Shown: positions 1 to 64,000 of the stretch, piece after piece
Layout: each line of letters starts with the position of its first letter
How positions within the stretch are numbered: the first letter of the stretch is position 1
From: Chryseobacterium daeguense DSM 19388
GTDB taxonomy: Bacteria > Bacteroidota > Bacteroidia > Flavobacteriales > Weeksellaceae
Length of the DNA: 64,000 bases
Direction: 5' to 3'
NCBI RefSeq assembly: GCF_000430825.1
Contig: NZ_AUMT01000005.1
Span: 124,001-188,000 of the forward strand
The notes under the pieces: model-generated
Seen by the model: the letters and a program-made list of their open reading frames with translations, nothing else
The model's database searches: none
What the model was told of the DNA's origin: nothing
Program-made: the position numbers and the translations under genes

Positions 1-578
<578 letters not shown>

Positions 579-621
579 TTATACCATTCAACTTTTTATG
601 ACAAAATGACACGATAAAAAT

Positions 622-646
622 AAAACCTCGATAAAATCGAGGTTTT
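622..646 (-). terminator. Rho-independent terminator of the M43 protease gene
   Basis: An 11-base inverted repeat (AAAACCTCGAT / ATCGAGGTTTT) with a 3-base loop is followed on the minus strand by a T-rich run. It sits 26 bases past the stop of the protease gene, on its strand. Confidence 0.85.
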
Positions 647-671
647 GAGAATATTATCTGGAAATATTTAC

Positions 672-1898
672 TTATTTTTTGATAAACTTCATAGATTTTA
701 CGAAACGCTTGTCAGCATAAGTTCTGATGAAATATACTCCGTTTTGAAAATCTTTTACGTCTATTTTATCAGTTTCATTTTTAATAAAAGCATTTTTCAC
801 TAATCGGCCTTCTGCATTGTAAATCTCTACTTCATTGATTTTTACTAATGGCGATGCTATTGAGATATACTGTGCTGTAGGATTGGGGAATACATTAATT
901 GCATTTGATTTTTCTGCTTCATCAATTCCAAGAACAGTGCTGCATCCGTTAGAATTCAGTAGACTTGCCCGTGGACCCGCCAATGCATTCTGGACTATTG
1001 TTTTCTGGTCATTGGTAAACATGGCCATATAAGCATCATCTACATAGTCCATATAATTCATAAACATGGCTCCAATTGCACTATTTACGCAGGTATACTG
1101 GTTATTAGGGAATGTGGGAGAGCCGTAATATGCATGATTGGTAGCCGGAGTATCTGCACAATAATCCGTATTGTCCGGCGCGCCACAAACACTGTCATCT
1201 TCACCCCAAATATGCTGCAGACCGAAGTAGTGCCCTATTTCATGGGTGGCGGTTCTTCCTTTATTATTAGTACTATTAACTGCCCCCGTAGTTCCGTAGC
1301 AATAGTAGCCTATTACCATACCATCGTCAGGCTGTCCGGCTTCTTCCGGTCCGCTTGCAAAACCTAATGCACCTTCAGGATTTCCTATCCATATGTTTAA
1401 ATATTTGGTAGTATCCCAAGCTGCGAGCCCTGAAACTGTATAATAATTATCCGTATAATTAAAGTTAGCAGGTACGGCTTTTCTCTCGATACCGTTTGTA
1501 GGATTTCCGGCAGGGTCTTTTGTAGCCATACAGAACATAATTTCCAGATCTGCACCATTTGGCTTGAAGGCATCAGGAACCACTGTATTAAAATCCGCAT
1601 TAAGCTTTCTATAATCCTGATTAAGTACGGTAATCTGGGATGCAATCTGCGCATCGGAGATATTTTCCGTAGCATTTCTGTATAAAACGTGCACTACAAT
1701 AGGTATGGTAATTACTGTTTTTTTAGTGGTGGTAATATTGTTTTTACCGGAAAGATAATTTTGTAAATCTGCCCTTCTGGCCAAAGCTTCCGGGTGTTTA
1801 GCATAAAAGTCTTTTCTTTTTTGTTCTGCACCACATGTTCTTTGTGCGAAAACATTTGCAGACAATGCCATTGCTGCGAGAAGTAAATAATTTTTCAT
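672..1898 (-). CDS. Secreted M43-family zinc metalloprotease with T9SS sorting domain
   Basis: This 408-residue protein is a secreted metalloendopeptidase of the M43 (cytophagalysin/pappalysin) family. It opens with a signal peptide (MKNYLLLAAMALSANVFAQ). The zinc site HEIGHYFGLQH (HExxHxxGxxH) lies near residue 219, followed by paired cysteines and the Met-turn MNYMDY. The last ~75 residues form a type A T9SS sorting domain (NVFPNPTAQ at its start, ending RFVKSMKFIKK), so the protein should be exported by Sec, carried over the outer membrane by T9SS and cleaved. I chose the ATG at 1898 because an in-frame upstream start at 1985 adds 29 residues ahead of a clean signal peptide. It is a single-gene unit with its own terminator. 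Substrate is unknown; members of the family degrade proteins or cleave host peptides. Confidence 0.93.
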   Translation of the reverse strand: MKNYLLLAAMALSANVFAQRTCGAEQKRKDFYAKHPEALARRADLQNYLSGKNNITTTKKTVITIPIVVHVLYRNATENISDAQIASQITVLNQDYRKLNADFNTVVPDAFKPNGADLEIMFCMATKDPAGNPTNGIERKAVPANFNYTDNYYTVSGLAAWDTTKYLNIWIGNPEGALGFASGPEEAGQPDDGMVIGYYCYGTTGAVNSTNNKGRTATHEIGHYFGLQHIWGEDDSVCGAPDNTDYCADTPATNHAYYGSPTFPNNQYTCVNSAIGAMFMNYMDYVDDAYMAMFTNDQKTIVQNALAGPRASLLNSNGCSTVLGIDEAEKSNAINVFPNPTAQYISIASPLVKINEVEIYNAEGRLVKNAFIKNETDKIDVKDFQNGVYFIRTYADKRFVKSMKFIKK

Positions 1899-2139
1899 TA
1901 TTGTAAGAATTACGCAGCAAATATGACTGATAATAAAAGGCAAAGCAACACTTCTATTCGAAATCAATGAATACTTCAATGACATGGTTGATTTTGTGAA
2001 ATTTTATTTTTAATAACTAATTCTTTTGAATATTTTTTGCTGAAATGACTTATTCTGTCATCTTTATATATTTTAGTTCAAATTTTAAAATTAATTAAAG
2101 TTTAACCTACTTCATATCTATAGTAACACGCCGAATTAT

Positions 2140-2147
2140 TATTTTTG
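2140..2147 (+). promoter_or_regulatory. Candidate -7 box for ppk1-ppx
   Basis: TATTTTTG matches the Bacteroidetes -7 consensus TAnnTTTG and lies 20 bases before the ppk1 ATG. No clear TTG -33 element sits at 17-23 bases upstream, so the call rests on the -7 match and position. Confidence 0.5.
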
Positions 2148-2166
2148 ATAAAATATAAACTAGAGA

Positions 2167-4239
2167 ATGTCATTACATTTTAATCCGAGAGATATTACAT
2201 GGCTTGCCTTCAACGAAAGGGTGCTTCAGGAAGCTATGGACGAAAAAGTACCTTTGCACCTCAGAATCCGTTTTCTTGGGATTTTTTCAAATAATTTAGA
2301 TGAATTTTTCAGAGTACGTGTTGCCGGATTAAAGCGTGCCATGGATTTTAAGGAAAAAGTAATCGCGGAATCCTTTTATCAGCCGCCTTCCAAAATCCTG
2401 CAGAAGATCAATGATCTTGTCATAAAACATCAGCAGAATTTTGATAAAACCTGGAAAAAAATACAAGCCGAAATGGCTGAGCAGAAGGTTTTCATTAAAA
2501 CTTCAAAAAATCTGAGCGCCAAGCAGAAAGAATTTGTCAGAAGATATTTCGATGAAGTAGTGGAATCTAATGTGATCCCGATCCTTCTTCATGAAAACAC
2601 ACCAATGCCTTATATGAGGGATAAAAGCCTTTATCTGGGTATTGCAATGAGAAAAAAAGACTGGCAGTATTCCAGCAATTATGCCATTATAGAAATTCCT
2701 TCCCGCTTTGTAGGAAGATTTGTCCTGCTCCCGACAGATGATCCGGAAGAAAAAAATGTAATGCTTCTGGAGGATGTAATTACTTTCAACCTGCCCCATA
2801 TTTTCTCTTATTTTGGGTATGATGAGTTTTCTGCTAATGCTTTTAAAGTAACAAAAGATGCAGAGCTTGATCTAGATAACGATATAAGGACCAATTTTGC
2901 AGAAAAAATAGAAAAGGGGTTAAAAAACAGAAGAAAAGGAAAGCCCACACGTTTTGTTTTTGATAAAGATATGGATAAAGCACTCCTTGAAATGCTGATC
3001 CGAAAACTAAACCTTACCAAAAAAGACAGCATTATCCCGGGCGGAAAGATTCATAATTTTAAACATTTTATGGATTTTCCTGATGTTTTTGAAAAATACG
3101 AAAGGCCAGCCGAAAGAACTTCCTTTACCCATCCCGCCTTTGAACATGGAGAACGGGTAACTGAAGTAATTATGAAGCATGATGTATTTCTTACCTTCCC
3201 TTATCATAAATATAATCCCGTAATTGACCTTCTTCGTGAAGCCGCAATGGATCCTGAAGTGAAATCAATACAGATAACAGCCTACCGACTGGCGAGCAGC
3301 TCGAAGATCATTAATGCTTTGATTTATGCAGCGAGAAACGGCAAAGAAGTGACCGTAATGCTCGAGCTTCAGGCAAGATTCGATGAGGAATCCAATCTGG
3401 AATGGAAAGAAATGCTGGAGCCGGAAGGCATCACCGTACTGGTTGGGATTCCCAACAAGAAAGTGCATGCAAAACTTTGTGTCATTAAGAAAAGATCACA
3501 CAATAAAACCATTCAATACGGTTTTGTAAGCACCGGAAACTTTAATGAAAAAACGGCAAGAATCTACGGAGATCATTTGCTGATGACTGCAGACAGAGGA
3601 ATAATGGCTGATATTAATAAGGTATTCAGCGTTCTGAAAAAACCGAAAGATGATTATCTTCCTGTTTTAAAAACATGTAAAAATTTACTGGTCTGCCCCC
3701 AGTTTATGCGTGAAAAAATTGTTCACCATATTGATAAAGAAATAGAAGAGGCAAAAGCCGGGAGAAAAGCGGAAATGATCATCAAAGCAAACTCACTGAG
3801 TGACAGAGCTTTAATCGAAAAGTTATATGACGCCGCAAAAGCCGGAGTAGTGATCAGGATGATTGTAAGAGGAATCTACTGCGCTGTAAACCAGAAAGAT
3901 TTTAAAGAAAAAATAAAAGCAATCAGCATTGTAGATGAATACCTGGAACATGCCAGAGTAATGTATTTCTATAACAAAGGCGCTGAAGACCTTTACATCT
4001 CTTCCGCAGACTGGATGACAAGAAACCTCGACTACAGGATAGAAGCAGCCGCAAAGATCACAGACAAAAATCTCAAGAAAGAATTGAAGGATATTTTGGA
4101 CATACAGTTGAGTGATAACGTAAAAGCTCGTATTTTAGACAAAAAATTGAGCAACGAGTACATAAGAAACGATAAGAAGGAATGTCGCTCACAGATTGAA
4201 ACATACAAATATTTAAAAGAAAAAACCAGTAAAAAATGA
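2167..4239 (+). CDS. ppk1: Polyphosphate kinase 1
   Basis: The 690-residue cytoplasmic enzyme reversibly transfers the gamma-phosphate of ATP to a growing inorganic polyphosphate chain. Length and the four-part layout (N-terminal domain, head domain, two C-terminal phospholipase-D-like domains) fit PPK1. The N-terminus shows RDITWLAFNERVLQEA and the FSNNLDEFFRVR motif. His434 in KKVHAKL corresponds to the autophosphorylated histidine, and His595 in YLEHARVMYF to the second active-site histidine. The stop overlaps the start of the exopolyphosphatase gene by four bases (ATGA), so synthesis and degradation of polyphosphate are translationally coupled. The start is supported by the -7 box just upstream. 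Confidence 0.97.
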   Translation: MSLHFNPRDITWLAFNERVLQEAMDEKVPLHLRIRFLGIFSNNLDEFFRVRVAGLKRAMDFKEKVIAESFYQPPSKILQKINDLVIKHQQNFDKTWKKIQAEMAEQKVFIKTSKNLSAKQKEFVRRYFDEVVESNVIPILLHENTPMPYMRDKSLYLGIAMRKKDWQYSSNYAIIEIPSRFVGRFVLLPTDDPEEKNVMLLEDVITFNLPHIFSYFGYDEFSANAFKVTKDAELDLDNDIRTNFAEKIEKGLKNRRKGKPTRFVFDKDMDKALLEMLIRKLNLTKKDSIIPGGKIHNFKHFMDFPDVFEKYERPAERTSFTHPAFEHGERVTEVIMKHDVFLTFPYHKYNPVIDLLREAAMDPEVKSIQITAYRLASSSKIINALIYAARNGKEVTVMLELQARFDEESNLEWKEMLEPEGITVLVGIPNKKVHAKLCVIKKRSHNKTIQYGFVSTGNFNEKTARIYGDHLLMTADRGIMADINKVFSVLKKPKDDYLPVLKTCKNLLVCPQFMREKIVHHIDKEIEEAKAGRKAEMIIKANSLSDRALIEKLYDAAKAGVVIRMIVRGIYCAVNQKDFKEKIKAISIVDEYLEHARVMYFYNKGAEDLYISSADWMTRNLDYRIEAAAKITDKNLKKELKDILDIQLSDNVKARILDKKLSNEYIRNDKKECRSQIETYKYLKEKTSKK

Positions 4240-5120
4240 AGATCGCAGCCATAGACATCGGTAGTAATGCAGCCAGGCTCCTGATAAATGAAGTAAAGAT
4301 CAATAACAAAGAACCGGAATTTATTAAGCTTAATCTTTTGAGGATACCTTTAAGATTGGGAATGGACGTTTTTACTTTAGGTAAAATCGGGGAAGAAAGA
4401 GAAAAAATGGTGGTAGATTCTATGAAAATTTTCAGCGATCTGATGAAAATTTACAAAGTAGAACACTACCGGGCCTGCGCTACCAGTGCGATGCGGGATG
4501 CAGAAAACGGTCAGAAAATCATAGATGAGGTAAAGAAAACATCAGGAATAGATATAGAAATCATTTCCGGAGATGAGGAAGCAACGCTGGTCTTCGAAAA
4601 CCATGTAGCAGAAGGCCTGGACAAAGAATTTGCCTACCTGTATGTAGATGTTGGCGGCGGTTCCACAGAGCTTACTTTCTACGAAAACGGAAAAATGAAG
4701 TATGAAAAATCTTTCAATATCGGGACAATCCGTCTTCTGAACAATCTTGTCTCTCCGGACAACTGGAAGGAAATGAAGGAGGAAATCCAAACCCATATTG
4801 TGAGCAAAAAGCCCATTGTAGCTATAGGTTCCGGTGGAAACATCAATAAAGTGTTTTCCATGAGCAAAACTAAAGACGGCAGGCCAATGACCCTTGCCCA
4901 CCTCAAAAAAGTCTACAAAGAATTCGACGACCTTTCCGTGGAAGAAAGAATGACCAAATACAATATGCGAGAAGACAGAGCCGATGTATTGGTACATGCC
5001 TTGAAGATCTACAACAACGTGATGTCATGGTCTGACATAAACAGGATTTTTGTTCCGAAAATCTCCGTTGCAGACGGTCTGATCCATAATATTTACAGTA
5101 AATTAAATGATAAAAAATAA
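4236..5120 (+). CDS. ppx: Exopolyphosphatase, Ppx/GppA family (short form)
   Basis: This 294-residue protein belongs to the ASKHA-fold Ppx/GppA phosphatases, which release terminal phosphate from polyphosphate or hydrolyse pppGpp. Visible motifs are IDIGSNAARLLI near the N-terminus (phosphate-binding loop), the central DVGGGSTEL and the C-terminal IGSGGNINKVF loop. It is much shorter than E. coli Ppx (about 510 residues) because it lacks the C-terminal HD-like domains; short forms of about 300 residues are usual in Bacteroidetes. The ATGA overlap with ppk1 argues for a polyphosphate role over a pppGpp role, but that is inference from context. A terminator follows. Confidence 0.93.
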   Translation: MKIAAIDIGSNAARLLINEVKINNKEPEFIKLNLLRIPLRLGMDVFTLGKIGEEREKMVVDSMKIFSDLMKIYKVEHYRACATSAMRDAENGQKIIDEVKKTSGIDIEIISGDEEATLVFENHVAEGLDKEFAYLYVDVGGGSTELTFYENGKMKYEKSFNIGTIRLLNNLVSPDNWKEMKEEIQTHIVSKKPIVAIGSGGNINKVFSMSKTKDGRPMTLAHLKKVYKEFDDLSVEERMTKYNMREDRADVLVHALKIYNNVMSWSDINRIFVPKISVADGLIHNIYSKLNDKK

Positions 5121-5138
5121 TTTTAATTATAAACTTTG

Positions 5139-5168
5139 AAAACCGGTCACTTGATCGGTTTTTTTATT
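5139..5168 (+). terminator. Terminator of ppk1-ppx
   Basis: AACCGGTC and GATCGGTT pair (one G-T wobble) around a four-base loop and are followed by seven Ts. It ends the ppk1-ppx transcript. Confidence 0.85.
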
Positions 5169-5191
5169 TAGAAGTTATTTAAATGGCCAGA

Positions 5192-5221
5192 GCCTTGTCA
5201 AGGTTTAAACCTTGACAAGGC
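5192..5221. repeat. 30-bp perfect palindrome (CCTTGTCAAGG family, copy 1)
   Basis: GCCTTGTCAAGGTTT is followed at once by its reverse complement, with no loop. The same core recurs at 42507-42539 with a three-base loop, so this is a dispersed intergenic repeat. It lies after a complete terminator and has no T tail of its own. Confidence 0.85.
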
Positions 5222-5366
5222 TTCCGATTTCGACACTGTTTTAAAAGCCTTCATTTACAAGCTGGCCTCACTCCATGCAATGACCTCAAAAAAATAGGTA
5301 AATTTTACTGCCACATAAAGTAAAAATAAAATATAAAACGTCATTAAGAATAACAACATTAAAAAA

Positions 5367-6020
5367 ATGAACCCAATCAAAATAATACTCACAGGAGCAA
5401 CAGGAATGGTAGGTGAAGGCGTTTTAATGGAATGCCTCGACAATCCCAATGTTTCAGAAATCCTCAGTGTAAGCCGGAAACCTTCCGGAAAAAAACATGC
5501 TAAACTGAAAGAATATATCATCCCGGATTTTCTAAAAATTGATGAAAATGATGAAAACTTTAAAGGTTATGATGCCGTCTTCTTCTGTGCCGGAATCAGC
5601 AGCGTAGGAATGAATGAGGAAGAATACACCAAAATCACTTACGATACTACTTTACATTTCGCAAAAGCCGTGGTAAACAAAAATCCAGGCATGGTCTTCA
5701 ATTATGTTTCAGGAGCTTATACCGATAAAACCGAAAGCGGAAAAGTAATGTGGGCGAGGGTAAAAGGCAGAACAGAAAATGCTTTACGAAAGGTGGGCTT
5801 CAGGGCGGTGTATAATTTTCGTCCCGGATTTATGAAACCTGTGGAAGGCCAGCAAAATGTAAAATGGTTCTTTAAACCTATTATTTTACTTTTTCCTATT
5901 GTAATTCCCTCAAAATCATTAACTTTACATGAAGTGGGAAAAGCAATGATCAATGCCGTTCAGAAAGGATACCCAACATCAACTTTAGAAATTAACGACA
6001 TTAAAAATTTAGCGATATGA
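5367..6020 (+). CDS. NAD(P)-binding SDR-like protein
   Basis: The 217-residue protein has an N-terminal Rossmann motif (TGATGMVGEG, residues 9-18) and resembles the atypical short-chain dehydrogenase group that includes HTATIP2/TIP30 and YwnB-like proteins. Substrate and reaction are unknown. In the place where such proteins carry YxxxK, this one reads WARVK, so the tyrosine appears replaced by tryptophan; the lysine is kept. A classical dehydrogenase reaction is therefore doubtful, and NAD(P)-dependent binding or regulation is possible. Its stop overlaps the start of a 49-residue membrane peptide by four bases (ATGA), which suggests joint translation. Confidence 0.85.
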   Translation: MNPIKIILTGATGMVGEGVLMECLDNPNVSEILSVSRKPSGKKHAKLKEYIIPDFLKIDENDENFKGYDAVFFCAGISSVGMNEEEYTKITYDTTLHFAKAVVNKNPGMVFNYVSGAYTDKTESGKVMWARVKGRTENALRKVGFRAVYNFRPGFMKPVEGQQNVKWFFKPIILLFPIVIPSKSLTLHEVGKAMINAVQKGYPTSTLEINDIKNLAI

Positions 6021-6166
6021 AAGAAATGATTAAAAGAATTTTTCTGGTTGCTTTTATATTACTGGTGCTTACGGCTATTTCCGGTTTTTTTTATATGCAG
6101 AAACATCCCATGGAAGGAAATAAATCTACCAAAGTCCTGAACTTTTCCGGTAAAGCTTCAAAATAA
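6017..6166 (+). CDS. Small single-pass membrane peptide (49 residues), unknown function
   Basis: An ATG inside the stop of the upstream SDR-like gene opens a 49-codon frame beginning MKEMIKRIFLVAFILLVLTA. Residues 8-27 are strongly hydrophobic with lysine and arginine before them, so this is a predicted membrane anchor with a short, basic, outward-facing tail (residues 28-49). The four-base ATGA overlap is the main support for it being real, since such overlaps mark coupled genes elsewhere in this window. I recognise no family. It could anchor or partner the SDR-like protein. Confidence 0.6.
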   Translation: MKEMIKRIFLVAFILLVLTAISGFFYMQKHPMEGNKSTKVLNFSGKASK

Positions 6167-6374
6167 CGGATGATATAAAAGCAATACTTCAAAATGCATC
6201 ACGTATAGCTAATTGTTTAAATTGGCTTATATTTTTTTGCGATTTACATCTTCTCTTTTAATAATTAATCAATTTGCCCGAAAATTACCTATTTATTAAA
6301 CATTTATTAAAATTATCTTAAAATGTTTACAGAGTAGAAACATCATTTTTGCACTACATTAAAGTAAGTAAAAA

Positions 6375-9300
6375 ATGATTAATAACTACTTGTTAAAAGG
6401 TTCTGTAGCAGCCGCATTCTTTCTTCAGGGTGCTGTTTTCGGGCAAACCTCTCTTATCCATTACTGGAATTTCAATAACAATGCATCCGAAGCTTCCATT
6501 ACCGCACCTACTTCTACTTTGGCAGGCGGATCAATGGCTGCCGTAACCAACGGAACTACCGTGGTGGATTTTGCGGGCGGAACCGGACAGAATTTTAATA
6601 TCGAAAATCTTAATGCCAGAAACGGAGACGCTTCAGGAACACATTTGAGATACAATTTTCCTATTAATGGTAATCTGCAGTTCAATTTGCCTACCACAGG
6701 CTACAACAATGTAGTGGTAAAATTTACAACAAGAAGATCCGGTTCCGGAGCGGGGACACAAAGCTGGTCTTATTCCCTGGACGGAACTACCTTCGTACCT
6801 TACCAGACGGTTGCTCCACTGGACGCAAATCCGCAGCTGATTACGTTTGATTTTTCTTCTATTTCAGGGGTTTCCAACAATCCTAATTTTAAATTAAAAG
6901 TTGAATTTTCTGCAGGAACAGGCGGAACCGTAGGAAACAACCGCTTTGACAACTTTACCGTAGATGCAGATCCTGCAGGAGGAGCCGACACTACTCCGCC
7001 TACTGTAACCTACCTCCCTGCAAACAACACAAATAATGCCTCTACCACTGTAAACCCTACCATTTCTTTTAATGAAAATGTAAGGCTGACGGACAACTCA
7101 ACGATCAACGATTCTAATGCACAAAATCTTGTAGATTTCCGTCTTGGAAATGCTTCAGGAGCTCAGGTTCCCTTTACAACCACTTTCGCTAATAATAAGA
7201 TTACCGTAATCCCCACTTCCGGTATGACTCCGAACCAGACGTATTATCTGGCATTAAAACCGAATATGGTGGAGGATACAAGCGATAATGGAGTCAGCAC
7301 AGTTACTTCCACTACATTTACAACGGCAGGAACTTCTATTGCTTTAGATAAAAACTTTATTAAAGTAAATGAAAATGTGGGAACTTTAGCATTTAAGATT
7401 AATGTTACCAATCCAGCTGCTGCAACAGTAAATCTTGTAGTAAAACCTGCCCCGTTCAGTACGGCAGACAGCAGTGATTTTACCTTGACCAGCCAGACCA
7501 TAAACATTGTCCCGGGAACAACATCTTATACCGTAAACATCCCTATCGTGGATGACACTGCAGAAGAGCAGCACGCAGAATATTTTGTTGTAAGCCTTGA
7601 AAATCCTGCAGGAGCAACCATTTCTGGTGATAATAATGCGACAGTTTATATTGTAGATAATGATAAGCCGGCCCCGGTTCCTTCCCATCAGATTTCATTA
7701 AATTATATCGGAAGTTTTGACCCTTCGGGAAATAATAACAGCTCTACGGAAATTGTAGTTCATGATCCTGCAACACAGAGGTTATTTACTATCAGTTCTA
7801 TTACAGATGTTTTTGATATCATCAATTTCAGCAATCCTAATTCACCAACGGTCATCAGCACTGTAGACATGTCTCCATACGGCGGGATTACAAGCATCGC
7901 CATTAAAAACGGAATCATCGCTGCCGCTTCTCCGAATACCAATCCTCAGCAAAACGGCTCAGTGGTTTTCTTTGACATCAACGGAAACTTCCTGAAGCAG
8001 GTAACAGTAGGAGCATTGCCAGATATGGTAACTTTCTCGCCGGACGGTACAAAAGTGATCACGGCCAATGAAGGCGAACCCAATGATGCCTACACCGTAG
8101 ACCCGGAAGGAACCATCAGCATTATTGATATTTCAGGAGGAGTAAATAATCTGACCCAAACGAACGTAACTACACTTAATTTCAACGCTTTTGATTCTCA
8201 GGTTGCTGCATTAACAGCCACTGGTTTAAGAAAAGTAAGAACCAACAATACCCTTTCCCAGGATCTTGAGCCTGAGTATATTACCATAAGCTCAGACAGC
8301 CAGAAAGCATGGGTCACACTTCAGGAAAATAATGCCGTTGCAGAAATTAATTTAAATACAAAAACGATCACAGGAATCTGGGGATTAGGCAAAAAAGATA
8401 TGAGCCTTCCCGGAAACGGATTCGATGCTTCTGATAACAATGGTGAAGTATTAATCGCCAACTGGCCTGTAAAAGCCTATTACCTGCCGGATGCTATTCA
8501 GAATTATAAGGTAGGGAATACAAATTATATCGTAACAGCTAATGAAGGAGATGAAAAAGACCTTTCTGGATTCAGTGAAAGAACTACGGTGGGAGCGAAT
8601 GGCTATACTTTGGACTCCGCTATTTTTCCTCAATCAGCAATATTAAAAGCGTCTTATAACTTAGGAAGATTCAGGGTTTCAAATGCCACAGGAAATACGG
8701 ACGGAGATGCGGAATTTGAGGAAATAGCAGCTTTAGGAGCCCGTTCTTTCTCTATTTTCAATGCAGATACAAAACAAATTGTATATGACAGCGGCGACAG
8801 GTTCGAAAGATATATTGCAGCAAGCCATCCATTGATCTTCAATGCTGACAACGAAGCAAACGGCGCAAAAAACAGAAGCCGCGCAAAAGGCCCAGAACCT
8901 GAGGGTGTTGCTTTGGGAACAGTGAACGGACAAACGTATGCTTTCATTACCCTTGAAAGAACCGGAGGTGTAATGGTTTATAATATTACAGACCCGAACA
9001 ATCCTACTTTCACGGATTATAAGCATTCCAGAATGACCTCCGCTTTCGGTGGAGACAACGGTCCGGAAGGAATCATCTATGTAGCACCTGAAAATACAAC
9101 TACAGGAAAAGGCTACGTAATTATTGCCAACGAGATCAGCGGAACATTATCCATGTACGAGATCCTTAATACAACATTGGCAGCCGGTGAAGTAAAAGCC
9201 GAAAAAGCTACCTTTAACGTATTCCCGAATCCTGTAACAAAAGGCAGCCCGCTTTATTTCAACAGAGCGCAGGATTATGAATTATACGATATGTCCGGAA

Positions 9301-9413
9301 AATTAATCGGAAAAGAAAAAAATGCTTTAACAATAGACACTTCAAAGCTTTCTACAGGAGTTTATCTTGTAAAAACTTCAGAAGGACACTTAAAAAGAGT
9401 GATTGTAAAGTAG
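6375..9413 (+). CDS. T9SS-sorted choice-of-anchor I surface protein
   Basis: This 1012-residue secreted protein starts with a signal peptide (MINNYLLKGSVAAAFFLQGAVFGQ). Domains in order: an N-terminal jelly-roll-like region opening with LIHYWNFNNNA (about 25-195), a bacterial Ig-like segment (about 205-320, starting TTPPTVTYLPANN), a Calx-beta-like repeat (about 325-430, SIALDKNFIKVNENVGTLAF), then the choice-of-anchor I beta-propeller (about 440-920) with EIVVHDPATQRLF, PDMVTFSPDGTKVITANEGEP and GPEPEGVALG. The last ~75 residues (FNVFPNPVTKG onward) are a type A T9SS sorting domain. Related propellers are annotated as alkaline-phosphatase- or phytase-like, but I see no metal site that would decide this. 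It stands alone with its own terminator. Confidence 0.9.
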   Translation: MINNYLLKGSVAAAFFLQGAVFGQTSLIHYWNFNNNASEASITAPTSTLAGGSMAAVTNGTTVVDFAGGTGQNFNIENLNARNGDASGTHLRYNFPINGNLQFNLPTTGYNNVVVKFTTRRSGSGAGTQSWSYSLDGTTFVPYQTVAPLDANPQLITFDFSSISGVSNNPNFKLKVEFSAGTGGTVGNNRFDNFTVDADPAGGADTTPPTVTYLPANNTNNASTTVNPTISFNENVRLTDNSTINDSNAQNLVDFRLGNASGAQVPFTTTFANNKITVIPTSGMTPNQTYYLALKPNMVEDTSDNGVSTVTSTTFTTAGTSIALDKNFIKVNENVGTLAFKINVTNPAAATVNLVVKPAPFSTADSSDFTLTSQTINIVPGTTSYTVNIPIVDDTAEEQHAEYFVVSLENPAGATISGDNNATVYIVDNDKPAPVPSHQISLNYIGSFDPSGNNNSSTEIVVHDPATQRLFTISSITDVFDIINFSNPNSPTVISTVDMSPYGGITSIAIKNGIIAAASPNTNPQQNGSVVFFDINGNFLKQVTVGALPDMVTFSPDGTKVITANEGEPNDAYTVDPEGTISIIDISGGVNNLTQTNVTTLNFNAFDSQVAALTATGLRKVRTNNTLSQDLEPEYITISSDSQKAWVTLQENNAVAEINLNTKTITGIWGLGKKDMSLPGNGFDASDNNGEVLIANWPVKAYYLPDAIQNYKVGNTNYIVTANEGDEKDLSGFSERTTVGANGYTLDSAIFPQSAILKASYNLGRFRVSNATGNTDGDAEFEEIAALGARSFSIFNADTKQIVYDSGDRFERYIAASHPLIFNADNEANGAKNRSRAKGPEPEGVALGTVNGQTYAFITLERTGGVMVYNITDPNNPTFTDYKHSRMTSAFGGDNGPEGIIYVAPENTTTGKGYVIIANEISGTLSMYEILNTTLAAGEVKAEKATFNVFPNPVTKGSPLYFNRAQDYELYDMSGKLIGKEKNALTIDTSKLSTGVYLVKTSEGHLKRVIVK

Positions 9414-9433
9414 AAATAGTAATTAGTTGATTG

Positions 9434-9464
9434 AAAAGCTCCGGATTTTATTCGGGGCTTTTTC
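9434..9464 (+). terminator. Terminator of the choice-of-anchor I gene
   Basis: AAAGCTCCGG pairs with TTCGGGGCTTT (two G-T wobbles) and runs into five Ts. Confidence 0.8.
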
Positions 9465-9484
9465 GATTTATTTTTTTTGAGATA

Positions 9485-9516
9485 AAACACCCCGGTGAAC
9501 GGTTTCACAGGGGTTT
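9485..9516 (-). terminator. Terminator of the response-regulator gene
   Basis: Arms CCCCGGTGAA and TTCACAGGGG pair with one internal mismatch, with AAA/TTT extending the stem past a small bulge. On the minus strand it is followed by TTTT, just past the stop of the response regulator. Confidence 0.7.
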
Positions 9517-9522
9517 ATATCT

Positions 9523-10137
9523 TTAATGCATATCATCATAGATCCTCACAAGATCCACCACATTTTTGACCTGTAGTTTTTCGAAAATCTTTTTCTTATA
9601 AGTACTTATTGTGGACATTTTTAAATTCAGGATGTTGGAAATTTCTATATTCCCGTTACCTTCTGCAAGAAGCTTGAATATCTGGAATTCCCTTTTGGAA
9701 AGCCTTTCCACAGAATGGCTGTCGCTAGAATGGGTCACCAGTTTTTTCATCATATTTACCGTATAATGATACCCCTCTTCAAATATTGCAGAAACGCTGG
9801 TAAGAATTTCAAACTCCGATGCACCTTTGTTCAGGTAGCCCGCTGCACCTTCTTCAATATACTGAATGCCTATATTTTCGTCATACGCGGAAAAAATAAG
9901 AATCTTTAGCTGCTTTTGTCTCTTTTTCAGGTCTTTTATCATCGCCTTAAAAATACTTTCCGGTATATCAATATCAAGGATTAAAAGATCATACAGCTGT
10001 TTAGTGACCTTTTCTTTCGTTTCGTGATATGTTTCGGCAAAATCTATTTTACATGGATATTGAAGTTTTGATTCCAACAGCAAAGCCGTACCAGTCCTGA
10101 CAACATAATGACCATCTGCAATAAGTATATTTTTCAT
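9523..10137 (-). CDS. NarL/LuxR-type response regulator (orphan)
   Basis: The 204-residue protein has a receiver domain (about 1-120) and a LuxR-type helix-turn-helix domain (about 140-204, SKREFQIFKLLAEGNGNIEISNILNLK). Asp55 in LLILDIDIP is the expected phosphorylation site, with Asp8, Ser84 (FSAYD) and Lys102 (YLNKGA) completing the site; the usual DD acid pair near residue 8 is reduced to one Asp. It should bind DNA as a phosphorylated dimer. There is no sensor kinase next to it, and both neighbouring genes are unrelated, so its signal and targets are unknown. A 600-base AT-rich spacer lies upstream, with an inverted repeat TCCATAA...TTATGGA at 10161-10186 in the leader. Confidence 0.93.
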   Translation of the reverse strand: MKNILIADGHYVVRTGTALLLESKLQYPCKIDFAETYHETKEKVTKQLYDLLILDIDIPESIFKAMIKDLKKRQKQLKILIFSAYDENIGIQYIEEGAAGYLNKGASEFEILTSVSAIFEEGYHYTVNMMKKLVTHSSDSHSVERLSKREFQIFKLLAEGNGNIEISNILNLKMSTISTYKKKIFEKLQVKNVVDLVRIYDDMH

Positions 10138-10693
10138 AGTGTTTAGTTTTGATAATAATTTCCATAAGAATTAATTAATTTATGGAAAAATAACTTTTTT
10201 TCTTTTTTACAAATTGCAATACAAGTTATAGACCAAATATGATCCCGCTTTTTAAATAAAATTCTTTGTTTAAAGCACTTACAGACCACTCGCGCACAAG
10301 CAGTATCATTCTGAAAAAAATTTCAGAATCTATAATTTTGTGTAAGCACTTTAAAAAATACTAAATGTTAAAAGTGTGAAAATGAAAAGTATTTTACAAC
10401 TACACATCCCCATATAGCATTGTAAATTATTCTACAAAAATAATACATATAATATTCACATAGATGTAGAATTATTACTATAAAAATTTCATAATTTCTT
10501 CTAAGATTTTCTTAAAAGTAAAAATATGGGCTTTATTGAATCCTTTATTCTATTAATCAAAAGGTTACATTTAAGAATATTTAATAAAAAATTGACATTA
10601 AAATAAAATTAAAATTAATTTTTAATAAAATATAAGTCTCAATCCCATGATTTTAATTCAATATCTGACTGGAAATTTCACCCATAAAAACAA
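10138..10693. other. AT-rich intergenic region without a convincing gene
   Basis: About 560 bases separate the response regulator from the nfu terminator. I find only very short frames on either strand. It contains inverted repeats at 10161-10186 and the nested structure at 10271-10353 described separately. It probably holds the response-regulator promoter; no TAnnTTTG box is well placed. Confidence 0.5.
10271..10353. repeat. Nested inverted repeats, possible structured RNA or regulatory site
   Basis: An outer pair (TAAAGCACTTA at 10271-10281 and TAAGCACTTTA at 10343-10353, two mismatches) encloses a five-base pair (CACAA / TTGTG) and an inner perfect nine-base pair ATTCTGAAA / TTTCAGAAT around a four-A loop (10308-10329). 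The whole folds as one long hairpin. There is no adjacent coding frame; function is unknown. Confidence 0.5.
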
Positions 10694-10718
10694 AAAGACA
10701 GACCAAAAGCCTGTCTTT
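10694..10718 (-). terminator. Terminator of mrp-nfu
   Basis: Eight-base arms AAAGACAG / CTGTCTTT are followed on the minus strand by a T-rich run, 21 bases past the nfu stop. Confidence 0.85.
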
Positions 10719-10739
10719 ATAAAATATATTTTTCTAATA

Positions 10740-10988
10740 CTACTCTACGCTTATTACTTTTTCGATTTCAGGAGCGTGCTGCTTGATGGTATTTTCTACC
10801 CCTAATTTCAATGTTGAAAAATTAAGAGAACACCCGGAGCAGTTTCCTAAAAGTTTTACATAAACCAGATTATCCTTCACATCAATAAGCTCAATATCTC
10901 CACCGTCTTTATTCAAAAACGGACGGATGCTTTCCAGAGCTTCCATTACCCTTGTTACAGTATCTTCGTGTGTTATATTTGTTTCCAT
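10740..10988 (-). CDS. NifU-like (Nfu) iron-sulfur scaffold protein
   Basis: The 82-residue protein is a stand-alone NifU C-terminal domain. Cys50 and Cys53 in GNCSGCSL are the CxxC pair that holds a labile [4Fe-4S] cluster shared by two monomers before delivery to target enzymes. The FLNKDGGDIELIDV stretch is typical of the family. It lies 48 bases downstream of mrp on the same strand and ahead of a terminator, so the two form an Fe-S cluster carrier unit. No SUF genes are in the window. Confidence 0.93.
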   Translation of the reverse strand: METNITHEDTVTRVMEALESIRPFLNKDGGDIELIDVKDNLVYVKLLGNCSGCSLNFSTLKLGVENTIKQHAPEIEKVISVE

Positions 10989-11036
10989 ATTTTTTTCAGT
11001 TCAATTCGGTTTTTTTCAAAATTTTTTGAAAAATAT

Positions 11037-12143
11037 TTATTTTGCTTTCGGCGAGCATCCTGCCATTGTTGTGATTTTTACCGCTTCAGTCGGAGGAAGG
11101 CTTTTATTTCTTTCTACCAGGCTTTCTACCATTTTGCGGGCAGTTTCCGTGTAAATTTCTTCAATTTTAGATCCCTCCTGCAAAGCCGCCGGTCTTCCTA
11201 CATCTCCTGCCTCTCTGATACTCTGGATCAATGGAATCTCTCCCAGCACAGGAATTCCAAGATCTTCAGCAAGATATTGCGCCCCCTGTCTTCCAAAGAT
11301 ATAATATTTATTCTCCGGCAATTCTTCCGGTGTAAAATACGCCATATTTTCTATTAATCCAAGAACAGGAATGTTAATACTTTCCATCTGGAACATGGCA
11401 ATACCCTTTCTTACATCTGCAAGAGCCACATGCTGGGGCGTACTTACAATCACTGCACCCGTTACAGGAACTTCCTGGATGATTGATAAGTGAATGTCAC
11501 CCGTGCCCGGAGGAAGGTCGATCAGTAAAAAGTCTAGTTCTCCCCATGCTGCATCTCTGATCATCTGGTTTAATGCTTTTGAAGCCATCGGGCCTCTCCA
11601 CACTACTGCCTGATTGGCACCAGAGAAATATCCTATCGAAAGCATTTTCACACCATAATTTTCTACAGGTTTCATCTTGCTTTTTCCATCTACATCTACA
11701 GAAATCGGCTTTTCGCCTTCTGTATCAAACATGGTAGGAACAGACGGGCCATAGATATCGGCATCCAATAAACCTACTTTGAAGCCCATTTTTGCTAAAG
11801 TAACCGCCATATTGGCAGAAACCGTAGACTTACCAACTCCTCCCTTTCCAGAAGCGATGGCGATAATATTTTGAATCCCGGGAATCTGTTTTCCCTTGAT
11901 CTGACTCTGCTGAATTTCACTGGGCTCCGGAGAAACTATTTTAAGTTTTAATGTAATTTCTTCTCCGAATTCACTTGCAAAAGCCTGCTTCATTGCCGCC
12001 TCCAGCTTTTTCTTTTCGTGCATTGCAGGGGAATGTGCAGTCATATCAATATATACATCGTTGCCCATAACCTGGAAGTTACTTACCAGGTCATCAACTT
12101 CTATCTCTTTAAGGAAATTCTGAACCTTTTCTTTCGTCAACAT
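11037..12143 (-). CDS. mrp: Mrp/NBP35-family P-loop ATPase, Fe-S cluster carrier
   Basis: The 368-residue protein has an N-terminal MIP18/DUF59 domain (about 1-80) and a Mrp-type P-loop domain with deviant Walker A GKGGVGKST (about residue 99), the LLDADIYGPSVP switch and LIDLPPGTGD. Mrp/ApbC proteins carry Fe-S clusters in ATP-dependent fashion. The family's usual C-terminal CxxC is absent: the matching stretch reads MAYFTPEELPENKYYIFG, and the only cysteine in the whole protein is Cys363 in the tail MAGCSPKAK. The cluster could be bridged by a tail cysteine from each subunit, or the protein may act differently. The nfu gene directly downstream supports an Fe-S role. Confidence 0.92.
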   Translation of the reverse strand: MLTKEKVQNFLKEIEVDDLVSNFQVMGNDVYIDMTAHSPAMHEKKKLEAAMKQAFASEFGEEITLKLKIVSPEPSEIQQSQIKGKQIPGIQNIIAIASGKGGVGKSTVSANMAVTLAKMGFKVGLLDADIYGPSVPTMFDTEGEKPISVDVDGKSKMKPVENYGVKMLSIGYFSGANQAVVWRGPMASKALNQMIRDAAWGELDFLLIDLPPGTGDIHLSIIQEVPVTGAVIVSTPQHVALADVRKGIAMFQMESINIPVLGLIENMAYFTPEELPENKYYIFGRQGAQYLAEDLGIPVLGEIPLIQSIREAGDVGRPAALQEGSKIEEIYTETARKMVESLVERNKSLPPTEAVKITTMAGCSPKAK

Positions 12144-12162
12144 AAACTAAATAAATTGTTTA

Positions 12163-12170
12163 CAAATTTA
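12163..12170 (-). promoter_or_regulatory. Candidate -7 box for mrp-nfu
   Basis: On the minus strand TAAATTTG matches TAnnTTTG and ends 20 bases before the mrp ATG. I see no clear -33 TTG. Confidence 0.5.
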
Positions 12171-12269
12171 CGGAATTTTTACCTATTTAGAATAAGTAAA
12201 CTCAATGATAGATATTTTCTTTTGTGAAACCAAAATTTATAGTACTTTAGGGGAATTTTAATTTTTTAC

Positions 12270-15074
12270 ATGATGAAAAAAATAATAGTCGTTCTTTTAG
12301 GAATTGTTGCTCATAATTTATTTTCACAAAATTATTCGCAATATGTAAATCCTTTCATAGGAACCGGCGGACACGGACACACATTTCCGGGCGCCATCGT
12401 TCCTTTCGGCATGGTACAGCTTTCTCCGGATACAAGGGTAGACGGAAGCTGGGACGGTTGCAGCGGGTATCACTACTCAGATTCTGTAATCTATGGCTTT
12501 TCTCACACACACCTCAACGGAACCGGAGTTTCAGATTATGGAGACATAATGCTGATGCCCACTATGGGAAATCCGAGCTTAGATAATAAAGAATATTCAT
12601 CAAAATTTTCCCATAAAAACGAAAAAGCTTCGGCTGGATTTTATTCTGTTAAGCTTGATAAGAACAATATAGACGTACGCTTGACGACTACAAAAAGAGT
12701 TGGTTATCATGAATACACCTTTAATAATGCAGGGAACGCCAATATCATTTTAGACTTAAATCATAGAGATAAACTACTTGAAGGTGAGGTAAAAATTATC
12801 GACGACAAAACCATCGAAGTTTTCCGTAGAAGTGAAGCCTGGGCGACTAACCAATACATTTATGCAAGAATTGAGTTTTCAAAACCAATGAAAATTTCAA
12901 AGAAAAATGTAAACGGAAAAGATGAAAAGACCCTTTTCACAGGAACAATACTGGCTCTGGCATTTTCATCAAATGTAAAAAAAGGAGAAAAGATCAATGT
13001 AAAAGTAGCGATTTCTCCCACCGGATATGAAGGTGCAGGAAAAAATATGCTGGCCGAAGGAAAATCTAATAATTTCTCTGAAATTCAAAAGCAGGCTGTT
13101 GCGGACTGGGATAAAGAATTATCAAAAATTGAGGTAAAATCTTCCGATAAAGATAAACTGACCGTTTTCTACACAGCGATGTATCACGTTTTCACCCAAC
13201 CGAACATCAATATGGACGTGGACGGAAAATACAGAGGCCGCGACAACAAGTTTTACATGGCCAAAGGCTTCGATTATTACTCGGTTTTTTCACTTTGGGA
13301 TACTTTCAGGGGAGCGCATCCTTTAATGACTTTAATTGACAGAAAAAGAACGGCAGATTTCATCAATACTTTCATCAAACAATACGAACAGGGCGGAAAG
13401 CTTCCGGTTTGGGAGCTGGCTTCCAACGAAACGGAATGCATGATCGGTTACCACGCCGTTTCTGTAATCGCAGACGCGATGGCAAAAGGAATTACAGGCT
13501 TTGATTATGAAAAGGCATTCCAGGCTTCGAAAAACTCTGCAATGCTGGATATTTTTGGTTTAAATGCTTACAAACAAAACAATTATATCTCTATTGATGA
13601 TGAGCACGAAAGTGTTTCAAAAACAGTAGAATACGCTTATGACGACTGGTGTATTGCCCAGATGGCTAAAATTTTAGGCAAAAAAGAAGATTATCAGTAT
13701 TTCATGAAGCGTTCCCAAAACTGGAAAAATCTCTACAATCCAAAGAACGGATTCATGCAGCCAAGAAAAAACGGAAACTGGTATGAACCGTTCGAACCAA
13801 GGGAAGTTAACAATAATTATACGGAAGGAAACTCATGGCATTACTCCTATTCTGTTCAGCAGGATATTCCGGGGTTAATTGCAGCTCATGGAGGAAAAGA
13901 AAAATTTGAACAGTTTATTGATGCTATTTTTGCTGCTCCTGATAAAACTACCGGCAGAGAACAGGTGGATATTACAGGGTTGATGGGTCAATACGCACAG
14001 GGAAATGAACCGAGCCACCACATCGCTTATCTTTACAATTATGTAGGGAAACCGGAAAAAACGGATGCAAAAATTAAATACATTTTAGATAACTACTATA
14101 AAAATGCTCCGGACGGCCTTATTGGAAATGAAGACTGCGGACAGATGAGCGCATGGTACATCCTAAGCACAATGGGAATTTATTCTGTAACTCCCGGACT
14201 TCCGGAATGGCAGACTACGAAGCCCTATTTTGATGAGGTAAAAATTCATTTAGAAGACGGAACTACAAAAGTGATCACAAAAAATACAGGCAGAGAAGAG
14301 CTTAGAAAGTTAGGTTTCGAAAACGCAAAATCTTTTAAAGATTATAAATATGACGAACTTACTGCATCTCCTGTAATTTCTGCGGCAAGAATTTTTGATT
14401 TAAATACAAAAGTGGAAATCACAGCCCTGAATCCAAACGATAAAATATATTATATGACTTTGGACGAAGGTGATGCGAACGTAAGAAAGACTTTCACACC
14501 TTATAAAGGTCCTTTCACGATTTTAAAAACAACCCAGGTTTCTGCTTATGCGGAAAGAAATGGTGAGAAAAGCTCTGTTACGGTTGCCAACTTCAACAGA
14601 AGACCAAACAACTGGGGCATAACAGTAAACGCAAAAGTAAATCCTCAATATATGGCAAGTGGAAATCTGGATCTAATTGACGGTATAAACGGTGATGTAA
14701 ACTGGAGAAAAGGTGAATGGCTGGGCTATCAGGGACAGACATTTGAGGCTATTATTGATATGAAATCCCCTCAGCAGATCAAAAATTTATCTTCAACCTA
14801 TCTTCAGGACAGCAAAGCATGGATTTTGATGCCGAAAAAGGTAGAATATTACGCATCAATGAACGGTAAAGATTATATCCTCCTGAAAACCGTAGACAAT
14901 ACAGTAGATCCGAAAAACGAAACAGTTCAGGTAAAAGATTTTTCCACGGATATTCTTCCAACCGAAGCACGATACATTAAAGTGAAAGCCTACCATTTCG
15001 GGAAATTACCGGAGTGGCATCAGGGTGCGGGCGGCGAAGCTTATATTTTTATTGATGAGATTTCTGTGAAATAA
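12270..15074 (+). CDS. GH92 family alpha-mannosidase, secreted
   Basis: This 934-residue protein belongs to glycoside hydrolase family 92, calcium-dependent exo-alpha-mannosidases acting mainly on alpha-1,2 links of N-glycans and yeast mannan. A signal peptide (about 1-20, ending HNLFSQ) is followed by the family hallmark YVNPFIGTGGHGHTFPGA. Later motifs include TEGNSWHYSYSVQQDIPGL, GNEPSHHIAYLYNY and GNEDCGQMSAWYILSTMG, which line the active site. A C-terminal region (about 760-934) resembles a discoidin/F5-8C sugar-binding domain. There is no T9SS sorting domain, so periplasmic or outer-membrane location is likely. A second ATG at 12273 is equally possible. No SusCD pair or other glycosidase is adjacent, so it is not in a visible utilisation locus. 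Confidence 0.95.
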   Translation: MMKKIIVVLLGIVAHNLFSQNYSQYVNPFIGTGGHGHTFPGAIVPFGMVQLSPDTRVDGSWDGCSGYHYSDSVIYGFSHTHLNGTGVSDYGDIMLMPTMGNPSLDNKEYSSKFSHKNEKASAGFYSVKLDKNNIDVRLTTTKRVGYHEYTFNNAGNANIILDLNHRDKLLEGEVKIIDDKTIEVFRRSEAWATNQYIYARIEFSKPMKISKKNVNGKDEKTLFTGTILALAFSSNVKKGEKINVKVAISPTGYEGAGKNMLAEGKSNNFSEIQKQAVADWDKELSKIEVKSSDKDKLTVFYTAMYHVFTQPNINMDVDGKYRGRDNKFYMAKGFDYYSVFSLWDTFRGAHPLMTLIDRKRTADFINTFIKQYEQGGKLPVWELASNETECMIGYHAVSVIADAMAKGITGFDYEKAFQASKNSAMLDIFGLNAYKQNNYISIDDEHESVSKTVEYAYDDWCIAQMAKILGKKEDYQYFMKRSQNWKNLYNPKNGFMQPRKNGNWYEPFEPREVNNNYTEGNSWHYSYSVQQDIPGLIAAHGGKEKFEQFIDAIFAAPDKTTGREQVDITGLMGQYAQGNEPSHHIAYLYNYVGKPEKTDAKIKYILDNYYKNAPDGLIGNEDCGQMSAWYILSTMGIYSVTPGLPEWQTTKPYFDEVKIHLEDGTTKVITKNTGREELRKLGFENAKSFKDYKYDELTASPVISAARIFDLNTKVEITALNPNDKIYYMTLDEGDANVRKTFTPYKGPFTILKTTQVSAYAERNGEKSSVTVANFNRRPNNWGITVNAKVNPQYMASGNLDLIDGINGDVNWRKGEWLGYQGQTFEAIIDMKSPQQIKNLSSTYLQDSKAWILMPKKVEYYASMNGKDYILLKTVDNTVDPKNETVQVKDFSTDILPTEARYIKVKAYHFGKLPEWHQGAGGEAYIFIDEISVK

Positions 15075-15096
15075 ATAAATTTAGAATTAAATATAA

Positions 15097-15129
15097 AAAC
15101 CTTTCGATTTTTCGGAAGGTTTATTTTTT
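15097..15129 (+). terminator. Terminator of the GH92 gene
   Basis: AAACCTT and AAGGTTT pair around a loop that can itself pair (TCG/CGG), followed by a T-rich run. Confidence 0.8.
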
Positions 15130-15149
15130 ACTGTTTATCTGCTTTAGAA

Positions 15150-15249
15150 ATCCTTCGACTTCGCTCAAGATGACATCTCTAATACTAATCGTTATTAAAC
15201 GAGCAGCATAAATAGTTTTTCGGTGTCATCCTGAGCGAAGTCGAAGGAT
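15150..15249. repeat. Inverted pair of dispersed CTTCGACTTCGCTCA repeats
   Basis: A 26-base unit at 15150-15175 (ATCCTTCGACTTCGCTCAAG...) and its near reverse complement at 15224-15249 (...CTGAGCGAAGTCGAAGGAT) face each other across about 50 bases. Further copies occur at 29444-29468 and 34737-34762. This unit is widespread between genes of flavobacteria; translated it gives the ILSVSKD peptide of many false protein annotations. Confidence 0.85.
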
Positions 15250-15323
15250 CTCCATAAATGTTTTCATCCATAAAGGAAATTCTTATAAATATTTCCTTGG
15301 AATGAAAAAGGCTGCCATTCAAT

Positions 15324-15349
15324 GGTGCTGAGGTTCTCGAAGCCACCAG
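15324..15349. repeat. Degenerate copy of the GAGGTTCTCGAAGCCACC hairpin
   Basis: GGTGCTGAGGTTCTCGAAGCCACC is nearly the same hairpin as the intact terminator at 22736-22764, here with an imperfect left arm and no T tail. It immediately precedes the structured element at 15361. Confidence 0.6.
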
Positions 15350-15360
15350 TCCTGACATCC

Positions 15361-15427
15361 TAGCCCCGATTGCAATGAAAATCCTTTGCAAAAAAAGATT
15401 GTAATGGAAAGCGGGAAATAGCTTCAA
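15361..15427. ncRNA. Structured repeat element, copy 1 (possibly the Flavo-1 motif)
   Basis: The element opens TAGCCCCGATTGCAA and closes GGAAAGCGGGAAATAGCTTC; the CCCG/CGGG and AGC/GCT ends pair, and inside them ATCCTTT pairs with AAAAGAT-like bases. A second copy at 29290-29409 keeps the ends but has CCAG/CTGG, a compensatory C-G to A-T change, which points to a selected RNA or DNA fold. The only named flavobacterial RNA I can suggest is Flavo-1 in Rfam; I have not been able to check this. Confidence 0.5.
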
Positions 15428-15437
15428 ATAAAAAATA

Positions 15438-15476
15438 AATGGTCAACAATGAAGAAAAAATTCACTATTGACCATT
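15438..15476 (-). terminator. Terminator of the DAACS symporter gene
   Basis: Nine-base arms AATGGTCAA / TTGACCATT, with a further short TGAA/TTCA pair inside, are followed on the minus strand by a long T-rich run. It lies 23 bases past the symporter stop. Confidence 0.75.
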
Positions 15477-15498
15477 CACTAGCGCAAGCTAATTCACC

Positions 15499-16749
15499 TT
15501 ACATTTTCCCTCCGTGATTTTCAAGCTGTCCTTCCCATTTCGAGACAGCAGAGGTAGCTAGGGCATTTCCTAAAACGTTCGTCATACTTCTTCCCATATC
15601 GCAAAAATGGTCGATCGGTAAAATTAAAGCGATCCCTTCCGGCGGGATTCCAAACATAGAACACGTGGCAACGATGATTACCAGAGATGCTCTCGGAACG
15701 CCTGCAATTCCTTTTGAAGTAAGCATTAAAACCAAAAGCATGGTAACCTGCTGACCTATCGACATTTCAATTCCGTAAATCTGGGCAATGAAAATGGATG
15801 CAAACGTCATGTACATCATGCTCCCATCCAGGTTGAATGAATACCCCAAAGGCAGAATAAATGAAACCACCCTGTTGTTACACCCAAATCTCTCCAACTC
15901 TTCCACCAGCTTTGGGAAAACCGCTTCCGAGCTCGTTGTGGAAAAAGCAATCAGCAAAGGCTCTTTGATTCTTCTTAATAATTCAAAAAGACGGTTTCCG
16001 AGGATAAGATATCCTACCAATAAAAGAACCAGCCAAAGAATAGCAAGTGCAAAGAAAAAGTCTCGTAAATAGATTGCATACACTTTAAAAATTTCAAAAC
16101 CATTAGTTGCAACTACCGCTGCAATGGCTCCCAAAACTCCCAGCGGTGCAAACCACATGATATAACCTACCATTTTCAGGATTCCGTGTGCGATAATATC
16201 AAATAATTTGATGACAGGCTGTGAATATTCTTCACCCATATTGGCCAGGGCAACTCCAAACATAATGGAGAAAACCACGATCTGCAATACTTCATTGGTA
16301 GCAAAAGCCTCAAAAATACTTTTAGGGATAACGTGTTTCACAAAGTCTTCCATGGAGAAACCTTTACTGCTCTTCAGTAATTCTTCCGCTGACGCAGCAT
16401 CCTGAATCGGCAGCTTGGTAACGTGTCCCGGCTCCAGCCAGTTGACAAGCACCAAACCTATAAATAGAGAAATAAGAGACGCAGAAATAAACCATAGCAT
16501 AGCCTTTGTACCTACCCTTCCGATCATTTTGATATCGCTCATCTTAGCAATTCCCACCACCAAAGTAGTGAACACTAGCGGAGCAATGATCATCTGAACC
16601 AAACGGATGAAAACCGTCCCCAGAAGTTTGATATTTTTGGAAAAAGGCTCTGCACTTTCCGGATACTGTATATGTACAAAACCTCCAATTCCTACACCTA
16701 AAATAAGCGCGATAACAATTGTTATAAATAGTTTATTCTGTCCTTTCAT
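15499..16749 (-). CDS. Dicarboxylate/amino acid:cation symporter (DAACS family)
   Basis: The 416-residue inner-membrane protein is a secondary transporter of the GltP/GltT/DctA family, which takes up glutamate, aspartate or C4-dicarboxylates with protons or sodium. It shows the serine-rich re-entrant loop STTSSEAVFPKL (hairpin 1), the LPLGYSFNLDGSMMYM motif of helix 7, and SKGIAGVPRASLV with the hairpin 2 region. Eight transmembrane segments can be traced. Substrate cannot be fixed from sequence; the GltP-like residues favour glutamate/aspartate or succinate. It is a single-gene unit with its own terminator. Confidence 0.94.
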   Translation of the reverse strand: MKGQNKLFITIVIALILGVGIGGFVHIQYPESAEPFSKNIKLLGTVFIRLVQMIIAPLVFTTLVVGIAKMSDIKMIGRVGTKAMLWFISASLISLFIGLVLVNWLEPGHVTKLPIQDAASAEELLKSSKGFSMEDFVKHVIPKSIFEAFATNEVLQIVVFSIMFGVALANMGEEYSQPVIKLFDIIAHGILKMVGYIMWFAPLGVLGAIAAVVATNGFEIFKVYAIYLRDFFFALAILWLVLLLVGYLILGNRLFELLRRIKEPLLIAFSTTSSEAVFPKLVEELERFGCNNRVVSFILPLGYSFNLDGSMMYMTFASIFIAQIYGIEMSIGQQVTMLLVLMLTSKGIAGVPRASLVIIVATCSMFGIPPEGIALILPIDHFCDMGRSMTNVLGNALATSAVSKWEGQLENHGGKM

Positions 16750-16905
16750 AAATTAATTTCAAGTTCAGCAAATATAATATTTTTACAATTGGCGCCAAGC
16801 TCAAGATAACAAGATTAATTAATCTGCAAAAGCCGGCTGTAATTTAAATAAACTGATTCATAAAATATTATAAGAAAGTTTACAATATTTAACTGATTTT
16901 TATCC

Positions 16906-16934
16906 TTTTGGTATAAATTTTATTGTTACATTTG
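16906..16934 (+). promoter_or_regulatory. Promoter of the BON-domain pair
   Basis: TTTTG (16906-16910) and TACATTTG (16927-16934, a perfect TAnnTTTG) are 16 bases apart, one short of the described 17-23 range. The box lies 31 bases before the ATG. Confidence 0.65.
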
Positions 16935-16965
16935 ATTGTATTAACAACATTTAAAATATACAACT

Positions 16966-17457
16966 ATGAAAAAAACTATCGCAATGGCTGCATTGGCTGT
17001 AGCCGTATCATTCGGGGCGGTTTCTTGTAAAAAGAAAGTTTCAGATGCTGATCTTCAAACCCAGGCTACCACTGTAGTTACCTCTAACCCAAGCGCTTCT
17101 GTGGAAGTAAAAAAAGGTGAGGCCCATCTAAGCGGAACATTCGAAACTCAGGAAGCTAAAGACGCAATGATCGCCCAGCTAAAAGCAATCAAAGGGATCA
17201 CTGGTGTTCATGACATGGCTACTGTAGCTCCTGCTGCACAGGCAGCTGCGCCGGTTGAGACTCAATCTGCTGTAGACCCTGCCGTTCAGCAAAAAGTACA
17301 GGATGCGGTGAAAGATTTCCCTTCCGTAAAAGTAGAAACTGTAAACGGGGAATTAACCCTTACAGGAACAGTATCTTCTGCTGATGCAAGAAAAATCAAA
17401 GAATCGGTAGATGCTTTGAAAGTTGGAAAAGTAAACTATAACTACACTGTAAAATAA
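16966..17457 (+). CDS. BON-domain lipoprotein
   Basis: The 163-residue protein has a lipoprotein signal ending GAVSC, so Cys21 should be acylated; the residues after it are lysines. Two BON domains follow: about 28-88 (VEVKKGEAHLSGTFETQEAKDAM) and about 105-163 (VKVETVNGELTLTGTVSSADARKI), joined by an Ala/Pro-rich linker. BON domains bind phospholipid membranes or peptidoglycan-associated proteins and are common in osmotic-stress proteins such as OsmY. The gene is 6 bases ahead of a second BON-like gene and shares its promoter and terminator. Its exact role is not known. Confidence 0.9.
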   Translation: MKKTIAMAALAVAVSFGAVSCKKKVSDADLQTQATTVVTSNPSASVEVKKGEAHLSGTFETQEAKDAMIAQLKAIKGITGVHDMATVAPAAQAAAPVETQSAVDPAVQQKVQDAVKDFPSVKVETVNGELTLTGTVSSADARKIKESVDALKVGKVNYNYTVK

Positions 17458-17463
17458 TTAAAA

Positions 17464-17883
17464 ATGAGCACATTACAAGATAAATATTCAAGCGTGGTTT
17501 CAGCTGCTCAGTCTGCAGGAATCTCTAATCTACAAGTTCAGGAACAGGACGGAATTCTTTATGTTTCCGGAAATGCATCCAATACAGCTGCAAAAGACGC
17601 CGTATGGAATGCTTTAGGAGCCATTGATTCTTCTTATTCTGCATCAGATATTAATATAGATGTACAGGTGGCAGGCCTTTCTGCAGGTGCTTCCCTTACA
17701 GTTTCTACAGATGAATCCAATCTTAACATCAGACAGGAGCCTTCTACAGATGCTGCTGTTGTGGGTAAGGCTGCAAAAGGTTCATCAGTTACATTGATCG
17801 AGCAGACTTCAGATGACTGGTGGAAGGTAAAAACCGACGACGGACAGGAAGGATATGCATACTCAAGATATTTAAGAGCTTAA
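17464..17883 (+). CDS. BON-like and bacterial SH3 domain protein, no signal peptide
   Basis: The 139-residue protein has an N-terminal BON-like region (about 1-72, VQEQDGILYVSGNASNTAAKDAVW) and a C-terminal bacterial SH3 domain (about 77-139, SNLNIRQEPSTDAAVVGKAAKG ... WWKVKTDDGQEGYAYSRYL). SH3_3 domains normally contact cell-wall peptides, yet I see no signal peptide or membrane segment, so the protein appears cytoplasmic or is exported by another route. The layout parallels BON-LysM proteins of other bacteria. It follows the BON lipoprotein by 6 bases and is closed by a terminator. Confidence 0.85.
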   Translation: MSTLQDKYSSVVSAAQSAGISNLQVQEQDGILYVSGNASNTAAKDAVWNALGAIDSSYSASDINIDVQVAGLSAGASLTVSTDESNLNIRQEPSTDAAVVGKAAKGSSVTLIEQTSDDWWKVKTDDGQEGYAYSRYLRA

Positions 17884-17914
17884 ATTAATAAGAATTTAAT
17901 ATAAATTTCAAAAT

Positions 17915-17944
17915 AAACATCCCGATTCAGGGATGTTTTTTATA
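17915..17944 (+). terminator. Terminator of the BON-domain pair
   Basis: Perfect nine-base arms AAACATCCC / GGGATGTTT around a six-base loop, followed by Ts. Confidence 0.9.
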
Positions 17945-17973
17945 TTTTAGCCCGTTAAAGAAAATTTAGTTTA

Positions 17974-20679
17974 ATGAAGAAAATTTTATGGCTGCTTTTA
18001 TTTTCATTCGGTTTTTTGGTTCTGAATGGGCAAAGTCTTACCATCAACGGGAAGGTTTCAGATTTTGAAAACAAGCCCGTAGAAAATGCAGCCGTTTATC
18101 TTATTAAACAAAAAGATTCTTCCGTTATAAAATCATCTTCCACCAATAAAGAGGGTAAATTTTCATTAACAATAAATGAAATCAATGAGCCATCAACCTT
18201 AAAAATTGATGCGGCCAAGCTAGTATCTTATTCTAAAAATTTTGACAAAATAACCCGCTCATTAGCTTTAGATGAAATAAAACTTGACAAAGACAACATT
18301 TCCAATATTGAAGAGGTTGTGATCACCGCTTCTCCCGTTAAAATCAAAAAAGATACGATTGAATATAACGCAAATGCCATCAAGGTACGTCCCGACAGTA
18401 ATATCAAAGAGCTTTTAAAAAATATTGACGGTGTGGAAGTGGATACCGACGGAAAAATTACAGTAAACGGAAAAGAGGTAGACCAGATTATGATCAACGG
18501 GAAGCCTTTTTTTGATACCAAAGGGAAAATCGCCTTAGAAAACATCCCGGCCGATATTATTAAAAAAATCCAGGTAACTTCTACAAAAACCAAAGAAGAA
18601 GAACTTACCGGAAAAACGCCCAAATCTGAAAAATCAACCATTAATTTTTCCATTGATGAAAAGAAAAACCAGGGATTTATTTCACGACTGACTGGTGGAT
18701 ACGGAACAGACAAAAGATATGAGGCCAGCGGATTTTTAAGCTATTTTAAAAATAAAACGAAAATCAGTCTGCTTGGTTCATCCAATAATATAAACACCAA
18801 AGGTTTTACCAATGATGAAGCGCAAAATTTAGGCGGAAACGCCGGATCACGGGCCGGAAGTAATATGAAGGGAATTCAGAAATCGACAACCGTTGGCGTA
18901 AATTACAGTGATCAGCTGAGCCAAAATGTGGATCTTGAATCCTTAGGAGCCACCCGTACGGAAACAAATCTTGAAACAGCATCCAAAGTCTCAAGAACAA
19001 CATTCCTTCCTGATTCTACCCTGAAAACCGATTCAGAAAATCATGCTGATAACAATACAGAACAGTATAATTTTAATTCATCTGTGAAAATAAGTCCCGA
19101 TTCTTTGAGCACTGTGTATTTTTCTCCGACACTTTCGCTTTCCAAGACCACGGGCTTTAGAACAACAAAATCTGTCACCTACAAAGATGATGTACTCGCA
19201 AATGAAAGTGAATCTGCTACCAACACAAATTCTGAAAATAATAGTTTCAGTCCAAATCTTCATTATTCAAAAAAGTTTAAAAAGAAAGGACGCAGCTTTT
19301 ATGCAAGCCTGAACACCACAATTTCCGAATCAAAAAGTGATAACCTGGTGAAATCCAGCACAAAATTCTATCAAAGCACCGATCCGGATGATGTCCGGGA
19401 TCAAATATCACAAAGTAAAAACCAAACCAACAACTATGCTTTCAATGCAAAATATGCTGAACCCATTTCTGATTCTTTAACGGTAAGCTTAGGTTTAAGT
19501 TATAATTCAGAAAACTTATCAAACATGAGAAACGTTAATGATTTTGATGAAAATACAGGTCAATACTCACTCAACAATATTCTTTTATCCAATAGCTCAG
19601 ATCAAAAGAACAGTCAGCTTTCACCTGAAATCAACATAGAGCTCAACAAGAAAAAATTTAATCTCTGGGCCTCTACCAACGTAAATTTTTCGGATCTGAA
19701 TTATAATGCAATTTTCAACGGACAATATTATGAGCTTCAGCGGAATTTTGCTTTGCCGGATTATTCTGCCGGATTCCAGTACCGTATTTCTGAAAACTCA
19801 AAACTAAGTATTTATAATTCGGCAAGCTATACGGTTCCAACTCCGGAAAAAGTGATCCCGTACGTGGATGAATCCAACCCGCTGATCACCTATGAAGGAA
19901 ATCCTGACCTTAAAAATGCATGGAGCAACAGAACAAGTGTCTACTTTAATAATTTTAATGTAAAAAAGAGTTTTAATTATAATGCCAATATAAGTTTCAC
20001 TTATAACAACAATGATATTACGAATTTCTCATTTTATGACGAATCCGGTAAACAGTTTGTCACTTACAGAAATATCAGTGGAAACAAAACGGTAAGCCTT
20101 GGAGGAAGCTTAGGAAAAACCTATAAATGGAATGACAGTAAATTAACAATAAGACCTAAAGCAAACTTAAACTACAGATACAATAAGGGCTACATCAACG
20201 GGCAGGAATTTACGGGGAACTCATACACATTTACACCGGGAATCAGTCTCATTTATGACAAAAAGGATAAAATCAATATAAAACCTTCTTATAACGTAAA
20301 TTATACTTTTTCAAACTATAAAAACTACAGTGTTGAAAGCATTAATAATACCTATCAGACTTTCGGGCTGGAACTTACAAATTACTTTTTAAAAACAAAT
20401 CTTATCTTCGAAAATGATTTTGAATACAATACAAGCTCCAATATTACGCCCGGTTTCAAAAAAGATTTCTATTTCTGGAATACAAGTGTAGGATATACAT
20501 TCTACAAAAAACAGTTGACTGCGAGGGTAAGGGTTTACGACATTCTGAACCAGAACCAAAGTGTAAGAAGAACAATAACTGCATCGTATGCGGAAGACCG
20601 TGAAGACCTGATTCTAAGACGTTATGTAATGTTTTCTCTCACCTTTAAGCTGAATAAATTCGGCGGACGAAAAATGTAG
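17974..20679 (+). CDS. Outer-membrane beta-barrel protein, TonB-receptor-like
   Basis: The 901-residue protein starts with a signal peptide (ending GFLVLNGQ), then a carboxypeptidase-regulatory-like beta-sandwich (about 21-95, LTINGKVSDFENKPVENAAVYL). A plug-like segment follows (about 105-225), including EEVVITASPVKIKKDTIEY and LLKNIDGVEVDTDGKITVNG. The rest is a long beta-barrel rich in alternating aromatic and polar residues, ending FSLTFKLNKFGGRKM. This is the Bacteroidetes outer membrane beta-barrel family (OMP_b-brl_3), related to TonB-dependent transporters. Ligand is unknown, and no SusD partner or siderophore gene is adjacent. Confidence 0.9.
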   Translation: MKKILWLLLFSFGFLVLNGQSLTINGKVSDFENKPVENAAVYLIKQKDSSVIKSSSTNKEGKFSLTINEINEPSTLKIDAAKLVSYSKNFDKITRSLALDEIKLDKDNISNIEEVVITASPVKIKKDTIEYNANAIKVRPDSNIKELLKNIDGVEVDTDGKITVNGKEVDQIMINGKPFFDTKGKIALENIPADIIKKIQVTSTKTKEEELTGKTPKSEKSTINFSIDEKKNQGFISRLTGGYGTDKRYEASGFLSYFKNKTKISLLGSSNNINTKGFTNDEAQNLGGNAGSRAGSNMKGIQKSTTVGVNYSDQLSQNVDLESLGATRTETNLETASKVSRTTFLPDSTLKTDSENHADNNTEQYNFNSSVKISPDSLSTVYFSPTLSLSKTTGFRTTKSVTYKDDVLANESESATNTNSENNSFSPNLHYSKKFKKKGRSFYASLNTTISESKSDNLVKSSTKFYQSTDPDDVRDQISQSKNQTNNYAFNAKYAEPISDSLTVSLGLSYNSENLSNMRNVNDFDENTGQYSLNNILLSNSSDQKNSQLSPEINIELNKKKFNLWASTNVNFSDLNYNAIFNGQYYELQRNFALPDYSAGFQYRISENSKLSIYNSASYTVPTPEKVIPYVDESNPLITYEGNPDLKNAWSNRTSVYFNNFNVKKSFNYNANISFTYNNNDITNFSFYDESGKQFVTYRNISGNKTVSLGGSLGKTYKWNDSKLTIRPKANLNYRYNKGYINGQEFTGNSYTFTPGISLIYDKKDKINIKPSYNVNYTFSNYKNYSVESINNTYQTFGLELTNYFLKTNLIFENDFEYNTSSNITPGFKKDFYFWNTSVGYTFYKKQLTARVRVYDILNQNQSVRRTITASYAEDREDLILRRYVMFSLTFKLNKFGGRKM

Positions 20680-20694
20680 TTTATGAACACAAGT

Positions 20695-20765
20695 TTGTCA
20701 TTCCGCAGGAATTCAGGCACAATTAGGGAAAAATAAAACTACGGCTTAGATTCCTGCGCAATAAC
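20695..20765. repeat. Dispersed TCATTCCGCAGGAAT inverted repeat, copy 1
   Basis: TTGTCATTCCGCAGGAATTC at the left and TTAGATTCCTGCG near the right are reverse complements across an AT-rich centre. A better-preserved copy lies at 23412-23494. It follows the barrel gene and may act as its terminator. Confidence 0.65.
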
Positions 20766-20865
20766 TATTTATTGATAAAATATTATTTGTTAATTTTTAA
20801 ATTTAATCTTAAACATGGATTTAATTAAAAACATTTTATGATTAAATTAGCGACAAATTTTAAGT

Positions 20866-22728
20866 ATGAAGATTCAGTTTTCAATTGTATTTATTTTGTT
20901 ATTCATTTTTGGGAATTCGCAGAATAATCAACAACCAACAGACTCATTTGTAAAAGATAATTTCACAAAGAAAGAATTTTACATCACCATGCGTGACGGA
21001 GTAAAGCTTTTCACGATTGCCTATATTCCAAAAGATATTTCCAATAAAAATAAATACCCGTTTCTGATGCAGAGAACCTGCTACAGCATTGCTCCGTACG
21101 GTGAAAACGAATACAGAAACAAGCTTGGCCCGAATCCATATTTAATGAAAGATAAGTATATTTTTATTTTTCAGAATGTTCGCGGAAGGTATATGAGCGA
21201 AGGCACGTTCACCAATATGACACCGCAGGTGGACCGCAAAACAAAGAAAGATATTGATGAAAGTACAGATACCTACGACACCATTGAATATCTTTTAAAG
21301 AATATTAAAGACAATAACGGAAAAGTAGGCCAATATGGAATTTCTTACCCTGGATTTTATACTGCTGTAGGCATTTTAGCACAGCATCCGGCATTAGTGG
21401 CCTCATCTCCGCAGGCCCCGATTTCGGATTTCTGGAATGATGATTTTCTTCACAACGGAAGATTTATGCTGGCCTATTTCAGAACTTTCCCGGTTTTCGG
21501 AGTGCAGAAAACAAAGCCCGAAAATAAAGCATGGTATACTGATTCTATGATCAAAACTACTTCTGAAGACGGTCTGAAGTTCTACAGAGACATGGGAACC
21601 CTGAAAGACGGTTACGAAAAATATTATAAGGATAATTTCTTTATGACGGAAATTATGAACCATCCCAATTACGATGAATTCTGGCAAAAAAGAAATCTAC
21701 TACCCCATCTTAAAAATGTAAATCATGCGGTAATGACTGTCGGCGGCTGGTTTGATGCTGAAGATCTTTCAGGACCTTTAAATATTTACAAAACAATAGA
21801 AAAAACAAGCCCGAAGGCTAAAAACACCATCGTGATGGGACCGTTTTCACACGGAGCCTGGGCACAGGAACAGGGAAAGCATTTCCACAACCAGATTTAT
21901 TTCGGGGACAGCATTGCAACGTATTACCAGAAAAATATTGAAACGAAATTTTTTAATCATTATTTAAAAGGAAATACAAAACAGGACGCCGGCTTACCGG
22001 AAGCGCTGATGTATGATACAGGAGCGAAACAATGGAGAGAATTCGCCACCTATCCTCCAAAAGAATCAAAGAAAATTAATTTTTACTTATCAGACGGAAC
22101 ATTAAAAAACGCAGCCGGGCAAGGCTTTTCTGAATATTACAGCGACCCAAATAATCCGGTTTTAAGTTCTGATAACCTGAAAGATTTTAATGGCTTCACA
22201 CCTAAAAATTATATGTCGGAGGACCAGAGATTTGCAGTAGGAAGACCTGATGTTTTGACTTTTACAACCGATGTTTTGACTGAAGATATGACTTTTGCAG
22301 GAGAAATTTTGGCTAAATTAAATATTGCTTCCACTTCCAGCGATGCGGATTTTGCAGTGAAATTAATTGATGTTTATCCCGAAGATTTCAAACCTGCAGA
22401 AAAAAAGGAAGGCGTGATTTACGGGAATTATCACCAGATGGTAAGAAGTGAAATCATGCCTGCGAGATTCAGAAATTCAAGAGAAAAGGCAGAAGCTTTG
22501 GTTCCGAATCAGAAAACAGCTGTGAATTTCAGACTGCAGGATGTGGTTCATACTTTTAAAAAGGGACATAAAATCCAAATACAGATTTCTTCAACCTGGT
22601 TCCCGCTATTTGCCATCAATCCACAGAAATTCTTAGATAATCCGAATTTTGCAACGAAGGAAGACTATACGAAAGTATTTATCGAAGTTTTTGATGACAG
22701 TGCGATTGAAGTAGAAGTTTTGAAATAA
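20866..22728 (+). CDS. CocE/NonD-family alpha/beta hydrolase, secreted
   Basis: The 620-residue protein has a short signal peptide (MKIQFSIVFILLFIFGNS). It belongs to the CocE/NonD family: an alpha/beta hydrolase core with a helical cap and a C-terminal jelly roll (about 430-620). The catalytic triad is visible as Ser160 in GISYPG, Asp297 in GGWFDAEDLSG and His329 in GPFSHGAW. Family members include cocaine esterase, alpha-amino-acid ester hydrolases, glutaryl-7-ACA acylases and X-Pro dipeptidyl peptidases; which one applies here cannot be settled from sequence. Export argues for a periplasmic peptidase or ester hydrolase. Confidence 0.92.
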   Translation: MKIQFSIVFILLFIFGNSQNNQQPTDSFVKDNFTKKEFYITMRDGVKLFTIAYIPKDISNKNKYPFLMQRTCYSIAPYGENEYRNKLGPNPYLMKDKYIFIFQNVRGRYMSEGTFTNMTPQVDRKTKKDIDESTDTYDTIEYLLKNIKDNNGKVGQYGISYPGFYTAVGILAQHPALVASSPQAPISDFWNDDFLHNGRFMLAYFRTFPVFGVQKTKPENKAWYTDSMIKTTSEDGLKFYRDMGTLKDGYEKYYKDNFFMTEIMNHPNYDEFWQKRNLLPHLKNVNHAVMTVGGWFDAEDLSGPLNIYKTIEKTSPKAKNTIVMGPFSHGAWAQEQGKHFHNQIYFGDSIATYYQKNIETKFFNHYLKGNTKQDAGLPEALMYDTGAKQWREFATYPPKESKKINFYLSDGTLKNAAGQGFSEYYSDPNNPVLSSDNLKDFNGFTPKNYMSEDQRFAVGRPDVLTFTTDVLTEDMTFAGEILAKLNIASTSSDADFAVKLIDVYPEDFKPAEKKEGVIYGNYHQMVRSEIMPARFRNSREKAEALVPNQKTAVNFRLQDVVHTFKKGHKIQIQISSTWFPLFAINPQKFLDNPNFATKEDYTKVFIEVFDDSAIEVEVLK

Positions 22729-22735
22729 AATAACG

Positions 22736-22772
22736 ATGGTGGCTGAGGTTCTCGAAGCCACCATTTTGTTTT
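22736..22772 (+). terminator. Terminator of the CocE-type gene
   Basis: ATGGTGGCT and AGCCACCAT pair perfectly around GAGGTTCTCGA and run into TTTGTTTT. The hairpin core is shared with the copy at 15324, so a dispersed repeat is being used as a terminator. Confidence 0.85.
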
Positions 22773-22778
22773 GGGATC

Positions 22779-23390
22779 TCACTCCTCAATCGTTCTGAAC
22801 GTCAGGTTCACTCTTGGTGTTTTCACTTTCGTTGTCGGTGGAAGACGATGGAGCCAATGATCCTGAGTCGTTCCTTTCATAACCAATAAACTTCCGTTTT
22901 CTAAAAATATTTCCACTTTTTCTTTTGTCGTTTTATGTTTAAACAAAAACTTTCTTTCCGCGCCGAAGGTTAATGATGCAATGGCTCCGTGTTTTTTCAA
23001 ATCCTTTTCGGCATCACTGTGGTAAGCCATTCCTTCACTTCCGTCGTGATACAGATTCAACAGGCAGGAATTGTACGTTTCCCCTGTCACTTCTTCGCAT
23101 TTTTGTTTTAATTCTAATAATTCGTGAGTCCAGAACTTTGCATATTTAGTTCGCTTTGAATAGGTGTATTCAAATGGCTTTTCACCAAACCACGCTACTT
23201 TTCTTTTGGTTAAAATTAATTTTCCAAAAATGAGCGCTTCATCATTTTCCCAGGGAATCTTATTGAATAAATAATCAAAGTAAAAATCCGACTTTTCTTT
23301 GGAGAAAACTTTGCCGTAATAGTGTACAGTTCCGTCGTTGGGGAGGAGATTTAAAGGATAATCCGATATATCTTCGAATAAGTTTAACAT
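22779..23390 (-). CDS. alkB: AlkB-family alpha-ketoglutarate-dependent DNA dealkylase
   Basis: The 203-residue cytoplasmic protein is a Fe(II)/2-oxoglutarate dioxygenase of the AlkB type, which oxidatively removes methyl groups such as 1-methyladenine and 3-methylcytosine from DNA or RNA. The iron ligands are His124 and Asp126 (YHSD) and His181 (WLHRLPP); Arg193 and Arg199 in RVNLTFR bind 2-oxoglutarate. It resembles the ALKBH2/3 branch. The ATG at 23390 gives the natural N-terminus MLNLFEDISDYP; an in-frame start at 23444 would add 18 residues translated from repeat DNA. The next gene upstream on the same strand is an AraC-methyltransferase of the Ada type, so the two make an alkylation-repair pair. 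Confidence 0.93.
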   Translation of the reverse strand: MLNLFEDISDYPLNLLPNDGTVHYYGKVFSKEKSDFYFDYLFNKIPWENDEALIFGKLILTKRKVAWFGEKPFEYTYSKRTKYAKFWTHELLELKQKCEEVTGETYNSCLLNLYHDGSEGMAYHSDAEKDLKKHGAIASLTFGAERKFLFKHKTTKEKVEIFLENGSLLVMKGTTQDHWLHRLPPTTKVKTPRVNLTFRTIEE

Positions 23391-23411
23391 AAATTTTAAA
23401 GTTTGATGTTT

Positions 23412-23494
23412 GATGTTTTTGTCATTCCGTAGGAATCTAAGCAAAATATTTTTAAAATTTAATAAATAAACCTAGATTCCTACAGAATGACAAA
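23412..23494. repeat. Dispersed TCATTCCGTAGGAAT inverted repeat, copy 2
   Basis: TTTGTCATTCCGTAGGAATC and its near-perfect reverse complement (GATTCCTACAGAATGACAAA) flank an AT-rich centre of about 35 bases. It lies in the 266-base spacer between the Ada-like gene and alkB. Confidence 0.85.
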
Positions 23495-23523
23495 GATGAT
23501 GTTGATTACTTACGTCGGAATCT

Positions 23524-23597
23524 ATAAGTTTTGGCTAAAGCCAATTTCGATTTAGACATCTTTTAAACGGGCTAAAGCCCGTTTCTATTGATAAAAT
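23524..23597. repeat. GGCTAAAGCC double-hairpin repeat, copy 1
   Basis: A small palindrome TTGGCTAAAGCCAA (23531-23544) is followed by a larger one, AAACGGGCTAAAGCCCGTTT (23565-23584), and then CTATTGAT. The same layout recurs at 26269-26338 with different spacer bases, so the hairpins are conserved and the linker is not. Confidence 0.85.
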
Positions 23598-23656
23598 ATT
23601 TTACGTTTTTAATGTTATTCGTGTTTATTTGTGAAAAAAATTTGTGCAATTTGTGT

Positions 23657-24505
23657 TTAAGAACCAGAATAAATTCTCGAACTCTCCCAACCCACAATCA
23701 TCTGTTTCCTATCACTCCCCCATCGGTAACCACCCAGATTTCCGGACGATTGAATCACACGGTGACAGGGAATCAAAAATGCTACAGGATTGCTTCCAAT
23801 TGCTGTACCAACCGCCCTTGAAGCTTTAGAATGACCAATTTTTTCGGCTAAATTACCATACGTAGACAATTTTCCCATCGGAATGGTAAGCAGGCTTTCC
23901 CAGACTTTCAACTGGAAATCGGTGCCTTTGAGATGTAATTTAATGGTATTAAGCTTGGTCCAGTCTTTATTGAATATAGACAGTGCATTTACCTGAAATT
24001 CATCCTTTTTTTCAAAAAAAGAAGCATTGGGAAATTTAAGCTGTAAATCTCCCAATGCTTTAATTTTATCATTTTCAAAAGCCATATAACAGATTCCTTT
24101 TTCTGTGGAAGCTGTAATTACTTTCCCAAAAGGACTTTCGGAAAAGCTATAATTGATATTAAGGCTTTTTCCGCCGTTTTTATATTCTGCCGGAGACATA
24201 CCTTCGATTTTTACAAACAGATCATGCAGTCTGCTGGTACTCGAAAGCCCCGTCTCATAAGCTGTATCAAATAAACTCGCTTTTTCTTCTTTCAGTAGAT
24301 TTTTAGCATGTTCCAGGCTGATGAACTGCAAAAACTTCTTCGGGCTAGTTCCTGCCCATTCAGAAAACATTTTCTGAAAATGAGCCGGACTTAAATGAAC
24401 TTTCTCCGCCACTTCATCCAAATTGGGCTGAAGCTTAAAATTGCTTCGGATATACTCTATCGCTTTCGCAATTCTTTCGTAATCGATCTGATTTTGTGTG
24501 GACAT
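23657..24505 (-). CDS. AraC-type regulator fused to O6-methylguanine-DNA methyltransferase (Ada-like)
   Basis: The 282-residue protein joins an AraC/XylS helix-turn-helix domain (about 10-110, LDEVAEKVHLSPAHFQKMFSEWAG) to a methylated-DNA-cysteine methyltransferase domain (about 125-280). Cys247 in IPCHRV is the suicidal methyl acceptor for O6-methylguanine and O4-methylthymine. It lacks the N-terminal zinc-binding Ada domain that senses methyl phosphotriesters in E. coli Ada, so if it also activates transcription the trigger must differ. The start MSTQNQIDYERI fits family members. An alkB gene lies downstream on the same strand, a likely regulatory target. Confidence 0.93.
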   Translation of the reverse strand: MSTQNQIDYERIAKAIEYIRSNFKLQPNLDEVAEKVHLSPAHFQKMFSEWAGTSPKKFLQFISLEHAKNLLKEEKASLFDTAYETGLSSTSRLHDLFVKIEGMSPAEYKNGGKSLNINYSFSESPFGKVITASTEKGICYMAFENDKIKALGDLQLKFPNASFFEKKDEFQVNALSIFNKDWTKLNTIKLHLKGTDFQLKVWESLLTIPMGKLSTYGNLAEKIGHSKASRAVGTAIGSNPVAFLIPCHRVIQSSGNLGGYRWGSDRKQMIVGWESSRIYSGS

Positions 24506-24571
24506 AACATTGAATTTACCTCACAAATTTCCGAAGAATATAGGGCAGAAAAAATCCGATTCTTGCGAAAT

Positions 24572-25429
24572 TTAGTTGTTGTTATAAATATGATAATAAG
24601 CAAGCATTTTGTAATATAATTTCGCTGCCAAGAAAGCACTTGGTTTTGCCATCGGAGAATCCATTAATTCAACAATGTCAAACGCGACAACGTTACATTT
24701 TTCAAATACTTTTCTTAATAATTCCAAAGTTGGATACCATTGTAAACCGCCTGGCTCAGGAGTTCCTGTTGACGGGCAAAGTGAAGGATCAAAGGCATCA
24801 AGGTCAATTGTGATATATACATTTCCCGAAACTTTTTCCAATACATCATTCACCCAGTTTTCGTTGTTGGCAATTTCGTGAGCAAAAAACACTCTTCCTT
24901 CCGGCAAATATTCTGCTTCTTCAATATCCATAGAGCGGATTCCGACTTGAACTAAATTATGCTTCTGATTCGCTTCAAAAACCGCACACGCATGATTAGA
25001 GGTAGAACCGTGGAATTCCGGACGAAGATCTGTATGAGCATCCAACTGAAGAACCGTTAAGTTCTCGAATTTCTCACCCACTGCACGAATCGAACCGATA
25101 GAAACAGAATGCTCTCCACCGAAAAGGGTGAATAATTTTCCATCATTGTTCAAAAGCTCTTTTGTTTTTTGGTAAACCGCTTCTGTCATGGCTTCAGGTG
25201 TAGAATTTTCAGAAACCTCTCCAGCCAGATAAACTCCCTCTAAATAAGGTTCAGTCTGAGTTTCTATGTCATAGAGCTCCATGTTTTCGGAAGCATTCAG
25301 GAACAATTCCGGGCCTTTGTCAGCACCTTTTCCCCAAGTTGAAGTTCCGTCATAAGGTACTGTTACCAGCATTACTTTCGAGTTCTCTAATGAAGCATTT
25401 TCTTCAGGAATTCCTGCGTATGTTTTCAT
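24572..25429 (-). CDS. speB: Agmatinase (arginase/ureohydrolase family)
   Basis: The 285-residue cytoplasmic enzyme belongs to the manganese ureohydrolases. Metal ligands are visible: His107 (GGEHS), Asp130, His132 and Asp134 (LDAHTDLR), Asp209 and Asp211 (TIDLDAFDPS). Agmatinase splits agmatine into putrescine and urea. An arginine decarboxylase lies 0.9 kb upstream on the same strand, which supports agmatine over arginine, formiminoglutamate or guanidinobutyrate as substrate. A HAD phosphatase gene on the opposite strand separates the two, so they are not one transcript. Confidence 0.9.
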   Translation of the reverse strand: MKTYAGIPEENASLENSKVMLVTVPYDGTSTWGKGADKGPELFLNASENMELYDIETQTEPYLEGVYLAGEVSENSTPEAMTEAVYQKTKELLNNDGKLFTLFGGEHSVSIGSIRAVGEKFENLTVLQLDAHTDLRPEFHGSTSNHACAVFEANQKHNLVQVGIRSMDIEEAEYLPEGRVFFAHEIANNENWVNDVLEKVSGNVYITIDLDAFDPSLCPSTGTPEPGGLQWYPTLELLRKVFEKCNVVAFDIVELMDSPMAKPSAFLAAKLYYKMLAYYHIYNNN

Positions 25430-25457
25430 GTTTTATTTAAAAATTAAATGATTTCGG

Positions 25458-25465
25458 CAAAGATA
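25458..25465 (-). promoter_or_regulatory. Candidate -7 box for speB
   Basis: TATCTTTG on the minus strand matches TAnnTTTG and ends about 29 bases before the speB ATG. The divergent HAD gene starts 145 bases away. Confidence 0.5.
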
Positions 25466-25549
25466 CAAAATAGTCTCCGAGTTATACATTATGAGTGATG
25501 AGTGATGAATTTTTAACTTTCTCTTTTTTAATGTTTAAATTTTAAAAGT

Positions 25550-25557
25550 TATTTTTG
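25550..25557 (+). promoter_or_regulatory. Candidate -7 box for the HAD phosphatase gene
   Basis: TATTTTTG matches TAnnTTTG and lies 17 bases before the ATG, giving a leader of roughly ten bases. Confidence 0.45.
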
Positions 25558-25573
25558 TTAAAAATTTAATTTT

Positions 25574-26233
25574 ATGTCATTAAAAGCTGTGCTATTCGAT
25601 ATGGATGGCGTAATCGTGGATACAGAACCATTGCACAGAAAAGCCTATTTTAAAACCTTTGATGATTTGGAAATTGCGGTTTCCGAAGAATTATATACCT
25701 CTTTTACAGGAGCTTCAACAAAAAGGGTTTGCGAAACATTGATTAATAAATTTAATCTAAATCAAACTCACGAAGAAATTGCTAAAAGCAAAAGAGATTA
25801 TTTCAAGGATTATTTTTACAATGATGATGAATTTGATTTAATTCCGGGTGTGAGAGAACTTATTCAGCACTACTGTGAAAACGGAGTCAAATTAATTCTG
25901 GCTTCTTCAGCCACCATGACTACAATTAATATGGTTTTTGAAAAATTTGAGCTGGAAAAATATTTCAGCGGAAAAATAAGCGGTGCAGATTTAAAAGAGT
26001 CAAAACCTCATCCCGAAGTTTTTTTGCTAGCTGCGGAAATGGCAGGCGAGCCGGTGGAAAACTGTATGGTGATAGAAGATTCTACCAACGGGATTCTGGC
26101 GGCACACCGGGCGAAAATTTTCTGTGCAGCATACAGAAGCCCACATTCTAAAAACCAGGATTATACATTGGCAGATACTGTGGTTTCAGATTACGAAGAA
26201 CTGGAACTTAATAAAATCTCAAAATATTTTTAA
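25574..26233 (+). CDS. HAD-superfamily phosphatase, beta-phosphoglucomutase-like
   Basis: The 219-residue protein is a subfamily IA haloacid-dehalogenase hydrolase. Motif I is LFDMDGVIVDTEP (nucleophile Asp9, acid/base Asp11), motif II is LASSATM, the lysine of motif III is in SKPHPE, and motif IV is VIEDSTNG. A helical cap (about 16-85) is inserted after motif I, as in beta-phosphoglucomutase and small sugar-phosphate phosphatases. The substrate cannot be told from sequence. It sits between speB and speA on the opposite strand with its own promoter and terminator. Confidence 0.9.
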   Translation: MSLKAVLFDMDGVIVDTEPLHRKAYFKTFDDLEIAVSEELYTSFTGASTKRVCETLINKFNLNQTHEEIAKSKRDYFKDYFYNDDEFDLIPGVRELIQHYCENGVKLILASSATMTTINMVFEKFELEKYFSGKISGADLKESKPHPEVFLLAAEMAGEPVENCMVIEDSTNGILAAHRAKIFCAAYRSPHSKNQDYTLADTVVSDYEELELNKISKYF

Positions 26234-26238
26234 ATATA

Positions 26239-26268
26239 AAAGCTCTCATTTCTGAGAGCTTTGTTTTT
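26239..26268 (+). terminator. Terminator of the HAD gene
   Basis: Perfect ten-base arms AAAGCTCTCA / TGAGAGCTTT around TTTC, followed by GTTTTT. Confidence 0.9.
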
Positions 26269-26338
26269 ATAAATTTTGGCTAAAGCCAATTGATATTATG
26301 TTTTTGTGAAACGGGCTAAAGCCCGCCCCTATTGATGA
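26269..26338. repeat. GGCTAAAGCC double-hairpin repeat, copy 2
   Basis: TTGGCTAAAGCCAA, a 19-base linker, then ACGGGCTAAAGCCCG and CTATTGAT, as at 23524-23597. It lies between the convergent HAD and speA genes and could terminate speA transcripts. Confidence 0.85.
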
Positions 26339-26340
26339 GA

Positions 26341-27735
26341 TTATTTATAACCAAGAATTTTCAATACATCTTCCGGCTCCTGTTTTTCACGGAAAACCTC
26401 GTACTGCAATTCCCCATTTTCATCTTTCTGGATCAGAACGTGTCTCGGCTGTGGCATCAGGCAGTGGTGAATTCCCCCAAATCCGCTGATGGTTTCCTGA
26501 TAAGCACCTGTATGGAAAAATCCGATATACAAAGGTTTGGTATCACTGAAAACCGGCAGATAAATCGCGTTGGTATGCTGTTCGGAATTATAGTAATCAT
26601 CTGAATCACAAGTCAATCCGCCCAGAAAAACCCTTTCATAGGTATCTTCCCACCTGTTCAGCGGAAGCATGATAAAGTGTCTTGAAATAGCCCACGTATC
26701 GGGAAGCGTTGTCATGAAAGAGGAATCGATCATGTTCCATTTTTCTCTGTCGTTCTGACGTTTTTGGGAAATGATTTTATAAATATTGGCCCCACTTTCT
26801 CCAACCGTAAAGCTTCCGAACTCAGTATAAATATTAGGCTCTTCAACACCTTCTTCCTCACAGAATTTTTTGATCTGGGAAACAATTTCCTCAACCATAT
26901 ACTGGTAATCGTAATCGAAATTCAAAGAAGTTTTGATAGGGAAACCACCACCGATGTTCAAGGAATCAACTTCCGGAGCAATTTTTTTCAAACGTGCATA
27001 CACACGAAGACATTTATATAATTCATTCCAGTAATAAGCAGTGTCTTTGATCCCGGTATTAATGAAGAAGTGAAGCATTTTTAGTCTTGCATTCGGGTGT
27101 TCAGCGATTTTCTGGCTGTAGTAAGGGATAATATCCTTATATCCTATTCCTAATCTTGAGGTATAAAATTCGAATTTCGGCTCTTCCTCAGAAGCGATCC
27201 TGATTCCGATATCAAACGTAGTGTCTATGCTTTCTGTAAGCTTATCCAGTTCACGGTAATTATCCAAAATCGGGGTAATATTTTCAAAACCGTTGTTGAT
27301 CATATCCGAAATTTTCGCCAGATAATCATCCGTTTTGAATCCATTGCAGATTACTTCAATATTTTTATCCACTTTTCCGTTTTCGTAAAGAGATTTTACG
27401 ATATCCATATCATAAGCGGAAGAAGTTTCTATGGAAATATCATTTTTAAGTGCTTCTTCAAGTACAAACTTGAAATGACTTGATTTTGTACAGTAACAAT
27501 AGGTATAATTCTTCTTATATTCGGTTTTCTCAAAGGCTTCCCTAAACCAGCTCTTGGCTTTCTGGATATTTTGAGAAATTCTCGGCAGGTAGCTAATCTT
27601 TAGCGGAGTGCCAAACTTTTCAACAACTTCCATTAACGGAATGTCGTGAAACAACAAATTGTTCTCAGAAACATTGAATTCCTCAGTAGGGAAATACAGC
27701 GTCTGATCAATAAGTTCCGAGTATTTTATTTTCAT
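26341..27735 (-). CDS. speA: Arginine decarboxylase, Bacteroidetes type
   Basis: The 464-residue protein is a PLP-dependent fold-III (alanine-racemase-like) decarboxylase. Lys84 in YCYCTKSSHF is the expected PLP lysine; LNIGGGFPIKTSLNF is the glycine-rich phosphate-binding stretch and the C-terminal SDDYYNSEQHT region and GAYQETISGFGG carry substrate-site residues. It is far shorter than the proteobacterial biosynthetic SpeA (about 630 residues); short forms like this are the usual Bacteroidetes version. It converts arginine to agmatine, the substrate of SpeB nearby. A diaminopimelate or carboxynorspermidine decarboxylase is less likely given the length and sequence. The 283-base upstream spacer shows no recognisable promoter or riboswitch. 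Confidence 0.87.
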   Translation of the reverse strand: MKIKYSELIDQTLYFPTEEFNVSENNLLFHDIPLMEVVEKFGTPLKISYLPRISQNIQKAKSWFREAFEKTEYKKNYTYCYCTKSSHFKFVLEEALKNDISIETSSAYDMDIVKSLYENGKVDKNIEVICNGFKTDDYLAKISDMINNGFENITPILDNYRELDKLTESIDTTFDIGIRIASEEEPKFEFYTSRLGIGYKDIIPYYSQKIAEHPNARLKMLHFFINTGIKDTAYYWNELYKCLRVYARLKKIAPEVDSLNIGGGFPIKTSLNFDYDYQYMVEEIVSQIKKFCEEEGVEEPNIYTEFGSFTVGESGANIYKIISQKRQNDREKWNMIDSSFMTTLPDTWAISRHFIMLPLNRWEDTYERVFLGGLTCDSDDYYNSEQHTNAIYLPVFSDTKPLYIGFFHTGAYQETISGFGGIHHCLMPQPRHVLIQKDENGELQYEVFREKQEPEDVLKILGYK

Positions 27736-28018
27736 TTCTAAACAGGTGAATTAAGAACTGCAAAATTGCTAAAAAAGTTTGATTTTTTCGCGTTAAATTT
27801 ATTATAAATTTTCAGGCAGCTGACACTAAAACTTTCGTGCTGATTATCAATATGTAAGCTTTTGAAGATATTAGTCTTCTTTTTTCTCTTAATTACATGG
27901 AACCTTTTGAATATTAGTATCTATTAAACCCTGTTTTTTGTTGATTTCAATATCAATAGTTTTTTTTATTTTTTACCACAGATTTTGAAATTAATCTAAG
28001 TAGAATTTGAACAAAAGG

Positions 28019-28648
28019 CTACAGATATTTTTTTCCAATAAAAATCAACACATCACCTTTTTCATATTCAACGAAAACCTCATCATCAACGGCAAAATTT
28101 CTTGTGCCAATTCTTGAGGTGATGCTTAAGCTCCCGTTGGTCAAGGGCCAATTCAATCCTCTTGTTGTAATATTTTCAGCTATAGGAAAGGGATACAATG
28201 AAATTATTTTATCTCTTACATCTTTTACAGAAAAATTTTTAGCAATGAAATAATATTCGGAAAACTCATCATAAAATTTTATGTTTAATTTTTCCTTAAA
28301 ACCGAAAGCAGCAGTAAGATTTCCCAAAAAATGATCCTGCTCACCTCCGCTTCCGCCCAGAACATCAACAGCCGTAAAACCTTTTGCTAAAATAATTTCC
28401 AGCGCTTTATGAAAATCTGTTTTATCCTGATCAGGAGTATATATGAATTTTTCTTCATAAATATTTTCATCTTTTCCGGAATGCGAATCAAAATCACCGG
28501 AAATGAAATCCAGCTTTTCCAAAGGGAAACCAAGGCCTTTCAGATAATGAAAAGCGCCGTCTGTACATGCTATTAAATCATATTTTTCAAGACTGGGAAA
28601 GGATTTTGGAGCATCTCCATTGATGAAAAGTAATGTTTTATCTTTCAT
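28019..28648 (-). CDS. thiN: Thiamine diphosphokinase
   Basis: The 209-residue cytoplasmic enzyme transfers pyrophosphate from ATP to thiamine, making thiamine diphosphate. Motifs are ACTDGAFHYL, SGDFDSHSG, PDQDKTDFHKAL (metal- and ATP-binding aspartates) and GGSGGEQDHFLGNL; a C-terminal beta domain binds thiamine. The ATG at 28648 is chosen because MKDKTLLFINGDAP is the usual N-terminus; an upstream start at 28708 lies deep within the preceding gene. The chosen start still overlaps the stop of the cobalamin adenosyltransferase gene by 11 bases, so the two are coupled. Confidence 0.92.
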   Translation of the reverse strand: MKDKTLLFINGDAPKSFPSLEKYDLIACTDGAFHYLKGLGFPLEKLDFISGDFDSHSGKDENIYEEKFIYTPDQDKTDFHKALEIILAKGFTAVDVLGGSGGEQDHFLGNLTAAFGFKEKLNIKFYDEFSEYYFIAKNFSVKDVRDKIISLYPFPIAENITTRGLNWPLTNGSLSITSRIGTRNFAVDDEVFVEYEKGDVLIFIGKKYL

Positions 28649-29207
28649 TTGGATTCCAGTATTCTTCTGGTTCGTTATTGATTTTTGAGATGTATCTTGC
28701 CAAAACAAAAAGATAATCTGAAAGTCGGTTTAAATATTTAATTAATTCCGGACGAACTTCTTCGGATTCATTTAAGAAAACCAAAGAACGTTCGGCTCTT
28801 CTGCAAATTGTTCGCGCCGCATGTAAAAATGTAGCCGATTTTCCTCCGCCGGGAAGAATAAAATATTGAAGTGGTTCTAATTTCTCTTCAAAAGCGTCCA
28901 TCCAGTTTTCCAGTTCTTCGATTTCAGTATCGGAAATAATCAATGGTAAACGGGATTTTCCATTGGCCAGCATCAATTTATCCACCGGTGTTGCAGCTTC
29001 TGAACCTACTGTAAATAAATCAAACTGTATTTTTTTTAACTGCTGTAAAACTTCCTCATCTTCAATATGACTTTTTGCGATCCCGATGAAAGAATTGAGC
29101 TCATCTATATTCCCATAGCTGTCTACTCTTGCACTTGCTTTTGAAACCCTGGTCCCGCCATACAAAGCCGTTTGACCTTTATCTCCTGTTTTCGTATAAA
29201 TTTTCAT
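28638..29207 (-). CDS. Cob(I)alamin adenosyltransferase, PduO type
   Basis: The 189-residue cytoplasmic enzyme forms adenosylcobalamin from ATP and cob(I)alamin. The N-terminus KIYTKTGDKGQTALYGG is the ATP-binding signature of PduO-type enzymes, followed by the conserved VDSYGNIDELNSFIG; CRRAERSLVFL and LNRLSDYLFVLAR are the usual C-terminal helices. It probably supplies coenzyme for methylmalonyl-CoA mutase or ribonucleotide reductase, neither in the window. It overlaps thiN by 11 bases, forming a two-gene cofactor operon. Confidence 0.95.
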   Translation of the reverse strand: MKIYTKTGDKGQTALYGGTRVSKASARVDSYGNIDELNSFIGIAKSHIEDEEVLQQLKKIQFDLFTVGSEAATPVDKLMLANGKSRLPLIISDTEIEELENWMDAFEEKLEPLQYFILPGGGKSATFLHAARTICRRAERSLVFLNESEEVRPELIKYLNRLSDYLFVLARYISKINNEPEEYWNPNER

Positions 29208-29289
29208 AGGACTAAATTACTTTTTTCTCATAAGGTTTACAAATTTTGATTTTGAATGCCATTAAATTTCTAATTCCGACAACCGCCAT

Positions 29290-29409
29290 AGCCCAGATTG
29301 CAACGGCATCCTTTTGGGTTGAGGGCGGAGCATAAACTGGAGGTTTACGAACGTAGTTCAGGAGACCGTAACCCAAAAGATATAGTGGAAAGCTGGAATA
29401 GCTTCTAAT
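29290..29409. ncRNA. Structured repeat element, copy 2 (possibly the Flavo-1 motif)
   Basis: It opens TAGCCCAGATTGCAACGGC and closes GTGGAAAGCTGGAATAGCTTC. The inner arms ATCCTTTTGGGTT and AACCCAAAAGAT pair perfectly over 12-13 bases around a 50-base loop, where copy 1 at 15361-15427 has only a short loop. The outer CCAG/CTGG pairing replaces CCCG/CGGG of copy 1, a compensatory change. Function is unknown. Confidence 0.55.
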
Positions 29410-29443
29410 GAATTTGTTGAAAATGTTTTTATTATTGAATAGA

Positions 29444-29468
29444 TCCTTCGACACGCTCAGGATGACAA
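29444..29468. repeat. Dispersed CTTCGACACGCTCAGGATGAC repeat
   Basis: ATCCTTCGACACGCTCAGG continues into ATGACA, the GCTCAGGATGAC repeat family also seen at 15150-15249 and 34737-34762, here as a single unit with CAC in place of CTT. Confidence 0.8.
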
Positions 29469-29642
29469 TGCTTAATACTAACTGCTTTATTAATCTTTTT
29501 GTATAAAAAATGATCGATCCCAAAAGACCGACCACTTTCAAATTATTTATCTACCTAACAATGTCATAAGTATAAGCCTTTAACGGAAAGTCCCGAACTT
29601 TATTTGATAAAGAAAAACTTTTTTAAAATCTCAAATTACTAC

Positions 29643-29677
29643 TGACAAACTGTTGTCATCACCCTGTTTTATCTTTG
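29643..29677 (+). promoter_or_regulatory. dinB promoter with palindromic operator
   Basis: TATCTTTG at 29670-29677 is a perfect TAnnTTTG box, 30 bases before the dinB ATG. The palindrome TGACAA-actg-TTGTCA at 29643-29658 lies just upstream, where the -33 element should be, so a bound protein would block or replace RNA polymerase contacts. The WYL regulator encoded convergently just downstream is a plausible ligand-responsive binder; this is inference. Confidence 0.6.
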
Positions 29678-29707
29678 TATCAACAATAACAAACAATATT
29701 AAAAATT

Positions 29708-30199
29708 ATGACAACTACAGCAACCATCACAAAACAATTTATGACTTCTGAACAATTATTAGAGCACTGGCAAGGGCACAGAAATCTTACAAGAAGAGTA
29801 ATAGAAGCATTCCCGGAAAAAGAATTATTTGAATTTTCTGTGGCAGGAATGAGACCTTTTGCAAAACTGGCCGTAGAACTGATCAGCATCGGAGGTCCTG
29901 CTTTGAAAGGAATCATCAACAAAAACATGGAAGCTTACAACGAAGAAGGCTTCAACCCGAAAACCAAAGAAGATATTTTGAAAAAATGGGACGAAGAAAC
30001 AGAGGTTATCAACCAATATTTTGCACAAATTTCTGAAGAGCGTTTCCAGGAAACTTTCAATTTATTCGGGCAGTATGAATTTCCGGTTTACCAGAATATT
30101 TTGTATTTCGTTGATAATGAAATTCATCACCGCGGACAGGGGTATGTTTATTTAAGAGCTTTAGGAATCGAGCCGCCTTTTTTTTGGGAGAGATTTTAA
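29708..30199 (+). CDS. DinB-family metal-binding protein
   Basis: The 163-residue protein fits the DinB/YfiT four-helix bundle superfamily, whose members often bind a metal through three histidines and include bacillithiol- or mycothiol-dependent transferases and damage-inducible proteins of unknown activity. Candidate ligands are the histidines in LLEHWQGHRN near residue 20-24 and NEIHHRGQGYVYLR near residue 138-140; the latter is the usual C-terminal signature. It has a clear promoter and operator, and faces a WYL-domain regulator gene. DinB genes are often paired with such regulators. Confidence 0.88.
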   Translation: MTTTATITKQFMTSEQLLEHWQGHRNLTRRVIEAFPEKELFEFSVAGMRPFAKLAVELISIGGPALKGIINKNMEAYNEEGFNPKTKEDILKKWDEETEVINQYFAQISEERFQETFNLFGQYEFPVYQNILYFVDNEIHHRGQGYVYLRALGIEPPFFWERF

Positions 30200-30304
30200 G
30201 CTCTTTGATGCCTTTATTTAAACTTAAAAACCTCATCAAAGCAAATATGAAAAATCATCATTCATAATTTGTTATAAATAATCATTCTCAAATTAAATTG
30301 CCTT

Positions 30305-30335
30305 ACTCCGACAAGAATTTTGCCGGAGTTTTTTA
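30305..30335 (+). terminator. Terminator of the dinB-family gene
   Basis: ACTCCGACAA pairs with TTTGCCGGAGT (one mismatch) and is followed by six Ts. Confidence 0.8.
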
Positions 30336-31286
30336 TGCATGCTTACTGGAAATTTTCACCAATAACTCGTTTAGCTTTGTCTGAAGGATTTCAGGCTCCA
30401 AAACGGTGGCAAAGTCCGCAAAAGTAATCAGCCAGCGCGGAAAGCCTTCATCTATCCAGTCGGTTTCAAAGATGAGTTCGAAGCAGTCTTCCCTTTCGAT
30501 TTCTTCGATTAAACCGTAATATTTTTTTGAATTTACCAGATGTCCTATAATTCTTTTTTCAACCAAAAGCCTGACTTTGGTTTTATTGCCGTTGGAGTTT
30601 TTTCTGTAATCGTTAATCTGCCCGTATTCCTGCAAAAATGGATTCTGAGTCTTAATGATCTGCAAAATCCTGTCTACCCGGAACTGCCTGAAATCATTTC
30701 TCAGTGTACAAAAAGCCATAATATACCAATAATTAAACTCGAAAAAGACACCAACCGCCTCAATCGTCCGGGTAGATACTTTGGAGTCAATTGTTTTGTA
30801 TTCAATGGTTAGCTGCTTCTTTTCTGCAATGCTCTCAAGGATAATAGGAATGACATTTTTGATATTGTCTTCCGTTTTAGGGTGATGATTATAGATATCA
30901 ATCTGCTTTTCAATATTTTCAATTAAATTTTTATCTGAATATTTTAATACGGAACGCACTTTTTCCATGGCCGTTTGATAGTGATTACCCAAGCTTTGAT
31001 GTAAAAATTTCTGCATTAATTTTTCAGCGGTAATAAAACTCAAAACTTCTTCTTTAGTAAACATTACCGGCGGAAGCTTATAACCTTCCATTAGAGAATA
31101 TCCGCTTCCCGCCTCACCAACAATAGGAATTCCGGCATTTTCCAATGTTTTTACATCACGGTAAATCGTCCGAATGCTGACATCAAATTTTGCCGCCAAA
31201 TCCTGCGCTCTCACAATCGGTTTGGATTGCAGCTGTGTGAGAATGGCTGTGACACGGTCGAGTTTTTTAAGGTAATGGTCGTTCAT
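30333..31286 (-). CDS. HTH and WYL-domain transcriptional regulator (YafY type)
   Basis: The 317-residue protein has an N-terminal HTH_11/DeoR-like winged helix (about 1-65, QDLAAKFDVSIRTIYRDVKTLENAGIP) and a WYL domain (about 140-230) with EFNYWYIMAFCTLRNDFRQFRVDRI, followed by the C-terminal WCX extension ending near residue 310. WYL domains bind ligands, often nucleotides or single-stranded DNA, and switch DNA binding. It is convergent with the dinB-family gene and 75 bases downstream of an ABC exporter gene on the same strand; either could be a target. No -7 box is visible at its own start, so it may be read from the exporter promoter. Confidence 0.92.
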   Translation of the reverse strand: MNDHYLKKLDRVTAILTQLQSKPIVRAQDLAAKFDVSIRTIYRDVKTLENAGIPIVGEAGSGYSLMEGYKLPPVMFTKEEVLSFITAEKLMQKFLHQSLGNHYQTAMEKVRSVLKYSDKNLIENIEKQIDIYNHHPKTEDNIKNVIPIILESIAEKKQLTIEYKTIDSKVSTRTIEAVGVFFEFNYWYIMAFCTLRNDFRQFRVDRILQIIKTQNPFLQEYGQINDYRKNSNGNKTKVRLLVEKRIIGHLVNSKKYYGLIEEIEREDCFELIFETDWIDEGFPRWLITFADFATVLEPEILQTKLNELLVKISSKHA

Positions 31287-31327
31287 TGGGGTTGGAAGGT
31301 GTTCTGGGTTTAGGGTTTAGCAAAATT

Positions 31328-31355
31328 AATTTCTAATTTCTAATTTCTAATTTCT
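31328..31355. repeat. Four tandem copies of AATTTCT
   Basis: Four perfect 7-base units lie in the 75-base spacer between the ABC exporter stop and the WYL regulator start. Copy number is likely variable between strains. Confidence 0.8.
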
Positions 31356-31361
31356 AAATAT

Positions 31362-33170
31362 CTAATTCTCCTTAAAAGTATTCATCAGTTTATCCAAATT
31401 TAAGCTTCTTGCCGATGCATCAAAAATTTCGCGATATATTCCGTTGATTTGTACCAATTCATCATGAGTTCCACTTTCTACCACCCTTCCTTTTTTCATC
31501 ACATAAATTTTATCAGAATCCAAAATCTGCGAAAGAGAATGAGAAATAATAATCACGGTTCTTCCTGCTTTTATGGCATCCAAAGAATTTTTGATCTGCT
31601 CAGTGGCGATGGCATCCAGACTTGCAGTAGGCTCATCCAGGAAAATGATTGGCGGATCTTTTAAGAATAATCTTGCAATGGCAATTCTCTGCTGCTGACC
31701 TCCGGAAAGCTGGGTAGCATCGTGATTATAGCCGTCCGGAAGGTCTAAGATCTGATCGTGGAGATATACTTTTTTTGCTGCTGCTTCAATTTCTTCAAAA
31801 GTAGCGTTCATATTTCCGTAGCGTATATTATCTTCGATACTCCCCTGAAAAATGTGGTTTTTCTGAAGCACCAATCCTAAATCATCCCTTAAAAAAGTAT
31901 TTTCAAAATTATTTAAATTAACTCCGTCCAGCAGGATTTCCCCGGAATCAGGAAGGTAAAATTTACACAAAAGATTGATTACTGTTGATTTTCCGGCACC
32001 ACTCAGGCCGACCAGAGCGGTCGTTTTACCATTTTCTATTTTCATGGAAACATCATGCAATGCCTTAGTTCCGTTGGGATAAGTAAAATTGACATTCTTT
32101 AGTTCAAAATTTCCTTTGATATCTTTTTCCACAAAATTTCCGTTGGGCTCTTTTTCATTTTCAGCATTTAAAATATCAAAATAACCCTCTGCGTAGATCA
32201 TCGCATCATTCATATCATCATAAATCCTGTGAAGCTGGCGGATAGGAGACGAAACATTATTGAAAAGCATGATGTGAAGCATGATAGCACCGATTGTCAT
32301 TTGCTGGTCCAGCACCAGATAAACCGTCAGAAGAATAATTAAAACCACCCCAAACTGCTCAATGAAAGTCTTTAAACCATCATAAATAAAATTCGTTTTT
32401 CTGGTGAACATCTGGCTTTCCATCAACTGCATCTGGAGATCGTATTGTTTTTTTCCTTCAAATTTTTCCCGGACAAAACTTTTAATAACCATAATGGAAT
32501 TAATTAAATTCAAAAGCCCGGAAGTTTTCTGTTCACGCTGATTTCTCAGGGTTCTCCTTACTCCGCCAAGTTTTTTTGCCTGTAATGAGCTTATCCAAAA
32601 ATAAATCGGGACAATAATGGTAGAAACAATTCCTACATACACATTCTGCATATACATGATAACCAACGCGATAATAGAATTGGAAAACAGTGGAAGCATA
32701 TCTATGAAAAAATTTTGCACAAGCCTTGTTAAGCTTTCAATCCCCCTGTCGATCCTGATCTGAAGCTTTCCCGATTCATGGTTTTCATCATTAAAATAAG
32801 CCACGCGATACGTTAAAATCTTGTCGATTGCAGATTGTGCAAGCACCGAGCTTACATTGATTCTGATTTTTTCACCATAAAATTTCTGCCCAAAATTGAT
32901 GAAGATATTTAACAATTCTTTCCCCAATAGAATAATGGTTATCACCACCAGGATATGAATTCCCTCGGACATCGGATGTGGAAGATGCGTCAATTTTGTC
33001 ACCTCATCCACCGTATATTTTAAAACCAGTGGATTCACCTGCGCCGCCAAAGCTCCTAAAAATGTAAGGAATAAAGTTCCGTAAATCATCAGCCGGTAAG
33101 GTCTGATGAACGGGATCAGCTGTTTGTAAATTCCGAATAAGGTGACTGTTCTGTTGAAAGGTTTTGCCAT
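31362..33170 (-). CDS. ABC exporter with fused membrane and ATPase domains
   Basis: The 602-residue half-transporter has a type I exporter membrane domain (about 1-330, six predicted segments) and a nucleotide-binding domain (about 350-590). Walker A is GLSGAGKST, the signature LSGGQQQRIAIARL, Walker B IIFLDEPTASLD, and the H-loop IISHSL. It would work as a homodimer, or pair with another half. Family members export lipids (MsbA), peptides or drugs; nothing here fixes the substrate. The WYL regulator follows on the same strand with no terminator between. Confidence 0.93.
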   Translation of the reverse strand: MAKPFNRTVTLFGIYKQLIPFIRPYRLMIYGTLFLTFLGALAAQVNPLVLKYTVDEVTKLTHLPHPMSEGIHILVVITIILLGKELLNIFINFGQKFYGEKIRINVSSVLAQSAIDKILTYRVAYFNDENHESGKLQIRIDRGIESLTRLVQNFFIDMLPLFSNSIIALVIMYMQNVYVGIVSTIIVPIYFWISSLQAKKLGGVRRTLRNQREQKTSGLLNLINSIMVIKSFVREKFEGKKQYDLQMQLMESQMFTRKTNFIYDGLKTFIEQFGVVLIILLTVYLVLDQQMTIGAIMLHIMLFNNVSSPIRQLHRIYDDMNDAMIYAEGYFDILNAENEKEPNGNFVEKDIKGNFELKNVNFTYPNGTKALHDVSMKIENGKTTALVGLSGAGKSTVINLLCKFYLPDSGEILLDGVNLNNFENTFLRDDLGLVLQKNHIFQGSIEDNIRYGNMNATFEEIEAAAKKVYLHDQILDLPDGYNHDATQLSGGQQQRIAIARLFLKDPPIIFLDEPTASLDAIATEQIKNSLDAIKAGRTVIIISHSLSQILDSDKIYVMKKGRVVESGTHDELVQINGIYREIFDASARSLNLDKLMNTFKEN

Positions 33171-33187
33171 AGGGAATTGTTTTAACT

Positions 33188-33226
33188 AAAAAAACGCACC
33201 GTTTTACAAGAGAAAAGGTACGTTTT
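33188..33226 (-). terminator. Terminator of lptB and the 84-residue gene
   Basis: On the minus strand AAACGTACC and GGTGCGTTT pair with a mismatch, TTTT/AAAA extend the stem, and seven Ts follow. It lies 28 bases past the stop of the 84-residue gene. Confidence 0.7.
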
Positions 33227-33254
33227 ATTCTATTTTTCAGCAAATGATTTTAGA

Positions 33255-33509
33255 TTAAATATCTTTTAGACTCCCATCATCATTTATGTACTTAAATTTA
33301 TAATCTTGATTTATAATTCTTCCTCCTAAATCAAAAAAACTTCCCCGCATAGAAAACCAATCTTCAATATCATCTTCTTTTGGAGTATCCCAACGAATAA
33401 TTGTTGAGAGTTTATCTGCTTTAAAATCAATGATACCGCCATATTCATTCTCTAAAAAAACTTTAGTCCCGGGAATAAAATCTTTATAAATATCTGAATG
33501 ATCGCTCAT
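33255..33509 (-). CDS. Uncharacterised 84-residue protein coupled to lptB
   Basis: The small acidic protein has no signal peptide or membrane segment. I do not recognise its family. It reads as a compact beta-rich domain with conserved-looking features: VFLENEYGGIIDFKADKLS, IIRWDTPKEDDIEDW, and GSFFDLGGRIINQDY. Its ATG shares one base with the lptB stop (TAATG), so translation is coupled, and a terminator follows. The coupling to an lptB with an extra C-terminal domain suggests the two products act together. An immunity-protein-like role is conceivable but only a guess. Confidence 0.75.
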   Translation of the reverse strand: MSDHSDIYKDFIPGTKVFLENEYGGIIDFKADKLSTIIRWDTPKEDDIEDWFSMRGSFFDLGGRIINQDYKFKYINDDGSLKDI

Positions 33510-34570
33510 TATCCTTCGTATATATAAGTCGTAAGATAATGAAGTTCCGGCTTGCTTGCTTCCTTCGATTCTGCTTCAGCCTGCTCCATGGAGTATTGTG
33601 AATTAATTTCCTTACGTTGAAACACGAAAGAATTATTGGCGTTTTTATCTACAACATCATTAAAAATATGCTCAATCTCCGAATTGGCCAACGATGCAAA
33701 GCTGATATCTTCAAAACCGTACATTAGCCTCAGGTCATCATATTGAGAGAAGTTTTCATCTACAAACCCCTGAAGCTGTGACTTTGAATCAAAATTTCCT
33801 GCCCAGATATTGTATGCGTATCTTTTCTTTTTCGGTTTGTCTAAAATACTCTGATAAACGAAGTTTTCACCAAGATAAGCTTCCCTTACCTGAGGATCAT
33901 TCGCCAGATCTTCCGGAAGGCCTTCTTTCAAAATCCTTCCTTCAAACATGATGTAGGTTTTATTGGTAATCGCCAACGTCTGCTGAACGTTGTGATCCGT
34001 GATCAGAATCCCGATATTTTTATCAACCAGACTTCTTACAATTTTCTGAATATCTTCCACAGCAATGGGGTCTACCCCGGCAAAAGGCTCATCCAGAAGG
34101 ATAAAATTCGGGCTTGTTGCCAGACAGCGTGCGATCTCCGTTCTACGTCTTTCTCCTCCGGACAAAAGGTCTCCCCTGTTTTTACGAACGTGCTGTAGTG
34201 AGAATTCTTCAATCAGCTCATCACATTTGATCTGCTGCTCACGCTTCGAAAGTTTTGTCAATTGTAAAACTCCCATGATATTTTCTTCCACGGAAAGTTT
34301 TCTGAAAACGGATGCTTCCTGGGCAAGATAGCCAATTCCTTTTTGTGCCCTGCGGTACATAGCGTCTGTGGTGATTTCCTGTTTGTCCAGGAAAATTTTA
34401 CCTGAAGTAGGTTTAACCAATCCTACAATCATGTAAAATGAAGTGGTTTTTCCTGCCCCGTTCGGACCAAGCAAACCAACAATTTCTCCCTGCTGAACCT
34501 GTACAGAAACGCCTTTTACAACTTTTTTAGGACCGTATTCTTTGATTAAGTTTTCTCCGCGTAAAATCAT
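33509..34570 (-). CDS. lptB: LPS export ATPase LptB with a C-terminal extension
   Basis: Residues 1-240 are a standard LptB, the ATPase that drives lipopolysaccharide extraction with LptFG: Walker A GPNGAGKTT (35-43), signature LSGGERRR (137-143), Walker B FILLDEPFAGVDP (156-168), H-loop TDHNV, and the family C-terminus DPQVREAYLGENF. LptB normally stops there at about 240 residues. Here 110 residues follow: YNIWAGNFDSKSQLQGFV (253-270), FEDISFAS (286-293), an acidic Glu/Ala stretch (about 328-340) and LHYLTTYIYEG at the end. By memory this tail resembles immunity protein 22 (DUF4284), not verified. It is one uninterrupted frame. The stop overlaps the start of an 84-residue gene. Confidence 0.92.
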   Translation of the reverse strand: MILRGENLIKEYGPKKVVKGVSVQVQQGEIVGLLGPNGAGKTTSFYMIVGLVKPTSGKIFLDKQEITTDAMYRRAQKGIGYLAQEASVFRKLSVEENIMGVLQLTKLSKREQQIKCDELIEEFSLQHVRKNRGDLLSGGERRRTEIARCLATSPNFILLDEPFAGVDPIAVEDIQKIVRSLVDKNIGILITDHNVQQTLAITNKTYIMFEGRILKEGLPEDLANDPQVREAYLGENFVYQSILDKPKKKRYAYNIWAGNFDSKSQLQGFVDENFSQYDDLRLMYGFEDISFASLANSEIEHIFNDVVDKNANNSFVFQRKEINSQYSMEQAEAESKEASKPELHYLTTYIYEG

Positions 34571-34575
34571 AAAGG

Positions 34576-34583
34576 CAAAGATA
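34576..34583 (-). promoter_or_regulatory. Candidate -7 box for lptB, possibly leaderless
   Basis: TATCTTTG on the minus strand ends six bases before the lptB ATG. If used, transcription would start at or next to the start codon. Confidence 0.45.
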
Positions 34584-34736
34584 AAGTTTTTTTGAATTCA
34601 ATTTTTAGATTAAAAAGTGATGGTGAAAGTTTTATGAATTTTTAATATAATGATAATGGCCTAATACATACTTCGACTGCTTCATGTTAAGAACGATACC
34701 AATGTTGTATATTTTTGACCAAATAGTATTAGCGTT

Positions 34737-34762
34737 TGTCATCCTGAGCGAAGTCGAAGGAT
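34737..34762. repeat. Dispersed CTGAGCGAAGTCGAAGGAT repeat
   Basis: TGTCATCCTGAGCGAAGTCG followed by AAGGAT, identical to the unit at 15224-15249. It lies in a 285-base spacer with no other feature I can support. Confidence 0.85.
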
Positions 34763-34855
34763 TCTCAAATTTAATTTACGACAATTAATAAGTAACATTT
34801 TACGTTTAATAACTACTCATTAAAAACAATTTAAAACATCAAAAAAATATTTAAA

Positions 34856-35148
34856 ATGGAAAATTACGGGTACACAAAAACAGAAAATAATCAAAATCAG
34901 CAAAACAGTGCAACGTATCGTTCTGAGAAAAAAATTCCGGCTGCCTTGTTGGGAATTCTTGTTGGATGGCTGGCTTTGAACAAATTTTATTTAGATATAC
35001 AAAAGAAGGAGTTATTCAATTGGTTTTGAATATCATCACAGTTGGAGCGGCTTCTATTATTCCTTTTATTGAGGGGATTTTATACCTTTTCATGAGTGAT
35101 AAGCAGTTTGATGACACTTATGTTTATGGTAAAAAAGGTTGGTTATAA
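34856..35148 (+). pseudogene. TM2-domain membrane protein gene with a frameshift
   Basis: The ATG at 34856 opens a frame (MENYGYTKTENNQ...) that reads into KKIPAALLGILVGWLALNKFYL, the first half of a TM2 domain, then runs to a stop at 35029. The second half (YTKEGVIQLVLNIITVG and the C-terminus ending YVYGKKGWL) is in another frame, open to 35148. Adding one G near 34994, so that TTA GAT becomes TTA GGA T, restores one continuous 97-residue TM2 protein with the expected LGYTKEG junction. TM2 proteins are small two-helix membrane proteins of unknown role. Either the gene is broken by a one-base deletion or the sequence has an error here. Confidence 0.85.
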
Positions 35149-35217
35149 TTTAATATGAATTTAAAAAAAATCGATTTTATTTCCATAATTTTACAGTAAT
35201 CAACACATCAAATCATT

Positions 35218-35946
35218 ATGGAAAATAATCAACAACTGACGGACCTTCTGGCTCTAGATCTGGGAATTACCATTGTCAACAGAAGACCTTACGCAAAAGA
35301 AGTGTTCAAATGGCAGGATATGGATCTCCTTCCCCATTCTTCCGCAGACACTTTACTCTGCGAAATCTATGAGTGGAACGGAAGAAACTGGCGCACGACT
35401 AACAATAACCTGATAGGCTATCTTTTTTCCGGCGAACAACTGAATATTTTTAAAAATCAACTGATAAATGTTCAGAAATTTCCGGCCCTTATTCCTGATT
35501 TTGAGTTCACGAAAGATAATATGATTGAGTTCGGGCTTTCACTGCCTTCTCTTTTCAATATCGGCTTAACGGGGGATATTAATAATGCAAAAGACTTTTC
35601 AGTAAGGGTAAACGGCGTTACAAAATCAAGAATTACCAATATAGATTCTCCGGGAGTTGAAATTTTAAGAAAATATTCCGAATTTACTCAGAATGAATCC
35701 AGAACGTACCGTAAAAATGTGAAGTTTAATTTTTTGAGCACATCTCTTTTCTATGCGGAAAGCGTTGAAATCAACCTGGAGAAAGAATCCGGAGTGGATC
35801 TGGACGTTGTTTTCCAGACTCAGAATGTGGAAGTTAAAGCAAATGTAGATACGGATACAAAGAAAAATTTCATCCTTAAATATACAGGAAACCAGGCTCC
35901 TTTTGCTGCGAAGTTTACCAAGGGAAAGGATTTTGATATTTCTTAA
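35218..35946 (+). CDS. Uncharacterised 242-residue protein
   Basis: I do not recognise this protein. It has no signal peptide, membrane segment or cysteine pair; its single cysteine is in TLLCEIYEW. The sequence is rich in alternating polar and hydrophobic residues, suggesting a beta-rich fold, with a hydrophobic GLSLPSLFNIGLTGD stretch in the middle and a lysine/aspartate-rich end (VEVKANVDTDTKKNFILKY ... KGKDFDIS). Size and pattern recall beta-rich proteins that insert into membranes, but I have no motif to support that. It stands between the frameshifted TM2 gene and hemB and is followed by a long inverted repeat. No promoter box is clear. Confidence 0.75.
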   Translation: MENNQQLTDLLALDLGITIVNRRPYAKEVFKWQDMDLLPHSSADTLLCEIYEWNGRNWRTTNNNLIGYLFSGEQLNIFKNQLINVQKFPALIPDFEFTKDNMIEFGLSLPSLFNIGLTGDINNAKDFSVRVNGVTKSRITNIDSPGVEILRKYSEFTQNESRTYRKNVKFNFLSTSLFYAESVEINLEKESGVDLDVVFQTQNVEVKANVDTDTKKNFILKYTGNQAPFAAKFTKGKDFDIS

Positions 35947-35949
35947 ATG

Positions 35950-36043
35950 AGTTTTGAGTTAAGAGTTATGAATTATACGTTGGCCACGCTACAAAATTTG
36001 CAGAGCAATTAAACTCATAATTCATAACTCTTAACTCAAAACT
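35950..36043. repeat. 94-bp element with perfect 27-bp terminal inverted repeats
   Basis: AGTTTTGAGTTAAGAGTTAT plus ATTAT... at 35950-35976 (27 bases) is the exact reverse complement of 36017-36043, around a 40-base centre. It lies between convergent genes and could stop transcription in both directions, or be a miniature mobile element. Confidence 0.85.
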
Positions 36044-36050
36044 CTAAAAA

Positions 36051-37133
<1,083 letters not shown>

Positions 37134-37163
37134 CTTAGAAATACATAGAGAAATTATAACTTG

Positions 37164-37514
37164 ATGAAAAAACTTTTACTTTTAATTATCTTTTTAGGCG
37201 CTTTCGTTGGGATTTCCAACAATTTAAAGGCACAGATTAAAGAGCCGAGCTCCTTCTCTCAGAAGTCTGACGATGGGGTGCTTGTTGCCTATCCGAATCC
37301 TGCAAAGGACTTTCTGATCGTTAAGGCAAAAGATTCTAATTTAAGAATCAAAAGTGTGATCTTTTATTCAATTTTGGGAACGCAGGTCGCAACGTATTCG
37401 GTGAACATGAATTCCGGGGAGATTAATATCGAAAGATTAAAACCTGGAAAATATCTCATCCGCTATATTTTGAGCGACAACACAATGAAAGTTACCCAGA
37501 TTGTGAAACAATAA
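37164..37514 (+). CDS. Minimal secreted protein: signal peptide plus T9SS sorting domain
   Basis: The 116-residue protein has a signal peptide (residues 1-24, ending NNLKAQ), about 15 linker residues (IKEPSSFSQKSDDGV), and then a type A T9SS sorting domain over the remaining ~75 residues: VAYPNPAKDFLIVKAK, the central YSILGTQV, and GKYLIRYILSDNTMKV near the end. There is no other domain. After T9SS removes the sorting domain only the linker would remain, so the domain itself may be the product, or the protein may compete with or probe the secretion system. A TTG three bases upstream could also start. Promoter and terminator are both clear. Confidence 0.88.
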   Translation: MKKLLLLIIFLGAFVGISNNLKAQIKEPSSFSQKSDDGVLVAYPNPAKDFLIVKAKDSNLRIKSVIFYSILGTQVATYSVNMNSGEINIERLKPGKYLIRYILSDNTMKVTQIVKQ

Positions 37515-37517
37515 TTT

Positions 37518-37550
37518 AAATCCTGATAATCATCAGGATTTTTTCTTTTA
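37518..37550 (+). terminator. Terminator of the small T9SS-sorted protein gene
   Basis: Perfect ten-base arms AAATCCTGAT / ATCAGGATTT around AATC, then a T-rich run. Confidence 0.9.
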
Positions 37551-37606
37551 GCTTAATTATTCCGTAACTTTCGGAACATTTTTATACTAATTATAAAAAC
37601 AGATTA

Positions 37607-38518
37607 ATGCTAAAAGCAGAACATATTAGAAAGACTTACAACGCCGGTAAAAAGGTGGCTCTGGATGACTTCAGCATCCATGTTCCGAAAGGAAGTATCT
37701 ACGGTCTTTTAGGCCCGAACGGAGCGGGAAAAACCTCTTTCATCCGTATCATCAATCAAATTACACAGGCTGATTCCGGGGAAATCCAGATCAACGGCAA
37801 AAAGCTTAATCCCGATCATATTAAAGATATTGGCTATATGCCGGAAGAGCGTGGGCTGTATAAGAATATGACCGTGGGAGACCAGCTTCTTTATTTCGGT
37901 GAGCTGAAAGGCATGAGCAAAAACGATGCTTTGCAGGAAGCCAAAAAATGGTTCGACAAGCTTCATATTGACCAATGGTGGAAGAAAAAGCTGTCTGAGC
38001 TTTCAAAAGGAATGGCGCAGAAGATCCAGTTTGTGGTAACCGTGCTTCACAGGCCGCATTTACTGATCCTTGATGAGCCGTTTTCCGGTTTTGATCCTGT
38101 AAATGCAAATCTCATTAAAGATCAGATTATTGAATTAAAAAATAACGGAACTACCATCATCCTTTCCACACACAGAATGGAAAGTGTGGAGGAGATGTGT
38201 GATTATGTAGCTTTAATCAATAATTCAAAAAAAATTATCGACGGAAGAGTTTTCGATGTAAGAGAAAAATTCAAGAAAAATATTTTTGGAATTACACTTT
38301 CTGATGTAAATGATATTCAAATGGAAAGTTTCAGCAACAAATATGAAATCTTTAATCTGAAAAATGAGAACAACCTTATTTCTTTTGATTTAAAAAATGA
38401 AAAGGATCAGAATCATATCCTTCTGGATCTTGTGAATGTAGGAAAGGTGCGCTCATTTGACGAAAAAATCCCAAGTATGAATGAAGTGTTTATTAATGCT
38501 GTAAGCGATAACTCTTAA
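37607..38518 (+). CDS. ABC transporter ATPase (NatA-like)
   Basis: The 303-residue cytoplasmic ATPase pairs with the permease that starts three bases after its stop. Walker A is GPNGAGKTS (about 35-43), the signature LSKGMAQKIQF, Walker B LLILDEPFSGFDP, and the H-loop STHRME. The C-terminal ~80 residues form the extra domain typical of ABC-2 ATPases of the NatA/DUF4162 group. Substrate is unknown; NatAB exports sodium in Bacillus, and other members move antibiotics or lipids. Confidence 0.93.
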   Translation: MLKAEHIRKTYNAGKKVALDDFSIHVPKGSIYGLLGPNGAGKTSFIRIINQITQADSGEIQINGKKLNPDHIKDIGYMPEERGLYKNMTVGDQLLYFGELKGMSKNDALQEAKKWFDKLHIDQWWKKKLSELSKGMAQKIQFVVTVLHRPHLLILDEPFSGFDPVNANLIKDQIIELKNNGTTIILSTHRMESVEEMCDYVALINNSKKIIDGRVFDVREKFKKNIFGITLSDVNDIQMESFSNKYEIFNLKNENNLISFDLKNEKDQNHILLDLVNVGKVRSFDEKIPSMNEVFINAVSDNS

Positions 38519-38520
38519 TT

Positions 38521-39831
38521 ATGAATAATATTTTTTTAATTACAAAAAGGGAATTTCTTACTCAGGTTAAGAAAAAATCCTTCATTATATTAACTCTTTT
38601 GGCTCCTATTATGCTGATTGCTTTTGGAGCCGTAATCGGTTTGATGTTTAAGGCTAATGAATCCCACAGCGTTATTGAAGTGGTAGACAAAAGCGGTTTA
38701 TTTAAAAATCAACTGAAGTCTGATGATCAGCTGAATTATGTTTTTGTTTCCGCAGCAGATGAAAAAGCAAAGATCAATAATTTAAAAGATAATGAATCTT
38801 TAGACGGAATTTTAATTTTACCCGAACTGAAAAATCAGAATTTTGATGAGCTTCAGCAAAATACCAGACTCGTTATCAACAATAAAATTGGTTTTGATAC
38901 CAGACAGAAAATGATTTCCGGAATTAATGAAGTTCTTAAAAAAGAGAAGATCAAGCAATTAGGTATCGCAGAAACTCAACTGGACAATCTTGATAAAACC
39001 TTCACTTTAAAAACAATCAATGTATCAGAAAACAATAAGGAGGATTCCGATCTTGCTTTCGGAGTGAAAAGCGGCTTAAGCATCCTTTTAATGTACGTTA
39101 CATTTATGTTCATTATCATTTATGGCGTTCGTGTGATGAGAAGTGTTTTAGAGGAAAAAAACAACCGTGTTGTAGAGATTATCATTTCTTCTGTAAAACC
39201 TTTTGAGCTGATGATGGGAAAAATTCTAGGAGTAACACTGGTTGCTTTAACACAGTTTGTGGTTTGGATCACAATGTCTGTTATCGGAGCTTTGGTTTTA
39301 AACACAGGGTTTTCATCACTTCAAAAGAATATTCCGGGCGGCAATGAAGAACTTGCCAGCAAATTTGATATAACCCAAATTGCAACTCAGGTTTCCCACA
39401 GTTTGTTAGAATTAAATTTCCCTTTAATTATTTTCGTTTTCATCATATTTTTCCTTCTGGGATATCTCTTTTACAGCTCTATTTATGCAGCCATCGGCTC
39501 TGCGGTAGATAATGAGACGGAAACACAGCAATTCACTTTATTTGCTATCCTTCCGCTGATGCTGGGTATGTACGGAAGCTTTTCTTTCATGAACAATCCT
39601 GACGGACCGCTGGGATTCTGGCTGTCTATCATTCCATTTACCTCGCCTGTTGCCATGATTGCGAGAATACCTTTCGGAGTTCCGGCATGGCAGATTGCCC
39701 TTTCCATTGCTTTGCTTTTGGGAACAACTATTTTTATGATTTTCTTAGCCGGAAAGATTTACAGGGTAGGAATTTTAATGTATGGAAATAAAGCTACATT
39801 GAAGGAGCTCTGGAAATGGATCAGGGGATAA
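38521..39831 (+). CDS. ABC-2 type permease (NatB-like)
   Basis: The 436-residue inner-membrane protein has a first transmembrane helix near residue 22-45 (SFIILTLLAPIMLIAFGAV), a large periplasmic domain (about 50-180), and five further hydrophobic segments (about 185-420), the ABC2_membrane_3 layout. RVMRSVLEEKNNRVVEIIISS is the conserved amphipathic coupling helix of the NatB group. It is the partner of the preceding ATPase. The pair ends at a bidirectional terminator. Confidence 0.93.
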   Translation: MNNIFLITKREFLTQVKKKSFIILTLLAPIMLIAFGAVIGLMFKANESHSVIEVVDKSGLFKNQLKSDDQLNYVFVSAADEKAKINNLKDNESLDGILILPELKNQNFDELQQNTRLVINNKIGFDTRQKMISGINEVLKKEKIKQLGIAETQLDNLDKTFTLKTINVSENNKEDSDLAFGVKSGLSILLMYVTFMFIIIYGVRVMRSVLEEKNNRVVEIIISSVKPFELMMGKILGVTLVALTQFVVWITMSVIGALVLNTGFSSLQKNIPGGNEELASKFDITQIATQVSHSLLELNFPLIIFVFIIFFLLGYLFYSSIYAAIGSAVDNETETQQFTLFAILPLMLGMYGSFSFMNNPDGPLGFWLSIIPFTSPVAMIARIPFGVPAWQIALSIALLLGTTIFMIFLAGKIYRVGILMYGNKATLKELWKWIRG

Positions 39832-39866
39832 AATTTAATTTAGTATAAAAAAGTATTTACGAAAAA

Positions 39867-39901
39867 AAATAAATCCCGAGAAATTATCCCAGGATTTATT
39901 T
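39867..39901. terminator. Bidirectional terminator between natB-like and porin genes
   Basis: Ten-base arms AAATAAATCC / GGATTTATTT face each other across a 15-base loop, with A-rich sequence on the left and T-rich on the right, serving both convergent genes. Confidence 0.8.
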
Positions 39902-39927
39902 TTATTTAAATGATTGTTAAAACATTC

Positions 39928-40596
39928 TTATTTAAAGATATAACTAAGCGTTAAACTAATAACCTGCTCAGATTTACTCTTTGAAGTACCTTTTGGTTCA
40001 TGTTTCAACCCTGGATACGTATTGGAAAGACCGAAATCATACTTTGCAGTGATTTCCAGCTGTCTTTTATAGCTGTATCCTACTCCCAGGCCGATTCCAA
40101 AATTGAAGCTGGCTGATTTTCCCGTAAGTTCAGGATTATCAGCAACTACATAATCCGGATCATAATATGGTCTTGATATAGGAGCATTTTTAACTTTTTG
40201 ACTTAACAAGAAATTAAACCTGGGTCCTGCCAATCCAAAGAACTCTGATTCTGCTTCAGAAAAGTAAGCTTTAAAATTAATCGGCACACTCAGATAATTG
40301 TTTGCATAAACAGCATCATAACCGTCTGCACCTTTAGAATCTTTATTCTTTCCTGTTTCTCCTGCCCCGAAATACGTTACTTCAGGCTGAAGAAAAAACT
40401 GGTTTTCACTACCGATAGGAATTAAAGCCAATACTCCGGCTTGCATTGTCAGCCTTTTTCCTGAGGGATTGTGAGCATTTTTAACCCCTGAATAGTTACC
40501 TCCTGCAGTGATACCGAATCTTGTGTTACTAAAATCAATCTGTGCGAATGACATGGTAGAAAGGGCCATAGCAGAGGCTAATAAAATTTTTTTCAT
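39928..40596 (-). CDS. Outer-membrane beta-barrel porin-like protein
   Basis: The 222-residue protein has a signal peptide (MKKILLASAMALSTMSFAQ) and a small beta-barrel of about eight strands, opening RFGITAGGNYSGV and ending VISLTLSYIFK with the terminal aromatic residue expected for BAM recognition. It belongs to the OMP_b-brl_2 (PorT-like) group of Bacteroidetes; most members have no known ligand. It starts 18 bases after sucD on the same strand with no terminator between, so it is probably co-transcribed with it. Confidence 0.88.
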   Translation of the reverse strand: MKKILLASAMALSTMSFAQIDFSNTRFGITAGGNYSGVKNAHNPSGKRLTMQAGVLALIPIGSENQFFLQPEVTYFGAGETGKNKDSKGADGYDAVYANNYLSVPINFKAYFSEAESEFFGLAGPRFNFLLSQKVKNAPISRPYYDPDYVVADNPELTGKSASFNFGIGLGVGYSYKRQLEITAKYDFGLSNTYPGLKHEPKGTSKSKSEQVISLTLSYIFK

Positions 40597-40614
40597 ATTG
40601 TTTGTTTTTAAAAA

Positions 40615-41487
40615 TTATCCTAAGACTTTTGCAACAGTTGCACCGATGTCAGCAGGAGAGTCTACCACGTTAATTCCGTTTTCTCTCATGATTTCCATCT
40701 TAGCCTGAGCCGTATCTTCATCACCACCTATGATAGCTCCGGCGTGTCCCATAGTTCTTCCTTTAGGAGCAGTCTGACCTGCGATGAAACCTACAACTGG
40801 CTTCGTAGAACCACTTGCTTTATACCATCTTGCCGCTTCAGCTTCAAGACCACCACCGATTTCTCCGATCATTACAACCGCTTCAGTTTCCGGGTCATTA
40901 ATGAATAATTCCAAAGCTTCTCTGGTAGTAGTTCCAATAATTGGGTCTCCACCGATACCGATTGCTGTAGAAACACCGAAACCAGCTTTTACAACCTGAT
41001 CTGCAGCTTCATAAGTAAGAGTTCCTGATTTTGAAACGATACCTACTTTTCCTTTTTTGAAAACGAAACCTGGCATAATACCAATTTTAGCTTCTTCAGA
41101 AGTAATGATTCCAGGGCAGTTAGGACCGATTAATCTGCAGTCTCTGTCAGCAATATAAGATTTTACTTTCACCATATCCGCTACAGGAATACCTTCAGTA
41201 ATACAAACGATTACTTTGATACCCGCTTCAGCAGCTTCCATAATAGCGTCTGCAGCAAATGCAGGCGGTACGAAAATGATACTTACATTAGCCCCAGCTT
41301 TTTCTACAGCATCCGCTACAGTATTGAATACAGGCTTCCCTAAATGCTCGCTTCCTCCTTTTCCGGGAGTAACACCGCCTACTACGTTTGTTCCGTATTC
41401 AATCATCTGGCCTGCGTGGAAAGTACCTTCGTTCCCTGTAAATCCTTGTACAATTACTTTAGAATCTTTGTTTACTAAAATTGACAT
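40615..41487 (-). CDS. sucD: Succinyl-CoA ligase (ADP-forming) alpha subunit
   Basis: The 290-residue subunit of the TCA-cycle enzyme binds CoA through an N-terminal Rossmann fold ([12 protein letters not shown]) and carries the phosphorylated His248 in [31 protein letters not shown] and [13 protein letters not shown] are family signatures. The enzyme converts succinyl-CoA, ADP and phosphate to succinate and ATP. The beta subunit gene sucC, usually adjacent in proteobacteria, is not in this window; separation is common in Bacteroidetes. It has a well-spaced promoter and leads into a porin gene. Confidence 0.97.
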
Positions 41488-41529
41488 TTTATTATGTTTT
41501 AATTTATTTTTTTATTTTATTAATGCTCA

Positions 41530-41562
41530 CAAATTTACTTATTTTTCTTTGATTTCGGACAA
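41530..41562 (-). promoter_or_regulatory. Promoter of sucD
   Basis: On the minus strand TTG (41562-41560) and TAAATTTG (41537-41530) are 22 bases apart, matching the flavobacterial consensus. The leader would be about 35 bases. Confidence 0.7.
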
Positions 41563-41576
41563 AACTTTCAATTTGT

Positions 41577-42479
41577 TTATTTGAGATTTCTCAGCTTTAC
41601 TTCTTTTTTCAGATACGTTTTAAAATCTTCTGCAAACATGCCGATATAGGTACCTTTTTCAAGGTCTCTGTTGACACCGGTTTTTCCTAAAATCACAGAT
41701 CCCTTTTCTATTTTATTTCCTGAAGCGATACCCACCTGGCCCCAAAGCGTTACTTCATCACCGATTACGCAGCATCCTGCTATTCCCACCTGAGAAGCAA
41801 TAAGACATTTTTTTCCAATAACCGTATCATGGCCGATCTGTATCTGGTTATCCAAAACGGAACCTTCTCCTATGACGGTAGAATCCGTAACACCACGGTC
41901 AATAGTACAGCCGTTTCCGATTTCCACATTGTTTTCGATAACCACATTTCCCACCGAAATCAAACGATCAAAATTTCCATTTAATTTTCTGTAATAAAAT
42001 GCGTCGCCGCCCAACACCGTATTCGCCTGGATGACAACATTATCACCAATAACCGTTCTGTCACCAATTACCACATTTGGGAAAATAAGGGTGTTTTTTC
42101 CGATTTTCACATTGTTTCCAATAACCGCAGAATGGTGGATGTGCGTTCCCTCTCCTATTTCTGCATCATGAAGCTCTTCCCTGAAATTGTATATTCTGGT
42201 AAAATGTGTATTGATCTTATTAAAATCTCTGAAAGGATCATCTGAAATCAAAAGCGCTTTTCCTTCCGGGCAATCTACCTCCTTATCAATTAAAATAATT
42301 GTAGCCGCAGAATTTAAGGCTTTATCGTAGTATTTAGGATGATTTACGAAAACTATATCACCGGGTCTTACCATGTGGATTTCATTGGTTCCCAATACTT
42401 CAAAGTCTTCGGGACCTACAAATTTTGCACTGATAATTTCGGCAATAGTTTTCAGTTTTTGTGGAGAATGAAACGTCAT
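41577..42479 (-). CDS. Second LpxD-like left-handed beta-helix acyltransferase
   Basis: The 300-residue protein has an N-terminal UDP-sugar-binding-like domain (about 1-95) and hexapeptide repeats forming a left-handed beta-helix (about 100-265), ending in a helical tail. The catalytic-type histidine of LpxD is present in [10 protein letters not shown], matching IAHNVKIG of the other LpxD at 45720-46751. It is about 40 residues shorter and clearly diverged. It may acylate a different UDP-sugar or use a different acyl chain. It is downstream of efp, but the efp terminator and a palindrome lie between, so it may have its own promoter. Confidence 0.85.
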
Positions 42480-42506
42480 ATTTTTAAATGATGTTTAAAT
42501 TTTATC

Positions 42507-42539
42507 AACCTTGTCAAGGTTTTGAACCTTGACAAGGTT
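42507..42539. repeat. Palindromic CCTTGTCAAGG repeat, copy 2
   Basis: AACCTTGTCAAGGTT and its exact reverse complement are separated by TTG. The core is shared with 5192-5221. It sits just upstream of the second lpxD-like gene. Confidence 0.85.
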
Positions 42540-42549
42540 ATTTTAAAAC

Positions 42550-42581
42550 AAAATTCGGAGTGCAAGCGCAAACCGAATTTT
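42550..42581 (-). terminator. Terminator of the lipid A-efp transcript
   Basis: AAAATTCGG / CCGAATTTT arms around a 14-base loop, followed on the minus strand by TTTTGTTTT-like sequence, 16 bases past the efp stop. Confidence 0.8.
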
Positions 42582-42597
42582 GTAAATTTTATTTAAA

Positions 42598-43164
42598 TTA
42601 TTCTTTTACTCTTTCAAGGTAAGAACCATCTTCCGTACTCACTTTGATTTTGTCTCCCGGCTCAATAAACAGGGGAACCATCACTCTTGCACCTGTTTCC
42701 ACGATTGCATTTTTAAGAGCGTTGGTAGCCGTATTTCCTTTCACTCCCGGATCAGCTTCTACAACTTCCAGATAAACAGACTGTGGTAATTCTGCAGAAA
42801 GCGGAGTTTCATCTGCTTCTTTCAGGATAATTGTAACTTCTTCGCCTGCTTTCATCAGGTTTGAGTTTTCAATCATTTCTTTATTTAAATATAACTGAGA
42901 GAAGTCATCATTATTCATGAAGTGGAATCCGTTTTCATCATCATACAGATATTGGTATTTTCTGGTGATCACTTTTACTTCATCGATCTTGTGACCTGCA
43001 GAGAAAGTATTATCGATAACTTTTCCGTTGGTTACTGATTTTAGTTTTGTTCTTACGAAAGCCGGACCTTTACCCGGTTTTACGTGAAGAAACTCGATTA
43101 CTTTATAAATATCATTGCTGTACTCAATGCAAAGTCCTTTTCTGATATCGTTACTTGTTGCCAT
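42598..43164 (-). CDS. efp: Translation elongation factor P
   Basis: The 188-residue protein relieves ribosome stalling at polyproline stretches. It has the three beta-barrel domains of EF-P; Lys32 in KPGKGPAF is at the tip that contacts the P-site tRNA and is modified in many bacteria. The C-terminal domain shows GDKIKVSTEDGSYLERV. No modification enzyme (EpmAB or EarP) is in the window. It lies 15 bases after a small secreted-protein gene and ends the lipid A transcript. Confidence 0.97.
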   Translation of the reverse strand: MATSNDIRKGLCIEYSNDIYKVIEFLHVKPGKGPAFVRTKLKSVTNGKVIDNTFSAGHKIDEVKVITRKYQYLYDDENGFHFMNNDDFSQLYLNKEMIENSNLMKAGEEVTIILKEADETPLSAELPQSVYLEVVEADPGVKGNTATNALKNAIVETGARVMVPLFIEPGDKIKVSTEDGSYLERVKE

Positions 43165-43179
43165 TAATTTTGTATATGT

Positions 43180-43515
43180 TTATTTTCTTTTTTTAATTTC
43201 AATCCCCTGACCCTGAGGCATCATCCTGTTAAATGTATTATTATTGAATGTATTCACATTATTCTGCAGCCTGTTTACATTCGTCTGAACTTCAGAACTG
43301 TACGGATTAGCCGTTCCTAAGATGGAGCTTCCGGAATTCTTTTGTTTCAGAATATCATTTAAATTACTTTTAGCAATACTGCCATTAGACTTCACAGGAA
43401 TTTTTCTTTCCATGATGGAAGTACTGGTTGTTTTTTCAGTTTTTATTCCTTCCGACTGCTGTGCAGACAGCGAAGATGCGGCAGAAAACGCTATAACTAA
43501 AATTAAACTTTTCAT
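43180..43515 (-). CDS. Small secreted protein of unknown function in the lipid A operon
   Basis: The 111-residue protein starts with a signal peptide (MKSLILVIAFSAASSLSAQ) and then has a low-complexity, Ser/Thr/Asn-rich body with two notable parts, IAKSNLNDILKQKNSGSSIL and the asparagine-rich VNRLQNNVNTFNNNTFNR, ending in a basic tail KKRK. The ATG at 43515 is chosen because the longer frame from 43611 runs back into lpxA. It lies between lpxA (19 bases) and efp (15 bases), so it is co-transcribed. I recognise no family; a periplasmic role linked to lipid A or the envelope is inferred only from position. Confidence 0.72.
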   Translation of the reverse strand: MKSLILVIAFSAASSLSAQQSEGIKTEKTTSTSIMERKIPVKSNGSIAKSNLNDILKQKNSGSSILGTANPYSSEVQTNVNRLQNNVNTFNNNTFNRMMPQGQGIEIKKRK

Positions 43516-43534
43516 CTGTATCACTGTTTTAAAA

Positions 43535-44329
43535 TTATTCTCTGTCCTTTCCGGTGCCGTATCCTTTAACGATACCTCTTGGAGAGTTTTGAATAAACTG
43601 CAGGATCTCATCTCTTTCAGCTGTCGGAAGCATTTCTTTTTCGATATGTGAAATTGCCTGCGAAACGTTCATTTTCATTTGGAAAATCACTCTGTAGATT
43701 TTTTGAATTTCGAAGATTTTTTCATTGGTAAAACCTCTTCTTCTCAAACCTACGGAATTGATTCCTGCATAAGACATAGGCTCTCTCGCTACTTTTACGT
43801 AAGGTGGAATATCTTTTCTTACCAATGTACCACCGGAAATCATCACATGCTTCCCGATTTTACCAAACTGGTGTACAGCAGATAAACCTCCCATTACCGT
43901 ATAATCGCCGATTTCCACATGCCCTGCAATACCACACCCATTTACGATAATTACGTGATCTCCGATCACGCAGTCGTGCGCAATGTGTGAAGTTGCCATA
44001 ATCAGGCAGTTTTTACCGATTTTTGTAAAACCGAGAGCTTTGGTACCTCTGTTTACCGTTACACACTCTCTGATCGTAGTATCATCACCGATAATTACCT
44101 GGGTATCTTCACCATCAAATTTTAAATCCTGCGGGATTGCTGAAATAACCGTTCCGGGAAAAATTCTGCAATTTTTGCCTATTCTTGCTCCATCCATGAT
44201 GGTAACATTGGGGCCAATCCAGGTTCCTTCCCCGATTTCCACATCCCCTGCAATAGTAGTAAAAGGTTCTACGATTACATTTTTGCTGATTTTCGCACGC
44301 TTATCTACGGCTGCTAATTGATGAACCAT
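43535..44329 (-). CDS. lpxA: Acyl-ACP--UDP-N-acetylglucosamine O-acyltransferase
   Basis: The 264-residue cytoplasmic trimer catalyses the first step of lipid A synthesis, moving a 3-hydroxyacyl chain from ACP to UDP-GlcNAc. Hexapeptide repeats fill residues 1-185 and a helical domain the rest. The catalytic histidine is in MATSHIAHDCVIGDHV, and AVHQFGKIGKHVMISGGT is the acyl-length and substrate loop. It begins directly after the lpxC/fabZ stop, with no gap, within the lipid A operon. Confidence 0.97.
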   Translation of the reverse strand: MVHQLAAVDKRAKISKNVIVEPFTTIAGDVEIGEGTWIGPNVTIMDGARIGKNCRIFPGTVISAIPQDLKFDGEDTQVIIGDDTTIRECVTVNRGTKALGFTKIGKNCLIMATSHIAHDCVIGDHVIIVNGCGIAGHVEIGDYTVMGGLSAVHQFGKIGKHVMISGGTLVRKDIPPYVKVAREPMSYAGINSVGLRRRGFTNEKIFEIQKIYRVIFQMKMNVSQAISHIEKEMLPTAERDEILQFIQNSPRGIVKGYGTGKDRE

Positions 44330-45727
44330 TTAATCAACTTTATTTTTTGCAACTTGAGCCATTAATTCTGCTTCTACCGCTATGCTGTCTCCCACATATC
44401 CGTATCCCTGCATATGAACGATACCTCTTCTGATTGGCTCAATCAATTCAATTTTGAAAATAATAGTATCACCAGGAACTACTTTTCTTTTGAATTTTAC
44501 TTTATCAATTTTAATGAAATAGGTAGAGTAATTTTCCGGATCCGGAACACTTGCCAACACAAGGATTCCTCCCGTCTGCGCCAAAGCTTCTACCTGCAGA
44601 ACGCCCGGCATTACAGGCTCTTTCGGGAAATGTCCAACGAAGAAAGGCTCGTTCATTGTTACATTTTTCAATCCTACCACATGAGAATCCGAAAGCTCAA
44701 GAATTTTATCAATCAATAAAAACGGCGGTCTGTGAGGCATTAACCTCATAATTCCGTTGATATCAAAAACAGGTTCTTTTGTTAAATCGAAATCCGGAAC
44801 GTTTTTCTTTTTCTGCAGCTTCCACTGACGGTTCAGTTTTTTTGCAAATTGAGTATTAACGTAATGCCCCGGTTTGTTGGCAATTACTTTTCCTTTTATT
44901 TTCACTCCTGCCAAAGCTAAGTCACCAATCACATCAAGTAGTTTGTGTCTTGCCGCTTCATTAGGATAGTTTAAGTTCAGATTATCAAGAATTCCGTTTG
45001 GTCTTATTGATACATTGTCTTTTCCAAAGGCTTTCTTTAATTTTTCTGTAGTTTCAGGCGTAAGATCCTTATCTACATATACAATCGCATTTGAAATATC
45101 TCCACCTTTGATCAAACCATGATCCAGAAGCATTTCCAGCTCATGTAGGAAGCTGAATGTTCTTGCAGATGAGATTTCTTCTTTAAATTCTGAAATATTT
45201 TTTAATGTAGCGTTCTGGGTTCCTAAAACTTTAGTCCCAAAATCTACCATTGTAGTAATTTCGTAAGTATCCGAAGGGATAATGGTGATTTCTGACCCTG
45301 TAGCCGGATCGCTGTAGGTAAGAACCTCTTTTACAACAAGATATTCTCTGGCAACACTCTGATCTACCACTCCCACACTTTCGATAGCCTCAACAAAAAA
45401 CTTCGATGATCCGTCTAAAATAGGAGGTTCAGAAGCATCCATTTCCATGATGGCATTATCTATATCGCAGCCCACAAGCGCCGCCAAAAGGTGCTCACAG
45501 GTGGTGATTTTTACCCCTAATTTCTCTAATGTCGTTCCTCTTTCTGTAGCTACTACATAATTAACATCAGCCTCAACCTGAGGATGGCCTTCCAAATCGG
45601 TTCTTACAAATACGAAACCTGTATTTTCTTTAGCTGGCTTAATGGTAAGTTTTACTTCTTTACCTGTGTGAAGTCCGATTCCGGAAAGCGTTACTTCTTC
45701 CTGAAGCGTTTTTTGCATATCACTCAT
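44330..45727 (-). CDS. lpxC/fabZ: Bifunctional UDP-3-O-acyl-GlcNAc deacetylase / 3-hydroxyacyl-ACP dehydratase
   Basis: Residues 1-~305 are LpxC, the zinc deacetylase that commits to lipid [10 protein letters not shown] carries a zinc-ligand histidine, followed by [10 protein letters not shown] and [15 protein letters not shown] (His and Asp ligands). Residues ~315-465 are FabZ, the fatty-acid dehydratase, with [13 protein letters not shown] and the catalytic [21 protein letters not shown]. This fusion is the normal Bacteroidetes arrangement. The ATG at 45727 overlaps the lpxD stop by 8 bases; an ATG at 45718 is an equally plausible start. Confidence 0.97.
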
Positions 45728-46751
45728 TAGTATTATCTTTTGAGTTATTCTCAAGATTATTTATTCTGTTTACAATTTCAGTAAAATTTCTGAAATGAAC
45801 ATAGTTTCTCAGATACTCATTGTAGCTGATGGCCGGTGATCCGTATAGGGTTTCTTTATCATTTACGCTGGAATTCACACCACTCTGGGCCTGAATCCTT
45901 ACCTGATTTCCTATTTTAATATGACCTACGATTCCTACCTGACCGCCGATCTGGTTCCAGTCGCCGATCGTTGTAGAGCCAGCAATTCCGGCCTGCGCCG
46001 CAATCACATTATTTTGTCCAATTTTTACATTGTGTGCAATCTGGATCAGGTTATCAATCTTGGTTCCTTTCCCAATTACGGTAGAACCTATGGTAGCTCT
46101 GTCAATACTGCAGTTGGAACCTATCTCCACATCATCTTCAATGATGACATTACCCAGCTGAGGAATTTTTTTAAATCCGTCTGCTGTAGGCTGGAAACCA
46201 AATCCGTCGCCACCAATAACCGTGTTGGAATGCACCACGCAATTATCGCCGATAATACAATAGTCGTAAATTCTGGCACCACTGTCAATTTTACAGTTTT
46301 TACCTATTTTCACTCCTTTTCCTATATAAACTTGTGGATAAATCTGAGTTCCTTCCCCTATTTTTGCTTTCTCAGAAACATATGTAAATGCTCCGATATA
46401 CACTCCTTCGCCAATCACAGCAGTCTCATGGATTGAAGATCCGTCTTCTATTCCATCTTTTCTCCCCTGCATTTCCTGATAAAGATTCATCAATACCTGA
46501 AAAGAAAGGTAAGCATCCTTTACTGCAATAATAGTAGGACTATAAGTATCTTTTGTAATAAGATTTTCTGAAACGATGATTACTGAGCATCTTGAAGTAT
46601 CCAAATAATGCGAAAACCGATCTTGTGCTATAAAAGAAAGATGTCCCGATTCCCCATGCTCAATTGGTGAAACTCCAGTAATAAGTGCATTTTCGTCACC
46701 TATTATTTTTCCGTCAATAAAACTTGCAATTTGCGAAGCTGTAAATTCCAT
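45720..46751 (-). CDS. lpxD: UDP-3-O-(3-hydroxyacyl)glucosamine N-acyltransferase
   Basis: The 343-residue trimeric enzyme adds the second acyl chain in lipid A synthesis. The N-terminal uridine-binding domain (about 1-100) is followed by a long left-handed beta-helix and a C-terminal helix ([17 protein letters not shown]). The catalytic histidine lies in [11 protein letters not shown]. The ATG at 46751 ([14 protein letters not shown]) is preferred over an upstream TTG. It overlaps lpxC/fabZ by 8 bases. Length and sequence mark it as the canonical LpxD next to the shorter paralog at 41577. Confidence 0.96.
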
Positions 46752-46757
46752 ATTCTG

Positions 46758-46765
46758 CAAAGATA
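46758..46765 (-). promoter_or_regulatory. Candidate -7 box for lpxD, possibly leaderless
   Basis: TATCTTTG on the minus strand ends seven bases before the lpxD ATG. Use of this box would give a leaderless or nearly leaderless lipid A transcript independent of the HD gene upstream. Confidence 0.4.
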
Positions 46766-46822
46766 AGAAATTCTATAATTCGCAAACATTTTTTAGTTTT
46801 CGAAAGTCAATTTTAATATACT

Positions 46823-48049
46823 TTAAGAAAATACCTGTGAAATATCCCTTGGAAAAGTAAGAATAAATCTTGTGGTTTTATTTACAATAAGCCCTGATAA
46901 AAGCTGATCCTGAGAATCTTCAAGCCTGATTTTTTCACCGTTTTTCTGTAGAAGGTAAATAGGCTGTTTTTCAGTATTATAAGGCAGCAGTTTTCGTTTT
47001 ATTTCGTGCACAAGCTCGCTGCCATTATTAATTCCAAAAAAATCGTTGGTATTTTTTATTTTTTCTTCAATAAACCTGGGATCAAAAGCATGCGAGGAAA
47101 TAATTGTTTTCGGCAAGTTTCTCTGGGTCACACATTTACACCAGTAAGACAAAACAAAGTCATCAGAATTCTGCCAGTTTTTCATCGCCTGAATTACATC
47201 ATTATCATCCAGCTGGGTAAACCTTTCCACGTCTTCGTCTGTAGCCACACTTTTTCCGCGGTGAAGAAAATAATTTAAATTTTCTGTTGCAGGAAGGTCA
47301 TGCCCCTGTGAAACAAGATATTTTGCTCTTTCTAAGATTTTAACCAGGAGAAATTCTGCCAAAGCCGAAGTTTTATGGTAATAGACCTGCCAATACATGA
47401 ACATCCTTGCTGCAAGAAAGTTTTCGATGGAATAAATTCCTTTGGCATCAACTACCAATTCACCTTCCTCACATACATTCATCATGGAAATAATTCTCTG
47501 TGTATTAATATTTCCTTCCGAAACACCCGTGAAAAAACTGTCTCGCTTCAAATAATCAAGTCTGTCGACATCCAGCTGTGAAGAAATAAGCTGGTTGAAA
47601 AATTTTCTATGGTATTTCCCCTGAAACATTTCAATAGCAACCGACAATTCCCCTTTAAACTCATCATTTAACCTGTTCATTAATAACAGTGAAAGATTTT
47701 CATGATGCCAGTCGTCCATCAGCATGCTTTCCAGTGCATGAGAAAACGGCCCGTGACCGATATCGTGCATCAGTATAGCCAGCATGGCGCCTTTTTCTTC
47801 TTCCTCGGAAATTTTTATACCTTTCTGTTTCAGGGTTTCCAAAGCGGTAAACATCAAATGCATCGCGCCTAAAGCATGGTGAAATCTTGTATGGGTAGCC
47901 CCTGGAAATATCAGATTCAATAGACCGGTCTGCCCTATTCTTCTCAGTCTCTGAAAGTAAGGATGCTCAATGATATCAAATAAAATTTCGTGGGGAATCC
48001 TGATAAAACCGTGAACCGGATCATTGATGATTTTTAGCTTATTCTGCAT
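46823..48049 (-). CDS. HD-domain phosphohydrolase, SAMHD1/dGTPase-like
   Basis: The 408-residue cytoplasmic protein has an HD metal-dependent phosphohydrolase domain: RFHHALG (His), LMHDIGHGPFSHALE (the HD pair and further ligands) and DVDRLDYLKRD (final Asp). Overall it resembles bacterial SAMHD1 relatives, which hydrolyse dNTPs or other nucleotides. Substrate is not deducible here. It lies 71 bases upstream of lpxD on the same strand, the order commonly seen in flavobacteria, so a shared transcript is possible although no functional link is known. Confidence 0.92.
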   Translation of the reverse strand: MQNKLKIINDPVHGFIRIPHEILFDIIEHPYFQRLRRIGQTGLLNLIFPGATHTRFHHALGAMHLMFTALETLKQKGIKISEEEEKGAMLAILMHDIGHGPFSHALESMLMDDWHHENLSLLLMNRLNDEFKGELSVAIEMFQGKYHRKFFNQLISSQLDVDRLDYLKRDSFFTGVSEGNINTQRIISMMNVCEEGELVVDAKGIYSIENFLAARMFMYWQVYYHKTSALAEFLLVKILERAKYLVSQGHDLPATENLNYFLHRGKSVATDEDVERFTQLDDNDVIQAMKNWQNSDDFVLSYWCKCVTQRNLPKTIISSHAFDPRFIEEKIKNTNDFFGINNGSELVHEIKRKLLPYNTEKQPIYLLQKNGEKIRLEDSQDQLLSGLIVNKTTRFILTFPRDISQVFS

Positions 48050-48235
48050 TGGAAACGTCAGTATTAGTAAACAAATTTAGGGATTTTTAATTTTAAAGGT
48101 GATTAAATTTGAATTAAAAAATTCTTATTTAAATACAAAATGACATTTTACGAATTACAAGATTAAAAATATGTTAGCTTATATACCTAGGGAATGACAA
48201 ATGAATGGATATTTTCACTGAACAAATATTTATAC

Positions 48236-48243
48236 TATTTTTG
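48236..48243 (+). promoter_or_regulatory. Candidate -7 box for the S41 protease gene
   Basis: TATTTTTG (TAnnTTTG) lies 47 bases before the ATG at 48290 and downstream of an alternative in-frame ATG at 48194, so it supports the shorter start. Confidence 0.5.
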
Positions 48244-48289
48244 TTTAAAAATCATCTCGATTAAAAAAATCCCGAGTAACAACCATTCA

Positions 48290-49930
48290 ATGAGAAAATT
48301 CTCAATCTTCCTCCTGTTATTTTTCAGCTTACAATTTTCGGCGCAGACTTTATCAGAAACTCAAAAACTGGTATCCCTGTGTAAAGTTTGGGGATTTTTG
48401 AAGTACTACCATCCTAATGTCGCCAGAGGAAGCTTTAATTGGGATAACCAATTATTTCAGAAAATCAAGGAAATTAAAAACATCAACAATAAAGAGCAAT
48501 TGAATGAATTATATTCAACATGGATCGACAGTCTTGGAAAAGTAAATGAATGCAAGCAATGCTCAAAAATCGAAAATAAAGTCTATTTTCTAAAGAATTT
48601 TGACCTTAAGTGGATTAATGACCAACAAATATTTTCACAAAACAATATTCAGAAATTAAATTTTATAAAGGACAACAGAAATATTGATGAAAATTATTAT
48701 ATCGGAAAAGGTGGAAGGAAAATCTATTTTAGGAATGAAAATTCATACGGCTCTACATTCACATCCTCTGAAACCGCTATTCTGGAATTGTTCAGATATT
48801 GGAATTATGTAGAATATTTTTTTCCTTATAAATATAAAACAGACCAAAACTGGAACGCTGTTCTAACGGAAATGATTCCTAAGTTTCTGGCTGTAGATAA
48901 TGATGAAAATTATCAACTGACATTGGCAGAACTTGTCACAAAAACTGATGACTCGCATGCTTTTTTATTTTCCAGATTAATCAGCCTAAACCAGTATGGA
49001 AGGAAAAGCGTTCCGGCAGAATATGCTTACGCTGAGGGGCAACTGATAATTACTAAGATAAATCCGACGAAATTTAACGAAGAAAATCCGTTGAAAACAG
49101 GTGATGTTATTTATGATATAAATGGGATGACCATATCCCAAAAGATCAATGCATTCGGAAAATATCTTCCGGCTTCTAATTCCTGGGGGAAAATTAAAAA
49201 GGCAAAAGGCCTTCTGCTGATGACCAATAATGACTCAACAAATCTGAAAATTGAGAGGAATGGGCAAAAATTAGCTTTAAAAGTCAAGAATTATTTTTTA
49301 AAAGATATCATTACAGAAAAACCTGCTACACCTGAAAAATGGACGTTCCTTGATAATGAAAAGAAAACCGGATATGTAAACATGGGAATCATCGAGAAAA
49401 AGGATTTGGATGAAATGTACAGAAATCTTCAATCTGCTGAATCTATTATTTTCGATTTAAGAAATTATCCAAAACAGACAATTTTACCTTTAAGCAGGCT
49501 TATTCTGCCAGAAAATACCATTTATTACCAGTTTAATTTTCCTGAAACAAGCTACCCAGGAAAATTTTACAGCCGTAAAAACAGTATCGGAAGACACAAT
49601 CCTGATTATTATAAAGGAAATGTAATAGTCCTGGTGGATGAAAATACACAAAGCCAGGCCGAAACCACCACCATGATGTTCAAACAGCATCCGAGGGCGA
49701 AAATCATCGGCAGCAATACTTCCGGTGCAAACGGCGATGTGATACGCTTCAATATTGCAGGTATAGAAACGAGCTTTACAGGTCTGGGAGCCTATTATCC
49801 TGACGGAAAAGAAACCCAGAGGATAGGAATAATTCCTGATATAGCTATAAAACCGACCATCAAAGGAATTCAAGAAGGAAAAGATGAAATTCTGGAAAGA
49901 GCATTGGAATACATCAGGACAGGCAAATAA
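48290..49930 (+). CDS. S41-family peptidase, secreted
   Basis: The 546-residue protein starts with a signal peptide (MRKFSIFLLLFFSLQFSAQ). An N-terminal helical region (about 20-210) is followed by a PDZ-like domain (about 235-345, NPLKTGDVIYDINGMTI) and an S41 catalytic domain (about 370-546) with the nucleophile Ser455 in DENTQSQAETT. S41 enzymes are C-terminal processing or tricorn-like proteases that trim periplasmic proteins. The start at 48290 gives a clean signal peptide and is supported by the upstream -7 box; a longer frame from 48194 would bury it. No T9SS sorting domain is present. Confidence 0.9.
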   Translation: MRKFSIFLLLFFSLQFSAQTLSETQKLVSLCKVWGFLKYYHPNVARGSFNWDNQLFQKIKEIKNINNKEQLNELYSTWIDSLGKVNECKQCSKIENKVYFLKNFDLKWINDQQIFSQNNIQKLNFIKDNRNIDENYYIGKGGRKIYFRNENSYGSTFTSSETAILELFRYWNYVEYFFPYKYKTDQNWNAVLTEMIPKFLAVDNDENYQLTLAELVTKTDDSHAFLFSRLISLNQYGRKSVPAEYAYAEGQLIITKINPTKFNEENPLKTGDVIYDINGMTISQKINAFGKYLPASNSWGKIKKAKGLLLMTNNDSTNLKIERNGQKLALKVKNYFLKDIITEKPATPEKWTFLDNEKKTGYVNMGIIEKKDLDEMYRNLQSAESIIFDLRNYPKQTILPLSRLILPENTIYYQFNFPETSYPGKFYSRKNSIGRHNPDYYKGNVIVLVDENTQSQAETTTMMFKQHPRAKIIGSNTSGANGDVIRFNIAGIETSFTGLGAYYPDGKETQRIGIIPDIAIKPTIKGIQEGKDEILERALEYIRTGK

Positions 49931-50109
49931 AAATAAAATCACAAACCACTGATTTACAATTAAATAATAAAATTTTTAATATTTTTCATACATTTATTGT
50001 CAGGATTTCATTTCACATACGACTTTAATTTTAAGGGATGACTTTAATTTCAAATTACATCTGACTATTCAGATGCTGATATATTAAGTCGAATTAAAAC
50101 AAAAATGTT

Positions 50110-51135
50110 ATGAAAAATCATTTGATGAGTAAGCCTTTAAGGTTGTCGTTGTGTGCTGCTGCTTTTATTACTACTGTATCGTGCAGTGATAATGATATAC
50201 AGAACTTACCTGAAACTTTTGAAGAAAAAGTAGTGGTGGCGAATCGCGGTGCGGGGAGCATCAGCTTTATAGATGCAGCCAGTAATAGCGTATCAAAAAC
50301 TTTGTCAATTCCAAATTCCGAACCCATGTACGTGGTTTATGTCCCTCAGAATGACAAGCTTTATGTAGGCGACAGAGCCGGAAAAAAAATTCACATTGTA
50401 AATTCTAAAAACCAGCAGGTTGAAAATTCCATAGATGTAGGAAACGGCGTTTTTCACATGTGGGCAGACGGCCAGGGAAAAGAACTGTGGGTAACGAACG
50501 ATATTGATAATACAATTTCGGTTATTAATCTTACTACAAATACAGTTTCAAATACCATCACTGTAGACCAGAAACCTCATGATGTGTTTTTAACTAAAGA
50601 TGGAACCACAGCCTTTGTTTCGGTGCTCACAGGAAGCCCTGCAACAGACAAAGTCTATAAATACTCTACTGCTAGCCATACCAAAACCGGTGAAGTAAGC
50701 GTAGGAAAAGAACCTCACCTGTTCCATCTTCAGAACAGCAATACATTGTATATTCCCTGCCAATCCGGGAAGCTTTTTATGGTAAATGCAGGCACAATGA
50801 ACATTCTCGAAGAAAAAGATTATGCCGGAGCTCATGGGATTTTTGCTTCTCCTGATCAGAGTAAAATTTTCATGAGTAATATAACCGGAAATCAGCTGTA
50901 TTCCGTCAATGCTACTTCAGGTGACCAGATTTTATCGATTCCTTCTGCAGAAAATACACCGCATAATATTACGGTAACTGCCAATGGAGATAAAATGTTT
51001 GTAACACAGTCCGGGGCAGGAAGTACTGTTTCCGTTTATAATATCAGTTCCGGAGGAACTTTATCCGGGGCATCTTCTTTCAGCACAGGAACAAATCCTT
51101 TTGGAATTGTATATTATAAGAGAAAAGTGAATTAA
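50110..51135 (+). CDS. YncE-type beta-propeller lipoprotein
   Basis: The 341-residue protein has a lipoprotein signal with Cys25 in TTVSC-SDND, so it is predicted to be anchored in a membrane. The rest is a seven-bladed propeller of YVTN/YncE repeats, each with a core such as NTISVINLTTNTVSNTI or KLYVGDRAGKKIHIVNSK. Such propellers bind DNA, metals or proteins in different species, so function is open. A thioredoxin-family gene follows after 18 bases and shares the terminator. A second ATG at 50125 is possible but would shorten the signal. Confidence 0.88.
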   Translation: MKNHLMSKPLRLSLCAAAFITTVSCSDNDIQNLPETFEEKVVVANRGAGSISFIDAASNSVSKTLSIPNSEPMYVVYVPQNDKLYVGDRAGKKIHIVNSKNQQVENSIDVGNGVFHMWADGQGKELWVTNDIDNTISVINLTTNTVSNTITVDQKPHDVFLTKDGTTAFVSVLTGSPATDKVYKYSTASHTKTGEVSVGKEPHLFHLQNSNTLYIPCQSGKLFMVNAGTMNILEEKDYAGAHGIFASPDQSKIFMSNITGNQLYSVNATSGDQILSIPSAENTPHNITVTANGDKMFVTQSGAGSTVSVYNISSGGTLSGASSFSTGTNPFGIVYYKRKVN

Positions 51136-51153
51136 CCTCAAAAAACACAAGTC

Positions 51154-51717
51154 ATGTTAAAAGCCTATTGGGACAAAGGAATTTCTTTTGAATCCCATCT
51201 CGGAAGAATCCGTGAAACCGTAAAAGTGCAGGATGGCAGTACTCAGGATATGCTTCAAAAATACCAGCTGTCCATTGAACGTGCAGAAAAGATCATTAGC
51301 AGCTATAAATCTAATGCTGAACAGGAAGAAAAGTATTTGGAGGCAGATTTTAATGGAAATATTCTTATCATAGCAGAAGGCTGGTGTGGCGATTGCAGCC
51401 AGTCTATTCCAGTTATAAGGCAGTTTTTTAAACATAAAAATCCTGTAAAGATTCTTTACCGGAATGAAAACCCTGATCTCATGCAGCTGTTTCTTACCAA
51501 TGGAAACGAAGCAGTTCCCATCGTTATTTTTTTAGATGAAGATTGTAACATCCTGACGCATTGGGGGCCTAGAACGAAGCATGGTCTTCAGTTGTTTGCA
51601 AAATTTAGGAAAGACCCTGAAAACTATTCAAGAGAAATGTTCCTGAAAGACCTTCATACATACTACGATATAAACAAGGGTTTCGACATCATGGAAGAAA
51701 TTCTTGAAATATTATAA
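51154..51717 (+). CDS. Thioredoxin-family protein with CGDC motif
   Basis: The 187-residue protein has a thioredoxin-like fold with the redox pair in EGWCGDCSQSIP and a cis-proline loop in EAVPIVIFLD. An extra N-terminal helical region of about 60 residues precedes it. No signal peptide is seen, so it is cytoplasmic. This group (WCGDC or WCGDA) is common in Bacteroidetes and Firmicutes, with unknown partners. It is co-transcribed with the YncE-type lipoprotein, although the two appear to be in different compartments. Confidence 0.88.
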   Translation: MLKAYWDKGISFESHLGRIRETVKVQDGSTQDMLQKYQLSIERAEKIISSYKSNAEQEEKYLEADFNGNILIIAEGWCGDCSQSIPVIRQFFKHKNPVKILYRNENPDLMQLFLTNGNEAVPIVIFLDEDCNILTHWGPRTKHGLQLFAKFRKDPENYSREMFLKDLHTYYDINKGFDIMEEILEIL

Positions 51718-51731
51718 ATCTTATAAACAGG

Positions 51732-51763
51732 CCAATTGCACTCCTGCAATTGGTTTTGTTTTA
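51732..51763 (+). terminator. Terminator of the YncE-thioredoxin pair
   Basis: Perfect nine-base arms CCAATTGCA / TGCAATTGG around CTCC, followed by TTTTGTTTT. Confidence 0.9.
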
Positions 51764-51949
51764 TTCCACATCAATTTATTAAAAAGCTCTTTCTAAAATC
51801 ACTTAAAAGCAGTACATTCATAGTCGGATTAATTGGTAAACCGTAAAATTGGTTTTAACTAATATTTAACCTTTTATCAGTTTAATTTGTTATATTTTAT
51901 AAAGAATTGGTCAACAATTTGATACAGTAACCATGTAAAAAAATAAATT

Positions 51950-53494
51950 ATGTCGGAAAAGATATTATGGATAGATGATGAAATAGATTTACTTAAACCT
52001 CATATTGTATTTCTCGAAAAGAAAGGCTACCAGGTAACCCCTGTAAACAATGTGAATGAGGCGTTGGAATTAATGGATTCAGAGAAATTCGCATTAACAC
52101 TTATTGATGAAAATATGCCCGGAATTTCGGGGCTTGAAGCCATCCCTATGATTAAAGAAAAAGACAATGCTTTAAAAATAGTAATGGTAACGAAAAGCGA
52201 GGAAGAACATATTATGGAAGAAGCAATCGGATCTCAGATTGCCGACTATATTCTAAAGCCTGTAAACCCCAATCAGATACTATTATCATTAAAGAAAAAC
52301 CTGCAGGAAGATAATCTTGTAGAGCAGAAAACCATTCTGCAGTATCAGCAGGAATTCAGGAACCTTTCCATGGAGCTGTCTTACCTCAGAACCTACCAGG
52401 AATGGGCAGAGTATTACAAGAAAATCCTAAACTGGGAAATAAAATTCGATAAGGTAACGGATAATGAATTTGCCGACCTTTTGCAGTCTCAAAAAGAGGA
52501 AGCCAACATCCAGTTCGCAAAATTCATAGAAAATAATTACGAAGGCTGGCTTACAGAGAATGATAAACCCATCATGAGCCACACACTTTTCAAAGAAAAA
52601 GTAAAGCCGGAGGTTGAAAAAGAAAAGGTACTTTTACTGATGATCGATAATCTTCGTTATGATCAGTGGAAAGTTATTGAGCCTTTATTTACAAAACATT
52701 ACAGCAAAATTTCGGAAGATTACTATTACAGTATTCTGCCAACAGCAACGCAATACGCCAGAAACTCATTCTTTGCTGGCCTAATGCCGTCTGAGATTGA
52801 AAAACGTTTCCCGGACAAATGGTTTAATGACAACGAAGAAGGAAACAAAAACGAATTCGAACGTGATTTCCTTGAAGATCAGATGAAAAGAATAGGTTTA
52901 GGATCAAAATCAATGAAATATTTAAAGGTTCTGAATGCCGACTTTGAAAGAAAAATCTATGACGACTTCAACCAACATAAGAATAATGATCTTTTGGTGA
53001 TTGTTTATAATTTTATTGATATTCTTTCTCATGCTAAAACAGACAATCATATTGTGGATCAGCTGATCCGGGATGATAAAACGTTCAGGTCTTTAACGCT
53101 TAACTGGTTTGAAAATTCATCATTAATGAAAATCATCAAAGTGGCGGCTGAAAACGGATTCAAGCTGGTGATTACAACAGATCACGGAACAGTTTATGTT
53201 AAAAAGCCGAGCAAAGTAGTCGGAGACAGGGAAACTTCCACCAATATCCGTTACAAAACAGGAAAAAGCTTAACTTATGATGACAGCGATGTATGGGCAA
53301 TTACAAACCCTGAAAAACTGTTTCTGCCGAAAGGTAATTTAAGTTCAAAATATATTTTCGCGAAAAATAATATCTTTTTGGCTTATCCTAAGAATTACAA
53401 TCACTTTGTGAATTATTACAAAGAAACTTATCAGCACGGGGGAATTTCATTGGAAGAATGTATTATCCCCATCAGCATATTAGAGCCCAAATAG
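51950..53494 (+). CDS. porX: PorX, response regulator with PglZ domain controlling T9SS
   Basis: The 514-residue protein has a receiver domain (1-120; acid residues Asp9/Asp10, phosphorylation site Asp53, Thr81, Lys103), a helical linker (about 120-205) and a PglZ alkaline-phosphatase-like domain (about 205-514). PglZ metal-site residues are visible in MIDNLRYDQW (Asp233), PTATQYARNS (Thr265/Thr267) and TTDHGTVYVK. PorX with its sensor PorY regulates type IX secretion genes in Porphyromonas and Flavobacterium, and its PglZ domain has been reported to have phosphodiesterase activity on oligonucleotides. No porY is in the window. T9SS substrates encoded here (672, 6375, 37164) are potential downstream cargo. 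Confidence 0.95.
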   Translation: MSEKILWIDDEIDLLKPHIVFLEKKGYQVTPVNNVNEALELMDSEKFALTLIDENMPGISGLEAIPMIKEKDNALKIVMVTKSEEEHIMEEAIGSQIADYILKPVNPNQILLSLKKNLQEDNLVEQKTILQYQQEFRNLSMELSYLRTYQEWAEYYKKILNWEIKFDKVTDNEFADLLQSQKEEANIQFAKFIENNYEGWLTENDKPIMSHTLFKEKVKPEVEKEKVLLLMIDNLRYDQWKVIEPLFTKHYSKISEDYYYSILPTATQYARNSFFAGLMPSEIEKRFPDKWFNDNEEGNKNEFERDFLEDQMKRIGLGSKSMKYLKVLNADFERKIYDDFNQHKNNDLLVIVYNFIDILSHAKTDNHIVDQLIRDDKTFRSLTLNWFENSSLMKIIKVAAENGFKLVITTDHGTVYVKKPSKVVGDRETSTNIRYKTGKSLTYDDSDVWAITNPEKLFLPKGNLSSKYIFAKNNIFLAYPKNYNHFVNYYKETYQHGGISLEECIIPISILEPK

Positions 53495-53526
53495 TTTTTT
53501 TCATAGTTTAACTTGGGTAATAGGGG

Positions 53527-53562
53527 GCGGAAAAAATCTTTAGATTTTTTCCGCTTCTTTTT
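53527..53562 (+). terminator. Terminator of porX
   Basis: Perfect 13-base arms GCGGAAAAAATCT / AGATTTTTTCCGC around TT, followed by TTCTTTTTT. Confidence 0.92.
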
Positions 53563-53580
53563 TATTAATATTTTTGACTT

Positions 53581-54345
53581 ATGAAACTTATTACATACAA
53601 CGTTAACGGCATCCGGGCCGCTTTCACGAAAGATTTTTTGGGCTGGCTGAAAACTGCCGATCCGGATATCATCTGCATTCAGGAAAGTAAAGCAGGAAAT
53701 GATCAAATTGATATTGAAAGTCTTGAAAAGATGGGCTATTACAGCTATTGGCATTCTGCAGTAAGGAAAGGCTACAGTGGAGTCGGTATTGCTTCCAAAA
53801 TAAAACCAAATCATGTAGAATTCGGTTGCGGTATTGAAAGTTATGACAATGAAGGAAGGATTATACGCGCAGATTTCGATGGTTTTTCCGCTATTTCTGT
53901 CTACGTTCCTTCGGCATCAAATATTGAGAGACTTGATTTCAAAATGCAGTTTTGCCATGATTTTTTAGAATACATCAAAAATCTGAAAAACGAAATACCT
54001 AATCTCATTATTTCCGGTGATTTTAACATCTGCCATCAGGCTATTGATATTCATGATCCGGTGCGTCTGAAAAATGTTTCCGGATTTCTTCCTATGGAAA
54101 GAGAATGGATGACTAATTTTATTAATGAATGTGAACTGATAGACAGCTTCAGGTTTTTTAATAATGAACCGGACAATTACACATGGTGGAGCTACAGGCA
54201 AAATTCAAGAGCAAAAAATAAAGGGTGGCGCTTGGATTATAACTTTACATCTTACGCACTCAAAGACAAGCTTACAAGAGCTGTTATTTTAAAGGAAGCC
54301 GTTCATTCCGACCATTGCCCTGCATTAGTAGAATTAGAAGTATAG
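53581..54345 (+). CDS. xth: Exodeoxyribonuclease III (AP endonuclease)
   Basis: The 254-residue enzyme repairs abasic sites and removes 3' blocking groups from DNA. It shows the ExoIII/APE1 metal site: MKLITYNVNGIRAAF (Asn), IQESKAG (Glu35), SGDFNICH (Asp and Asn), and SDHCPALVEL at the C-terminus (Asp-His pair). It starts 18 bases after the porX terminator and ends at another terminator. It belongs to the DNA-repair content of the window with alkB and the Ada-like protein but is not linked to them. Confidence 0.95.
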   Translation: MKLITYNVNGIRAAFTKDFLGWLKTADPDIICIQESKAGNDQIDIESLEKMGYYSYWHSAVRKGYSGVGIASKIKPNHVEFGCGIESYDNEGRIIRADFDGFSAISVYVPSASNIERLDFKMQFCHDFLEYIKNLKNEIPNLIISGDFNICHQAIDIHDPVRLKNVSGFLPMEREWMTNFINECELIDSFRFFNNEPDNYTWWSYRQNSRAKNKGWRLDYNFTSYALKDKLTRAVILKEAVHSDHCPALVELEV

Positions 54346-54355
54346 ATCAAAAGAA

Positions 54356-54384
54356 AAAGCCAACTTTAGCAGTTGGCTTTTTTT
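54356..54384. terminator. Bidirectional terminator between xth and the RlpA-type gene
   Basis: Perfect ten-base arms AAAGCCAACT / AGTTGGCTTT around five bases, with a T run on the right and an A-rich left flank, serving both convergent genes. Confidence 0.9.
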
Positions 54385-54400
54385 AATTTAAATCATAAAA

Positions 54401-54769
54401 TTAATCGACAATTTCATATTCCACCGGAATTGTACCTCTATTGGTATCTCCGATTTCATCGAACGCAGCTTTAGACATGTCTAAAGATCTAGACGAATGG
54501 AAAGGGCCCCTATCATTTACTCTTACAATTACCTCTTTACCATTGTTCAGGTTTGTTACCTTAATGTTAGTTCCAAAAGGAAGCGTTCTGTTTGCAGCGG
54601 TAAACTTTGCGTTATCAAAGATCTCTCCGCTTGCAGTTTTTCTACCATTAAACTTATCGTGGTAGTACGATGCATAGCTTGTCTTTTTCGCATCTATGGC
54701 ATTATTCTTGAACGAATAAATACCAAGTGTTGAAATCATCATTATGATTACAAGAATAAATCTCTTCAT
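54401..54769 (-). CDS. RlpA-family double-psi beta-barrel protein
   Basis: The 122-residue protein has an N-terminal hydrophobic export segment (MKRFILVIIMMISTLGIYSF) and a double-psi beta-barrel: ASYYHDKFNGRKTASGE, AANRTLPFGT, VIVRVNDRGPFHSSRSLDMSKAAF. The conserved NDRGPF and LDMS match septal-ring lytic transglycosylases of the RlpA family, which cleave peptidoglycan strands lacking stem peptides. It lacks the SPOR domain of E. coli RlpA, so septal targeting would need another means. The ATG at 54769 is preferred over an adjoining GTG at 54772. Upstream lies a cluster of GTTAA boxes. Confidence 0.92.
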   Translation of the reverse strand: MKRFILVIIMMISTLGIYSFKNNAIDAKKTSYASYYHDKFNGRKTASGEIFDNAKFTAANRTLPFGTNIKVTNLNNGKEVIVRVNDRGPFHSSRSLDMSKAAFDEIGDTNRGTIPVEYEIVD

Positions 54770-54798
54770 CACTTTGAACTTTTATTGGTTTGACAGGG

Positions 54799-54953
54799 CA
54801 AATGTATAAGTAATCATCTGACGAACCTATTCTGTTTGTTAACAAACGTTAACTAAAACCAAATATTGTCTTAAATTTTATCGTAACTTATTATAAATAG
54901 GATATTTATAACCTATTGTTAAAAAGTGTTAAAATAAGATGTTAAAAGTTAAC
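54799..54953 (-). promoter_or_regulatory. RlpA-type gene promoter with clustered GTTAA boxes
   Basis: TACATTTG on the minus strand (54806-54799) is a perfect -7 box 30 bases from the ATG. Farther upstream GTTAA occurs at 54838, 54848, 54918, 54928, 54941 and 54948; two pairs are spaced exactly ten bases and three copies are full GTTAAC palindromes. This may be a binding array for an activator. Confidence 0.5.
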
Positions 54954-55117
54954 AAATTTAACTAAAAACTATATTTTTTGAATTTTTAACATACTAACCT
55001 TTTTATTATCTATACGTTAAAATTATTTTAAGATAAATTAAAGACTAGATATTAGTTGGATTTTCATACCTTAAACTATTCTATAAAATAATTAATGCAT
55101 TTCAAACTAAAATAAAA
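54954..55117. other. AT-rich spacer, no gene seen
   Basis: The stretch between the GTTAA cluster and the terminator at 55118 is very AT-rich and has no frame or structure I can support. Confidence 0.5.
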
Positions 55118-55143
55118 AAACCGATGAGAAATCTCACCGGTTT
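55118..55143 (-). terminator. Terminator of the 55-57 kb secreted-protein pair
   Basis: AAACCGATGAGA and TCTCACCGGTTT pair with one mismatch around AA; on the minus strand seven Ts follow. Confidence 0.9.
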
Positions 55144-55166
55144 AATATATTAATTATAAAATTAAA

Positions 55167-55901
55167 TTAATTGTTGGTTTTAGTATATTCCACCGTATAA
55201 TTATAAATTCCTGCAGGATAAACTACAGACATACTAGGAGAACCTGTTATAAAAGAACCATCGGGTGCATAAGAATATACACTATTAGAATATACATTAT
55301 TCGTTCCAGATTGATAAATTGTAATTCTATAAAGGCTTCCTGGAGCTGCAATTGCTGCTTGGTTTGAATATGCTGTTGGAGCTGTAGAAGTTCCATTAGT
55401 TGTAAATGTACCTCTCTTAGCATATACCTGATTACCATTAACTAAAGTGTTAGTAACTGTTTCAGCAGTAGTTACATTTACTCTCGGATTACCTCCTACC
55501 GGCTTCCAAATCCCATCAGTAACAGTAAAAGTACTTGATCCTGTTGGATTATCAAAGTAATAAAGACCACGAGCTAAATTTGGAGTTTGAGTTGTAATTG
55601 CTGGATCTGCAGTAGTTCCACCATCATTAGTATTATAAACAATCATACCGTTAAATCCTGTAGCAAAGGTTGAAGGATTAATGTTATCTGTTTTAAACCT
55701 AAATAATGAGAGATCAGTTTCAGGAAATACTAGACCTTTTGACTCAGATGCTGTCCAACCATTAGTTGCTGAATAAGGTGAAGCATCCATAAATGCATTT
55801 TCACCAACTATTGTTTCTTGAGGTACTGAAGGAATATTGATTTGTGCATTAACAGAAGCTGCTGACAAACCAACTATTAGGGATAATAAAATCTTTTTCA
55901 T
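55167..55901 (-). CDS. Secreted protein of unknown function
   Basis: The 244-residue protein starts with a signal peptide (MKKILLSLIVGLSAASVNAQ). The body is Thr/Asn/Gly-rich and probably beta-structured; NGMIVYNTNDGG and ARGLYYFDNPTG ... GIWKPVGG form a module shared with the neighbour at 55932-56702 (NGALAFVNTLDG and GFYYYDAPNAVWVAVGG). No T9SS sorting domain or enzyme motif is visible. It lies 30 bases after its neighbour on the same strand and is closed by a terminator, so the two are one operon. Such proteins are common in Chryseobacterium and resemble tail-fibre or adhesin head regions. Confidence 0.75.
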   Translation of the reverse strand: MKKILLSLIVGLSAASVNAQINIPSVPQETIVGENAFMDASPYSATNGWTASESKGLVFPETDLSLFRFKTDNINPSTFATGFNGMIVYNTNDGGTTADPAITTQTPNLARGLYYFDNPTGSSTFTVTDGIWKPVGGNPRVNVTTAETVTNTLVNGNQVYAKRGTFTTNGTSTAPTAYSNQAAIAAPGSLYRITIYQSGTNNVYSNSVYSYAPDGSFITGSPSMSVVYPAGIYNYTVEYTKTNN

Positions 55902-55931
55902 TTTAAATTCTTAATTAATTAATTAAATATA

Positions 55932-56702
55932 TTATAAGTATCCACCTAGGGTTTGCCAAGTTGTTCCATCGCTAATAAAGATCATACCTTTACCTCCTTG
56001 CATAGCAGCAATATTTTGAGGTTTGAAAGCAGCCCCAGAAACAAAAGTTCTATTACCCCCAGTCTGGTTAGTAAGAGAAATTACCCTTCCTGGATTTGCC
56101 GTAGCATCCGGCAGAGAAATATTATTACTTGTTCCTGATAAGACAATACTATAATCATTTGCTTGCCAAGTAGCAGCTGTCAAGTCACCCACAACAGCGC
56201 GGGTTCTCATATACACTGCTCCTTGAGTTTCAAAGTTACCATTAATTATAGTTCTTGCTTTACCAGTAGTAAAAGTCAAGTTATTATTATTTTGGGTAAC
56301 AACTCTTGTACCAGCTAATGTACCATCCTGACTATATATGCTAATGTCCGGACCAGAAGCACCACCACCTACTGCAACCCAAACAGCGTTTGGAGCATCA
56401 TAGTAATAGAATCCAGTAGCAGTAACGTTTACTGTTTTACCAGCATTTGTACCATCTAAAGTGTTGACAAACGCAAGAGCACCGTTTTGAGGGGCGGTAT
56501 AAGCTGCATCCTTAGCAGCTAATTGAGCTCTTGTCAATCGAGGGACCAATAGCGCGTCAGGTCTAGTAGCATCAGTAGTGTTTGCTACAACATCTAAAGT
56601 AGCCGCGGGAGTAGATGTGTTAATACCCACGCGTCCTTGCTGTGCCTGAGATAACGCCGCAAAGCCGACTAACATAGTCGCTGTTAATAAAATTTTTTTC
56701 AT
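55932..56702 (-). CDS. Secreted tail-fibre-like protein
   Basis: The 256-residue protein starts with a signal peptide (MKKILLTATMLVGFAALSQAQ). Next comes RVGINTSTPAATLDVVA, a stretch common at the start of Bacteroidetes secreted proteins related to phage tail fibres and peptidase S74-type heads. A Gly/Thr/Asn-rich beta body follows with the GFYYYDAPNAVWVAVGG module shared with the downstream gene, and the end is MIFISDGTTWQTLGGYL. I see no catalytic residues or sorting signal. It is the first gene of the pair; a possible -7 box lies about 190 bases upstream (56895-56902), which would leave a long leader. Confidence 0.78.
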   Translation of the reverse strand: MKKILLTATMLVGFAALSQAQQGRVGINTSTPAATLDVVANTTDATRPDALLVPRLTRAQLAAKDAAYTAPQNGALAFVNTLDGTNAGKTVNVTATGFYYYDAPNAVWVAVGGGASGPDISIYSQDGTLAGTRVVTQNNNNLTFTTGKARTIINGNFETQGAVYMRTRAVVGDLTAATWQANDYSIVLSGTSNNISLPDATANPGRVISLTNQTGGNRTFVSGAAFKPQNIAAMQGGKGMIFISDGTTWQTLGGYL

Positions 56703-57110
56703 AAGTTTTTAAAGATTTTAAATTACATTTTTCATCAATGATATCTATATTCAAATGAGATATTCATCTCAACTTGTGCTCGCTAAATTTAAACTAAAAA
56801 ATTTAAACCGATTACATTTTAATTTATTAGTTTGTATTTTTTTTTATAAATATCTAACACTCAATGAACAGAACTCATAATCTATTCATGTGGGCAAAGT
56901 TAATACTTATTATTTAAATTACATAATATAAAATTAAAAAAAAAAGGTAATCTATTTTACAATACAATTAAATTATTGAAAATCAGTCAATTATATTAAA
57001 TGCTAAGATTAATTAATTTATGTTAATTTTTATTAACTTTTTAAAATGACTCATTTAAAGACAATTATTAGCTAATTTTATTAAACAAAATTCAATTAAT
57101 TGGGAATAAT
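56703..57110. other. 408-base AT-rich intergenic region
   Basis: The spacer between the secreted-protein pair and the rimO stop is extremely AT-rich with long A and T runs. TAACTTTG on the minus strand (56902-56895) matches the -7 consensus for the pair. I see no gene and no clear rimO terminator. Confidence 0.5.
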
Positions 57111-58412
57111 TTAAATCAACTCTCCATAAAGGTCGAATTCTTCAGCAGAAGTTATTCTTACCTCAGCAAAGTCTCCGATAGATATATAGGTATCTTCTGC
57201 AGAAACTAGTACTGTATTATCTACATCCGGAGAATCGTATTCTGTTCTTCCAATAAAATAATTCCCTTCTTTTCTGTCAAAAATACATTTATATATATTA
57301 CCAATTTTTCCCTGATTCTTTTCCCATGAAATTTGAGACTGCACCTCCATTATTTCTTCCACCCTTGCTTCTTTTACCTCCTGTGGAATGTCATCTTCCA
57401 AAACATAAGCTGAAGTATTTTCTTCATGAGAATAAGTAAAACAGCCCAGCCTGTCAAACTTCTGCTCCTTTACCCAGCTTTTTAATTCCTGAAATCTTTC
57501 TTCAGTTTCTCCCGGATAACCAACAATAAGAGTGGTTCTGATAGCCATGTCAGGAACTTTTTCTCTGAATTTCGCCAGCAGTGCATCTGTTTTCTCATGC
57601 GTAGTTCCTCTTTTCATTGATTTCAATAAATCTGAATTGATATGCTGAAGAGGAATATCTATATAATTACAGACCTTTGGCTCTTCACGGATTATATCCA
57701 AAACATCTTCCGGGAAACCGCTTGGAAAAGCATAATGCAGACGAATCCACTCTATTCCCTCCACTTTTACAAGTTCTTTTAAAAGATCCCCAAGTGCACG
57801 TTTTTTATATAAATCTAAACCGTAGTAAGTAAGGTCCTGTGCAATCAAAATCAATTCTTTTGTTCCCTTTTTGGCTAATTTTTGTGCTTCTAAAACCAGT
57901 TTTTCAATAGGGGTAGAAAGGTGACCGCCTCTCATTAAAGGAATGGCACAGAAAGAACAGGGTCTATCACAGCCTTCAGAAATTTTAAGATAAGCATAAT
58001 GCTTCGGGGTGGTGGTAAGCCTCTCTCCTACAAGCTCGTGCTTGTAATCTGCACCCAGATGCTTTAATAAAATCGGAAGATCTCTGGTTCCGAAATACTG
58101 ATCCACATCCGGAATTTCTCTTATCAAATCCGGCTTATATCTTTCCGAAAGACATCCAGTAACAAAAACTTTCTCTACTTCGCCTCTGTTTTTTGCCTCC
58201 ACATAATCAAGAATAGTATTAATGGATTCTTCCTTTGCATTATCAATGAATCCGCAGGTATTGATTACCACAATATCTCCTTTATCTTCATGAACCACTT
58301 CTTTCCCATTGGCTTTCAACTGGCTCATCAAAACTTCAGAGTCATATACATTCTTGGAGCAGCCAAGCGTTACAACATTAATTTTCTTCTTACCTACAGA
58401 TTTTGTGCGCAT
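57111..58412 (-). CDS. rimO: Ribosomal protein S12 methylthiotransferase
   Basis: The 433-residue radical-SAM enzyme adds a methylthio group to the conserved aspartate of ribosomal protein S12. The N-terminal UPF0004 domain has VTLGCSKNVYDSE; the radical-SAM cluster ligands are in EGCDRPCSFCAIP (CxxxCxxC); a C-terminal TRAM domain follows (about 370-433). The C-terminal DLYGE fits RimO over MiaB. The ATG at 58412 starts MRTKSVGKKKINVV; a longer frame from 58442 is unlikely because a -7 box lies inside it. Confidence 0.95.
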   Translation of the reverse strand: MRTKSVGKKKINVVTLGCSKNVYDSEVLMSQLKANGKEVVHEDKGDIVVINTCGFIDNAKEESINTILDYVEAKNRGEVEKVFVTGCLSERYKPDLIREIPDVDQYFGTRDLPILLKHLGADYKHELVGERLTTTPKHYAYLKISEGCDRPCSFCAIPLMRGGHLSTPIEKLVLEAQKLAKKGTKELILIAQDLTYYGLDLYKKRALGDLLKELVKVEGIEWIRLHYAFPSGFPEDVLDIIREEPKVCNYIDIPLQHINSDLLKSMKRGTTHEKTDALLAKFREKVPDMAIRTTLIVGYPGETEERFQELKSWVKEQKFDRLGCFTYSHEENTSAYVLEDDIPQEVKEARVEEIMEVQSQISWEKNQGKIGNIYKCIFDRKEGNYFIGRTEYDSPDVDNTVLVSAEDTYISIGDFAEVRITSAEEFDLYGELI

Positions 58413-58431
58413 CTTTTTGATTTTGAGTTTG

Positions 58432-58439
58432 CAAAGATA
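58432..58439 (-). promoter_or_regulatory. Candidate -7 box for rimO
   Basis: TATCTTTG on the minus strand ends 20 bases before the rimO ATG at 58412. Confidence 0.5.
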
Positions 58440-58460
58440 CAAAATATTGAAGAGTATGAA

Positions 58461-58493
58461 TTAAAAAATAAAAACCACTTCAATAAAGTGATT
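58461..58493 (-). terminator. Terminator of the polysaccharide operon
   Basis: AATCACTT / AAGTGGTT on the minus strand (one wobble) around TATTG, followed by a T-rich run, just past the rfbC stop. Confidence 0.7.
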
Positions 58494-58506
58494 TCCATTA
58501 TAATAA

Positions 58507-59052
58507 TTAAAAGTTCTTTTCTTTAAAGCTTGGCGCCGTCTGGTCTTTCTCAGAAAGAACGGCATCATTTTCAGTAATTTTCCAATCTATATTAAGATCT
58601 GGATCATTGTATTTTATGCTGCCCTCAGATTCTTTATTGTAAAAGTTATCACATTTATAAGCAAAAACAGCAGTATCACTCAAAACAGAAAAACCATGCC
58701 CGAAACCTCTCGGAACGTACAATTGTAATTTATTCTCTTCTGTAAGCTCTATCCCGAACCATTTTCCAAACGTAGGTGAATCTTCCCTAAGATCTACAGC
58801 TATATCCCAAACCTTTCCCTCAAGGCAAGAAACTAACTTTGCCTGTGCATGCTCACCTTTCTGCAGGTGAATACCTCTTAAAACACCATAAGATGATTTT
58901 GAGATATTATCCTGCACAAAATGGCCATTCATTCCGGTAAGCTCTTCAAATTTTTTTTCATTAAACTTTTCAAAAAAATAACCTCTGTCATCTTCAAAAA
59001 TGGTAGGTTCTATGATGTAGCAGTCTTTTAAAGGGGTTTCTTTGATTTTCAT
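58507..59052 (-). CDS. rfbC: dTDP-4-dehydrorhamnose 3,5-epimerase
   Basis: The 181-residue cupin enzyme epimerises dTDP-4-keto-6-deoxyglucose at C3 and C5 on the way to dTDP-L-rhamnose. The catalytic base is His62 in LRGIHLQ, with Tyr132 or Tyr138 in FAYKCDNFYN as acid; VPRGFGHGF is the conserved cupin strand. RfbA, RfbB and RfbD are not in the window. It lies 16 bases after the WecA-like gene and is the last gene of the polysaccharide operon, so rhamnose or a related deoxysugar is likely part of the polymer. Confidence 0.95.
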   Translation of the reverse strand: MKIKETPLKDCYIIEPTIFEDDRGYFFEKFNEKKFEELTGMNGHFVQDNISKSSYGVLRGIHLQKGEHAQAKLVSCLEGKVWDIAVDLREDSPTFGKWFGIELTEENKLQLYVPRGFGHGFSVLSDTAVFAYKCDNFYNKESEGSIKYNDPDLNIDWKITENDAVLSEKDQTAPSFKEKNF

Positions 59053-59068
59053 ATTTAAATTTAATCAA

Positions 59069-60031
59069 TTATAAATTATATTTCTTTTTTAAGCTTAATT
59101 TTAAACCTAAATATATTCCGCCGAATGGAATAAAAATAATTAAAAGGCAAGCCCAAAGGGGAAATTGGAAATGTATTAAGAATATATTAATTATAAGCTG
59201 AGAAACAGCATAAACACTGCTGATTACTAAATGTGACACTTTTTTTTCATTAGCAAAAAGCTGATACAGGTGTCTTCTGTGTGCTTCGAAAATATTTTCT
59301 TTCAGAATTAATCTTTCAACAATGGTAAGAACGACTTCCATACCATAAATGGATAATAACAAAACGTATTTATATTCCTGAGTCTTCATAATCAGCAAGG
59401 TTATAAGTGCTATAACCCAAAAACCGATTCCCATACTTCCGACATCTCCTGCAAAGCATTTCGCCTTCTTTCTAAAGTTAAAAAAGAGAAATACAAGGCA
59501 TGCTAAAATAGGATAAATAATAAAATTATCGTCAGTGAAAATTGTATTTTCGTTATTTATATAAAGTAATGATGCTAAGGTTACTAAACTGTAAATTCCT
59601 GTCATTCCGTTGATACCGTCCATAAAATTATAGGCATTTAAAGTCCCTATAATCATTACAAAGAAAATAGGCCATACCCAAAACGGCAACAAGCTGAACA
59701 TCCCGGTAAAATACAACAAAAGTACTACAGAAATAAAATGAACGGAAATTCTTATTTTATTTGATAAATTCCTAATGTCATCAATAAAGCTTATAAAGCA
59801 AATAGCCAGCAGTCCCAATCCAAAAACCCAATAGCTATTAATAAATTGTTTAAGGTTTAATATACAAAAAATAATAAAAGCTACAGGAAAAATAATTCCG
59901 CCTCCACGCAGTGTTATCTGTGTGTGTGCACTTCTATGGTTGGGCTTATCAATAATATTATATTTATCTGCTATCTTGAAGTATATCAAAATAGCAATAA
60001 AAAGTAAAATAATAACTGCTAAAAATTCCAT
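59069..60031 (-). CDS. Undecaprenyl-phosphate sugar-1-phosphate transferase (WecA/MraY family)
   Basis: The 320-residue polytopic membrane enzyme starts a polysaccharide by moving a sugar-1-phosphate from a UDP-sugar onto undecaprenyl phosphate. Family motifs are FIDDIRNLSNK (DD), NAYNFMDGINGM, FAGDVGSMGIGF and the cytoplasmic EAHRRHLYQLF loop, among about ten hydrophobic segments. The adjoining NAD-dependent epimerase suggests the first sugar is a 4-epimerised or dehydrated N-acetylhexosamine, as in the WbpL/WbpV pair of Pseudomonas; this is inference. Confidence 0.92.
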   Translation of the reverse strand: MEFLAVIILLFIAILIYFKIADKYNIIDKPNHRSAHTQITLRGGGIIFPVAFIIFCILNLKQFINSYWVFGLGLLAICFISFIDDIRNLSNKIRISVHFISVVLLLYFTGMFSLLPFWVWPIFFVMIIGTLNAYNFMDGINGMTGIYSLVTLASLLYINNENTIFTDDNFIIYPILACLVFLFFNFRKKAKCFAGDVGSMGIGFWVIALITLLIMKTQEYKYVLLLSIYGMEVVLTIVERLILKENIFEAHRRHLYQLFANEKKVSHLVISSVYAVSQLIINIFLIHFQFPLWACLLIIFIPFGGIYLGLKLSLKKKYNL

Positions 60032-60034
60032 AAG

Positions 60035-60928
60035 CTAAAGTTGAAATTTTTCAATAACATTTGACGGTGAAAAACCTAATTCTTCTTTTATTTTACTATT
60101 TGAAAATGTAAGAGAATCCGTCATTTTCTTTAATCTAAGTGAATTTATAGGCGCTTTATTTCCCATTAAATCACCGATCTTAGCCAGTACTTTTGCTGCA
60201 AAAAGTGGAATACTTGCAGGAGACTTTTTTTGTAAAATTTGTGAAATCTTTTCTGAAATTTCTTTAAAATCCGGATTGTTATTATCACAAACATTGTAAA
60301 TACCACCTTTACCTAAAACAGATAAAGCCACAATTTCTGCAAAATCTTCTACCCAAAATACACTTTTTTTTGCTTTTCCACCAGCAATATTAAAGTATTT
60401 CCCATTTTTTACAGCTTTAATCATATCACCCAGGTTTCCTGGAGGGTTAGGGCCTGCAATCAATGAAGGACGTAGGATAAATAATTTCACGCTGTTACGA
60501 TTACACCATTCCTGAAGGAATTCTTCCGCCATAATTTTGCTCTTGGCATAAGAAGTATCTCCTTCTAAAGGAAATTGTTCAGTAATATTTTCACCATAAT
60601 CTCTTCCATATACCGCTACTGTGCTTATGAATATAAATATCTGCGGAGAGTTTTTCTCTAATGCCGAACAAAGATTTTTCGTTCCTTCGAAATTTACATT
60701 AAAAAACTTTTTTTCTTCTTCTTCTGTTTTTGGAACGGAGTGGGCTTTTCCGGCAGCATGAAAGATAATATCAAATTTTTCTTCAAATAATGGAAATTCA
60801 TTTGATATATCAAAGACATAATCTGCATGATGGGTACCAAAAGTTTTTACTTCAAAATTTTCTTTCTGAAGTAAAGGAATTACATTTTTTCCCAGAAACC
60901 CGTTTGCTCCTGTAAATAATATTTTCAT
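60035..60928 (-). CDS. NAD-dependent nucleotide-sugar epimerase/dehydratase
   Basis: The 297-residue extended-SDR protein has the Rossmann motif FTGANGFLGKN (residues 6-15) and the catalytic triad region with FISTVAVYG (Ser) and DTSYAKSKIMAEE (YxxxK). It resembles WbpV/WbjF-type epimerases that act next to a WecA/WbpL transferase, probably making UDP-FucNAc, UDP-QuiNAc or a similar sugar; substrate is not certain. The ATG at 60928 overlaps the stop of the glycosyltransferase gene by one base, and the next gene follows after three bases. Confidence 0.9.
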   Translation of the reverse strand: MKILFTGANGFLGKNVIPLLQKENFEVKTFGTHHADYVFDISNEFPLFEEKFDIIFHAAGKAHSVPKTEEEEKKFFNVNFEGTKNLCSALEKNSPQIFIFISTVAVYGRDYGENITEQFPLEGDTSYAKSKIMAEEFLQEWCNRNSVKLFILRPSLIAGPNPPGNLGDMIKAVKNGKYFNIAGGKAKKSVFWVEDFAEIVALSVLGKGGIYNVCDNNNPDFKEISEKISQILQKKSPASIPLFAAKVLAKIGDLMGNKAPINSLRLKKMTDSLTFSNSKIKEELGFSPSNVIEKFQL

Positions 60929-62136
60929 CAAATAATGTTATAAAATTTATTCAAAATTATCTCCTCAGAAAAATCTTCTTCGGAAACAACTCGTGCATTG
61001 TGTTTTTTTATTTCCAGATCAGCAGCAGAACTTTCATCAAATGAATTAAAAAAATTCAAAAGCTCATTCTTCTGGCTGTGTGTAAAAGTATATCCGATAT
61101 TTTTTTCCTTAATCAGCAGATCTACTTCACTATTTTCCTCACCAATATACAAAACCGGTTTTCCGGCTGCCAGAATATTATACGTCTTGGAAGGTACACC
61201 AAGCCCGAACATCCCTTTTGCCAGGCTTATGAAAGCCACATCTGCTTTATTTAATACGGAAAGCTGTTCTTCCCTTGAATAAGCGCCATCAAAATAAACA
61301 TTTTTGAGATTATTTTTTTCAACATAATCTATCATTGTTTTTTTTACTGCGCCCTCACCTACAAAATAAAATGCCAGCTTATCATTGCTCACATCTTTTA
61401 TAATTTCCAAAAGCTCCAAAAGGCCTTGTACACGACCAATATTTCCGGCGTATTGAAATATCGTTTTAGCTTTTAAGGGAGTTTCCTCCTTAAAAACACT
61501 ATCTTTTGGAATGGGAAAGATGCCCTTAATATCACCCCAGTTTTCAATTATATATATTTTTGATTCATTACTATACTTCTTAATCTTATTTTTAATCACT
61601 TCATGCATATCCCGTCCCAGAACTATTAACTTATCCGCCTTTGAATAAGCTTTGTCAAAAATATTTTTAAGAATTTTATATACAAATGAATTTTGTGATT
61701 TTATTATCCCGGCTGGAATTGTATTTTCAGGAAATACATCATGTACCAGAATAATTAATTCAATTTTTTTTAAAGCTTTAAGAAGAGAAATCAGCAGCAC
61801 TAAGGGAGCGGGGTTAGTAACAATAAAAACCTTCTCTCCTTTTTTAACATTTTTAAATAAATAAAAAAATATTGAAAAACTAAGAAAAACAAACCGTAGC
61901 AATCTGCTTATCAAGCTATTCTTGTCACCCTCAAACCCTTTGATTCTATGTACAAATATATTGGGGTTCAGGGTAAAATAATTACCCGCATTTGCTTTTT
62001 TGTCATATACAGGAGCTCCACAAACTACTTTTATATCATACTTTTCCGAAAGCCTGTTTGCAATTTTGGTAAGAATAAAAGATGTTGAAGTTTCTTCCGG
62101 ATAAAATAATTCGGTTGCTATCCAAAGTTTTTCCAT
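60928..62136 (-). CDS. Glycosyltransferase family 4 (WcaI/WbuB-like)
   Basis: The 402-residue cytoplasmic or membrane-associated enzyme has a GT-B fold. The N-terminus ELFYPEETSTSFILTKIANRL and PVYDKKANAG are typical of WbuB/WcaI-type transferases; the C-terminal half has FQYAGNIGRVQGL and VPSKTYNILAAGKPVLYIGEENSE, the nucleotide-sugar site. In related clusters WbuB adds L-FucNAc to the lipid-linked first sugar. The ATG at 62136 shares one base with the wecB stop (TAATG); an upstream TTG frame inside wecB is not needed. Confidence 0.92.
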   Translation of the reverse strand: MEKLWIATELFYPEETSTSFILTKIANRLSEKYDIKVVCGAPVYDKKANAGNYFTLNPNIFVHRIKGFEGDKNSLISRLLRFVFLSFSIFFYLFKNVKKGEKVFIVTNPAPLVLLISLLKALKKIELIILVHDVFPENTIPAGIIKSQNSFVYKILKNIFDKAYSKADKLIVLGRDMHEVIKNKIKKYSNESKIYIIENWGDIKGIFPIPKDSVFKEETPLKAKTIFQYAGNIGRVQGLLELLEIIKDVSNDKLAFYFVGEGAVKKTMIDYVEKNNLKNVYFDGAYSREEQLSVLNKADVAFISLAKGMFGLGVPSKTYNILAAGKPVLYIGEENSEVDLLIKEKNIGYTFTHSQKNELLNFFNSFDESSAADLEIKKHNARVVSEEDFSEEIILNKFYNII

Positions 62137-63272
62137 TATTTTTTGCTCCAAACTACTCTGTTAACATAATCCGTATAGCTCAAGATAATTCTCACCATTT
62201 TTTCAGATACATTCGGCATAGAATAATCTGAAACCGGTCTGTAGTTTCTTTCTTTTCCTGTTTTTTGCTGCTGAAGCTGAACCAGCCCCTGCAAAATTCT
62301 TTCTGGAGACAGCCCCACCATCATTACCGAAGCCTCTTCCATTGCTTCCGGTCTTTCGTGGGCATCCCGGATGTTTAATGCTCTGAAATTAAGGATTGAA
62401 GATTCTTCCGAAATAGTTCCCGAATCTGACAAAACAGCATAACTTCTCATCTGTAAAGCATTGTAATCATGAAAACCCAGAGGCTTTAGAAATTGAACTT
62501 CCGGTCTTACATTTACCTTCATTTTATCAATCATATTTCTTGTCCTTGGATGTGTAGACACAATAATCGGGAAACCAAATTTTTCCGCAATAGCGTTCAG
62601 ACTTTCAATTAATCCATTAAAATTTTTCTCAGAATTAATATTTTCTTCTCTGTGTGATGAAACCACGAAATATTTTCCTTCTTCAAGATTCAATCTGGTT
62701 AAGACATCAGAACTTTCAATTTGAGGAAGATAATGTGTCAAAACTTCAAACATCGGAGAACCCGTTTTAATGATTCTGTCCGCGGGAAGCCCCTCTCTTA
62801 ATAAGTATTCTCTGGCAATATCGGAATAAGTAAGATTAATATCTGCAGTATGATCTACGATTTTTCTGTTTGTTTCCTCAGGAACTCTCTGGTCGAAGCA
62901 TCTGTTTCCTGCTTCCATGTGAAAAATAGGGATCTGTCTTTTTTTCGCCGGAATGGCACAAAGACAGGAGTTAGTATCTCCAAGTACTAAAAAAGCATCT
63001 GGTTTTAGTTCTTCCAGGAGCGGATCAATTTTAATTAAAATATTTCCTACGGTTTCAGTTGCTGTTTTTCCTGCTGCTTCAAGAAAATAGTCCGGTCTGC
63101 GCAATCCAAGATCTTCAAAGAAAATTTGGTTAAGCTCATAATCGTAATTCTGTCCGGTATGGACGATAATATGCTCTACAGCTTGAGAGGCATCCAAAGC
63201 CGATAATACTCTTGATAATCTAATGATTTCCGGCCGTGTGCCCACGACTGTCATTACTTTTAATTTCTTCAT
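62136..63272 (-). CDS. wecB: UDP-N-acetylglucosamine 2-epimerase (non-hydrolysing)
   Basis: The 378-residue enzyme of the WecB/FnlC family has VVGTRPEIIRLSRVL at the N-terminus, HTGQNYDYELNQIFF, FHMEAGNRCFDQRVPEETNR and SDSGTISEESSIL near the C-terminus. Sequence detail is closer to the FnlC/WbjD subgroup than to plain WecB: those epimerise UDP-sugars at C2 in UDP-L-FucNAc synthesis, and the following WbuB-like transferase uses that sugar. I therefore consider UDP-L-FucNAc or UDP-ManNAc as products. Its start lies 53 bases inside the upstream O-antigen ligase gene. Confidence 0.88.
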   Translation of the reverse strand: MKKLKVMTVVGTRPEIIRLSRVLSALDASQAVEHIIVHTGQNYDYELNQIFFEDLGLRRPDYFLEAAGKTATETVGNILIKIDPLLEELKPDAFLVLGDTNSCLCAIPAKKRQIPIFHMEAGNRCFDQRVPEETNRKIVDHTADINLTYSDIAREYLLREGLPADRIIKTGSPMFEVLTHYLPQIESSDVLTRLNLEEGKYFVVSSHREENINSEKNFNGLIESLNAIAEKFGFPIIVSTHPRTRNMIDKMKVNVRPEVQFLKPLGFHDYNALQMRSYAVLSDSGTISEESSILNFRALNIRDAHERPEAMEEASVMMVGLSPERILQGLVQLQQQKTGKERNYRPVSDYSMPNVSEKMVRIILSYTDYVNRVVWSKK

Positions 63273-64000
63273 TTGTAAAATTTATATATCCTAAACCTAT
63301 TACTACAGCTCCAAAATACCAGCATTCAAATGATGAGTAAATATTTCCGGAAGTCTGTGATAAAATAAAATACTGCAGAAAGAAAAATATGATAACTCCA
63401 CTTTCTTTATACTTATCAATATGTTTTAAAACCTTAATAAAACTTTGCGCTACAAATTTATAATAATTTATAAACAGAGCCATACCCAACATACCAGTCG
63501 ACATTAAAACTTCTACAAATATATTGTGCGGATACATTCCATCCTCAAATAAAGCCTTACCTCCCGTTATTGGATGATTGATAAAGATTTCTATTCCTTT
63601 ATTTAAATAAAAGGACCTTCCGGAAGCATTTCTTTCAAATATAGCAGCGTTTATCCTTTCAAAAAAAATAAATTTGTTTCCGAAGCCCGTCTGATACATT
63701 ACAAAAAGTAAAATCAGAGAAACAATAATCATTATGCTAAAAAATATCCAGTACTTTTTTTTATTAATTAAAATCAAAAAAATAAACAGGATGACTAAAA
63801 GTGCCAAAACAGGACTTCTTGCAGCAGAAACATAGATTGGGAATAAACCCAGTAATATTCCTAGTATCCAATAATATTTTTTAATTTTCAAAATGAAAAT
63901 GCCATACAAAGACATAATAACCAAACTTAACCCTAAATGACCAACTGTAATATAATATAGTCTGAAAATCCCACCTCTGCCATTGCTTTGATAATCTTCA
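63220..64000 (-). CDS. O-antigen ligase/polymerase-like membrane protein, C-terminal part
   Basis: The minus-strand frame is open to the right edge of the window, so only the last ~259 residues are seen. They hold at least five hydrophobic segments and, between them, ISVSAARSPVLAL-like and EDGMYPHNIFVEVLMSTGMLGM, the large periplasmic loop of the Wzy_C/O-antigen ligase family (NIFVE with a preceding His). The enzyme would polymerise or ligate polysaccharide units. Upstream in frame, residues DYQSNGRGGIFR and ITVGHLGLSLV continue the same protein. The 3' end overlaps wecB by 53 bases, an unusually long overlap within this operon. Confidence 0.87.
   Translation of the reverse strand, partial: EDYQSNGRGGIFRLYYITVGHLGLSLVIMSLYGIFILKIKKYYWILGILLGLFPIYVSAARSPVLALLVILFIFLILINKKKYWIFFSIMIIVSLILLFVMYQTGFGNKFIFFERINAAIFERNASGRSFYLNKGIEIFINHPITGGKALFEDGMYPHNIFVEVLMSTGMLGMALFINYYKFVAQSFIKVLKHIDKYKESGVIIFFFLQYFILSQTSGNIYSSFECWYFGAVVIGLGYINFTNEEIKSNDSRGHTAGNH

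Follow-up and report, generated by a model that had tools for sequence, protein, structure and literature searches.

The window analysed here is the whole stretch of 64,000 nucleotides from Chryseobacterium daeguense DSM 19388, and the features of interest are grouped around its lptB gene, which encodes the ATPase of lipopolysaccharide (LPS) export (Table 1). Related loci agree with this origin: 239 were found, and the 80 with names that were kept all belong to Chryseobacterium. The gene is one open frame of 353 amino acids. Residues 3-238 match the model LPS_export_lptB (TIGR04406) with 359.3 bits against a cut-off of 240, which places the protein in this equivalog family; the Walker A (GPNGAGKTT), signature (LSGGE), Walker B (LLDEP), and YLGENF (residues 232-237) motifs are all present, in columns that are invariant among 53 aligned tailed sequences. 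The canonical ATPase extends to about residue 241 and is followed by a linker and a domain of about 104 residues, together called the tail below. The sequence-only reading of this DNA had described an LptB frame running on to residue 353, and this is borne out, because the frame is single and TIGR04406 covers residues 3-238 only; the landmarks that it gave were also found in place after YLGENF, with YNIWAGNF near the start of the tail and LHYLTTYIYEG at its end.

Table 1. Features at the lptB locus, with positions in the window
Feature	Position	Strand	Basis or remark
lptB, LPS-export ABC ATPase with C-terminal extra domain	33509..34570	-	ORF, TIGR04406
Canonical LptB C-terminal motif EAYLGENF, residues 230-237	33860..33883	-	mean top-residue share 0.99
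Linker, LptB residues 238-249 (VYQSILDKPKKK), short and basic	33824..33859	-	FVYQ invariant in 53 tailed rows
Extra domain, LptB residues 250-353	33512..33823	-	AF2, hhalign to DUF4284, purifying selection
Helical hairpin of the extra domain, residues 285-306 (GFEDISFASLANSEIEHIFNDV)	33653..33718	-	per-element entropy, predicted secondary structure
84-aa ORF, accessory gene outside the LptB feature	33255..33509	-	overlaps lptB stop (TAATG)
ABC exporter (ABC_membrane and ABC_tran), common next gene	31362..33170	-	Pfam domains

The small ORF that was said to start inside the lptB stop codon does so (TAATG), and from this overlap the gene probably uses the lptB transcript. Its product had been described as belonging to no known family, in agreement with our searches of Pfam, NCBIfam, and PADLOC, none of which returned a family at E up to 1; its sequence is akin to the C-terminal part of longer proteins, of about 190-195 aa. 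The sequence-only reading had further regarded lptB and the 84-aa gene as coupled. Such a functional unit would be in line with the stop/start overlap and with the presence of homologues directly after lptB in 15/118 distinct tailed loci (nine short, five long of about 195 aa, and one interrupted copy). However, no homologue follows lptB in the other 103 of these 118 loci. Among 148 genomes of the same family, homologues were detected in 14 at E 0.01, five of them beside lptB, eight elsewhere, and one a chance match (G022; E 0.007 in an 828-aa frame); seven of the eight genomes with a copy elsewhere have a short LptB and one is tailed, and some of these eight copies are partial or broken (L162, L164, L165). 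Since the lptB tail and the 84-aa gene vary independently, the coupling is refuted, and that the two genes act as one unit is scarcely credible. The 84-aa gene looks like an unrelated accessory passenger.

The interval between lptB and the ABC exporter (window positions 33171-33508) corresponds to a variable insertion spot in related loci. Across the 118 loci, the gap is up to 110 bases in 59, 111-200 bases in five, and more than 200 bases in 35, while no exporter is in reach of lptB in the remaining 19. The cargo of the gap includes the 84-aa or the ~195-aa gene, a pair of genes of 149 and 400 aa on the other strand (presumably an Rrf2-type regulator and a flavohaemoglobin), a 359-aa gene, and genes for repeat proteins of 550-600 aa; the occupation of the same gap by unrelated cargo argues further against a functional unit. 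One long passenger protein matched PF16562 (E 2.8e-5, below the cut-off), which is a eukaryotic family, and this match was set aside. A relative of about 190 aa (L160) lies between putative phenylacetate-degradation genes, which we take to form an operon, and this setting is another sign of the mobility of the 84-aa family.

According to a survey of LptB lengths, which the sequence-only reading had suggested, the extension is not unique to one strain and is more general than first noted. LptB was found in 143 of the 148 same-family genomes at E 1e-90, and it is tailed in 60 of these 143 genomes and in 15/33 genera. The other 83 LptBs match the ATPase part only, with matches that end at query residue 241-279 (stops read through), and 20 short LptBs fetched from these 83 measure 242-258 aa. 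A search with the tail alone gave matches in 61/148 genomes at E 0.01, including one in G068 (E 0.00995) that we judged to be chance, as it falls within what we take to be a glycosyltransferase frame. At the order level, tail matches were obtained in 38/296 genomes, 37 of them inside the family and one outside it (G507), which was rejected as chance (33 residues, E 0.008); at the phylum level, all matches (7/296 genomes) were inside the family. Outside the family, no convincing tail was found in the order and phylum samples of 296 genomes each. A tailed LptB (L115, G093:C261) was also observed in a genus, g23, whose other sampled members have a short LptB; the contig that carries this copy is 8 kb long, and as the assembly consists of 390 contigs and is 5% contaminated, the copy may be a contaminant.

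The length of the tailed protein is closely held. The 129 tailed LptB rows were picked by a match to the tail or to the full protein; some genomes contribute two rows, and no row was removed on account of its length. A length of exactly 353 aa is shared by 121 of them, and the whole set falls within 350-355 aa. The median dN/dS was 0.057 in the tail (residues 253-353) and 0.006 in the ATPase, and the value for the tail was below 0.3 in 258/258 usable pairs; this calculation used 110 distinct 353-aa coding sequences and pairs with a gene-wide synonymous divergence of 0.15-0.8. A rougher run that included near-saturated pairs gave 0.015 for the ATPase and 0.064 for the tail. These figures indicate that the tail evolves faster than the ATPase, yet is clearly constrained. 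In the same 353-aa set, the median dS was 0.50 in the ATPase part and 0.91 in the tail of the same gene, and the lower value of the ATPase part perhaps reflects codon constraint there.

The structure of the tail, whose prediction had been recommended along with the length survey, was modelled with AF2 for residues 236-353 from the 53 aligned tails, with a mean pLDDT of 86.2 and a pTM of 0.78. The predicted elements follow the order β-α-β-α-α-β-α-β, which would make the tail an alpha+beta domain of ferredoxin-like arrangement, into whose middle a helical hairpin is inserted; by this predicted fold, the protein would be an ABC ATPase with a folded C-terminal domain. The first helix of the hairpin is the best-conserved element of the tail (mean entropy 0.56 bits), and the first and last helices and the last strand of the tail have entropies of 1.2 to 1.9 bits; the hairpin is thus a candidate binding surface. 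A disordered or strain-specific quirk is ruled out by the number of tailed genomes, the confident fold, the dN/dS values, and the held length.

Searches for structural counterparts of the tail were mostly negative. A sequence search of solved structures with the tails or with DUF4284 gave nothing below E 0.05, and Foldseek gave no match of the tail model to the PDB and viral models at E 0.001 or better. In VIA-align, the best Z of the tail model was 6.4, and the rows included ribosomal S6, ACT domains, and FtsX, which may mean merely a common arrangement. The C2 domain of MetN has a ferredoxin-like fold; MetN was absent among the best 50 VIA-align rows for the tail model. The AF2 model of full-length LptB was of low confidence (pLDDT 64, pTM 0.44). 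A match of the tail to NCBIfam BH0509_fam (E 0.06) was set aside.

The sequence-only reading had compared the tail with Imm22 (DUF4284, PF14112), and several comparisons bear on this likeness. When the 53 tails were searched against Pfam at E up to 10, PF14112 was picked by 38 of them and the next family by 12, although the tails are related and their picks are not independent. The tail of the window reached 12.6-13.4 bits against PF14112 (E 0.14-0.24), short of the gathering cut-off of 27 bits; the best E among the 53 tails was 5.8e-4, and in none of the 148 genomes did the PF14112 model match lptB at E 0.01. Standalone DUF4284 proteins were then gathered with the Pfam model as a comparison set. 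An hhalign comparison of the 53 tails with 11 of these proteins scored 37.7 (p 6.4e-6, prob 84.9), while the controls reached at most 20.3 in 100 column shuffles, 11.5 with the reversed alignment, and at most 20.6 with 14 unrelated alignments. With a wider set of 15 DUF4284 proteins, the score was 38.5 against a maximum of 23.5 in 200 shuffles, with an aligned part of 23 columns only; with 77 tails, p was 2.3e-5 and only 19 columns were aligned. Most of the match comes from the first 20-25 residues of the tail. It was strongest with the genus's own standalone DUF4284 proteins (score 39.3) and weak (23.9, p 0.0023) with three other DUF4284 proteins from outside the core-gene set, two of which were judged the most Imm22-like. 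Since a search with the tail HMM at E 0.01 missed the standalone DUF4284 gene, it is the profile-profile comparison that carries the case for kinship.

Individual residues give a mixed picture. In the founding description, as far as its passage on this family goes, Imm22 is marked by a tryptophan, a tyrosine, and an acidic residue (PMC3482391). The pattern Y-x-[IV]-W-x-G is present in 127/129 tailed rows, so that the tails share the conserved tryptophan of Imm22. An aromatic-x-D-x-D pattern, drawn up after viewing the DUF4284 set, occurs in 15/15 DUF4284 proteins (in one of them, N replaces the aromatic residue and the first D) and in 0/77 tails. As the cut-off is missed and the acidic motif is absent, yet the profiles are similar, the tail should be regarded as a relative of DUF4284 and not as a member: it is probably a distant relative of DUF4284/Imm22 without the acidic motif, judging from these sequence comparisons. 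The likeness noted earlier is therefore supported as distant kinship (p ~6e-6), and it fails at the Pfam cut-off and at the acidic motif. Viral contigs searched with the DUF4284 alignment gave nothing, a plasmid search gave two weak records only (one of them unannotated), and PHROGs gave weak matches only, at E 0.02 or worse.

The immunity-like tail had also been proposed to link envelope export with toxin protection or regulation. Among seven neighbours of lptB scanned in the window with Pfam, no toxin family was recognised, so that the setting of an Imm22 gene beside a polymorphic toxin was not seen at lptB; two of these ORFs have no Pfam family, and the recognised neighbours are the ABC exporter, a WYL regulator, DinB, cobalamin adenosyltransferase, and a HemB-type ALAD. 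With the PF14112 cut-off missed, the acidic motif lacking, and no toxin neighbour, an immunity function is not indicated. The standalone DUF4284 genes point in the same direction. They were found in 19/20 genomes of the window's genus (e.g., L152, G000:C3:310621-310989), and in two of four loci inspected (L138 and L144) the gene adjoins DNA polymerase I, which was confirmed with Pfam for L138, while the other two (L141 and L152) have other neighbour genes, none of which was read as a toxin. The standalone DUF4284 of the genus is apparently a core gene of unknown role that carries an immunity-protein label, and its near-universal presence, with no toxin read beside it in the four loci inspected, weakens the step from Imm22 likeness to toxin protection. 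A tail working as an immunity domain, protecting LptB or the cell from a toxin, would fit its distant DUF4284/Imm22 kinship and the setting of one standalone DUF4284 gene (L133 in G023), which lies directly downstream of an RHS-like frame (weak RHS Pfam match, E 9e-4, below the cut-off). Against the features just described, and against the stable inheritance of the tail within a core gene, this function appears highly improbable. The immunity link is partly supported as ancestry, not as function. In a separate locus (L183, G675:C3:9841-10236), a 276-aa frame has an N-terminal DUF4284 and, by eye, a second, diverged copy.

Short LptBs bear on the gain and loss of the tail. Of the 20 fetched, 17 stop at about residue 242 after YLGENF-[RKT]-[FY] (nine as YLGENFRFEKI), and the other three (L197, L200, and L205, from three genera) end in an FVYQD stub that resembles the start of the tailed linker. 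A search of the three stub genomes gave no tail at another place, and the 160-240 bases after the stops of their lptB genes showed no tail remnant; the stubs are either natural tail losses or pre-fusion relics. In a tree of 47 ATPase parts, from the 20 short forms and 27 of the 129 tailed rows, one clade with support 95/90 holds 26/27 tailed forms and all three stub forms. The stub form L205 groups with the tailed L124 (support 96/94), and the tailed L123, from a 56% complete assembly, falls outside the main clade with weak support. The tree as found requires five changes of the tailed label, at least three of them forced by well-supported branches, so the history of the tail is not clean. In topology tests, a clade of all tailed and stub forms was compatible with the data (p-AU 0.473), and a clade of the tailed forms alone fitted worse (p-AU 0.0735).

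The simplest history is perhaps one gain and at least one loss, though more events are possible: the ancestor shared by Chryseobacterium and some 14 related genera perhaps acquired the tail in a single event, and inheritance since then has been mostly vertical. Some lineages no longer have the tail, which is therefore dispensable for LPS export as such. A functionless leftover of the fusion, merely tolerated, would be compatible with at least one loss, with the grouping of a stub form and a tailed form (L205 and L124), and with the bare FVYQ stub kept by the three short forms; nevertheless, we consider it quite unlikely, given the length of 350-355 aa in all 129 rows, the low dN/dS of the tail, the invariant tail residues across 53 rows from many genera, and the confident predicted fold.

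According to the sections on the C terminus in a study of E. coli LptB, its last residues (230-241) make up a short helix and a loop that lie at the dimer interface, beneath the ATP sites, and alanine at Y234, L235, G236, or F239 abolishes its function (PMC6703430). In the same sections, C-terminal tags or a 34-residue extension impair E. coli LptB, an effect that is attributed there to dimerization and turnover (PMC6703430). The four residues are kept here as Y232, L233, G234, and F237 of the YLGENF motif, with the offset to the E. coli numbering taken from aligned solved LptB chains. Since this conserved C-terminal motif stands directly before the tail, the tail is joined to LptB at a point where additional residues have an effect on the dimer cycle. 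Tailed and short forms are not told apart by the positions equated with the E. coli suppressors G33, L35, T43, R144, and R198, and at the one corresponding to T45 both have S or T; there is thus no sign of co-adaptation at these positions.

Taken together, we lean towards the reading, at somewhat better than even confidence, that the tail is an accessory domain of LptB, a probable DUF4284 relative, which most likely regulates LPS export, and that the 84-aa gene is unrelated to it. By analogy with other transporters, we infer that the tail sits at the base of the LptB dimer and serves there in regulation or docking. Such arrangements have precedents, as the ABC ATPases MetN, with its C2 domain, and ModC are described as regulated through C-terminal domains in part of one report (PMC10710835), and a C-terminal extension of MlaF has been proposed to promote dimerization, according to the relevant part of another (PMC7367683). 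The tail of LptB would bind a cytoplasmic ligand or partner, perhaps via the conserved helical hairpin, and this binding would bias how the LptB dimer closes or reopens, in a manner that may be likened to the C2 domain of MetN or the C-terminal extension of MlaF.

The tail might instead be a docking adaptor that tethers LptB to a clade-specific cytoplasmic partner, e.g., an LPS-synthesis enzyme, and leaves ATP turnover unaffected. The conservation of the helical hairpin would suit such a role. Immunity proteins act by binding a partner protein. DUF4284/Imm22 proteins belong with these by prediction, as stated in the passage that founded the family (PMC3482391), which adds to the appeal of a docking function. 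However, the gene that follows lptB differs between loci, and nothing beside lptB was recognisable as a partner gene; of the neighbours scanned in the window, none is evidently connected with LPS, and we hold pure docking to be possible but rather doubtful.

A folded domain placed where tags disturb E. coli LptB would be a natural experiment on dimer closing and the control of LPS export, and the short forms of sister genera and the tail-loss lineages are ready comparisons. As a more specific and tentative idea, an immunity-protein fold derived from DUF4284 may have been domesticated as a built-in brake or sensor at the dimer-closing end of LptB, in which case LPS export in the tailed clade would be controlled in the cytoplasm and post-translationally, in a manner absent from bacteria with a short LptB; it would be a case of a toxin-immunity-related domain that has become part of core envelope machinery. 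Among the matches listed from the open-licence literature, there was no report of a C-terminal extension of LptB, and no paper on DUF4284 was found in that literature; the LptB passages of two papers (PMC10787497 and PMC12645872) do not mention such an extension.

Compared with known systems, the protein shares with E. coli-type LptB (TIGR04406) the full ATPase, the ABC motifs, and the essential YLGxxF C-terminal motif, whereas E. coli LptB ends at residue 241 and the protein described here has 112 residues beyond its own residue 241, predicted to form a folded domain. The tail resembles DUF4284/Imm22 in its first strand and helix (Y-x-I-W-x-G-x-F, then helix), a GFED stretch, and the last strand; it differs in being about 15-30 residues shorter, fused to an ATPase, and below the Pfam cut-off, and in having neither the aromatic-x-D-x-D motif nor a recognised toxin neighbour. 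The C2 domain of MetN, from the MetNI methionine importer, is likewise a regulatory domain C-terminal to an ABC ATPase, as far as the source describes it (PMC10710835); C2 binds methionine and regulates an importer, whereas LptB2FG is an exporter, and the two are likened by description only. Finally, the extension of MlaF in MlaFEDB is also a C-terminal addition to the ATPase of an envelope-lipid transporter, as given in the corresponding part of its report (PMC7367683), but it comprises about 25 residues of mostly extended coil and is not a globular domain, unlike the predicted tail of LptB.
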